From: Desulfobacteraceae bacterium
GTDB lineage: Bacteria > Desulfobacterota > Desulfobacteria > Desulfobacterales > JAABSP01
NCBI GenBank assembly: GCA_011390065.1
Contig: JAABTD010000024.1
Span: 1 to 34,237, forward strand
Direction: 5' to 3'
Length of the DNA: 34,237 nucleotides
Positions 1 through 34,237 of this stretch are shown here, piece after piece; positions within the stretch are counted from its first letter, which is position 1; each line of letters opens with the position of its first letter. The notes under the pieces are model-generated. The model ran no database searches. It worked only from the letters and a program-made list of their open reading frames with translations, and was not told the DNA's origin. The position numbers were made by a program, and so were the translations under genes.

Positions 1-111
1 TTCCGACTCAACTGAGTCATCGATCAAATCCGTCAGCTCGATAATATCGTCGTCATCCGTTTCTTCGACCCGGTCGTTTCCATTCAGCCCGTTTTTGTCG
101 TTGTCTTTCAT
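1..111 (-). CDS. Acidic protein of unknown function, N-terminal 37 residues only (runs off the window)
   Basis: An open frame reads leftwards from an ATG at 111 to the window edge without a stop. A purine-rich GGGGGA ribosome-binding site lies a few bases upstream of the ATG. The 37 visible residues are strongly acidic and polar: a K/N/D-rich start, a run of four Asp, then the segment IIELTDLIDD. There is no signal peptide or membrane segment in the visible part. From memory, IIELTD-like acidic motifs occur at the start of other uncharacterised deltaproteobacterial proteins, but I cannot name a family. The gene is separated from the next minus-strand gene by a probable terminator, so it is likely transcribed on its own. 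It is absent from simple ORF lists because it is truncated. The call as a real gene rests on the start, the ribosome-binding site and the ordered acidic composition. Confidence 0.6.
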   Translation of the reverse strand, partial: MKDNDKNGLNGNDRVEETDDDDIIELTDLIDDSVESE

Positions 112-224
112 GACGATCCCCCGTTTTGATTAGAGCACCGGTTTTTAATTCCGGATCACCATAAGACATTGCAATCATTTTTGCAAACGGATTTAAGCTT
201 CAGTGGCTGTTGTTGAACAATAAA

Positions 225-269
225 ATAAGGGCTTTGACATTCGAGGTGAAAGAACGTCAAAGCCCTTAT
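225..269 (-). terminator. Intrinsic (probably bidirectional) terminator
   Basis: A perfect 14-base inverted repeat (arms 225-238 and 256-269, core AGGGCTTTGAC) encloses a 17-base loop. Read on the minus strand the stem is followed by TTTTATTG; read on the plus strand it is followed by GCTTTTTTATT. It lies just beyond the stop codon (325) of the large minus-strand secreted protein gene and before the start of the next minus-strand gene, so its main job is probably to end transcription of the former. Confidence 0.85.
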
Positions 270-324
270 GCTTTTTTATTCCGGGATGTCATCTATTCCC
301 GAAAAGTTTTGATAAAAAACGCGC

Positions 325-2919
325 TTATGGCGTCGCAACATCCATTAAGATATAGATGACATCTTGGAGTCCGATCCGGTCATCTGCGTTTACATCCGCT
401 TCCAACCAGGTAGATTGATCGATTTCAATGCCCGCTATTAGTTGCAAGCCCAATACGGCATCCGATAGATCGATTGTTCCGCTGCCGTCCAAATCTCCTT
501 TTGTTATTATAAAATCAGTTACTTGAACAGAGAACGACATTTCATCGAATCCGCCTTGACCATCAAACACCTGGAAGACAACCGGCGTCGGTTCCTGATC
601 CTGTGTGACATCATTCTGGGTCGGCATGTCTTTTCTATTCATGAAAGTAATTGTGCCGGCATCCTCATCTTCTAAATACGTCATCCAGTTTGGCAACGTC
701 TCAAATTCAACAAAGTAGGAAAACTGATCTTGGGCATCAGCATAGTAAGCTTTGTCCGGATCAAATACGGTGGGAGTGAAGCTAAAAGCTTGGCCAGCGG
801 CCGTGCCAATGTCAACCGGAGCAACTTTGGGTTTAGGCGTTCCGGATAAAACCGGATCTTGATTGACATTTTCAATTGTCAATTTGAAAGTGTTGGTCTT
901 GGTGGAAATTTCTCGATCAGAAACCCCGAATTGGAGTGAATATGCGCCAATTTCCTGATTGCCCGTTGCCCCTGCTTCGATGGAAAGGTTTCCAGTGTTC
1001 GGATCGAAATTCAGCCATCCCGGCCAACCAGCACCCGCTCCGGTTTCGGTATAAGCTACCTGACTGCCGTCTTTTTGGGTAAAAAATGCCTCATATATAA
1101 GGGTATCTCCATCAATATCCTTTGCAACCGGAGCGACTGAAAACGCCGCGCCTTCATCTATTACCGCGTCTTCTACAGGATCGACGGTCGGCGCGTCATT
1201 TACGTTGAGCACGGTGATATTGAGGGATCGCGTCACCGGTTCTTGGATCACATCGTCGGTCAGGCTAAAAACAACCGTGTATTCCCCGACATGCTCTTGC
1301 TTTAATGCACCATCACTTTTAAGAAAATAGATGCCTGGATTTTGTGACGGCGGATTGTTTTGATCTGGAGTGAAAAGCATCCATTGAGGTTTACTTTGCA
1401 TGGAGAATTCAAGTGCGTCGTCTGGATCGACATCGCTTCCTTTCACCCGAATGAGCAACTCCTCTTTTTGTTCAATCTGCACAGACTCTCCCTCTGGGAG
1501 GAGGGTTCCCTGAAAAAATAATTCCAGCTTCGGCGGATCATTTACATTTACCACTTTAATGTCAAATAGGGGCAGGGTCGAACTCAGTTCACCGTCTGAG
1601 ACCGAAATTTCGATATCGGACAAGGTTTGTCCCGCATCCGAATTGCCGGGGGTTCCTGACAGTAGACCGGTTTCCGAACTAAAAATCAGCCATTCAGGCC
1701 ACCCGTCAGGATAAACACTTCCGGATAGTTTTGCTTGAAAGACAATTTTGTCTCCGTCTGGATCGCTTGCTTCAGGTTGAAAGGAATAGGGTTCCTTCTC
1801 TAAAACTTCCGTTTTGGGCGTACCGCCGATTCGCGGTCTGTCATTTGCATTTGTTACGCTTATGGAAATATCGATGCTGTCGGAAAGAGGCTCTGTTTGA
1901 GAATCATCGACAACAGAAACATTTTCGATTCTATAATCGCCGACGTCGCTGTTATTCGGTCGGTTTTCCTTGTTAACGATCGCCCCGTAGGGTGTTTCTT
2001 GTGTGGCGGCCTCTCGTTCCAACCAATCTGGCAGGGGCGGCAAATTAAATTCCAATGTTTCCCCGTCGGGGGTGATTTCGTCCGGATCTTCTGCATTCAA
2101 AACATAGCGATACACACTGCCGGCGGGGATGGCGGTAGGGTTCTGGCCCTGGGTGGTATCGACAAATGCTTGCTCAATTGTCAGCGGCGCCTCGGCATCC
2201 GGCAGTATTGTTGGCGGGTCGTTTTTGTTTAGTACTGTGAGCTGGAATTGTAAATTATCGGAAAACTCACCGTCGGAAGCCGTTAATGTTACATTGTATA
2301 AACCAACTTCGCTATTTTTGGGAATTCCGCTTAATTCCCCGGTGGTTTCATTGAGATTGAGCCAAACGGGCGGCGTGGTGGCGGCGTTTTCTGTTGTTAT
2401 ATCCAAACTAAATGAAAGGTTATCGCCGTCGATATCGGTCACGCTCGGTTTAAAGTAATAGGCTTTTCCTTGTGTAACTTCTGAATCCGGAGAAGGCGTG
2501 GCGGAAAACTTGGGCGGATCATTTACATTGATAACCGCGATATCAAATGGGCCGATCTTGTCTGATGTGTTGTTGTCAAGATCTTTCACTGTTATCGTTA
2601 CATTGGTGACTGTGCCAACATCTGAATTAGTGGGGGTTCCTGATAAGATTCCCTTGGTTTTATCGATCTTTAACCAATCAGCCAATTGATCGGCTCGAAA
2701 TGAGAATTCAAGATTTCCAGAGGTGCTGTCGGGATCGATGTATTGGGGGTCTGTTAAATCGGGCCCTGAATAGGTATCATTTTGGTTAATTTCTTTCGGG
2801 ATAGCTTGCAAGGCGTCCTCTGTGAAAGTTACAGCTAACGCAGGCTGCCAGGTCAAAAGCACCCCTGCCAACGCGAAGACTGAAAAAAATGTCCACCATC
2901 TGCCTGACTTTGCCCTCAT
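325..2919 (-). CDS. Secreted multi-repeat cadherin/Ig-like protein with C-terminal dockerin-like domain
   Basis: A protein of 864 residues. Residues 1-29 are a classical signal peptide ending in PALA, so it is exported. The body holds about seven tandem units of roughly 90-120 residues, each with the pattern W(L/M)...G.LSGTP.NS(D/E)VG followed by V.NVNDPP. This is the signature of He_PIG/cadherin-like beta-sandwich repeats. The last 60 or so residues form a dockerin-type pair of calcium loops, DLDGSGTIDLSDA and DVNADDRIGLQDV. In other bacteria such repeats act in calcium-dependent adhesion or as spacers on the cell surface; no catalytic domain is seen. A strong AAGGAGG ribosome-binding site precedes the ATG. 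A good sigma-70 promoter (3033-3062) and a terminator (225-269) bracket it as a single-gene transcript. The DNA is visibly AT-richer than the genes to its right, which may mean relaxed codon use or transfer. Confidence 0.88.
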   Translation of the reverse strand: MRAKSGRWWTFFSVFALAGVLLTWQPALAVTFTEDALQAIPKEINQNDTYSGPDLTDPQYIDPDSTSGNLEFSFRADQLADWLKIDKTKGILSGTPTNSDVGTVTNVTITVKDLDNNTSDKIGPFDIAVINVNDPPKFSATPSPDSEVTQGKAYYFKPSVTDIDGDNLSFSLDITTENAATTPPVWLNLNETTGELSGIPKNSEVGLYNVTLTASDGEFSDNLQFQLTVLNKNDPPTILPDAEAPLTIEQAFVDTTQGQNPTAIPAGSVYRYVLNAEDPDEITPDGETLEFNLPPLPDWLEREAATQETPYGAIVNKENRPNNSDVGDYRIENVSVVDDSQTEPLSDSIDISISVTNANDRPRIGGTPKTEVLEKEPYSFQPEASDPDGDKIVFQAKLSGSVYPDGWPEWLIFSSETGLLSGTPGNSDAGQTLSDIEISVSDGELSSTLPLFDIKVVNVNDPPKLELFFQGTLLPEGESVQIEQKEELLIRVKGSDVDPDDALEFSMQSKPQWMLFTPDQNNPPSQNPGIYFLKSDGALKQEHVGEYTVVFSLTDDVIQEPVTRSLNITVLNVNDAPTVDPVEDAVIDEGAAFSVAPVAKDIDGDTLIYEAFFTQKDGSQVAYTETGAGAGWPGWLNFDPNTGNLSIEAGATGNQEIGAYSLQFGVSDREISTKTNTFKLTIENVNQDPVLSGTPKPKVAPVDIGTAAGQAFSFTPTVFDPDKAYYADAQDQFSYFVEFETLPNWMTYLEDEDAGTITFMNRKDMPTQNDVTQDQEPTPVVFQVFDGQGGFDEMSFSVQVTDFIITKGDLDGSGTIDLSDAVLGLQLIAGIEIDQSTWLEADVNADDRIGLQDVIYILMDVATP

Positions 2920-3032
2920 CGCTTACCTCCTTAAATAAAAATGTTTGTTAAATAATCATAACATGCGGAATCGCTCAAACCGACCCAAAAACACAGATTT
3001 TGAATTAACAATACACTATATAATGGCTTTTG

Positions 3033-3062
3033 ACTATAGAAGATATGGTGTTGGAGTGTCAA
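3033..3062 (-). promoter_or_regulatory. Sigma-70-type promoter of the dockerin-domain protein gene
   Basis: On the minus strand a perfect TTGACA (3062-3057) is followed after 18 bases by TATAGT (3038-3033). The predicted transcript would start near 3025, giving a leader of about 105 bases before the ATG at 2919. The two boxes sit in otherwise AT-rich, gene-free DNA, which supports them. Confidence 0.7.
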
Positions 3063-3105
3063 GAAAAAACCCGTTCTTTTCTCAGTATGCTATTGACTTT
3101 GCAAA

Positions 3106-3131
3106 TTGAACGCCCTTTTCGGCGAAGCGTC
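3106..3131 (+). promoter_or_regulatory. Candidate ECF-sigma promoter for the rpoE-like gene
   Basis: TTGAAC (3106-3111) and CGTC (3128-3131) are separated by exactly 16 bases, the spacing and core bases typical of promoters read by group IV (ECF) sigma factors. It points at the ECF sigma gene, so autoregulation is an attractive inference. The leader to the ATG at 3363 would be long, about 225 bases, and short motifs like this arise by chance, so confidence is limited. Confidence 0.35.
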
Positions 3132-3362
3132 GGCAGCCGGACAATTTTTTATTAAAATGAAAAATTTTCTGTAAACCATATCGGAGTTCAGGCGTCTGAA
3201 GGTTTAAAAAGCGGAAATGATTGTCAAATGAGAATTACGCCCCAATGTACTTCCATAATACTTTAGTATCGTTGTCTAAGGGTGTACGCGGCTGCGGATC
3301 AGGAAGACCGAGAAGGAAAGCGATTGCTGAACAAAGCGGGACACATAAACGAGAGATGCCCT

Positions 3363-3998
3363 ATGGAGCGCGCATCCTCGTGTTCGAATGACGGTCGTGA
3401 TGGAACAGTCGATGACCATGCGCTGGCGGAAAGGGCCGGAAATGACGACAGGGGGGCGGCCGACGAACTGGTCTATCGGTATTACCCGAAGGTGTACCGC
3501 CTGGTCCACCGGATGTCGGGCGGCGATGCGGACGCCGCGGAAGAGAGGACTCAGGACATCTTTTTGAAAATTTTCGAACGCATTGAAGGGTTTCGACAGG
3601 AAGCCGCCTTTTCCACCTGGATTTATCGGATCGCCGTCAATGCTTGCCTGGATGACCGAAGGCGGCGCAGAAGGTGGATGAAGTTGTTAACGCCCTGGCC
3701 CTTCGGCCGAAGACGAGCCGCTGATTCCGAAAATGCGGAAGAACCGCCCGACACCCGGCCGCTTGCCGATCCCGAGGAGGTGTTGAGAGGACGTCAGCTC
3801 GACGGTGCGGTTCGAGCCGCCATGGCTGCCTTGACCGACAAACAGCGGATGGTGTTCCACCTCAAAGTGTTCGAGGGATTCCGGATCTCCGAGATCGCGG
3901 CCATTATGGAAATGGCGGAAGGCACGGTTAAAAGTCATCTGTTTCGCGCAACCCACGCGCTTAGAGAGCGTTTGAACGATTGGATCGACAAGGAGTGA
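3363..3998 (+). CDS. ECF (group IV) RNA polymerase sigma factor, RpoE-like
   Basis: The protein has 211 residues from the chosen ATG. Region 2 is clear: a helix with YYPKVYRLVHRM, then QDIFLKIFERI, and FSTWIYRIAVNACLD as the -10 recognition/melting segment. A charged linker rich in Arg, Glu and Asp follows. Region 4 contains LTDKQRMVFHLKVFEG and the helix-turn-helix ISEIAAIMEMAEGTVKSHLFRA, which would read the -35 element. A longer frame opens at a GTG at 3282, but it lacks a well-placed ribosome-binding site and adds residues unlike sigma factors; the ATG at 3363 has GAGAG upstream and starts near the usual length. The next gene, four bases after the stop, is its likely anti-sigma factor. 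That pairing is the standard layout for membrane-signal-responsive ECF systems. Confidence 0.93.
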   Translation: MERASSCSNDGRDGTVDDHALAERAGNDDRGAADELVYRYYPKVYRLVHRMSGGDADAAEERTQDIFLKIFERIEGFRQEAAFSTWIYRIAVNACLDDRRRRRRWMKLLTPWPFGRRRAADSENAEEPPDTRPLADPEEVLRGRQLDGAVRAAMAALTDKQRMVFHLKVFEGFRISEIAAIMEMAEGTVKSHLFRATHALRERLNDWIDKE

Positions 3999-4002
3999 TG
4001 TC

Positions 4003-4566
4003 ATGAACAACTGTCGGAATTGCCAGGAGATCCTATGGATGGAGCTGTATGGGGAATTGAGCCCGATGGAGCGTTCCGAATGGAAACGGCATCTGGAGGT
4101 CTGCGACGCCTGCCGCAGAGAAAAAGCCGGAACCGGCCGGATGTTGGAACGGATCCAGGTTTCAATGCCGGCCCCGGCGATCCCTCCGGACGGGGCCGAA
4201 CGGGTCGTCCAACGGCTGCGCCATGGGCGGCGTCCCGCGAAAAGGCAGCGTCCGGAGGGGATGATCGGTCAAAAATGGGCTCTGGCGGGGGCGTTATGCC
4301 TTATTCTGATCGCCGCAGCGGCGCTCTCCATACTCCGGTTCGCCCCCTTTGACGCTCCCGATCCGAGCGTCGGCAATCCACTGAAGGCGGCGGCGATATT
4401 GAATGAGGAGGAAGTCGAAGTGATCCAGCATCTGGACCTGTTGCAGGAGATGGACGCCCTCCAGAAGCTGGTGCAACGGATCGACCGATCCGAAACGGAC
4501 GTTTTGCCCATAAAAGACGCCACGGACGAGCTGAGGAGCGACGCCGATGATGACGCCCTTGTTTAA
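4003..4566 (+). CDS. Membrane-anchored zinc-binding anti-sigma factor (ZAS / zf-HC2 type)
   Basis: The 187-residue protein starts with a cytoplasmic anti-sigma zinc-finger domain: Cys4, Cys7 and then His30-x3-Cys34-x2-Cys37, the hallmark H-x3-C-x2-C of ZAS proteins. After an Arg-rich linker there is one membrane helix at about residues 92-113, followed by an acidic tail of roughly 70 residues outside the membrane. Proteins of this kind hold the partner ECF sigma factor inactive until an envelope signal releases it. The gene begins four bases after the sigma factor stop, with an AAGGAG ribosome-binding site inside the end of the sigma gene, so the two are translationally linked. The extra N-terminal cysteine beyond the usual one could allow redox sensing, but that is speculation. 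Its 3' end overlaps the next gene by 20 bases. Confidence 0.88.
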   Translation: MNNCRNCQEILWMELYGELSPMERSEWKRHLEVCDACRREKAGTGRMLERIQVSMPAPAIPPDGAERVVQRLRHGRRPAKRQRPEGMIGQKWALAGALCLILIAAAALSILRFAPFDAPDPSVGNPLKAAAILNEEEVEVIQHLDLLQEMDALQKLVQRIDRSETDVLPIKDATDELRSDADDDALV

Positions 4567-5026
4567 AGACCGGAGAATTTGGCGGGCGGCGGCGGCGGTG
4601 TTTCTGATGTCGGCGGCGATCGGTATGGCCGCCCGGTCGTCCGGAGCGACGGTCGATGCGCCGAGACATTTGGTGAAGACTTTCCATGACTGCGAAAGTC
4701 TTGAAACCATCCGGCACGCCGTCGCCGCCAACGACTCGGGAAGACAATGGCGAACCCTGTCGCCCCAGGAGCAGAAACAGCGCCTCAAGGAGTGGCAGTC
4801 GCTGTCGCCGAAGCAGCGGCGGAATCTGCGCGATCGCATGGACCGGTTGAAGCAGATGTCTGACGCGGATCGGCAATTGTATGAGCGCCGATTCCGGCAG
4901 TGGAAACAGTTGCCCCGGGAGGAACGTCGGCAGTTGCTTCAGAAATTCGATCGATGGGAGTCGTTGTCCCCGGAGGAGCGGGATGAAATTCGAAAATGGT
5001 TCCGGGATGATCAGCCAAACAGATAA
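4547..5026 (+). CDS. Exported or membrane-anchored DUF3106-like repeat protein
   Basis: The 159-residue product begins inside the end of the anti-sigma gene (ATG ATG at 4547/4550, GAGGAG upstream). A short basic start and a hydrophobic stretch at about residues 11-33 act as signal peptide or anchor. The rest is made of degenerate helical repeats with the pattern W..LSP.(E/Q)(R/Q)..L, for example WRTLSPQEQ, WQSLSPKQR, WKQLPREER and WESLSPEER. This is how DUF3106 family proteins look; their function is unknown. The segment is very rich in Arg, Gln and Glu and likely forms an all-helical periplasmic domain. The overlap with the sigma/anti-sigma pair suggests that it takes part in sensing or is a direct regulon member. 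A relationship to periplasmic metal- or stress-sensing helical repressors is possible but not shown. Confidence 0.75.
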   Translation: MMTPLFKDRRIWRAAAAVFLMSAAIGMAARSSGATVDAPRHLVKTFHDCESLETIRHAVAANDSGRQWRTLSPQEQKQRLKEWQSLSPKQRRNLRDRMDRLKQMSDADRQLYERRFRQWKQLPREERRQLLQKFDRWESLSPEERDEIRKWFRDDQPNR

Positions 5027-5051
5027 ACCTTTGAACATAAAGGAGGACATC

Positions 5052-5489
5052 ATGAAAAAACTACTGACGATCACTCTGTTGACGGTGTTTTTGATCGGGA
5101 TATCCGGGCCAGCCGCCTGGGCCGGGGCCAAACAGCGTTATCGGTGGGAAGGCGTGGCCATCGGCGTGGGGGCGTCCATTCTGGGTCATGCGCTCATCCA
5201 CGAGCCCCATCATTATAATCGACCTTATCGGGGCGGGGGCGCGGTGATTCTCCGGGGAGATCGTGATCGATGCAATTATTCCGAACGCCGGCATCAACGG
5301 CGTCCTTTCGCCAAACCTGACAGAAGGCATTTCAAAACCCGGCGGATCTGGGTATCCCCGGTGTATGAAAAGGTTTGGAACCCGGGTCACTACGACGTTG
5401 ATCAACGCTGGGTTCCCGGCCGGTGGATCCAGGTGATCCGTGAGCCGGGGCATTGGGTTGAAAAACGGAAATGGTCCGGCCGACCATAG
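5052..5489 (+). CDS. Exported WXXGXW-repeat (BcpO-like) basic protein
   Basis: The 145-residue protein starts at the ATG preceded by AAAGGAGG; a longer upstream frame would run through the previous gene and is not credible. Residues 1-25 form a signal peptide ending in AWAGA. A small hydrophobic Gly-rich patch follows (AIGVGASILGHAL), which could help associate with membrane. The C-terminal third carries aromatic repeats: WNPGHYD, RWVPGRWIQ, EPGHW, matching the WXXGXW repeat family of small exported proteins. The mature part is strongly basic and rich in His and Arg. No enzymatic motif is seen. It is the fourth gene in the sigma-factor cluster, 25 bases after the DUF3106-like gene, and is probably co-transcribed as an envelope component. 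Confidence 0.78.
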   Translation: MKKLLTITLLTVFLIGISGPAAWAGAKQRYRWEGVAIGVGASILGHALIHEPHHYNRPYRGGGAVILRGDRDRCNYSERRHQRRPFAKPDRRHFKTRRIWVSPVYEKVWNPGHYDVDQRWVPGRWIQVIREPGHWVEKRKWSGRP

Positions 5490-5505
5490 GCGGAAAGGCA
5501 ACGAG

Positions 5506-5964
5506 ATGAGAAACCCCATAAGCAGATACCGGCGGTTCATTGTTGTTCTGTCGGCAGCGGTTCTCCTGCTGACGGCTTGCGATCACGGCGAGGGGACCGT
5601 GGTCATCGAAGGCGACGGCTCCCCGGCCTGTTCCGGACTTGTGGAAGGAACCGCCTTTTATCCGTATGACGAAGGCGGCGTTGATCCGGTTTATTATCAC
5701 GATGCGAATCATGACATCTTCATTGCCCTTTATGACGAATTCGACCGGATTGTTGCAGACGATGTCACCGGTCCCTCCGGTTTTTATGCATTCGACCATC
5801 TGCCCCCGGGATATTATTATGTGGCGGCCTATGCGGAAACCTATGTTGAAGGCGCCGATCTTTTCGATATTTATGTGGCTGAAAGCCTGCTTTTTTGGGT
5901 CGGAGACTGTGGATGGATCGACGATATGAACCTGTTTCTGGAGTACAGTCACTCGGCGTTCTGA
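5506..5964 (+). CDS. Small lipoprotein with a carboxypeptidase-regulatory/SdrD_B-like beta domain
   Basis: From the ATG at 5506 the product has 152 residues. Residues 1-25 are a lipoprotein signal peptide ending in LLTAC, with Cys25 as the lipid-modified residue. The remainder reads like one beta-sandwich of the carboxypeptidase-regulatory-like or SdrD B-type: SGLVEGTAF, then IFIALYDE, VTGPSGFYAFDHLPPGYYYVAAY, a pattern in which the F.F..L.PG.Y core motif is diagnostic. Such domains are structural modules in surface proteins. It is highly acidic, in contrast to the basic WXXGXW protein encoded 16 bases upstream, so an electrostatic partnership is conceivable but only inferred. It is the last clear envelope gene of the sigma-factor cluster; the next gene starts 91 bases on. 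Confidence 0.75.
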   Translation: MRNPISRYRRFIVVLSAAVLLLTACDHGEGTVVIEGDGSPACSGLVEGTAFYPYDEGGVDPVYYHDANHDIFIALYDEFDRIVADDVTGPSGFYAFDHLPPGYYYVAAYAETYVEGADLFDIYVAESLLFWVGDCGWIDDMNLFLEYSHSAF

Positions 5965-6055
5965 TCGTCGGGAAGTCAAAGACCAGTTGACTCCAAACAG
6001 CGTTTCCCGGTATGTATGCGCAGTTCCTTTTCAATGCTGCTGCCGGAGAAAAGCG

Positions 6056-7096
6056 ATGCACGAAAATTACCCGAACGGGGAGCGCCCTGGCCCTCTCATC
6101 CTGATTGCAGAAGACGATCCCCTGCGCCTTCAATCCCTGGGCAACATCCTGAAACGGGGGACATACGCCTTTATCACGGCGATGAACGGCCGCAGAACCG
6201 TCGAAAAACTCACGGAGCGGAACCCCGATGTTCTCCTTATCAGCGGGGAACTGGACGGGACCGAAGATCCCGACGTGCGCCATCGAATTACATCCCTGTG
6301 CGAAACCCAGGGGACAGCCATGCTGGTGGTGAAGCGGACCGTCCCCGCGGGGGATTTTTTACACCGGTATTCCGGGGAGGCCATCGATATCATATCGGAA
6401 CCGGTGGATCCATCGGACCTGTTAAGGCGCCTGTCTCTCCATTTGAGCGTTCGGACCCTCCGGAGAGAACTGGCTGAATCCAGGGAACAGCTGGATCTGG
6501 AAACCGAATCCCGCTTGAATCTCATCCGGGAGAATGCGGCCCTTCGAAAGGAGGTCAATCGCAAGGAAGAGACGATCCGGAAAATGCGGGTGACCGATCC
6601 CCTCACCGGGCTTTACAATTACCGATACATCATGGATCATCTCTCCAGAAAGATCGCCGAATCCCGCAGGTACGACGCGCCGCTGTCCATTGTGATCCTG
6701 TGCATCGATCATTTCAAGGGGATCAACGCCCATCACGGTATTGAGATGGGCGATGACATTCTGGTGAGCGCGGCCGGGGTCATCAAGGAACTGTTGCGGG
6801 ATTCGGATATCATCTCGCGGTACAGCGGGGATGAATTTCTGATCCTTCTCCCTCATACCGATGTGGAGGGGGCCTATCGGACGGCGGAGCGGATCCGCTG
6901 CAGCATCGAGTCGTTGTCCTGGGACGACCCCTTGAATCTCGTGACGATCAGCGGCGGCGTCACGGCGCTTTCCGGCCAGAGCGACGTCGATCCGCAGGAA
7001 AAGTCCGGACATCTTCTTTACCGTCTGATCATGTACGCCGACAGCCTCCTCTTCAAGGCGAAGACGGGGGGCGGCAATCGGATCGAAAAAGAATGA
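6056..7096 (+). CDS. Diguanylate cyclase with degenerate N-terminal receiver domain
   Basis: The 346-residue protein starts at the ATG at 6056, preceded by GGAG at normal spacing; an upstream in-frame start at 5987 adds a Cys-rich stretch unlike the family. Residues 13-135 fold like a response-regulator receiver: the acidic pair Asp20/Asp21 is kept, but the phosphoacceptor position after PDVLLI is Ser63, and the Lys normally found before Pro is Glu115. A helical linker at about 140-185 is heptad-like. The GGDEF domain follows, with TDPLTGLYNYRY, IDHFKGIN and the active-site loop Ser257-Gly-Asp-Glu-Phe261. An RxxD inhibitory site (Arg248 to Asp251) sits five residues before it. It should therefore make cyclic di-GMP with product feedback, while phosphorylation control looks lost. 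The input to the pseudo-receiver is unknown. Confidence 0.9.
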   Translation: MHENYPNGERPGPLILIAEDDPLRLQSLGNILKRGTYAFITAMNGRRTVEKLTERNPDVLLISGELDGTEDPDVRHRITSLCETQGTAMLVVKRTVPAGDFLHRYSGEAIDIISEPVDPSDLLRRLSLHLSVRTLRRELAESREQLDLETESRLNLIRENAALRKEVNRKEETIRKMRVTDPLTGLYNYRYIMDHLSRKIAESRRYDAPLSIVILCIDHFKGINAHHGIEMGDDILVSAAGVIKELLRDSDIISRYSGDEFLILLPHTDVEGAYRTAERIRCSIESLSWDDPLNLVTISGGVTALSGQSDVDPQEKSGHLLYRLIMYADSLLFKAKTGGGNRIEKE

Positions 7097-7115
7097 AAAA
7101 TACAAGGAGATGGAT

Positions 7116-7907
7116 ATGGAAGAAGATCAGGCGGCGTTTGCGGCCGAAGGAGACGACATCATCGATCGGGCCGCGCCGATACAGACGACGCTGAAATGGA
7201 CCTCCCGCGAGGATCTTGATCTGTACTGCTTCTATGTAACGGTGGATGATAAAACCGGCAAAGTGTACCATAACCATATGGGAGATCTCAAAACGCCGCC
7301 CCATATCTATCTGGACCGGGACAGCCGGAAAAAGGGGACCGAGACCGTGACCATCGCCGATCCGAACGCCCTCAAATACGTGCTGGCGGCGGCCTATCGA
7401 GAGTTTGAAAGCGGCGCGGGAAGCTTCGCATCCTCAGAGGCGCGAGCGGTCATTTCCAATGCCAAGGGCCAGACGGTGGAGATCTGCCTGCAGCAAAAAA
7501 ATGAATATGCCTATTGGGTGGCCCTGGCGCTTATCGATTTCACCGATCCCATGGGCGTTCGCATCTCAAAGTCCGAGACCTATGCGGAGGCGGATGTTGA
7601 ACAGGCCCCCGTATTGAACACAGACGGCACATTCAAAATGGGGGCCGGCGCTGTGGAGTTTAAAGGGACGACAAAAAAATGTTTTGTGGCGACGGGCGTT
7701 TACGGGGCCTGGGACGCTCCGGAGGTCAGGACACTGAGAGGCTTCCGGGATCGATATTTGCGTGGAACGGTTTTTGGCGAAGCGTTTCTTCGTCTCTATT
7801 ACCGGTGGTCGCCCCCCATGGCGGCAGCTGTTTCCCAGCGGCCGTTGCTGAAAAAATGGGTGAAAGACCGGCTTCTTGACCCGCTGGTCCGGCATATCGG
7901 CCGATAG
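7116..7907 (+). CDS. TerD-like domain protein with C-terminal CFI-box domain
   Basis: The 263-residue protein is read from the ATG at 7116, which has AAGGAG six bases upstream; the ATG at 7110 abuts that site and is less likely. Residues about 20-155 resemble the TerD/tellurium-resistance fold: LKWTSREDLDLYCFYV, HIYLDRDS, a conserved acidic pattern, and YWVALALIDFTDP. TerD domains bind calcium and occur in stress-response membrane complexes. From Cys189 the sequence reads CFVATGVYG, then APEV..LR.FRDRYLR, YYRWSPP, which matches the CFI-box C-terminal domain found at the ends of otherwise unrelated bacterial proteins; its role is not known to me. No signal peptide is visible. It sits 19 bases after the diguanylate cyclase gene and 6 bases before a large membrane protein gene, suggesting one transcript. 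Confidence 0.75.
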   Translation: MEEDQAAFAAEGDDIIDRAAPIQTTLKWTSREDLDLYCFYVTVDDKTGKVYHNHMGDLKTPPHIYLDRDSRKKGTETVTIADPNALKYVLAAAYREFESGAGSFASSEARAVISNAKGQTVEICLQQKNEYAYWVALALIDFTDPMGVRISKSETYAEADVEQAPVLNTDGTFKMGAGAVEFKGTTKKCFVATGVYGAWDAPEVRTLRGFRDRYLRGTVFGEAFLRLYYRWSPPMAAAVSQRPLLKKWVKDRLLDPLVRHIGR

Positions 7908-7913
7908 CGGGAT

Positions 7914-10073
7914 ATGAGGCCGGCTTGGCGGACCGCGTTGTCTCTGGCGCTCATCGGCATTGGAACGGCGTCGATGCTGTGGACCGCATACGCTGCAGCT
8001 GAGATCCTGGGCAATCGTCGATGGGTCCTCTACGGCGGCGGCATCCTCATCCTGGCCGGTGCTGGGGTGTTGTCATGGTCTCGACGCTGCCGGACACAGG
8101 AGATTGAGGCGCGTCGGACAGGCCTCGGCAGGATGGAAACCGCCTTGCAGGAACGCGCCGAACGGATCGGCAGACGGCAGCGGGAACTGGCCCGGCAGCT
8201 GATGCAGCTCCATGAATGGACCGAATTTCCGGGGGGCGATCTGATCCGGCCGGCATCAGATGACCATCTGCCGGTGGCCGAAGATCTCGGCGAGAAAGAC
8301 AGAGCGGTAGCGGCGCTTCTGGAAAAGCGGACCGAGATCCTGTTTGAAAAAATCAAAAACAATGCTTATCAGACGGGCGGCGTCTTCCAGAAAGAGCGTC
8401 TGGTCGAGGATTTGATTGGATTGGTCGAGGATGTGGCCCGCATCTACAACCCCGGCTCCAAGCGGCCCTTGCTGGAAACCAGCGTCGAAAGGCTCCTTCG
8501 CGCCGCCAATCGGATCTCCCTCCAACTCCTGCTTCTTCTTGAAGGGCTTCCCCTGGATATCAAATCCTATAACCTCCAGACCACCTATGAAACGATCCGG
8601 AAAGGCATCCGGGCGTATGGGGTTTATAAATCCGCAGAACCCTATCTTTCCTATGCGAGACCCTTTTATTATATGGGCCGCTATGCCTTGGGCGCCGCGC
8701 CGGTGGTCCTGGGCGCGGGATGGGCCGTGAGCCAAATGGTCAAAAGCGGGGCGCGACGGTTTTCAACTTCAATGGCCAATCGATATGCCCTCGGTCTGTT
8801 GGGGGACATGGTGCGGATCATCGGCGGGGAGGCCGCCGGGGTGTTTGGCGGCGATTACCGTCACCGGGACCCCAATTGGATCTATGGCGCGGAGTTGACG
8901 GATCTGGTCGCGGCCTGTGCTTTATCGCCGGACATCCATCGTTTTGCCATTGAAGAGATCAGCGGGCTGGCGCTGCGGAACGAATACGACCGGATTTTTC
9001 TCTATCGCTGCCTTGCCTCCGGGACCAGCGCCGGTCCGAACCGGTTCGCCGACCCTGCGAGCCTGCCCATGGATCAGCGGGAGACCGTCGCCAAACGGCT
9101 GGAGCGCTTCCACAAGCGGTGCCTCCGGGGCATATCCGATGAATCGGGGGGCCTGGCGAAATGGCGGCGCGATGCCGAGGGTCGTCTGGGCGTCAAGATC
9201 CGGTTGGCGGAAAAGGACCTCCCGGCCCCGCCGTCGGAAGAGAAGACCGCCACCGGCGTTTTCTCCCTTGCCGGTTTTCTGTTGGAGGTCAAGGGGCGTG
9301 ATCCCGAAGAAACGCCGGCAATGTTGTCCGGGACCCGGATGTTCGAGTCCCTCGGCGCGGTCGAAAGAGATACCCTTCTGAAAGCGCTTCTGGCGGCGCC
9401 CCCCATGGTCTTTGAGTATCCAGAAATGGAGACCGGGGATCGGCATGTGGCGGATTTTTTATCCGACCTGATATCCTTGACGGTCAAAATCCATCCCCGC
9501 AACGAGGAGATGGACGCCGTGGTCGCGGATGCGGCCCGGCATTTCCGAAAAAAAGATCTGGTCGCCGTAAAAAAGCGGCTGGACCGGGAATATGTCGATT
9601 TTCTGTCGGCCTCCCTGCGGGAGGATTCTCCGGAAAAGCGGATCTCCCCTCAAGTGGCCCGTTCGCTTCTCTATATGCTGATGGAGGATGAATCTCCCCG
9701 ATTTCTTTACAGGTCCATCCACCTCAGAACAGAAGAGGGGAGCGGAAAATCGGTTCCCTTTCCTCCCTATGCCGAGCCATGGCTGATGGGAACGGATCGA
9801 CGGCTGGTGCTGGCGGCGGTCAATCGCAGGTTTCAGAGCCCGCCCATTCTTGTCTGGAGCGTCCAAAAATCAAGGGATGGGTCTGAAACCGCGACGGTGT
9901 CTCGCTTGGAGGGGCGATTCCGCGACGCCTGTCGGTTGATGGGGGGGGGGTGGCATTGGGACCGGTTGGAAGCGACGGCGTCTCATCCTGCCATTCTGAT
10001 ATCCGGCGCGGCCATGGGTCGGTACAAACGGTTTTTCCGACCGCTTATCGAGTTTTTCGGGGCGACGGACTGA
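7914..10073 (+). CDS. Large membrane-anchored protein of unknown function (719 residues)
   Basis: I do not recognise this family. Two hydrophobic helices at about residues 8-30 and 37-55 form an N-terminal hairpin anchor, followed by a charged, probably coiled-coil stretch at 60-105. Further hydrophobic segments lie near 200-215 (SLQLLLLLEG) and 250-280 (Gly/Ala-rich, ending AVSQMV). Around 160-240 there is a well-ordered helical block with IYNPGSKRPLLETSVERLL and SYNLQTTYETIRKG. The C-terminal half is soluble-looking, mixed helix and strand, with no Walker, kinase or nuclease motif that I can see. It begins six bases after the TerD/CFI-box gene and probably functions with it. Codon 677 onward contains an uninterrupted run of ten G, so replication slippage would change the last 40 residues. 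The helical block vaguely recalls accessory regions of bacterial dynamin- or Era-like GTPase partners, but no GTPase is present. Confidence 0.7.
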   Translation: MRPAWRTALSLALIGIGTASMLWTAYAAAEILGNRRWVLYGGGILILAGAGVLSWSRRCRTQEIEARRTGLGRMETALQERAERIGRRQRELARQLMQLHEWTEFPGGDLIRPASDDHLPVAEDLGEKDRAVAALLEKRTEILFEKIKNNAYQTGGVFQKERLVEDLIGLVEDVARIYNPGSKRPLLETSVERLLRAANRISLQLLLLLEGLPLDIKSYNLQTTYETIRKGIRAYGVYKSAEPYLSYARPFYYMGRYALGAAPVVLGAGWAVSQMVKSGARRFSTSMANRYALGLLGDMVRIIGGEAAGVFGGDYRHRDPNWIYGAELTDLVAACALSPDIHRFAIEEISGLALRNEYDRIFLYRCLASGTSAGPNRFADPASLPMDQRETVAKRLERFHKRCLRGISDESGGLAKWRRDAEGRLGVKIRLAEKDLPAPPSEEKTATGVFSLAGFLLEVKGRDPEETPAMLSGTRMFESLGAVERDTLLKALLAAPPMVFEYPEMETGDRHVADFLSDLISLTVKIHPRNEEMDAVVADAARHFRKKDLVAVKKRLDREYVDFLSASLREDSPEKRISPQVARSLLYMLMEDESPRFLYRSIHLRTEEGSGKSVPFPPYAEPWLMGTDRRLVLAAVNRRFQSPPILVWSVQKSRDGSETATVSRLEGRFRDACRLMGGGWHWDRLEATASHPAILISGAAMGRYKRFFRPLIEFFGATD
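9941..9950. repeat. G10 homopolymer tract inside a coding frame
   Basis: Ten consecutive G residues fall within the 719-residue protein gene, completing a Met codon and encoding three glycines before Trp680. This is the longest G run noticed in the window. Tracts of this length are slippage-prone in other bacteria and are a common basis for phase variation; they are also a common site of sequencing error. Confidence 0.9.
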
Positions 10074-10266
10074 GTTGGGCGGCGGCTGACTGATGTTTGG
10101 GCTGAGAACACGTTAAAGATGCGCAGACCCTTCAAAAATGACAGGATATTATTCTTTTTATATCATCGTTGTGGTACAAGGGCAACCATCGGCAATGCCG
10201 GATTCAATTTTCGCAATATAACACGCTCATTTTTCGAATGGTTGCGAAAAGCGCTACAGAAAAGGT

Positions 10267-10295
10267 TTGACTTGCGGCTCACAATCCCATATGCA
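10267..10295 (+). promoter_or_regulatory. Candidate sigma-70 promoter upstream of RNase G gene
   Basis: TTGACT (10267-10272) is followed after 17 bases by TATGCA (10290-10295). It lies in the 283-base gene-free interval between the 719-residue protein gene and rng. The -35 box is good and the -10 box weak. The rest of that interval is AT-richer than the genes but shows no convincing coding frame, terminator or RNA gene. Confidence 0.4.
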
Positions 10296-10356
10296 GAGAA
10301 AAGGCAATAAAATCAAGATAATCATTTCAGAAAGGAGGGGTTGAAAGCAGACATTT

Positions 10357-11823
10357 ATGAACAGCAAGATATTGATCAATGCTGTGGATCCCGAGGAAAT
10401 CAGAATCGCCAAGGTCATGGACGGCAAGCTGGAAGAGTTTCACATTGAGAGCGCCGCCCGTGAGATCACCCACGGAAACATTTACAAGGGGATCATCTCC
10501 CGGGTCGAGCCGGGGCTGCAGTCCGTCTTCGTCGACTATGGGGCCGAACGGAACGGATTTCTCCAGAAACAGGAGATTCACAGCGACTATTACCAGGACA
10601 ATCATTCCGGAGACAAGTCCATCAAGAGCATCGTCCGAAAGGGCCAGGAACTGCTCGTTCAGGTCACTAAAGACCCGATCATGAAAAAAGGGGCCATGCT
10701 CACCACCTTCATCTCCCTGCCCGGGCGCTGCATCGTTTTGATGCCGGGCTCCAAAAGCCAGGGCATCTCGCGGAAAATCGAGGAGGATGAAGAGCGGAAG
10801 CGCCTCAAAGAGATCATCGAAAAACTCAAGCTTCCCGAAGGATTCGGCCTCATCGTCCGGACAGCCGGCATCGGCGCCACCAAGGCGATGCTCGAAACCG
10901 ACCTGCGCTATCTGATGCGTCTCTGGAAAAACATCAACGCCAAGGGGGTCAAGGAAGAGGCCCCGGCCCTTTTGTACAAGGAACGCAGCCTGGTGCTGCG
11001 TTCCATCCGGGACTACCTGACCGCGGACGTCACGGAGGTTCTCATCGACGACGCCAATGTCCATCATGAAGTCAAGGAGTTCATGAAGCTGATCTCCCCC
11101 AAGCAGGGCCAGATCGTCAAGCTGTATAAAGGACCCAAACCCATCTTCACCAAATACCAGCTCGAAGACCAAATTGCTTCCATCTACGAAAAGCGGGTGC
11201 CGCTCAAATCGGGGGGGTCCATTGTCATCGATCAGACCGAGGCCCTGGTGGCCATTGACGTCAACTCCGGAAAGGCCATTCACAACAAAACCATCGAGCA
11301 GACCGCCTATCTGGCCAATATCGAGGCGGGTGAAGAGGTCGCGCGTCAACTGCGGCTCCGGGACCTGGGGGGATTGATCGTCATCGATTTCATCGACATG
11401 AAGGACAACAAACACAAGCTCGAGGTGGAAAAGGCCCTCAAAAACGGCCTCAAAATGGACAAGGCCCGCACCAAAGTGGGCCGCATCAGCAAATTCGGCC
11501 TTGTGGAGATGTCCCGCCAGCGAATCCGGCCGTCCATCGAATTCGGCGCCTTTGTGCCCTGCGCTCACTGTCAGGGCAAGGGGCTGATCCCTTCCACCGA
11601 AACCCTGGGCCTCAGCTTTTTGCGGCGACTTCAACTGGAAACCCTCAAAGAGGGGATCAAGTCGGTGCGGGCGGTTTTTCATGCCGACATCGCCGATTAC
11701 CTGTTGAACAATAAACGGAGGGAAATCCTCGATCTGGAAAGCCGGCGGGATTTGAACATCCGCATCAAAGGCGATCCCGGCAAGCTGCCGAAACAAAGCG
11801 AGATCCTTTGCGAATTTGATTAA
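10357..11823 (+). CDS. rng: Ribonuclease G (Rne/Rng family endoribonuclease)
   Basis: The 488-residue protein has the compact RNase G layout without the long C-terminal scaffold of RNase E. The N-terminal S1-like RNA-binding part reads ITHGNIYKGIISRVEPGLQSVFVDYG. The DNase I-like catalytic core has the two metal-binding aspartates, Asp301 in AIDVNSGK and Asp344 in VIDFIDM, spaced 43 residues as in E. coli RNase E. The zinc-link motif is Cys402-x2-Cys405 (CAHCQGKG). The enzyme cuts single-stranded RNA with 5'-end sensing, in rRNA maturation and mRNA decay. The strong AAAGGAGG at 10331-10338 is unusually far (about 18 bases) from this ATG, yet the TTG between them is out of frame, so the ATG stands. 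Genes of the Sec module follow in the same direction. Confidence 0.96.
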   Translation: MNSKILINAVDPEEIRIAKVMDGKLEEFHIESAAREITHGNIYKGIISRVEPGLQSVFVDYGAERNGFLQKQEIHSDYYQDNHSGDKSIKSIVRKGQELLVQVTKDPIMKKGAMLTTFISLPGRCIVLMPGSKSQGISRKIEEDEERKRLKEIIEKLKLPEGFGLIVRTAGIGATKAMLETDLRYLMRLWKNINAKGVKEEAPALLYKERSLVLRSIRDYLTADVTEVLIDDANVHHEVKEFMKLISPKQGQIVKLYKGPKPIFTKYQLEDQIASIYEKRVPLKSGGSIVIDQTEALVAIDVNSGKAIHNKTIEQTAYLANIEAGEEVARQLRLRDLGGLIVIDFIDMKDNKHKLEVEKALKNGLKMDKARTKVGRISKFGLVEMSRQRIRPSIEFGAFVPCAHCQGKGLIPSTETLGLSFLRRLQLETLKEGIKSVRAVFHADIADYLLNNKRREILDLESRRDLNIRIKGDPGKLPKQSEILCEFD

Positions 11824-11860
11824 AGCGAACGATCCGGGGCCTGAAAATCTCAAGAAATGT

Positions 11861-11889
11861 TTGACGCGGTCGGTGAATTGCAGTATATC
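11861..11889 (+). promoter_or_regulatory. Candidate sigma-70 promoter of the yajC-sec module
   Basis: TTGACG (11861-11866), 17 bases, then TATATC (11884-11889) lie in the 121-base gap between rng and yajC. Transcription would start near 11896, about 50 bases ahead of the yajC start, leaving room for the AAGGAGG ribosome-binding site at 11931. Confidence 0.55.
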
Positions 11890-11944
11890 GACGCTTTTAA
11901 CATGGTCTTGAGCTGTACCAAAAAGCGCAAAAGGAGGAGTTATC

Positions 11945-12298
11945 TTGTTGAATACCGCTTATGCAATGGGTCAGGGCGGCGCCGCTTCGGGACAGGGCGG
12001 CGGCTTGGGGGCTTTCGTGCCCCTCATTTTGATGTTTGTGATCTTCTATTTTCTTTTGATCCGCCCCCAGCAGAAAAAGGCGAAGGAACACCAGGAGATG
12101 ATCAACAACCTGAAAAAGGGTGATCGGGTCATCACCGGCGGCGGCATCCACGGCCAGATCGTATCGACCGACGCAGCTACCGTGGTGGTGGAGATCGCCG
12201 ACAAGGTTCGCATCAAGGTCAACCGGCCCAGCATTGCCGGTCTGGTGCAATCGTCCGGCGGCAAAGAAAACAAGGAAGAGTCCGCCAAGGCGAAATAG
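11945..12298 (+). CDS. yajC: Sec translocase accessory subunit YajC
   Basis: The 117-residue protein has a short Gly/Ala/Gln-rich start, one membrane helix at about 23-40 (FVPLILMFVIFYFLLI) directly followed by the diagnostic RPQQKKAKEHQEMI, and a small cytoplasmic beta domain with KKGDRVITGGGIHGQI and VRIKVNR. This is the standard YajC build. YajC associates with SecD and SecF and supports protein export and membrane insertion. The start is a TTG at 11945, chosen because AAGGAGG lies seven bases upstream; the next in-frame ATG (11966) is too far from it. secD follows after about 100 bases that contain a large hairpin. Confidence 0.95.
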   Translation: MLNTAYAMGQGGAASGQGGGLGAFVPLILMFVIFYFLLIRPQQKKAKEHQEMINNLKKGDRVITGGGIHGQIVSTDAATVVVEIADKVRIKVNRPSIAGLVQSSGGKENKEESAKAK

Positions 12299-12311
12299 CG
12301 TGTCTCCGGAC

Positions 12312-12370
12312 AAAAGCCCCAGAACGAGGGGGAGGCTGTTTTCCCCTCTCTCCTTTATTTTGGGGCTTTT
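12312..12370 (+). terminator. Large hairpin between yajC and secD, possible attenuator
   Basis: A perfect 10-base inverted repeat, AAAAGCCCCA (12312-12321) and TGGGGCTTTT (12361-12370), encloses a G-rich/C-rich inner stem (GAGGGG with CCCCTC). The right arm ends in four T but no longer T run follows, so it may act as a partial terminator or as an RNA-stabilising or processing element that sets different levels of yajC and secDF. Confidence 0.5.
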
Positions 12371-12394
12371 ACGTAGAGAGAAAGAGAGGAAACT

Positions 12395-13972
12395 TTGAGG
12401 AATCTTTCATGGCGATTGGTTCTGGTGCTGGCTGTGATCATTGTCGCCGTGGTCCATATACTGCCGACCATCTCGCCCGGCTTGTGGCCCCACAAAAAAA
12501 TCAATCTCGGCCTCGACCTGCAGGGCGGCATGCACCTGGTGCTGGAAGTGGACACCGAAAAGGCGGTGGAAAGCACCATGGATCGGATCCTCGAAGAAAT
12601 GCGGAACTTGATGCGCCAGGCGCACGTCCGGTATACGACTCTCGAGCGGATTCAGGGAAACAACATCCGTGTGGCCGTCAGCGGGCAGAAGGAGATTGAA
12701 GCGTTCCAGGAAATCCTGGACGATGAATTCCCGGGCCTCCGGGCCGCATCCCGGTCGGTGACGGCGGACCGTCTGGAAATGACTTTGGATCTGCCGGAAC
12801 GGGAGGTGGCCGATATCGAACGGATGGCGGTTTCCCAGGCATTGGAGACCATTCGAAACCGGATTGATCAGTTCGGGGTCAGCGAGCCGGACATCATGCG
12901 TCAGGGCAAACAACGGATTCTGATCCAGTTGCCGGGCGTCGAGGATACCCAACGGGCAAAAGCCCTCATCGGAAAGACGGCCCAACTGGAGTTCAAGCTC
13001 CTGGATGAGGCCGGCGATGCGGCTGCAGCCGAAAAAGGGCAGATTCCGCCGGGCAGCGAACTGCTGTATCAGACCCGAACCGATCCGGAGACGAACCGGA
13101 CCGTACGAACCCCATATCTCGTGCGGAAGCGGGCGCTGTTAACCGGCGCCTACCTCACCGACGCGCGGGTCCAGATCGATTCTCAGTACAACGAGCCCTA
13201 TGTTTCCATCAAATTCGACCGGAAGGGCGCGCGGATTTTCGAGCGGATTACCGGGGAGAACGTGAAAAAACGCCTGGCCATCGTCCTCGACAACCGCGTC
13301 TATTCCGCGCCGGTGATCCAGGAGAAAATCGCCGGCGGCGAAGCGAGGATCACCGGAAACTTCACCACCGAAGAGGCCCGGGATCTGGCCATCGTCCTGA
13401 GGGCCGGCGCCCTGCCGGCGCCGGTGGAGATTCTTGAAGAACGGACCGTCGGCCCTTCCCTGGGCCACGATTCCATTCGGAAGGGGCTCACCTCCATGGC
13501 GGTGGGGGGTCTGCTGGTGGTGCTGTTCATGCTCGTTTACTATAAGGCGTCCGGATTGATCGCCGACTTCGCCCTGGCCCTCAACATCCTGTTCATCGCC
13601 GCCGGTCTGGCCGGTTTCGGCGCCACCCTGACCTTGCCGGGCATCGCGGGCATCATCTTGACCATCGGGATGGCCGTAGATGCCAACGTGCTCATATTTG
13701 AGCGGATCCGGGAAGAACTGCACGTGGGCAAGACGCCTTACGCCGCAGTCTCGGCCGGATTCGATCGGGCAACCCTGACCATTCTGGATGCTAATGTCAC
13801 CACCCTGATCGCGGCCCTGGTCCTGTTCCAGTTCGGCACCGGCCCCATCAAGGGGTTTGCGGTCACCTTGAGTCTGGGCGTACTGTCCAGTCTGTTCACG
13901 GCCCTGATCGTGAGCCGACTGATTTTCGATTACCTGTTGGTCGTGCGGCGAACAAAGGCCCTCAGCATCTGA
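12395..13972 (+). CDS. secD: Protein translocase subunit SecD
   Basis: The 525-residue protein has an N-terminal membrane helix (about residues 6-26), the SecD signature LGLDLQGGMHLVLEVD, a large periplasmic part (about 45-350) including the P1 head, and five C-terminal membrane helices from about 370. The conserved AMAVDANVLIFERIREEL-type segment is present as IGMAVDANVLIFERIREE. With SecF it uses the proton or sodium gradient to pull exported proteins through SecYEG. The start is a TTG preceded by AGAGGA; no better in-frame ATG exists before the first membrane helix. The length is close to that of stand-alone SecD in related bacteria. secF follows 34 bases later. Confidence 0.96.
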   Translation: MRNLSWRLVLVLAVIIVAVVHILPTISPGLWPHKKINLGLDLQGGMHLVLEVDTEKAVESTMDRILEEMRNLMRQAHVRYTTLERIQGNNIRVAVSGQKEIEAFQEILDDEFPGLRAASRSVTADRLEMTLDLPEREVADIERMAVSQALETIRNRIDQFGVSEPDIMRQGKQRILIQLPGVEDTQRAKALIGKTAQLEFKLLDEAGDAAAAEKGQIPPGSELLYQTRTDPETNRTVRTPYLVRKRALLTGAYLTDARVQIDSQYNEPYVSIKFDRKGARIFERITGENVKKRLAIVLDNRVYSAPVIQEKIAGGEARITGNFTTEEARDLAIVLRAGALPAPVEILEERTVGPSLGHDSIRKGLTSMAVGGLLVVLFMLVYYKASGLIADFALALNILFIAAGLAGFGATLTLPGIAGIILTIGMAVDANVLIFERIREELHVGKTPYAAVSAGFDRATLTILDANVTTLIAALVLFQFGTGPIKGFAVTLSLGVLSSLFTALIVSRLIFDYLLVVRRTKALSI

Positions 13973-14006
13973 TTCCAATAACTTCCCATTGACATAAGGA
14001 CCATCC

Positions 14007-15038
14007 ATGCAGTTTATCAAACCCGGCATCAACATCGATTTCATCGGCAAGAAACGATACGCATTCGTCCTGTCGGCCGTGCTCCTCACCGTCAGCCTGG
14101 GGTTTATGGCCCGAGGGGTCAATTTCGGCATCGATTTTGCCGGCGGCACCATCATCCAGGTGAAGTTCGAGGCCGCCACGCCGGTGGACAGCATCCGGGA
14201 GGGGTTGAACACCATCGGCATGGGCGGAGCGGCGGTTCAGCGTTTCGGCGATCCCGAAGCCCATGAATACCTGATTCGAAGCGAAGCCGGCGTTTCGGAG
14301 GAGGGGGAGATCTCCAGACAAGTCGAATCCGCCCTGGCCGCGTCCACGGGCTCGGCGCCGGAGATCCGACGGGTGGAGATGGTCGGCCCCCAGGTGGGCA
14401 AAGACCTCCGGGAAAAAGCCCTTTTCGCCATGTTTTACGCCCTGCTGTTCATTACCATATATATTTCCGGCCGGTTCGAACTCCAGTGGCTGAAGAGCGG
14501 CGTCCTGGCCGGTGGTCTCATTCTGGCGGTCTGGCTCCTTTCCCGGTTCGTCAGCATTCCCTGGCTGATTGTTTCAGCGCTGGTGGTGACGCTGGTGCTG
14601 TTCTGGGTGCTCGAACTCCGGTACGCCATGGGCGCCATCGTGGCCCTGGTTCATGATGTGAGCATCACGGTGGGCATTTTCGCCCTGTTTGGGAAAGAGT
14701 TTTCCCTCCCCATTGTGGCGGCGCTTCTGACCATTATCGGGTATTCCCTCAACGACACCATTATCGTCTTCGACCGGATCCGGGAAAACCTCAGAAAATA
14801 CTATAAGAACCCCATGCAGGTGACCATCAATAAAAGCATCAACGAGACCCTGAACCGCACCATCCTGACCTCCCTGACAACGCTGGTGGTGGTGGGAACG
14901 TTGTTCGTCATGGGCGGCGGCATCATTCACGATTTCGCGTTTGCCCTCATTGTGGGGGTTCTGGTCGGCACTTACTCGTCGATTTATGTGGCCAGTCCCA
15001 TCCTGCTGGCCTGGCAGGAGTTGAGCCGGAAGCGGTAA
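14007..15038 (+). CDS. secF: Protein translocase subunit SecF
   Basis: The 343-residue protein opens with INIDFIGKKRYAFVLS and a first membrane helix, then the SecF signature GVNFGIDFAGGTIIQVKF. A small periplasmic domain (about 45-125) is followed by five membrane helices, with the conserved GYSLNDTIIVFDRIREN between helices and INETLNRTILTSLTTL after it. It partners SecD in late steps of protein export. The ATG has AAGGA at good spacing. Membrane topology matches stand-alone SecF. One feature worth noting is a slightly longer hydrophobic region around 155-200 (two closely spaced helices, WLKSGVLAGGLILAVWLL and WLIVSALVVTLVLFWVL), consistent with longer SecF variants. dprA starts 35 bases downstream. 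Confidence 0.96.
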   Translation: MQFIKPGINIDFIGKKRYAFVLSAVLLTVSLGFMARGVNFGIDFAGGTIIQVKFEAATPVDSIREGLNTIGMGGAAVQRFGDPEAHEYLIRSEAGVSEEGEISRQVESALAASTGSAPEIRRVEMVGPQVGKDLREKALFAMFYALLFITIYISGRFELQWLKSGVLAGGLILAVWLLSRFVSIPWLIVSALVVTLVLFWVLELRYAMGAIVALVHDVSITVGIFALFGKEFSLPIVAALLTIIGYSLNDTIIVFDRIRENLRKYYKNPMQVTINKSINETLNRTILTSLTTLVVVGTLFVMGGGIIHDFAFALIVGVLVGTYSSIYVASPILLAWQELSRKR

Positions 15039-15073
15039 CCCGGCCGGAAAGACGCGCCGGGCCCGATGGAATT

Positions 15074-16192
15074 ATGGAAAACGTTATTCCATGGCTGACG
15101 CTCAAAAGCGTTCCCGGGGTCGGCAATCTCATCTGCAAGCGGCTCCTGGATCGGTTCGAAACGCCTGAAGCGATTTTTGCGGCATCCGATGACGATCTGC
15201 TGACAGTGGAGGGGGTGACGCCCCGTCTGACGGCGGCCATCCGGGGCCATCGATTGCCGGACCGGATACGCCAGGAGGCGGGGCGCGCCGAAGCCGACGG
15301 ATACCGCATCATCCCGTATTCAGGCGAGACCTACCCGCCCCTGTTGCGCCAGATTCCGGATCCGCCGCCTTATCTCTATGTCCATGGCGCTCTTTCCCCT
15401 TCGATCAAAAACATCGCCCTGGTGGGATCGCGCAACGCCACCCGATACGGCATCATGGCCACCAAACGGCTGGCATCGGATCTGGCGGGTCTGGGCATTA
15501 CGGTGGTCAGCGGCATGGCCCGGGGCGTGGACACGGCGGCCCATATCGGCGCCTTGTCCGGAGGCGGACGGACCGTAGCCATTCTGGGCAGCGGTCTGGA
15601 GCGGGTCTATCCGGCCGAGAACATCCGGCTCTTTCACCGGATCGCAGAAAGCGGCGCGGTGGTCTCCGAGTTTCGCCTCTCGTCGGCCCCAGAGCCGCAT
15701 CATTTTCCCATTCGCAACCGGATCATCAGCGGCATGAGCCTGGGGGTGGTCATCGTGGAGGCCACCAAGCGGAGCGGCTCCCTGATCACCGCCCGACTGG
15801 CCCTGGAACAGAACCGGGAGGTCTTTGCGGTGCCCGGCAACATCCATTCCCACAAAAGCGCCGGTACGCACAGCTTGATTAAGCAAGGCGCCAAGCTGGT
15901 GGAAGGCGCCCGGGATATTCTGGAAGAACTTGGGCATGTTATCACGATTCACAACGCCGAACCCCGCAGAGACAGGAGGCCGATGCCGGCCCATTTGCCG
16001 CCGTTATCGGAAGACGAACAGCACGTCTTCACAGTTTTAGGGCCGGACCCTGTCCACATCGACGAGCTGGTCCGGCGGCTTTCCATGGCCCCGGGCCGAC
16101 TGTCGAGCATCCTGCTCCAACTTGAACTTAAAGGAGTGGTGCACCAGTCTCCCGGCAAGCTGTTTTCGACCGACATCAAAAACATTGTTTAG
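15074..16192 (+). CDS. dprA: DNA-processing protein DprA (Smf)
   Basis: The 372-residue protein begins with a helix-hairpin-helix-like region (LKSVPGVGNLICKRLL). The central Rossmann-like DprA core carries GSRNATRYG, VVSGMARGVDTAAHIGAL, ILGSGLERVYPAEN, and FPIRNRIISGMS. The last 60 residues form the winged-helix domain common in DprA (LSEDEQHVFTVL through LELKGVVHQSPG). DprA loads RecA onto incoming single-stranded DNA during natural transformation; it is also widespread in bacteria not known to be competent. The start lacks a strong ribosome-binding site (only GATGGA), which suggests translation coupled to secF. topA follows after 47 bases, a very common pairing in bacterial genomes. Confidence 0.95.
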   Translation: MENVIPWLTLKSVPGVGNLICKRLLDRFETPEAIFAASDDDLLTVEGVTPRLTAAIRGHRLPDRIRQEAGRAEADGYRIIPYSGETYPPLLRQIPDPPPYLYVHGALSPSIKNIALVGSRNATRYGIMATKRLASDLAGLGITVVSGMARGVDTAAHIGALSGGGRTVAILGSGLERVYPAENIRLFHRIAESGAVVSEFRLSSAPEPHHFPIRNRIISGMSLGVVIVEATKRSGSLITARLALEQNREVFAVPGNIHSHKSAGTHSLIKQGAKLVEGARDILEELGHVITIHNAEPRRDRRPMPAHLPPLSEDEQHVFTVLGPDPVHIDELVRRLSMAPGRLSSILLQLELKGVVHQSPGKLFSTDIKNIV

Positions 16193-16239
16193 CGATAGCG
16201 GTCGTTTCTTCATTCAAGCATTTTTTCAGAGGTACTGTT

Positions 16240-18522
16240 TTGACCAAACCGCTCGTTGTTGTGGAGTCCCCCGCCAAGGTGCGGACCATCAAGAAATACC
16301 TTGGAGACGATTACAACGTCTCGGCCACCGTGGGCCATATCAAGGACCTGCCCGCCAAAGAGATGGGCATCGATATCGAGGATAATTTCAAGCCCCAGTA
16401 CCGGTCCATTCCGGGCAAGGGGAAAGTGATCACGCAGTTGAAAAAAGCCGCCGGCGACGCCGAGGACATCTACCTGGCGCCAGACCCCGACCGTGAAGGC
16501 GAGGCCATTGCCTGGCATGCCGCCGATGTGCTTAAAAAAAAAGGCCGCCGATTCCACCGGGTGCTCTTCCATGAGTTGACGCCCCGGGCCATCAAGGCGG
16601 CCATCGCAGCGCCGGAGGCCCTCCATCGCAGCAAATACGAAGCCCAGCAGGCCCGCCGGATCCTTGACCGGCTGGTGGGGTACCAGATATCTCCCCTGCT
16701 GTGGAAAAAGATCAAACGAGGGCTCAGCGCCGGACGGGTCCAGTCGGTCGCCGTACGGATCATCTGCGACCGGGAGCGCGAGATCCAGGTGTTCGAGCCG
16801 GTAGAATACTGGTCCATTACCGCTCATCTGGAAGGGGAAACCCCGCCGCCTTTCCTGGCCAAGCTGGCCAAAAAAGGAGAAGAAAAGGTCGTCATCCCCG
16901 ACGGCGCCGCCGCCAACGATATTCTCCGGCATCTGGAGACCCAGACGCCGACGGTGGACAAGGTGGTCCGAAAGACCACCAAGCGGAACCCCCAGCCCCC
17001 CTTCACCACCAGCAAGCTTCAGCAGGAATCGATCCGGCGGCTCCGGTTTTCCGCGAAAAAAACCATGAGCGTCGCTCAGCAGCTCTATGAAGGGGTCGAT
17101 CTGGGACCCGGGGAACCGGTGGGGTTGATCACTTATATGCGGACCGACTCCACACGGATCGCCCAGGAAGCCGCCCAGGAGGCCGCCGATCTGATCCAGG
17201 AACAGTTCGGGAACGATTATGTCCTGGAAAAACCCCGGTTTTTCAAAAACAAAAACAAGGCCCAGGACGCCCACGAAGCCATTCGTCCCACATCGGTATG
17301 GCAGACCCCGGAAAAGATCTCCCCCCATCTGTCCCAAGATCAGCTGGCGCTCTATACCCTGATCTGGCAGCGGTTCGTGGCGTCCCAGATGCAGCCGGCG
17401 TTAATTAACAATCATTCCATCGACATCCGGATCGGCGATTATATCTTTAAGGCCTCCGGTTCAACGGTGAAGTTTCCCGGTTTCATGGCCCTTTACCGTT
17501 CCGACGAAGACAACAAAGAGGACGGCGGTCCCGACACGCTGCCGGATCTCACCGAAGGCGCCCGGCTGAAGGCGGACCGGTACGACCCCAAACAGCACTT
17601 TACCCAGCCCCCGCCCCGATTTTCAGAGGCCACTCTGGTCAAGGAGCTGGAGGAAAACGGCATCGGTCGTCCGTCCACCTATGCGTCGATCCTGTCCACC
17701 ATCCGGGAGAAAGGGTACGTGGAACTTCTCAAAGGATCGTTCCGCCCAACGGAACTTGGATTCATCGTCACCGACCTTATTGTCAAAAGCTTTCCAGATA
17801 TCATGGGGGTCGATTTCACCGCCCGCATGGAGGACGACCTGGACCGGGTGGAAGCAGCCGAAGAGGATTACCTGAAGGTGCTCGACCGGTTTTACAAGTC
17901 TTTCAAGAAAGAGCTGGACGCCGCTGATGAATCGATGCTGAGCATGAAGCGGGAAGGGTTGCCCACCGGTCTCGACTGTCCTCAGTGCGGTCGACCGCTG
18001 CACATCAAGATGGGGAAAAACGGCTTGTTTCTTGCCTGCAGCGGCTATCCGGATTGCGATTTCACCCGGGACTATACCCGAAACGAGAAAGGGGCCGTCG
18101 AACCGGTGGAACCACCGGAAGACGAGGCGGTGGATAAAACCTGCGAAAAATGCGGCAGTCCCATGGTGGTCAAACGGGGGCGGTACGGAACCTTCCTGGC
18201 GTGCAGCGCCTATCCCGACTGCAAGTTCACCCAGTCGCTGGGTCAAGAGGGCGCCGGGCAGCGCACCGGCGTCCGCTGTCCGGCAGAAGGGTGCGACGGC
18301 GAACTGGTGGAGCGAAAATCGAAACGGGGCAAGATTTTCTACGGGTGCAGCCGCTTTCCCGACTGCGATTTCGCTTTGTGGGACAAACCGGTGGATGCGC
18401 CGTGTCCCCAATGCGGCGTTCCCTTTCTGGTGGAAAAAACGACCAAGAAGCGCGGCACGTTCCTCACTTGCCGGAATCCCGACTGCGACTACTCCGCCGA
18501 AGCCGACGCTATTAACCCTTGA
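16240..18522 (+). CDS. topA: DNA topoisomerase I (type IA) with four C-terminal zinc ribbons
   Basis: The 760-residue enzyme starts with the TOPRIM domain (LVVVESPAKVRTIKKYL; acidic DPDREGEAIAWH). The core follows with the active-site Tyr299 in GLITYMRTDSTR, and the typical GIGRPSTYASI motif at about 475. Four zinc ribbons of the Cys4 type end the protein, three starting CP or CEKCG and closing with PDC, the third with a CPAEGC variant; the fourth ends at the C-terminus. The enzyme relaxes negative supercoils behind RNA polymerase. The chosen start is a TTG with AGAGG upstream. Four ribbons against three classical ones in E. coli is common outside the gammaproteobacteria. A candidate promoter for the next operon overlaps its stop codon. 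Confidence 0.97.
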   Translation: MTKPLVVVESPAKVRTIKKYLGDDYNVSATVGHIKDLPAKEMGIDIEDNFKPQYRSIPGKGKVITQLKKAAGDAEDIYLAPDPDREGEAIAWHAADVLKKKGRRFHRVLFHELTPRAIKAAIAAPEALHRSKYEAQQARRILDRLVGYQISPLLWKKIKRGLSAGRVQSVAVRIICDREREIQVFEPVEYWSITAHLEGETPPPFLAKLAKKGEEKVVIPDGAAANDILRHLETQTPTVDKVVRKTTKRNPQPPFTTSKLQQESIRRLRFSAKKTMSVAQQLYEGVDLGPGEPVGLITYMRTDSTRIAQEAAQEAADLIQEQFGNDYVLEKPRFFKNKNKAQDAHEAIRPTSVWQTPEKISPHLSQDQLALYTLIWQRFVASQMQPALINNHSIDIRIGDYIFKASGSTVKFPGFMALYRSDEDNKEDGGPDTLPDLTEGARLKADRYDPKQHFTQPPPRFSEATLVKELEENGIGRPSTYASILSTIREKGYVELLKGSFRPTELGFIVTDLIVKSFPDIMGVDFTARMEDDLDRVEAAEEDYLKVLDRFYKSFKKELDAADESMLSMKREGLPTGLDCPQCGRPLHIKMGKNGLFLACSGYPDCDFTRDYTRNEKGAVEPVEPPEDEAVDKTCEKCGSPMVVKRGRYGTFLACSAYPDCKFTQSLGQEGAGQRTGVRCPAEGCDGELVERKSKRGKIFYGCSRFPDCDFALWDKPVDAPCPQCGVPFLVEKTTKKRGTFLTCRNPDCDYSAEADAINP

Positions 18523-18548
18523 CCGGACCGAGAATTTTCCTGTACGAT
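18519..18548 (+). promoter_or_regulatory. Candidate promoter for the ABC importer operon
   Basis: TTGACC (18519-18524), an 18-base spacer and TACGAT (18543-18548) overlap the topA stop codon. The predicted start lies near 18555, about 57 bases upstream of the binding-protein ATG. Both boxes deviate from consensus, so this is tentative. Confidence 0.4.
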
Positions 18549-18611
18549 GCAGCGTATTTACAGCAAAACAGCGTTGGATTTGGATGAACCCCAAACAGAA
18601 AGGCAAAGAAG

Positions 18612-20165
18612 ATGAAAAAACTGACCTGCATTTTGGTTGCGCTGCTGATCGTCCTCTCCCTCGGAACGGCCGTCAACGCCAAGACCCTTAAGCTGGCGAT
18701 GGACGCCGATCCGGTGTCTCTGGATCCCCATGTTCAGCTGTCCGGCGGCATGCTTCAGTATTCCCATATGGTTTTCGATCCGCTGGTGCGCTGGAGCAAG
18801 GAGATGACCTTTGAGCCCCGCCTTGCCGAAAAGTGGGAACGGATCGATGAAAACACCGTTCGCTTCTACCTCCGGAAAGGCGTTGTTTTCCACAGCGGCA
18901 ACCCTTTCACGGCCCGGGACATCGTCTGGACCGTCGATCGCCTCAAGCGGAGCCAGGACTTCAAGGGGCTGTTCGAACCCTTTGTGGGCGCCGCCGTCAT
19001 CGACGATCACACCGTGGATCTGATCACGAAAAAGCCCTATCCGCTGCTGCTTAACATGGCGACCTATATTTTCGCCATGGACAGCGTTTTTTATACCGGA
19101 ACCGATGACCAGGGGCAGCCCAAAGACGCCATCGTCAAAACCGGATATTCCTTTGCCAACATGAACGAATCGGGGACCGGAAAATACCGGGTCACAGAGC
19201 GACAGCAGGGCGTCAAGAACGTTTTTACGGCCTTTGCGGATTATTGGGACACGGCGTCTCCCGGCAATGTGGACACCATCATTTTCACGCCTATTAAAAA
19301 GGACGCCACCCGGGTCGCGGCGCTCCTTTCCGGGGACGTCGATTTTATCATGCCCGTGCCGCCTCAGGATTACGATCGGATCGCCGGCACCGACGGGGTG
19401 AAGTTGACGACGATGCCGGGCAGCCGGGTCATTACTTTTCAGCTCAACCAGAAACGCCGGGACGAATTCAAAAATCCCAAGGTGCGCCAGGCCATTGTTT
19501 ACGCCATCAACAACGAAGGCATCGCTGAAAAGATCATGAAGGGCAAGGCCACCGCCGCTGCGCAGCAGGCCCCCGAAGGATATCTGGGCTATGTGGAAGC
19601 GTTGAAGCCCCGGTACGATGTGGCCAAGGCCCAGGAACTCATGAAAGAGGCCGGATACCCCGACGGCTTCGAATGCACCATGATCGCCCCCAACAACCGG
19701 TATGTGAACGACGACAAGATCGCCGAAGCCGCCGTTTCCATGCTGGGCCGCATCAACATCAAGGTCAACCTCAAGACCATGCCCAAGGCCCAGTACTGGG
19801 ATCAGTTCGACGCCCAGACCGCCGACATCCAGATGATCGGATGGCATCCGGACACCGAGGACTCGGCCAACTACACCGAGTTTCTGCTCATGTGTCCCAA
19901 TAAAGAAACCGGTTACGGTCAATACAACAGCGGCAACTACTGCAACCCCAAGGTGGATGAAATCATCCTGGCCTGTCAGAGCGAGACCGACCGCGACAAA
20001 CGGGCGGCCATGCTCCAGGAAGTGGAACGGATTCTCTACAACGACGCCGCCTTTGCGCCACTGCACTGGCAACATCTTTCCTGGGCCGGAAAGGACAACG
20101 TCAACATCCTGCCCATCGTCAATGTCATGAATTTCCCCTATTTCGGCGACCTGGTCATCGATTAG
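18612..20165 (+). CDS. Periplasmic substrate-binding protein of a peptide/nickel-type ABC importer (SBP_bac_5)
   Basis: The 517-residue protein has a signal peptide (residues 1-23, ending VNA) without a lipobox, so it is a soluble periplasmic protein. The start of the mature protein, LKLAMDADPVSLDPH, and the blocks LAEKWERIDENTVRFYLRKGVVFHSG and FTARDIVWTVDRL are typical of the DppA/OppA/NikA family (extracellular solute-binding family 5). The ligand cannot be told from the sequence; di- or oligopeptides are the commonest, with glutathione, nickel chelates or opines as alternatives. It is the first gene of a complete importer operon, separated from the first permease by 107 bases that hold a strong stem-loop, which fits the usual higher expression of the binding protein. 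The ribosome-binding site is a purine-rich AAAGGCAAAGAAG. Confidence 0.94.
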   Translation: MKKLTCILVALLIVLSLGTAVNAKTLKLAMDADPVSLDPHVQLSGGMLQYSHMVFDPLVRWSKEMTFEPRLAEKWERIDENTVRFYLRKGVVFHSGNPFTARDIVWTVDRLKRSQDFKGLFEPFVGAAVIDDHTVDLITKKPYPLLLNMATYIFAMDSVFYTGTDDQGQPKDAIVKTGYSFANMNESGTGKYRVTERQQGVKNVFTAFADYWDTASPGNVDTIIFTPIKKDATRVAALLSGDVDFIMPVPPQDYDRIAGTDGVKLTTMPGSRVITFQLNQKRRDEFKNPKVRQAIVYAINNEGIAEKIMKGKATAAAQQAPEGYLGYVEALKPRYDVAKAQELMKEAGYPDGFECTMIAPNNRYVNDDKIAEAAVSMLGRINIKVNLKTMPKAQYWDQFDAQTADIQMIGWHPDTEDSANYTEFLLMCPNKETGYGQYNSGNYCNPKVDEIILACQSETDRDKRAAMLQEVERILYNDAAFAPLHWQHLSWAGKDNVNILPIVNVMNFPYFGDLVID

Positions 20166-20190
20166 GGTCGTGTATCCCACTCCGGACAGC

Positions 20191-20235
20191 CGTTCCGGGG
20201 CGGACCGACGCATCGCGGCGGCCCGCCCCGGAACG
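20191..20235 (+). other. Strong GC stem-loop between binding-protein and permease genes
   Basis: A perfect 13-base inverted repeat with arms 20191-20203 (CGTTCCGGGGCGG) and 20223-20235 surrounds a 19-base loop. No T run follows, so it is unlikely to be a full terminator. Placed just after the binding-protein stop in a single operon, it most likely protects the upstream RNA from 3' decay, as known for malE-malF and other importer operons (an inference here). Confidence 0.75.
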
Positions 20236-20272
20236 CCGAACTGATCAACCCTTTACAGCGAACAGGGCATCA

Positions 20273-21247
20273 ATGGCCGCATTCATCATCCGGCGCATCG
20301 TCCAGGCCTTCGTGGTCATGTTCATCATCAGTTCCATCGGCTTCGCGGTCAAGCATAACGTGGGCGACCCGGTGTGGCAGATCACGGGCATCTCCGTTTC
20401 CAAGGCCGAACGGGAGCGGATTCGGGAAGACCTCGGACTGAACGACCCTGTTTACATCCAGTACATCGATTTCCTCAAAAAAGCGGCCCACGGCGACCTG
20501 GGGAAATCCTATTTTTACAAGAAGCCGGCAGCGGACGTCATCCTGGACAAGGCCCCGGCCACCCTGGAACTCGTTCTGGTCTCTTCGCTGATCATCGTCG
20601 TATTGTCGGTTCCTCTGGGCATCTATGCGGCCATTTATCCGAAACGGCTGTTTTCCCGAGTGATCATGGGCGGTTCCATTGTAGGGGTTTCCATTCCGGT
20701 CTTTCTCATCGCCATCATGGGGGTCTATCTGTTTTCCGTCCAACTGGGGTGGCTCCCTTCTTTCGGCCGGGGGGAAACGGTCAATGTCGGCGGATGGCGG
20801 ACCGGATTTCTCACCGCTGACGGATGGCGTCACCTGATTCTGCCCAGCCTGTCGCTTTCGTCCATCATGCTGCCGCTTTTTATCCGGCTCATCCGGTCGG
20901 AGATGATGGAGGTGCTGGAGTCGGATTACATTCGGTATGCCTGGGCCAAAGGGTTGAACCGATACCGGATCTGGTTTCTTCATGCCTTCAAGAACACGCT
21001 GTTGCCGGTGATCACGGTAGGCGGCGTGCAGCTGGGCATTACCATCGCCTTCACCATCCTTACCGAGACGGTGTTTCAGTGGCAGGGCCTTGGATTTCTT
21101 TTCATGGAGGCGGTGGAGCGCTCCGACACGGCGCTTTTGGTCGCCTATCTCATGTTCGTCGGAATGATCATGGTGGTGGTCAATACGGTGGTGGACATTA
21201 TCTACGGCGTGGTCAATCCCACCGTCCGGATTACGGGGGCCGCATGA
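20273..21247 (+). CDS. Peptide/nickel-type ABC importer permease, DppB-like
   Basis: The 324-residue membrane protein has about six helices. The first lies in the N-terminal 30 residues; the conserved amphipathic block ERERIREDLGLNDPVYIQYIDFLKKA comes next, followed by the remaining helices. The inner-membrane permease (EAA-type) loop, which contacts the ATPases, reads DYIRYAWAKGLNRYRIWFLHAFKNTLLPV. This is the standard DppB/OppB build. It pairs with the second permease, whose ATG overlaps the stop of this gene (ATGA), so their synthesis is coupled one-to-one. It is the second gene of the importer operon. No unusual features seen. Confidence 0.95.
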   Translation: MAAFIIRRIVQAFVVMFIISSIGFAVKHNVGDPVWQITGISVSKAERERIREDLGLNDPVYIQYIDFLKKAAHGDLGKSYFYKKPAADVILDKAPATLELVLVSSLIIVVLSVPLGIYAAIYPKRLFSRVIMGGSIVGVSIPVFLIAIMGVYLFSVQLGWLPSFGRGETVNVGGWRTGFLTADGWRHLILPSLSLSSIMLPLFIRLIRSEMMEVLESDYIRYAWAKGLNRYRIWFLHAFKNTLLPVITVGGVQLGITIAFTILTETVFQWQGLGFLFMEAVERSDTALLVAYLMFVGMIMVVVNTVVDIIYGVVNPTVRITGAA

Positions 21248-22164
21248 TGGACCACTGGCAGCGCTTCAAAGCATCGGACTTGTTTTATGATTTCAAGCGG
21301 GACAAGGTGGCCATCGTCAGTTTCGCGGTGTTCGTATTGCTGTTTGTCTGCGCCTTTTCCGCCCCCCTGATCGCGCCCTACAACCCCTATGATCCGGCCA
21401 ATATCGACATCATGTCGTCTGAAATCCCGCCCGTATGGATGGCGGGGGGCATGGACGACTATATCCTCGGAACCGACGCCCAGGGGCGGGACTTGTTGTC
21501 CACCATGATTTACGGCATGCGGATATCCATTGTCATCGGCCTCTGCGCTGTTTTGCTCCAGGCCGTCATCGGGATCGTCATCGGTCTCATCGCCGGCTAT
21601 TACGGGGGCAAACTCGATGGGTTCTTCATGCGGCTGGCCGACGTGCAACTTTCCTTTTCCTATCTCATGGTGGCCATTTTCGTCAGCGCCGTGCTCCAGG
21701 CGGCCGTCGGGGTGGGACGGTTCGCAGAGATCGCGGTGCCGTTTCTGATCATCGTCATCGGTCTCGCCCAGTGGCCCCAGTACGCCCGGACCGTCCGGGC
21801 TTCGGTGCTGGCCGAAAAAAAGAAGGAATATGTGGAAGCGGCCCGGGTGACCGGTTTCAATTCCCACCGGATCATGTGGCGCCACATTCTGCCCAACTGC
21901 ATGTCCCCCATTCTGGTGCTGTCGACCATCCAGGTGGCCAATGCGGTGATGAGCGAGGCGGCCCTTTCTTTTCTGGGTCTGGGCATGCCGGTCACCCGCC
22001 CGTCCCTGGGCTCCCTCATCAACGCCGGATTCGAATATATCTTCAGCGGCTCCTGGTGGATCACCGCCTTTCCCGGACTGCTGCTGGTGATCCTGGTGCT
22101 GGCGGTCAACCTCCTGGGGGATTTTCTCCGGGACGTCCTCAACCCCAAGCTCTACAAAGGGTAA
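21244..22164 (+). CDS. Peptide/nickel-type ABC importer permease, DppC-like
   Basis: The 306-residue protein begins at the ATG in the four-base overlap with the previous gene; a longer frame reaching back to 20824 is only an open frame inside that gene. The start carries the OppC_N block (FKRDKVAIVSFAVFVLLFVCAFSAPLIAPYNPYDP). The motif ILGTDAQGRDLLSTMIYGMRIS is the family signature, and the EAA loop is EYVEAARVTGFNSHRIMWRHILPN. Six helices are predicted by eye. It forms the heterodimeric channel with the DppB-like protein. The first ATPase gene starts seven bases after its stop. Confidence 0.95.
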   Translation: MMDHWQRFKASDLFYDFKRDKVAIVSFAVFVLLFVCAFSAPLIAPYNPYDPANIDIMSSEIPPVWMAGGMDDYILGTDAQGRDLLSTMIYGMRISIVIGLCAVLLQAVIGIVIGLIAGYYGGKLDGFFMRLADVQLSFSYLMVAIFVSAVLQAAVGVGRFAEIAVPFLIIVIGLAQWPQYARTVRASVLAEKKKEYVEAARVTGFNSHRIMWRHILPNCMSPILVLSTIQVANAVMSEAALSFLGLGMPVTRPSLGSLINAGFEYIFSGSWWITAFPGLLLVILVLAVNLLGDFLRDVLNPKLYKG

Positions 22165-22171
22165 CCCATCC

Positions 22172-23164
22172 ATGTCCGTTTTGCTCCAGGTCGAGGATTT
22201 GACCGTCAATTTCGCCCTTCGCACCGGCGACCTGACCGCGCTCAACGGCGTGAGTTTCGCCCTCAACGAAGGAGAGCGGCTCGGATTGGTGGGAGAGAGC
22301 GGCGCCGGCAAATCCGTGGCCGGTTTTGCCATCATCAACCTCATCAGCAAACCGGGCTATATCGCCGGCGGCCGCGTTCTGTTCCAGGGAGAGGAGATCA
22401 GCGCGCTGCCCCAGGAGGCCATCCGGCGAATCCGGGGCAATCGGATCAGCATGGTCTTCCAGGATCCCATGATGACCCTCAACCCGGTATTAACCATCGG
22501 CACCCAGATGGTGGAGACCCTTCAGGCTCATCGGGACATCGGCCCGTCGGAAGCGGCGGCCATCGCCGCGGACAAGCTTCGGAAGGTTCACATCCCCTCT
22601 CCTGAAAAACGGCTCCGCCAGTATCCCCACGAGTTCTCAGGCGGCATGCGCCAGCGGATCATCATCGCCGTGGCTTTGCTCAACGACCCCCAGTTGATCA
22701 TCGCCGATGAACCGACCACCGCCCTGGACGTGACCATCCAGGCCGAGATCATGGACCTGTTTCTGGAACTCTGCGAACAGTCCCGGATGGGACTGATGCT
22801 CATCACTCACGACCTGGCGGTGGTTTCGGAAACCACCGAGAAGATCGCGGTGATGTATGCCGGGAAGATCGTGGAAGAGGGCCGGACCGGCGATGTGGTG
22901 CGCAGCCCCCGGCATCCGTATACCCAGGGGCTCATCGCCGCCCTGCCCCAGGGCGAGCATCGCGGAACGCGTCTCAATCAGATTCCGGGAACCATGCCGA
23001 CGCTGACCCGGATTCCACCCGGTTGCTCCTTTCATCCGCGTTGCCCCCATGTGATGGCGGTTTGCGCCCGCCGGGAACCTGCTTCTTTGCCCGTGGATTA
23101 CCCCGGCGGGGGGCAGGGCGTGGTCGCCTGCCATCTTTTCGACCCTCAACGCCATGATGAATGA
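22172..23164 (+). CDS. Peptide/nickel-type ABC importer ATPase, DppD-like
   Basis: The 330-residue ATPase has Walker A GESGAGKS (residues 41-48), a Q-loop in MVFQDPMMTLNPV, the ABC signature FSGGMRQR, Walker B LIIADEPTTALD and the switch histidine in LITHDLAVV. The C-terminal oligopeptide/dipeptide extension with four-cysteine pattern is present (CSFHPRCPHVMAVC), typical of DppD/OppD, where it may bind an iron-sulfur cluster. It energises the importer together with the second ATPase, which begins ten bases before its stop. It is cytoplasmic and membrane-associated through the permeases. Confidence 0.96.
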   Translation: MSVLLQVEDLTVNFALRTGDLTALNGVSFALNEGERLGLVGESGAGKSVAGFAIINLISKPGYIAGGRVLFQGEEISALPQEAIRRIRGNRISMVFQDPMMTLNPVLTIGTQMVETLQAHRDIGPSEAAAIAADKLRKVHIPSPEKRLRQYPHEFSGGMRQRIIIAVALLNDPQLIIADEPTTALDVTIQAEIMDLFLELCEQSRMGLMLITHDLAVVSETTEKIAVMYAGKIVEEGRTGDVVRSPRHPYTQGLIAALPQGEHRGTRLNQIPGTMPTLTRIPPGCSFHPRCPHVMAVCARREPASLPVDYPGGGQGVVACHLFDPQRHDE

Positions 23165-24197
23165 CATGAACGACGCCCCTTCCGCCCAGACGCCGCCGAT
23201 CCTCTCCGTCCGCGCCCTTTCGAAGGTTTTCGACATCTCCGGCGGACTGCTCGACCAGCTTGCCCTGAAAGACGGACGATTGCGGCGGGTCAAGACCACC
23301 GTGAAAGCCCTCAACCGGGTCACCTTCGATATCGCGCCGGGGGAGACCTTCAGCGTGGTGGGCGAGAGCGGCTGCGGCAAGTCGACTTTGGGCCGCACCG
23401 TGATCGGCCTTTATCCACCCAATGGCGGAGAGGTGTATTACGGAGGCCAGCGCATCGACGTCCTTTCGCCCCGGCAGATGCTTCCCTTTCGCCGGCGGAT
23501 GCAGATGGTGTTTCAGGACCCCTACGCCTCCCTCAATCCGCGCAAACGGGTCGCCGCCATTCTGGAGGAACCCCTGCGGTTCCACCATCCGGAGCTGACG
23601 GCCCGCGAGGTTGGGGACCGGGTCAAAGAGGTCATGGAGCAGGTGGGGGGCGATGTGCAGTGGCTCACCCGGCTGCCCCATGAGTTTTCCGGCGGACAGC
23701 GGCAGCGGATCAGCATTGCCCGGGCACTGGTGGTCGATCCCGAATTCATTGTGGCCGACGAGCCCATTTCGGCTTTAGATGTTTCCATTCAGGCCCAGAT
23801 CCTCAACCTCATGATGGACGCCCGGGAGCAAAGGGGCTTGACCTACATGTTCATTGCCCATGATTTGTCGGTAGTGGCGCACATCAGCACCCGGGTGGCG
23901 GTGATGTATCTGGGATCTCTCTGCGAAGTGGCTCCGGCGGAAACGCTTTTTGCAGCCCCCCGGCATCCCTACACCCAGGCCCTGCTCAGCGCCATCCCCC
24001 GGTTGGGAAAAAAGAAAAGCGGTCATGTCCGGCTCAAGGGAGAAGTCCCCACGCCCATCCATCTCCCCACAGGTTGCGTGTTTCACGGCCGATGCCGTTA
24101 CGCAGATGAGCGGTGCGTACGGGAGATCCCGGAGCTGCTGGAAAAAGACGGCGGGACCCATGTGGCCTGCCACGGGGTGGCAGAAGAGCGGATTTGA
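23154..24197 (+). CDS. Peptide/nickel-type ABC importer ATPase, DppF-like
   Basis: The 347-residue ATPase starts at the first of two adjacent ATG codons overlapping the end of the DppD-like gene. Walker A is GESGCGKST (from residue 70), with MVFQDPYASLNPR, signature FSGGQRQR, Walker B FIVADEPISALD and the switch FIAHDLSVV. A C-terminal oligo_HPY extension is present with CVFHGRCRYADERC. The sequence between the start and Walker A (KVFDISGGLLDQLALKDGRLRR as an insert, about residues 24-45) is longer than in many DppF, as in OppF-like proteins that carry an extra loop. It is the last gene of the operon; a 147-base gap with another candidate promoter follows. Confidence 0.95.
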   Translation: MMNDMNDAPSAQTPPILSVRALSKVFDISGGLLDQLALKDGRLRRVKTTVKALNRVTFDIAPGETFSVVGESGCGKSTLGRTVIGLYPPNGGEVYYGGQRIDVLSPRQMLPFRRRMQMVFQDPYASLNPRKRVAAILEEPLRFHHPELTAREVGDRVKEVMEQVGGDVQWLTRLPHEFSGGQRQRISIARALVVDPEFIVADEPISALDVSIQAQILNLMMDAREQRGLTYMFIAHDLSVVAHISTRVAVMYLGSLCEVAPAETLFAAPRHPYTQALLSAIPRLGKKKSGHVRLKGEVPTPIHLPTGCVFHGRCRYADERCVREIPELLEKDGGTHVACHGVAEERI

Positions 24198-24207
24198 GCA
24201 TCAGCAT

Positions 24208-24236
24208 TTGGTCCCCGGCGCTGTTTGGTGTATGAT
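24208..24236 (+). promoter_or_regulatory. Candidate promoter for the small lipoprotein and SLC13 transporter genes
   Basis: TTGGTC (24208-24213), 17 bases and TATGAT (24231-24236) occur in the gap after the importer operon. The -10 box is close to consensus and the -35 weak. A short GGGGG/CCCCC hairpin (24237-24255) follows within the presumed leader. Confidence 0.35.
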
Positions 24237-24344
24237 GGGGGAAAAAGCCGCCCCCGACCGGTGAGATATCGAATACGACTGGATGGACGGCGTTGATGCG
24301 ACGGACCATGCGTCCGCCGAAGCGCTGCAAAATGGAGGCCGACC

Positions 24345-24563
24345 ATGAAAAAGATGCTTTGGGTTCTGATGACGGCGTTTTGCCTGGCGACGTTCGGATG
24401 CTCCGACAAAGCGGAGGAACTTTTCGAGACCGCCGAACTGGAAGAGCTGCAGAACAACCCGACCCATGCCCGGAAGCTCTACAGGGAGATCCTGAAGGAC
24501 CATCCCCGGAGCGAATACGCCGACAGGGCGCGGGACCGGCTCTCCGTCCTCGGAGAGGACTGA
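24345..24563 (+). CDS. Small lipoprotein with a single TPR-like helical pair
   Basis: The 72-residue protein has a lipoprotein signal peptide (residues 1-18, ATFG before Cys19). The mature 54 residues are one helical hairpin: AEELFETAELEELQNNP, then ARKLYREILKDHPRSEYADRARDRL, which is what a single tetratricopeptide-like repeat looks like (compare YfiO/BamD or YbgF-type repeats). Alone it is too short for a TPR scaffold, so it may dimerise or be a protein-contact module on the membrane. GGAGG lies at proper distance from the ATG. The next gene starts ten bases after the stop, so it is probably co-transcribed with the transporter. Specific function is unknown. Confidence 0.8.
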   Translation: MKKMLWVLMTAFCLATFGCSDKAEELFETAELEELQNNPTHARKLYREILKDHPRSEYADRARDRLSVLGED

Positions 24564-24572
24564 GATCCTCCC

Positions 24573-26348
24573 ATGGCCATCTGGATCGTTTCCGCCATCC
24601 TCGCCGCAGCGCTGATCCTCCTGATTACGGAAAAACTTCCGGTGGATCTCACCGCCATCGGCATCATCGTGGCCCTGATGGTCACCGGCATCCTCTCGCC
24701 GGTGGAGGCAGTGGCCGGATTCGCCAATCCGGCGGTGGTGACGGTGGCGGCCTTGTTCGCGGTGAGCCGGGGCATGATCCGCACCGGCGCCTTGGGGTTT
24801 CTGGCCCAGCGGATCATCGAATTTTCCAAAGGCAACGCCAACCGGGCCATGATTTTAGTGCTTTTAGTGGTGGCGCTGGCATCGGCGTTCGTCAACAATA
24901 CGCCCGTGGTGGTGCTCTTCATCCCCATCATCCTGAACTTGAGCTGCGAATACAATTTCAGTCCCTCGAAATTTCTGATCCCCATTTCCTACGCCTCTAT
25001 TCTGGGCGGGACCTGCACCCTCATCGGCACCTCCACCAACATCATCATCCGGGATCTGAGCATGGAGATGGGATATGAGGGCATCGAGATGTTCGAATTG
25101 GCCATCCTCGGCGTTCCGATTGCCGTTGTGGGGGTCGCTTTTTTGTACTTCGCCGCTCCCAGGATGATGCCGGGCCACGCCGCCCCCACCTGTGAGATGG
25201 CGGCCAGCGACAACAAAAAGTATCTGGCGGAACTTCAGATCCCCGCCGACAGTCCGCTTCTGGGCGACGATCCGGCAGCGTTCCTGCGGGAGCGGTACCC
25301 GAGTTTCACACTCTTCGAGGTGGTGCGCAACGGCCATATTTTCTATCCGCATCGGGATAAAATCAGTTTCCGGGAAGGCGATGTGCTGCTGGTGAAAGGC
25401 TCTGCCAGCGATTTTGTGACCGCACTGGAGGACAAAATCGCGGAACTGCCCCATCAGGATGCGGAATTGAATTATCAGATCGACGACACCGATTCCGTCA
25501 TCGTGGAGATGATCATCCCGCCCCAGTCGCGCCTCATCGGAGACCGTCTTCTGGGCACCCATCTGGCCAAGTCGCCGGACATCAACCTCATCGCCATCAA
25601 AAGCCGGCATCTTCATTATGCGGAGCAGAAAATCGAACAGGTCCGGATCCGAATCGGGGACATCATCCTGGCCCGGTTCGACAAAAGCGCTCTGGACTGG
25701 GTTCGAGGCGAAGGGGACGTGATCATCGTCGAGGATGTTCATCACGAGATCCTCCACAAGACCAAGGCAAGACGGGCCTTTTCCATCTTCGCGGGACTCA
25801 TCCTGGCCGCCAGCACCGGGCTGGCGGATATCATGGTCTGCGCCCTGACCGCTCTCTTTCTGATGGTGGTCACCGGCTGCCTGCAGTTGAGGGGCGCCTA
25901 TCGGGAATTGAGGGGCGACGTGCTGCTGATCATCGTGGGGACCATCGCCCTGGGGGAGGCCATGCAGAAAACCGGGGCGTCCCGGTTCTACGCCGAGATC
26001 TTTCTCTCCCTTTTCCAGGGGGCCGGACCCCGGGTGGTCCTGGCCGGGATGCTGCTGTTCACCAGCATCAGCACCCAACTGCTGAGCAACAACGCCACCG
26101 CCGTTCTTCTTCTGCCCATTGCCATCTCCACGGCCCATGGGCTGGCGGTGGACCCGAAATCCTTCATCATCGCCGTTTGTTTCGGGGCCAGCGCCTGTTT
26201 CGCCACCCCCATCGGTTATCAGACCAATCTGCTGGTTTACGGACCGGGCGCCTATCGGTTCAGCGATTTTCTGAAGCTCGGGATTCCCTTGAATCTGATC
26301 GTGCTGGCCATGGGGACCCTGTTTATTCCGGTTTTCTGGCCTTTTTGA
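24573..26348 (+). CDS. SLC13/DASS-type transporter with two cytoplasmic RCK_C (TrkA-C) domains
   Basis: The 591-residue protein has an N-terminal membrane half (residues about 1-200) with the motif FVNNTPVVVLFIPII and the signature TCTLIGTSTNIIIRD. A soluble middle part (about 210-395) contains two TrkA-C domains, each with the L..L.......G..I....R pattern (ISFREGDVLLVKG and VRIRIGDIILARF). A second membrane half (about 400-590) carries LLSNNATAVLLLPIA and FATPIGYQTNLLVYGPG. The two SNT/SN-T-type sites are the sodium- and substrate-binding loops of the divalent-anion:Na+ symporter family. Related proteins move sulfate, dicarboxylates or other anions; sulfate would suit a sulfate reducer, but the substrate cannot be read. 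RCK_C domains usually sense small ligands such as nucleotides. Confidence 0.88.
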   Translation: MAIWIVSAILAAALILLITEKLPVDLTAIGIIVALMVTGILSPVEAVAGFANPAVVTVAALFAVSRGMIRTGALGFLAQRIIEFSKGNANRAMILVLLVVALASAFVNNTPVVVLFIPIILNLSCEYNFSPSKFLIPISYASILGGTCTLIGTSTNIIIRDLSMEMGYEGIEMFELAILGVPIAVVGVAFLYFAAPRMMPGHAAPTCEMAASDNKKYLAELQIPADSPLLGDDPAAFLRERYPSFTLFEVVRNGHIFYPHRDKISFREGDVLLVKGSASDFVTALEDKIAELPHQDAELNYQIDDTDSVIVEMIIPPQSRLIGDRLLGTHLAKSPDINLIAIKSRHLHYAEQKIEQVRIRIGDIILARFDKSALDWVRGEGDVIIVEDVHHEILHKTKARRAFSIFAGLILAASTGLADIMVCALTALFLMVVTGCLQLRGAYRELRGDVLLIIVGTIALGEAMQKTGASRFYAEIFLSLFQGAGPRVVLAGMLLFTSISTQLLSNNATAVLLLPIAISTAHGLAVDPKSFIIAVCFGASACFATPIGYQTNLLVYGPGAYRFSDFLKLGIPLNLIVLAMGTLFIPVFWPF

Positions 26349-26490
26349 TTCCCTTGAAGAACCCTCGATGGCAATCGGCGGTCAAAAGGAACTGAACCGG
26401 CAGGTTTGATAAAGCGCGGAACGGATTTCGGTACGACTGCACAGACTGAGATGCCCGGCCAGAGGTAATAGAGACAAGCGTTCAACCCGG

Positions 26491-26519
26491 TTGTCGGGCA
26501 TCCCGGCGTGTGGTATAAC
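26491..26519 (+). promoter_or_regulatory. Sigma-70-type promoter of pilC
   Basis: TTGTCG (26491-26496), a 17-base spacer and TATAAC (26514-26519) lie in the 204-base gap upstream of pilC. Transcription would start near 26526, giving a leader of about 27 bases with AGGAGG at 26541. The remainder of the gap shows a loose 8-base inverted repeat (26450-26458 region with 26495-26502) overlapping the -35 box, which might be an operator, and nothing else. Confidence 0.65.
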
Positions 26520-26552
26520 CCATTTTTTTATACAGAACCAAGGAGGGCGATC

Positions 26553-27758
26553 ATGCCGACCTTTCTCTGGAAAGGCGTTAATAAACGGAAACGGTCTCAG
26601 AAGGGCGAGATCGAGGCCCCCGATATCAGTTCGGCCGAAGCGACGCTGAAACGGCGGGGCATCAGCGACTATAAAATCAAGGAAAAGCCCAAGGACCTGT
26701 TTGAAAATATCTCTTTCATGCAGCCCAAGATCACGGCCAAGGACGTGATCATTTTCTGCCGGCAGTTTTCCACCATGATCGATGCCGGGCTGCCCATCAT
26801 CCAGTGCCTCGACATCCTGTCTTCCCAGGCGGAAAATCCGAAGCTCCAAAAAATACTGAAGGATGTCAAGGAGTCGGTGGAAGGCGGCACCACGTTAGCG
26901 GAATCGTTAAAAAAATATCCCGATCTGTTCGATTCCCTGTTTGTCAACATGATCGCCGCCGGAGAGGCCGGCGGCATCCTCGACACCATCCTTCGCCGGC
27001 TGTCGGAGCACCTGGAAAAGGCCGCCAAGCTCAAAGCCAAGGTCAAAAGCGCCATGGTTTATCCGATGATCACGATCATCGTGGCGGTTCTCGTGGTCAT
27101 GGTCATCATGGTCTTCGTCATCCCCGTTTTTGAGGACATGTTCTCCGGGCTGGGCGGCCAACTGCCGGGGCTTACGCAGATCACGGTGGACATGAGCCGG
27201 TTTATCAAGGGCAACATCCTCTGGATTATCATCGGGGTGGGGCTGTTCATCTATGCTTTCAAGCGGTTCTACAAAACGGAAAAGGGGCGTGCAATCATTG
27301 ACGATTTGTCTTTAAAAGCTCCCGTATTCGGCATCCTGATCCGCAAGGTCGCCGTGGCCAAATTTACCCGCACCATGAGCACCATGCTCCAGAGCGGGGT
27401 GGCCATCCTCGACTCCCTGGAGATCGTGGCGCGAACCGCCGGCAACAAGACCGTCGAGCGGACCATCTACGAAGTCAGGACGGATATTTCCGAGGGTCGA
27501 ACCATGGCCGAACCGCTTCTGGAGAGCGGGGTGTTTCCTCCCATGGTCTGCCAGATGATCTCCGTAGGAGAGTCGACCGGGGCCCTGGATATCATGCTGG
27601 GGAAGATCGCCGATTTTTACGACGACGAGGTCGATGAAGCGGTCAACAATCTCACCGAAATGATCGAACCCATGATGATGGTTTTTTTAGGCGGCGTTAT
27701 CGGTACGCTGGTGGTGGCCATGTATCTGCCGATCTTCAGCATGGCCGGCGCCGTCTGA
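26553..27758 (+). CDS. pilC: Type IV pilus/type II secretion inner-membrane platform protein PilC
   Basis: The 401-residue protein starts at the ATG with AGGAGG upstream; the frame open from 26508 adds 15 residues without a ribosome-binding site. The N-terminal region FLWKGVNKRKRSQKGEIEA is typical of PilC. Two T2SSF domains follow, each with the pattern of a cytoplasmic helical bundle and the signatures FCRQFSTMIDAGLPI and FTRTMSTMLQSGVAI. Membrane helices lie at about 170-190, 220-240 and 375-395. PilC anchors the assembly and retraction ATPases to the inner membrane. No pilB or pilT is adjacent here; the histidine kinase gene follows 28 bases later. Confidence 0.95.
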   Translation: MPTFLWKGVNKRKRSQKGEIEAPDISSAEATLKRRGISDYKIKEKPKDLFENISFMQPKITAKDVIIFCRQFSTMIDAGLPIIQCLDILSSQAENPKLQKILKDVKESVEGGTTLAESLKKYPDLFDSLFVNMIAAGEAGGILDTILRRLSEHLEKAAKLKAKVKSAMVYPMITIIVAVLVVMVIMVFVIPVFEDMFSGLGGQLPGLTQITVDMSRFIKGNILWIIIGVGLFIYAFKRFYKTEKGRAIIDDLSLKAPVFGILIRKVAVAKFTRTMSTMLQSGVAILDSLEIVARTAGNKTVERTIYEVRTDISEGRTMAEPLLESGVFPPMVCQMISVGESTGALDIMLGKIADFYDDEVDEAVNNLTEMIEPMMMVFLGGVIGTLVVAMYLPIFSMAGAV

Positions 27759-27786
27759 TCCGGCGCGGACCATCTCCGAACCCTCC

Positions 27787-29100
27787 ATGGTCGCCGTCGC
27801 AGCCGGGCCCGACAGAGAACTTTACCAGAAACTCAAATGGGTGATGTTTTTCAGGGTGCTTTTCTACACCCTGCTGCTGGGCTCGGCCACCATTCTTCAA
27901 CTCGGCAAGACGTCCCATCCCCTGACGCGCTCGCTGCTGTTGCTCTACGGGCTGATTGCAGCGATTTTTCTCCTCTCCTTCGTCTACTCTCTGCTTCTGC
28001 CCCGCACCCGGCGACTGAAGCTCTTCGCTTATATCCAGATCGCCGTCGATACGGCGGCGGTGACCTTTATTGTTTTTCTCACTGGATCTTTTACCAGCCT
28101 GTTTTCATTTCTCTACCTTGTGGTCATCATCTATGCCAGCATGCTGGCGTATCGGCGGGGCAGTATGGTCATGGCGGTTTTAAGCAGCCTTCAATACGGC
28201 CTTCTCATCGATCTCGAGTATTATGGTCTCATTCATCCAATTGCCATGGAAAAGGGGATGACCATCTCGGATTTTACGCCGGGAGAGGTGCTGTACAAGA
28301 TCATCGCCATGATGGCCAGTTGCTTTGCGGTGGCTTTCCTGAGCGGACTTTTATCGGAACAAGCGCGCCGCACAAAGCAGGATCTCACGGCGATGGAGGC
28401 CCATGTCAAGCGGGTGGAAAAGATGGCGGCGGTGGGGGAGATGGCGGCCGGCCTGGCCCACGAGATCAAAAACCCGCTGGCCTCCCTCCGGGGGTCGATC
28501 CAGATGTTGAAAGACAGTATGACGACGGACCCGGATGCGAAGACCCTCATGGGCATCATCCTCAGGGAGGCCGACCGGTTGAATTCACTGGTGGGCGATT
28601 TCCTGATGTTCGCCCGGCCTCCGGTTGGAAACCGATCCGTGATCGATCTGGGAAAAACGGTGTCCGAGATTGTGGCTGTTTTCAAGGCCGATCGCGCAGC
28701 CGGAGGGGTCGCCATCGAGACCGACATCCCGGAAAAGGTGCAGGTGAAGATGGACCCGTCTCATTTTCGCCAGATTCTGTGGAACCTGCTCCTCAACGCC
28801 ACCGAGGCCATCGACATCGCAGATCAAACCGAAGGACGCATCCGCATCGCGGTTTATCCCGAAAAATCGCGCCATGCGCTCCTGCGGATAGAGGACAACG
28901 GTTGCGGCATCTCCCCGGAGCTGATGAAAACGATTTTCGATCCTTTTGTTACCACCAAACCCCGGGGTACCGGGCTCGGGCTTTCCATTGTCCATCGCCT
29001 CATTGAATCTTACGATTGCTGGCTCGATGTAGAGAGCGAACCCGGTTGCGGCGCCGCTTTCACGATGAAGTTCAAGAGATCGGATGACAGCCATGCATGA
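27787..29100 (+). CDS. pilS: PilS-like membrane sensor histidine kinase
   Basis: The 437-residue kinase has six membrane helices in the first 190 residues (from about 20, with little periplasmic loop), as in PilS of Pseudomonas and relatives. A helical linker leads to the dimerisation/phosphoacceptor domain with His225 in AGLAHEIKNPLASLRG. The ATP-binding part has the N box (LWNLLLNATEAID), G1 (IEDNGCGIS), F box (IFDPFVTTK) and G2 (GTGLGLSIV). PilS phosphorylates PilR, a sigma-54 activator of pilin transcription, and senses pilin in the membrane. There is no obvious ribosome-binding site at the chosen ATG, so translation may be coupled to pilC. The usual downstream pilR is absent; instead a small ORF overlaps its 3' end. 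Assignment as PilS rather than another multi-helix kinase rests on topology and pilC adjacency. Confidence 0.85.
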   Translation: MVAVAAGPDRELYQKLKWVMFFRVLFYTLLLGSATILQLGKTSHPLTRSLLLLYGLIAAIFLLSFVYSLLLPRTRRLKLFAYIQIAVDTAAVTFIVFLTGSFTSLFSFLYLVVIIYASMLAYRRGSMVMAVLSSLQYGLLIDLEYYGLIHPIAMEKGMTISDFTPGEVLYKIIAMMASCFAVAFLSGLLSEQARRTKQDLTAMEAHVKRVEKMAAVGEMAAGLAHEIKNPLASLRGSIQMLKDSMTTDPDAKTLMGIILREADRLNSLVGDFLMFARPPVGNRSVIDLGKTVSEIVAVFKADRAAGGVAIETDIPEKVQVKMDPSHFRQILWNLLLNATEAIDIADQTEGRIRIAVYPEKSRHALLRIEDNGCGISPELMKTIFDPFVTTKPRGTGLGLSIVHRLIESYDCWLDVESEPGCGAAFTMKFKRSDDSHA

Positions 29101-29212
29101 GCTTGCGCTGCCGCTGTTGTCGCTATCGGTTGACATCCGGGAGCGGCTGATCTATACCGCCCGAGAGCGGTTCAGAATCGATGGGTCTATGATGAAGACA
29201 GGTGAAAAATGA
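29084..29212 (+). CDS. Possible small coupled ORF (42 residues) between pilS and panC
   Basis: A 42-codon frame starts at an ATG inside the end of pilS (a second in-frame ATG at 29093 also overlaps the pilS stop) and ends in TGA at 29210-29212, overlapping the panC ATG in the ATGA style. The product would be a short amphipathic peptide: a hydrophobic part LALPLLSLSV, then a basic helix-like part RERLIYTARERFR. There is no own strong ribosome-binding site, as expected for coupled translation. It is not a receiver or helix-turn-helix remnant that I can recognise, so I cannot say it is the relic of pilR. It could be a chance frame; the double overlap is its only support. Confidence 0.35.
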   Translation: MTAMHELALPLLSLSVDIRERLIYTARERFRIDGSMMKTGEK

Positions 29213-30060
29213 AAGTGATCGCCACTGTAAAAGAGATGCAGGCATGGGCCGACCGGATTCGGCGCCGCGGAGGACGGATCGCGTTGACGCCGACCATGGG
29301 ATATCTTCACGAAGGGCATCTTTCCCTGGTCCGCGAAGGGCAGGCCCGTTCGGATTATCTGGTGCTCTCCATCTTCGTGAATCCCACGCAATTCGGACCG
29401 GAGGAAGATCTTGCCGCCTATCCCCGCGCCATGGAACGGGATTGCGCCATGGCCGAAGAAAGCGGCGTCGATGTGGTCTTCGCGCCGACGGAAACCGAAC
29501 TCTACGGCCCGGATTTCCAGACCTTTGTCAGCCTGGAGCGTCTGCCGCGCCATCTATGCGGTCGTTGCCGGCCGGTCCATTTTCGCGGCGTGGCCACGGT
29601 GGTGGCCAAACTGTTCAATATCGTGAAACCCCATGTGGTCGTCTTCGGGGAAAAAGATTACCAGCAATTGCTGGTGATCCGCCGGATGGTCGCGGATCTC
29701 AATTTCGACATCGAGGTCGTCGGAGCGCCGACGGTCCGCGAACCCGACGGCCTGGCCAAAAGCTCCAGAAACGCCTACCTGGCGCCGGACCATCGGGAAA
29801 GCGCTTTGACCCTGAGCCGTTCCCTGAACATCGCCCAAGACATGGCGGCGGCGGGTGAGACCGATCCCCAACGGATCGTCGCGGCAACCCAAACCCTTAT
29901 TGAAAAGGCTCCCCATACCCGAATCGATTATGTCGAGATCCGCGATCCCCATACTTTGGAAAGGGTGGACGTTGTGGAGGGCTCTGTCCTGATGGCCCTG
30001 GCCGTCCATGTGGGGAAATCCCGTCTGATCGACAACCGGATATTGACTCCCGGCGGATAG
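29209..30060 (+). CDS. panC: Pantoate--beta-alanine ligase (pantothenate synthetase)
   Basis: The 283-residue enzyme carries the ATP-binding HIGH-type motif in [16 protein letters not shown], the [17 protein letters not shown] block for pantoate and beta-alanine binding, [27 protein letters not shown], and the KMSKS-like SSRNAYL loop. Length and order match PanC throughout. It joins pantoate and beta-alanine with ATP to give pantothenate, the vitamin B5 precursor of coenzyme A, in the cytoplasm. AGGTGA lies at good distance from the ATG. No other pantothenate gene is nearby (panB and panD are not in the window). A decayed metK follows 45 bases downstream. Confidence 0.96.
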
Positions 30061-30105
30061 CGCCGTTGTTTCCGTGGCCCCTTACCTTTCAAGGAGAAAA
30101 AGAGC

Positions 30106-30419
30106 ATGAACAGCGAATCCTTTCTGTTTACCTCCGAATCCGTCACCGAAGGCCATCCGGACAAGGTCGCGGATGCGGTGTCGGATGCGATCCTGGACGC
30201 CATCATGGCCCAGGACAAGGACTGCCGCGTGGCCTGCGAAACCCTGGTGACCACGGGCCTCGCCTTTATCGCCGGCGAGATCACCACCGACTGCCCCAGG
30301 TCATCCGGGCCAAGAACGTAGTGGCGTCGGGTCTGGCCAGACGCTGCGAGGTTCAGATCGCCTACGCCATCGGGGTGGCCGAGCCGGTGTCGGTGCTGGT
30401 GGATCTCATGGGCGCATAG
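30106..30419 (+). pseudogene. metK: Broken metK (S-adenosylmethionine synthetase), internally deleted and frameshifted
   Basis: The first 63 codons after a good AAGGAG and ATG encode an unmistakable MetK start: [46 protein letters not shown]. The frame then shifts and runs to a stop at 30322. In another frame, from about 30297 to the stop at 30417-30419, the sequence reads [17 protein letters not shown] and [19 protein letters not shown], a piece that belongs near residues 260-305 of a normal MetK of about 385-400 residues. So roughly two thirds of the gene is missing: a large central block, a small frame-disrupting deletion and the last 70 or so residues. The fragment PQVIR may itself come from the N-terminal part, meaning at least two separate deletions. 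The catalytic core is absent, so this copy cannot be active. An assembly error is the alternative. Confidence 0.88.
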
Positions 30420-30458
30420 CGTTTTTCCTCTGCACGGCGCTGTTGACGATATTTCCCA

Positions 30459-31010
30459 TCATGATATAGTCCCTTCCAGGGGATGATCGGAAGTCCGGAA
30501 TGGGCCGGTTGTGTCGGCAGGGCCGGGTATCCGCATCGGCCGCAGAATGCGGAACCCGTCGGGGTTGGACAGATCGATGCTCTCGTTCTCATATTCCCAT
30601 ATCCTGAAAAGGGACGGACGATGGTGAGCTTCAAACCGCGTCAGCGCCGCATCAATGAAAATGTCATCCATCCGCCGGGAATAGGCGCAGTCCCACAGCA
30701 ACCACTGGTTGTTTCCGCCGGCGGTATAAAAATCAAAGGGATACATGCCGCAGTCGAAGGGCCGGACAGCGTAAATGGTGCAATCCTTGGCCGCCTCGTT
30801 AAAAAAGACGCAGTATCCGTTGGGTTTTGTCTTGAGCACCATCCCCCGACCCCGATGTTCATAAAAATCGATCCGCCCCGTGCATCGGGCGATGCGGCTG
30901 ATTTCATGATCCCATATGGGCACCTGAACCAGATAACGGGAAGAACAGCACCATCGGTCGGGGCAGTGGTCCCGGCAGGCAGGCTCTATGGTTGCGTTGT
31001 TTCCATCCAT
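30459..31010 (-). CDS. YkgJ-type cysteine-cluster protein (putative zinc or iron chelator)
   Basis: The 183-residue protein has an N-terminal cluster Cys12-x3-Cys16-x4-Cys21-Cys22 and a second set in GYCVFFNEAAKDCTIYAVRPFDCGMYPFDF. These correspond to the CxxCxxCC and G.C.F......C.IY..RP..C...PF motifs of the YkgJ family, thought to bind a metal or iron-sulfur cluster; its reaction is unknown. The protein is cytoplasmic by appearance. It is encoded opposite to its neighbours, convergent with the broken metK (39-base gap) and divergent from the cyclase. Its ATG has AGGAGC upstream and a strong promoter just before it. Confidence 0.85.
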   Translation of the reverse strand: MDGNNATIEPACRDHCPDRWCCSSRYLVQVPIWDHEISRIARCTGRIDFYEHRGRGMVLKTKPNGYCVFFNEAAKDCTIYAVRPFDCGMYPFDFYTAGGNNQWLLWDCAYSRRMDDIFIDAALTRFEAHHRPSLFRIWEYENESIDLSNPDGFRILRPMRIPGPADTTGPFRTSDHPLEGTIS

Positions 31011-31030
31011 GGGCGCTCCTTTTTGTGCGG

Positions 31031-31059
31031 AGTATGCGGCTTTCGGCGCCGCCTGTCAA
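31031..31059 (-). promoter_or_regulatory. Sigma-70-type promoter of the YkgJ-like gene
   Basis: On the minus strand TTGACA (31059-31054), exactly 17 bases and CATACT (31036-31031) are found. The predicted start is near 31024, leaving a very short leader that still includes the AGGAGC ribosome-binding site before the ATG at 31010. Confidence 0.7.
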
Positions 31060-31124
31060 GCGACGAGCGCTCCGACGGCAGAACCGATGCGCTATCCTGA
31101 ACCCCAAACGGCAGGGAAACGCCA

Positions 31125-33281
31125 ATGATCATCCAATGTGAACGCTGTGAGACCGCCTTTGAGCTGGACGCCTCCCGCATCAAACCGAAGGGATCAAAGG
31201 TGCGATGTTCCAAATGCCGCCAAGTCTTCACCGTCCGGCCGCTGGCCGGCCCGGACGCGTCGGAAGAACTGTTTTACGACGATGCTACGGTGGCCATTTC
31301 CGACCCCCTGATGCGATCCGGGCTGACGGAACCTTCCGAGCCGCCCGATGTCGAACACCCTCCGCCTTCGGCCTCCGCCCCTCTTCCTCCCTTTGAAGTG
31401 GAAACAGCGAAGAAAAAGCCCCGCTACACACCCTTCCGGCGGAAGCTGGTCTATTTTGCGGCGGCGCTCATCGGTTTCATCGCGGTGATCGTCATACCCG
31501 TGGAAATCGTCTACCGGCCGCTGGAACTCCTCCATCAACTGATTTCAAACGGCGAAAACCTGATCGCCGGGGTCCAGGCCGCTTTTACAGAAGAGGAGAT
31601 GGCGCAGATCAATCGATTCGGTCTGGAAACCATCACGGCCGAAGAACCGGATCAGGCCGCACTGACGGCGACCTCCCCCCTTTACTACAGCCTCGCCTTC
31701 AACATGTTGCTCATGGAGGGAACCCTGTTGCCGGAGGACCAGGTCCGGAACAGACTCGAATACATCGATGAATTCGAGGGCGGGTTTCGTTACGCCGATC
31801 TGCGAACGGCCGCCGGTTACTGGGCGGACCGGTTCGCCGCCAGACCGGGGATCCGGAAAACCCTTCAGAAGTACAAGGCCATCCTTGTCGAGGCCAAAAA
31901 AAACGCAAAGGAAGCCGGCTTCACCATCAGCGAAGTCTACATTATGATCGACAGCGGCCGGAAAGTGGGATTTTTCAAGGATCATATCGGCTATCTGCTG
32001 GACAGCATCAACTGGTGGAACATCAGCACCTATATCGGAGAACCCTACCGGATCGCCGGCAACGAATTCTGGCGCTCGGCCGCGCTCAACGGCCGGGAGG
32101 GGTTTGACCATAATCCCATCGATTACTGGGTTTTTCCGAGGTACGATGAAGATGCGTGGGGGCTGTGGTACAGCGTATGGCTGACGGAGGAATACGACGG
32201 CGTCTTCGATATCTTCAACATCGATTTCAACGCCATCCGGGTGAAAAAGCTGCGGATGATGATCATCGTCACCGCGGCCGGGGTGATCGCCGTCCTGGCC
32301 GTCCTGGTGGCCTTCATTACCCGCTGGCTGGCCGGCCGCGTAACCAAACCCATCACCGAGCTGACCCGGGGCGCCGAGGCGGTGGCCCAGGGAGATTACG
32401 ATTACGTGGTGCCGGTGCTCAAAGAAGACGAATTCGGGGAGTTGACCCGGCAGTTCAACGTCATGACTCAGGGTCAGAAAGAACGGCTCAACCTGATGGA
32501 GACCCTCAAGAAGTTTCTGTCCGAAGATCTGGCGGAGCGGGCCGCGGAAAGCGGCATCGTCATCGGCGGCCAGAAGGCCGACTGCACGGTGATGTTTACG
32601 GATTTCGCCGGGTTTTCCACCATCACCCGAAACATGACCGCTTCGGAGTCGGTCAACGTGCTCAACGCTTATTTCGACGGCTTGGTTCCCATTATCAAAA
32701 AATACGGCGGGTTTCCCGACAAATACATCGGCGACGCCATCGTGGCTCTTTTCGGGGCGCCGGTGCCGCTGACGGATCATGCCGAGCGGGCCGTGGCCTG
32801 CGCCATCGAGATGCAGCGGAAGATGCGAAAGATGAACGAGGATCGCCGACGCCAGGGAAAAACGGTGTTTGAAATGCGCATCGGCCTCAACAGCGGCGAA
32901 GTCATAGCAGGGGCCATCGGCTGCGACCAGAAACTCGAATACACCTCCATCGGCGAGACCACTAACCTGGCCAACCGGATGGAGGCCATCTGCGAAGTCG
33001 GCCATGTGATGATCGCCGAAGGGACCTACCTGAAGATCTCAGAGACGTTTTTCAGGGGCGCCCATATTTCGGTCACCCCCCGACAGGTGGCGGTCAAGGG
33101 ATATCCTGAGCCGGTGGCCACCTATCGGGTCTGGGTCGACAATCTGGTGATCGAAAAGGATATGTCCAGCGCCGGCGCCAGAGCGTTCTACCGGTACACA
33201 GAAGAGGACCACGACATCAAATATGAACCCGAAGACGTGGAGGACCGTCAGTTCACCCACATCGCCCGGTTTATCGACTGA
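31125..33281 (+). CDS. Membrane class III adenylate cyclase with N-terminal MJ0042 zinc ribbon and HAMP domain
   Basis: The 718-residue protein starts with a zinc ribbon of the MJ0042 type: Cys5-x2-Cys8 and Cys28-x2-Cys31 in CERCETAF and VRCSKCRQVF. A Pro/Ala-rich linker leads to membrane helix 1 (about 108-130), an extracytoplasmic sensor domain (about 130-375) that I cannot name, membrane helix 2 (about 380-405), a HAMP domain (VTKPITELTRGAEAVAQGDY) and the cyclase domain. The cyclase keeps the metal-binding Asp493 (FTDFAGFS) and Asp537 (KYIGDAIVALFG), the adenine-selecting pair Lys533/Thr607, and the transition-state Asn614/Arg618. It should therefore make cyclic AMP in response to an external signal. 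AGGGA precedes the ATG. The zinc ribbon on the cytoplasmic side is an unusual extra module. Confidence 0.92.
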   Translation: MIIQCERCETAFELDASRIKPKGSKVRCSKCRQVFTVRPLAGPDASEELFYDDATVAISDPLMRSGLTEPSEPPDVEHPPPSASAPLPPFEVETAKKKPRYTPFRRKLVYFAAALIGFIAVIVIPVEIVYRPLELLHQLISNGENLIAGVQAAFTEEEMAQINRFGLETITAEEPDQAALTATSPLYYSLAFNMLLMEGTLLPEDQVRNRLEYIDEFEGGFRYADLRTAAGYWADRFAARPGIRKTLQKYKAILVEAKKNAKEAGFTISEVYIMIDSGRKVGFFKDHIGYLLDSINWWNISTYIGEPYRIAGNEFWRSAALNGREGFDHNPIDYWVFPRYDEDAWGLWYSVWLTEEYDGVFDIFNIDFNAIRVKKLRMMIIVTAAGVIAVLAVLVAFITRWLAGRVTKPITELTRGAEAVAQGDYDYVVPVLKEDEFGELTRQFNVMTQGQKERLNLMETLKKFLSEDLAERAAESGIVIGGQKADCTVMFTDFAGFSTITRNMTASESVNVLNAYFDGLVPIIKKYGGFPDKYIGDAIVALFGAPVPLTDHAERAVACAIEMQRKMRKMNEDRRRQGKTVFEMRIGLNSGEVIAGAIGCDQKLEYTSIGETTNLANRMEAICEVGHVMIAEGTYLKISETFFRGAHISVTPRQVAVKGYPEPVATYRVWVDNLVIEKDMSSAGARAFYRYTEEDHDIKYEPEDVEDRQFTHIARFID

Positions 33282-33295
33282 ACGCGGCTTCCCTG

Positions 33296-34237
33296 TTGTC
33301 CCTCGACCCCCCGGCGGCGATCGACCATGCCGATATCTTCGACAGGACGGCCGGCGAATACGACCTTATCGTTGAACTCTCCTATGCCTGGTATTATTCC
33401 CGGGTCCATTGCACCATCGCGGAACAGGTGATTCAGCCTCTCCGGCCCGCCGAGGTTCTCGATCTGGCCTGCGGCACCGGCTTCCAGTCCTATCTCCACG
33501 CGGCTGCGGGCGCCAAGGTGGTGGGCGTCGATGTCTCCGAGAACCTGCTCAGGGCGGCTGTAGAAAAAAACGGAACCGCCGGAGGAGAGCGTGGCGGCCC
33601 GCTGTTTCCGGTCCATTTCGATTTTGTCGACGCCTACAACCGCCGGATCCATGGGATAGCGTCTTCCATGTGCAGGAGGAAGACGTTCCCTGCCTCTCCC
33701 CGGTTCCTGCGGGCGGACGCGCGGCGATTGCCCTTTCAGGCCCATCGCTTCGATCATGTGAGTCTTGTGGGGGGGTTGAGCTATATGGCGGACCGTTTCG
33801 CGGTGCTGGCGGAGATCCGGCGGGTTCTGACCACCGGCGGAACCCTCTTTTTGGAAGTGGAGAATCGCTGGAATTTCGAGATCGTCTGGCGCACCCTGTT
33901 TACCCTGTTCCGCAACGGGCGCGGCGGCGTCTACGCCGCGGCCGATATCCGCCGCTTCCTTTTTTCGCCTCCCCGGCGAGGGGTGACGGCCGCGTTTCCC
34001 TTCAACGCCTATGACCGGATTGCGCCGACGCCCGGCCGCTTTTTCACCTCCCGGGAACTGGGGGATCTGCTCCGGTGCGCCGGGTTCGAGGTGTTGGGCC
34101 GGTGGCCGGTTCATGCCGTCACCAACCTGATCCCCTGGTCATGCCTGGAACAGCGCTATCCCTCCCGTCGGATGGAGCGGCTGTTTCTGCGGTTGGCCGC
34201 GCTGGAGGAACGGTTGCCCTTTTTTATGCCGGGAATC
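33296..34237 (+). CDS. Class I SAM-dependent methyltransferase, 3' end beyond the window
   Basis: A continuous frame runs from just after the cyclase gene to the window edge (314 codons from the TTG at 33296). It carries motif I VLDLACGTGFQSYL, the acidic end of strand 2 in KVVGVDVSENLLRAA, a motif II-like LRADARRLPF...FDHVSLVGGLSYM, and LAEIRRVLTTGGTLFLEVEN, typical of UbiE/Methyltransf_11 proteins. The start DHADIFDRTAGEYDL is the usual opening of such enzymes. No ATG or GTG exists between the upstream stop (33224) and this opening, so initiation must use TTG at 33296 or CTG at 33278/33293; no ribosome-binding site is evident and coupling to the cyclase gene is likely. An insertion of some 40 residues between motif I and motif II is notable. 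Substrate is unknown. Confidence 0.85.
   Translation, partial: MSLDPPAAIDHADIFDRTAGEYDLIVELSYAWYYSRVHCTIAEQVIQPLRPAEVLDLACGTGFQSYLHAAAGAKVVGVDVSENLLRAAVEKNGTAGGERGGPLFPVHFDFVDAYNRRIHGIASSMCRRKTFPASPRFLRADARRLPFQAHRFDHVSLVGGLSYMADRFAVLAEIRRVLTTGGTLFLEVENRWNFEIVWRTLFTLFRNGRGGVYAAADIRRFLFSPPRRGVTAAFPFNAYDRIAPTPGRFFTSRELGDLLRCAGFEVLGRWPVHAVTNLIPWSCLEQRYPSRRMERLFLRLAALEERLPFFMPGI

Follow-up and report, generated by a model that had tools for sequence, protein, structure and literature searches.

Ter systems occur widely, and how they work is still debated. In a section of a 2021 paper on jumbo phages they are portrayed as combining TerD ligand-binding parts with sub-membrane parts (PMC7824862), and our view of these systems also draws on part of a further paper (PMC7159879). 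The membrane partners of TerD are an open question. Our literature search found no paper that contained the term CFI-box or the motif string of this domain and none that treated TerD together with a CFI-box, and the combination of TerD, tellurium resistance and diguanylate cyclase gave only apparently unrelated co-mentions. We analysed a locus of a Desulfobacteraceae bacterium within a window of 34,237 nucleotides (contig JAABTD010000024.1), for which a reading of the sequence alone had proposed a two-component envelope machine made up of a TerD-like/CFI-box protein and a large membrane protein, possibly tied to the c-di-GMP enzyme just upstream. We found that the genes form a real, lineage-specific unit and that the two proteins are not an obligatory pair.

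The locus comprises three genes in close series on the plus strand (6056–10073): a gene for a protein with receiver and GGDEF domains (REC-GGDEF, 6056–7096, start set by alignment with the same-genus genome G001), a TerD-like/CFI-box fusion gene (TerD-CFI, 7116–7907) and the gene of a 719-residue membrane-anchored protein belonging to an unnamed family (7914–10073). The intergenic gaps are 19 and 6 bases long, and the spacing of six bases between the stop of TerD-CFI and the membrane gene is the one given by the sequence-only reading. At this second junction we looked for promoter-like or terminator-like sites and found none. For TerD-CFI the start at 7116 (263 amino acids) is preferred over the first ATG at 7110 (265 amino acids), because the Shine-Dalgarno sequence AAGGAG at 7104–7109 directly abuts 7110 and AAGGAG is similarly placed before the ATG in the remaining members of the window's family, the genomes G001, G002 and G003. 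Identity to G001 is 78% for TerD-CFI and 67% for the membrane protein, and this conservation between genomes marks both frames as real genes. Downstream of the locus, in the window's genome as well as in G001, lie genes that we take from their sequences to be rng, yajC, secD and secF.

The upstream gene is, by its predicted domains, of the diguanylate cyclase type with a receiver: a Pfam search of 6035–7093 yielded PF00990 (GGDEF, E 3.5e-32) and PF00072 (receiver, E 4.6e-7). REC-GGDEF precedes TerD-CFI in all four genomes of the window's family, the identity to the window copy being 76, 46 and 34% in the other three. Across the four genomes the motif at the GGDEF site, presumably the active-site motif, reads SGDEF, SGDEF, SGEEF and GGKTF and is degenerate in G002, while the RxxD motif, which we take to be the I-site, is present in all four proteins, even in the one from G002. 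The position of the presumed receiver aspartate is occupied by serine in the window protein and by aspartate in the other three. Since RxxD is kept while the catalytic motif degenerates, the conserved role of this protein may be the binding of c-di-GMP instead of its synthesis.

The N-terminal domain of the fusion protein (7179–7574, residues 24–155 counted from 7110, the range of its match) was not matched by PF02342 of Pfam, and in the window's genome as a whole PF02342 gave no match. Residues 34–185 of the fusion protein match phrog_22042 with E 2.5e-26, and the domain is about 36–48% identical to TerD-family relatives; for proteins from plasmids and phages, a number of them with a TerD family annotation, the range is about 36–47%. 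An hhalign comparison that set the four family sequences against nine TerD-like paralogues from the same order, made with separate sets in which the paralogues included no rows from the window's family, gave E 1.8e-18; an earlier comparison of the subtype with the order set (E 1e-61) was dropped, as the second alignment contained window-family rows. The link to canonical TerD by profile is weaker (E 5e-5, probability 67), the bridge from the order's TerD-like set to canonical TerD is weak (E 0.004, probability 8), and one of the nine paralogues reaches 24.2 bits with PF02342, just below the cut-off of 25.3. Hence 'TerD-like' is a fair label for the domain, whereas 'TerD' would go too far. In canonical TerD the acidic loop binds calcium; throughout the subtype found here it is shortened (alignments A3 and A10). 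Three plasmid proteins carry the subtype behind a canonical PF02342 domain on one and the same chain, and in one of these a vWA-TerF-like domain lies between the two. Searches of PDB sequences with the fusion protein, the TerD-like subtype or the order's TerD-like set gave no convincing match, while the same search with canonical TerD recovers 2kxt and 3ibz.

The C-terminal part of the fusion protein (7680–7874, residues 191–255) matches NF041770 (CFI-box-CTERM) with 73.8 bits at a cut-off of 40 and covers 65 of the 69 profile positions. Together with the identity to TerD relatives, this bears out the fusion of a TerD-like domain to a CFI-box C-terminus that had been read from the letters. Each of the four family genomes carries one CFI-box match over cut-off, always in this operon, and none was found over cut-off in the nine other genomes with the membrane gene that were searched. 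We also compared by eye what follows the CFI-box at 17 loci, 16 of which have a readable box, and 14 of these sequences continue with a hydrophobic stretch and basic residues resembling a sorting signal, which are absent in two. By eye, no signal peptide was seen in the fusion protein.

The 719-residue protein has no match in Pfam, NCBIfam, PHROG, PADLOC or PDB sequences and does not belong to a well-characterised family; when the family or its second helical block served as query, PDB sequences again yielded no convincing match. Its double anchoring, as claimed from the sequence, agrees with hydropathy peaks at residues 11–29 and 38–56 (7944–8081). Somewhat weaker peaks at 258–276 and 293–311 make an additional membrane contact possible. 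A basic stretch follows the second hydrophobic segment and suggests that the remaining 660 residues are probably on the cytoplasmic side. An alignment of ten sequences of the family shows a mean column identity of 47%. The conserved helical core (8274–9140, residues 121–409) aligns with a shorter anchored family, A4, with an hhalign probability of 98.5 and E 1.9e-15; the A4 family itself has no Pfam or NCBIfam match near cut-off. The core is followed by a second helical block (9231–9674, residues 440–587), which is confidently modelled and has no fold match, and by a C-terminal domain of about residues 588–719 (9675–10070). In the model of the C-terminal 280 residues (pLDDT 87.5, pTM 0.86) the last 130 residues fold into a PH-like barrel. 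With VIA, this domain reaches at best Z 9.6 with an rmsd of 3.1 Å over 114 residues, the other matches listed having Z below 8, and the best Foldseek match has E 3e-5. Taken alone, the VIA scores could reflect a common arrangement; nearly all matches listed are PH-fold chains, bacterial ones included, and in a library of viral structures the best match was again a bacterial PH domain protein (E 0.0025), with none at E ≤0.001. As modelled, the C-terminal domain is PH-like, a beta barrel with a C-terminal helix, and the Pfam PH families do not match the membrane protein by sequence. The full-length model is poor (mean pLDDT 58, pTM 0.36) and was used as a lead for the C-terminus only. The statement that the protein lacks any recognisable motif thus stands with regard to curated sequence families and gives way where its C-terminus is modelled. 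The core and the second helical block are without a fold match because PH domains filled the lists, and this is not evidence of a new fold. TerB appeared plausible by eye in the helical blocks and was not supported by hhalign against a small set of two TerB sequences, which gave E 0.34 and 0.62 with probabilities below 1; with so small a set, a remote kinship may still exist.

Our search recovered homologues of the membrane gene in 8 of the 146 relatives, a count that takes in the window's genome. Four further homologues come from named metagenome-assembled genomes, of which one belongs to the Desulfobacteraceae, another to the Verrucomicrobiales and two to the Planctomycetota. In a sample of the phylum, the search with the membrane-protein alignment A1 matched 27 of 395 genomes, in two of them over most or a large part of its length; the remaining matches are partial, most of them to the helical core, with G367 matched only at positions 53–120, and it was these partial matches to the core that led to the discovery of the A4 family. 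In a Planctomycetota sample a full-length homologue was present in one of 294 genomes, namely the genome used as the centre of the sample. We found no match to the membrane protein on plasmids, and no relative of either the membrane protein or the fusion protein on viral contigs.

The gene order REC-GGDEF, TerD-CFI, membrane gene is present in the window's genome (G000), G001 and G002, that is in three of the four family genomes. In the fourth, G003, a draft that is 73% complete, REC-GGDEF and TerD-CFI are followed up to the contig end by a different, repeat-rich frame, and no homologue of the membrane gene was found in this genome. The flanking genes in G002 differ from those of the window around the kept gene order, as would be expected of a unit. 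Among the eleven other genomes with a homologue, TerD-CFI is directly upstream in two (G001 and G002), one of which is of another genus, so that the membrane gene adjoins TerD-CFI elsewhere too; in nine the gene was not seen next to TerD or CFI-box genes. Within these nine, L002 has a TerD-like gene about 5 kb downstream on the opposite strand with sarcosine-oxidase-type genes in between, L004 has its upstream side beyond the contig and its genome is without a TerD match, and in the rest TerD is on other contigs, distant or absent. No TerD match was found in the three homologue genomes outside the phylum (Planctomycetota and Verrucomicrobiota). The two-component pairing proposed earlier is therefore partly supported: the gene order in G001 and G002 and the co-occurrence within the order speak for it, and the nine genomes without adjacency, G003 and the three genomes without TerD speak against it.

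Within the order a TerD match was found in all eight genomes with the membrane gene compared with 21 of 146 overall (p 5e-8), the search with alignment A3 giving 21 matching genomes, one of them marginal. Because A3 includes two rows from the window's family, we ran the test again with the fusion genes left out of the count, which yielded 6/8 vs 18/146 (p 4e-5). Outside the window's family the frequencies were 5/5 vs 17/142 (p 1.4e-5), where the five copies include two that are split or shortened, and 3/3 vs 17/142 (p 0.0015) for intact copies only. The membrane gene is split in G118 and shortened in G013, and TerD-like genes are retained in both. Counted by family, the values were 3/3 vs 11/72 (p 0.003; the 72 inferred from genome labels), and with a lower limit of 4.4 Mb on genome size, applied outside the family and among the 96 genomes with a listed size, 4/4 vs 11/40 (p 0.004). 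All these p values assume independent genomes or families, which is not fully the case, and the tree within families is ignored. The vWA-TerF-like marker showed no association with the membrane gene (1/8, below cut-off). The link of the membrane gene to TerD is hence suggestive within the order and not general.

The membrane protein might be an independent envelope protein whose place behind TerD-CFI in one bacterial family is an accident of operon formation and implies no functional tie, a reading that is quite possible, although we lean away from it. The nine homologues without adjacent TerD-CFI lie among unrelated genes (sarcosine-oxidase, CheW, cytidylate-kinase-like, methionine-synthase-like, peptidase S46 and others), three of them are in genomes that lack TerD, and the related smaller family adjoins RdgC-like or other genes: in three of eleven A4 neighbourhoods viewed, the adjoining gene belongs to the cluster that includes an RdgC-like protein. 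An accident would, however, have to account for an adjacency shared by G000, G001 and G002 despite an identity of only about 40% between the membrane proteins of G000 and G002, for the grouping of the three copies in one clade of the tree, for the differing flanks, and also for the co-occurrence with TerD-like genes in the order.

Two further explanations assign the pair a specific task. It would be a Ter-type membrane-stress or phage-exclusion device, with the membrane protein barring foreign DNA or xenobiotics, if the company kept by the subtype were decisive: its TerD-like domains occur in Streptomyces phages, on a Streptomyces plasmid, where a CHAT-domain gene adjoins and an SPFH-domain gene lies nearby, and on other plasmids near DNA methylase genes, and a passage of the jumbo-phage paper links Ter systems to exclusion (PMC7824862). 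We consider this improbable, as PADLOC has no match for either protein, the window's family has no vWA-TerF-like match, and the locus sits upstream of the presumed rng, yajC, secD and secF-like genes in both same-genus genomes. Least probable, and in our opinion very unlikely indeed, is that the membrane protein processes or sorts CFI-box proteins with TerD-CFI as its single substrate. The one CFI-box match per family genome, located in the operon, and the sorting-signal-like tail in 14 of 16 usual sequences would agree with such machinery, but the CFI-box of the window has no tail and its protein no visible signal peptide, the nine other genomes with the membrane gene lack a CFI-box over cut-off, and the profile of the fusion protein matches 100 of 395 phylum genomes, mostly through the CFI-box, as against 2 of 395 with a full- or half-length membrane gene.

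We therefore favor, with a probability of roughly 45%, a short family-specific operon that encodes REC-GGDEF together with a cytoplasmic TerD-like/CFI-box protein and a PH-like protein anchored in the membrane; the three would act together as follows. The locus is most likely a membrane stress module at the cytoplasmic face, a Ter-like variant, and its mechanism, with a membrane platform, a TerD-like sensor and a c-di-GMP input, is inferred from the domain make-up. The helical core and the PH-like domain would make up a platform at the inner membrane face. There the TerD-like protein could dock via its CFI-box or its TerD domain and react to a stress signal, which might be a nucleotide. The part of REC-GGDEF would be to set or sense c-di-GMP in the vicinity. 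The membrane protein might thereby substitute for the usual membrane partner in a reduced Ter system. A bolder version, which we regard as rather unlikely, is a c-di-GMP-linked Ter branch in which the REC-GGDEF protein that keeps its I-site would signal to the TerD-like/CFI-box protein, which in turn would switch inner-membrane platforms that bear a PH domain and represent a new family. Were this true, the order would have in this membrane family a Ter-associated membrane component that has so far escaped recognition. As a tight operon with a PH-bearing family and a c-di-GMP-type protein, the locus offers a small, testable case, and the domain make-up of a conserved family unnamed in Pfam, NCBIfam, PHROGs and PADLOC is described here for the first time.

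Among the known systems close to the locus are Ter systems, whose partner genes include TerC, TerB and TerF. None of these was recognised as a neighbour in the window operon, TerC, TerB and TerF being judged within the operon while the genome-wide marker search covered TerD, vWA-TerF-like and CFI-box. The N-terminal domain of the fusion protein appears as a divergent relative of the TerD family (PF02342; PDB 2kxt, 3ibz), in which canonical TerD has the longer acidic loop, whereas the window subtype has a short loop and a fused CFI-box. Usual CFI-box-CTERM domains have a glycine-rich linker and a hydrophobic and basic tail; the CFI-box of the window is without either and is, unlike the norm, attached to a cytoplasmic-type domain. 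The A4 proteins of the same phylum, 230–370 residues long, anchored and unnamed, share the N-terminal hydrophobic segment and the helical core with the membrane protein, but lack its PH-like domain, and some adjoin RdgC-like genes. This modelled domain in turn resembles bacterial PH-domain proteins (PDB 3hsa, 3dcx, 3b77), chains that are among its matches, in the barrel followed by a C-terminal helix, whereas here it forms the end of a large anchored protein.

Damaged copies of the gene for the 719-residue membrane protein were found in two genomes outside the family of the window. One, in a single-contig genome, is truncated (G013:C1:2175063-2176379), and the other is split between two frames (G118:C1:4494565-4496681). 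Smaller anchored proteins from the same phylum are homologous to the helical core of this protein, and in three loci (L095, L097 and L100) their genes are directly adjoined by members of one and the same gene cluster, of which the checked member (L095) gave a match to RdgC.

In G003, a genome from the family of the window, the TerD-like/CFI-box fusion gene is followed by a short frame rich in repeats, which runs up to the contig end (L123:1-200). Elsewhere in the window, the minus strand (325-2919) encodes a protein of 864 residues that contains Ig-like and cadherin-like repeats as well as a stretch with weak similarity to dockerin. In the region 3282-5026, a gene for an ECF-type sigma factor comes first, and after it lie an anti-sigma-like gene of the zinc-finger (zf-HC2) type and a DUF3106 gene.

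Regarding TerD-like genes elsewhere in the order, genes of two clusters adjoin the TerD-like cluster in four genomes (L104, L106, L107 and L108); judged from the members checked in L106 alone, these are a T2SSF-type (PilC-like) gene and a PilS-like kinase gene. An M48-peptidase-type gene, its type likewise checked in L106, lies among the TerD-like genes in three loci (L104, L106 and L108). On a Streptomyces plasmid (L058), a CHAT-domain gene precedes a TerD-family gene of the same divergent subtype as in the window, with an SPFH-domain gene three genes on, and phage LilMartin (L060) carries a band-7-like gene near its TerD gene.
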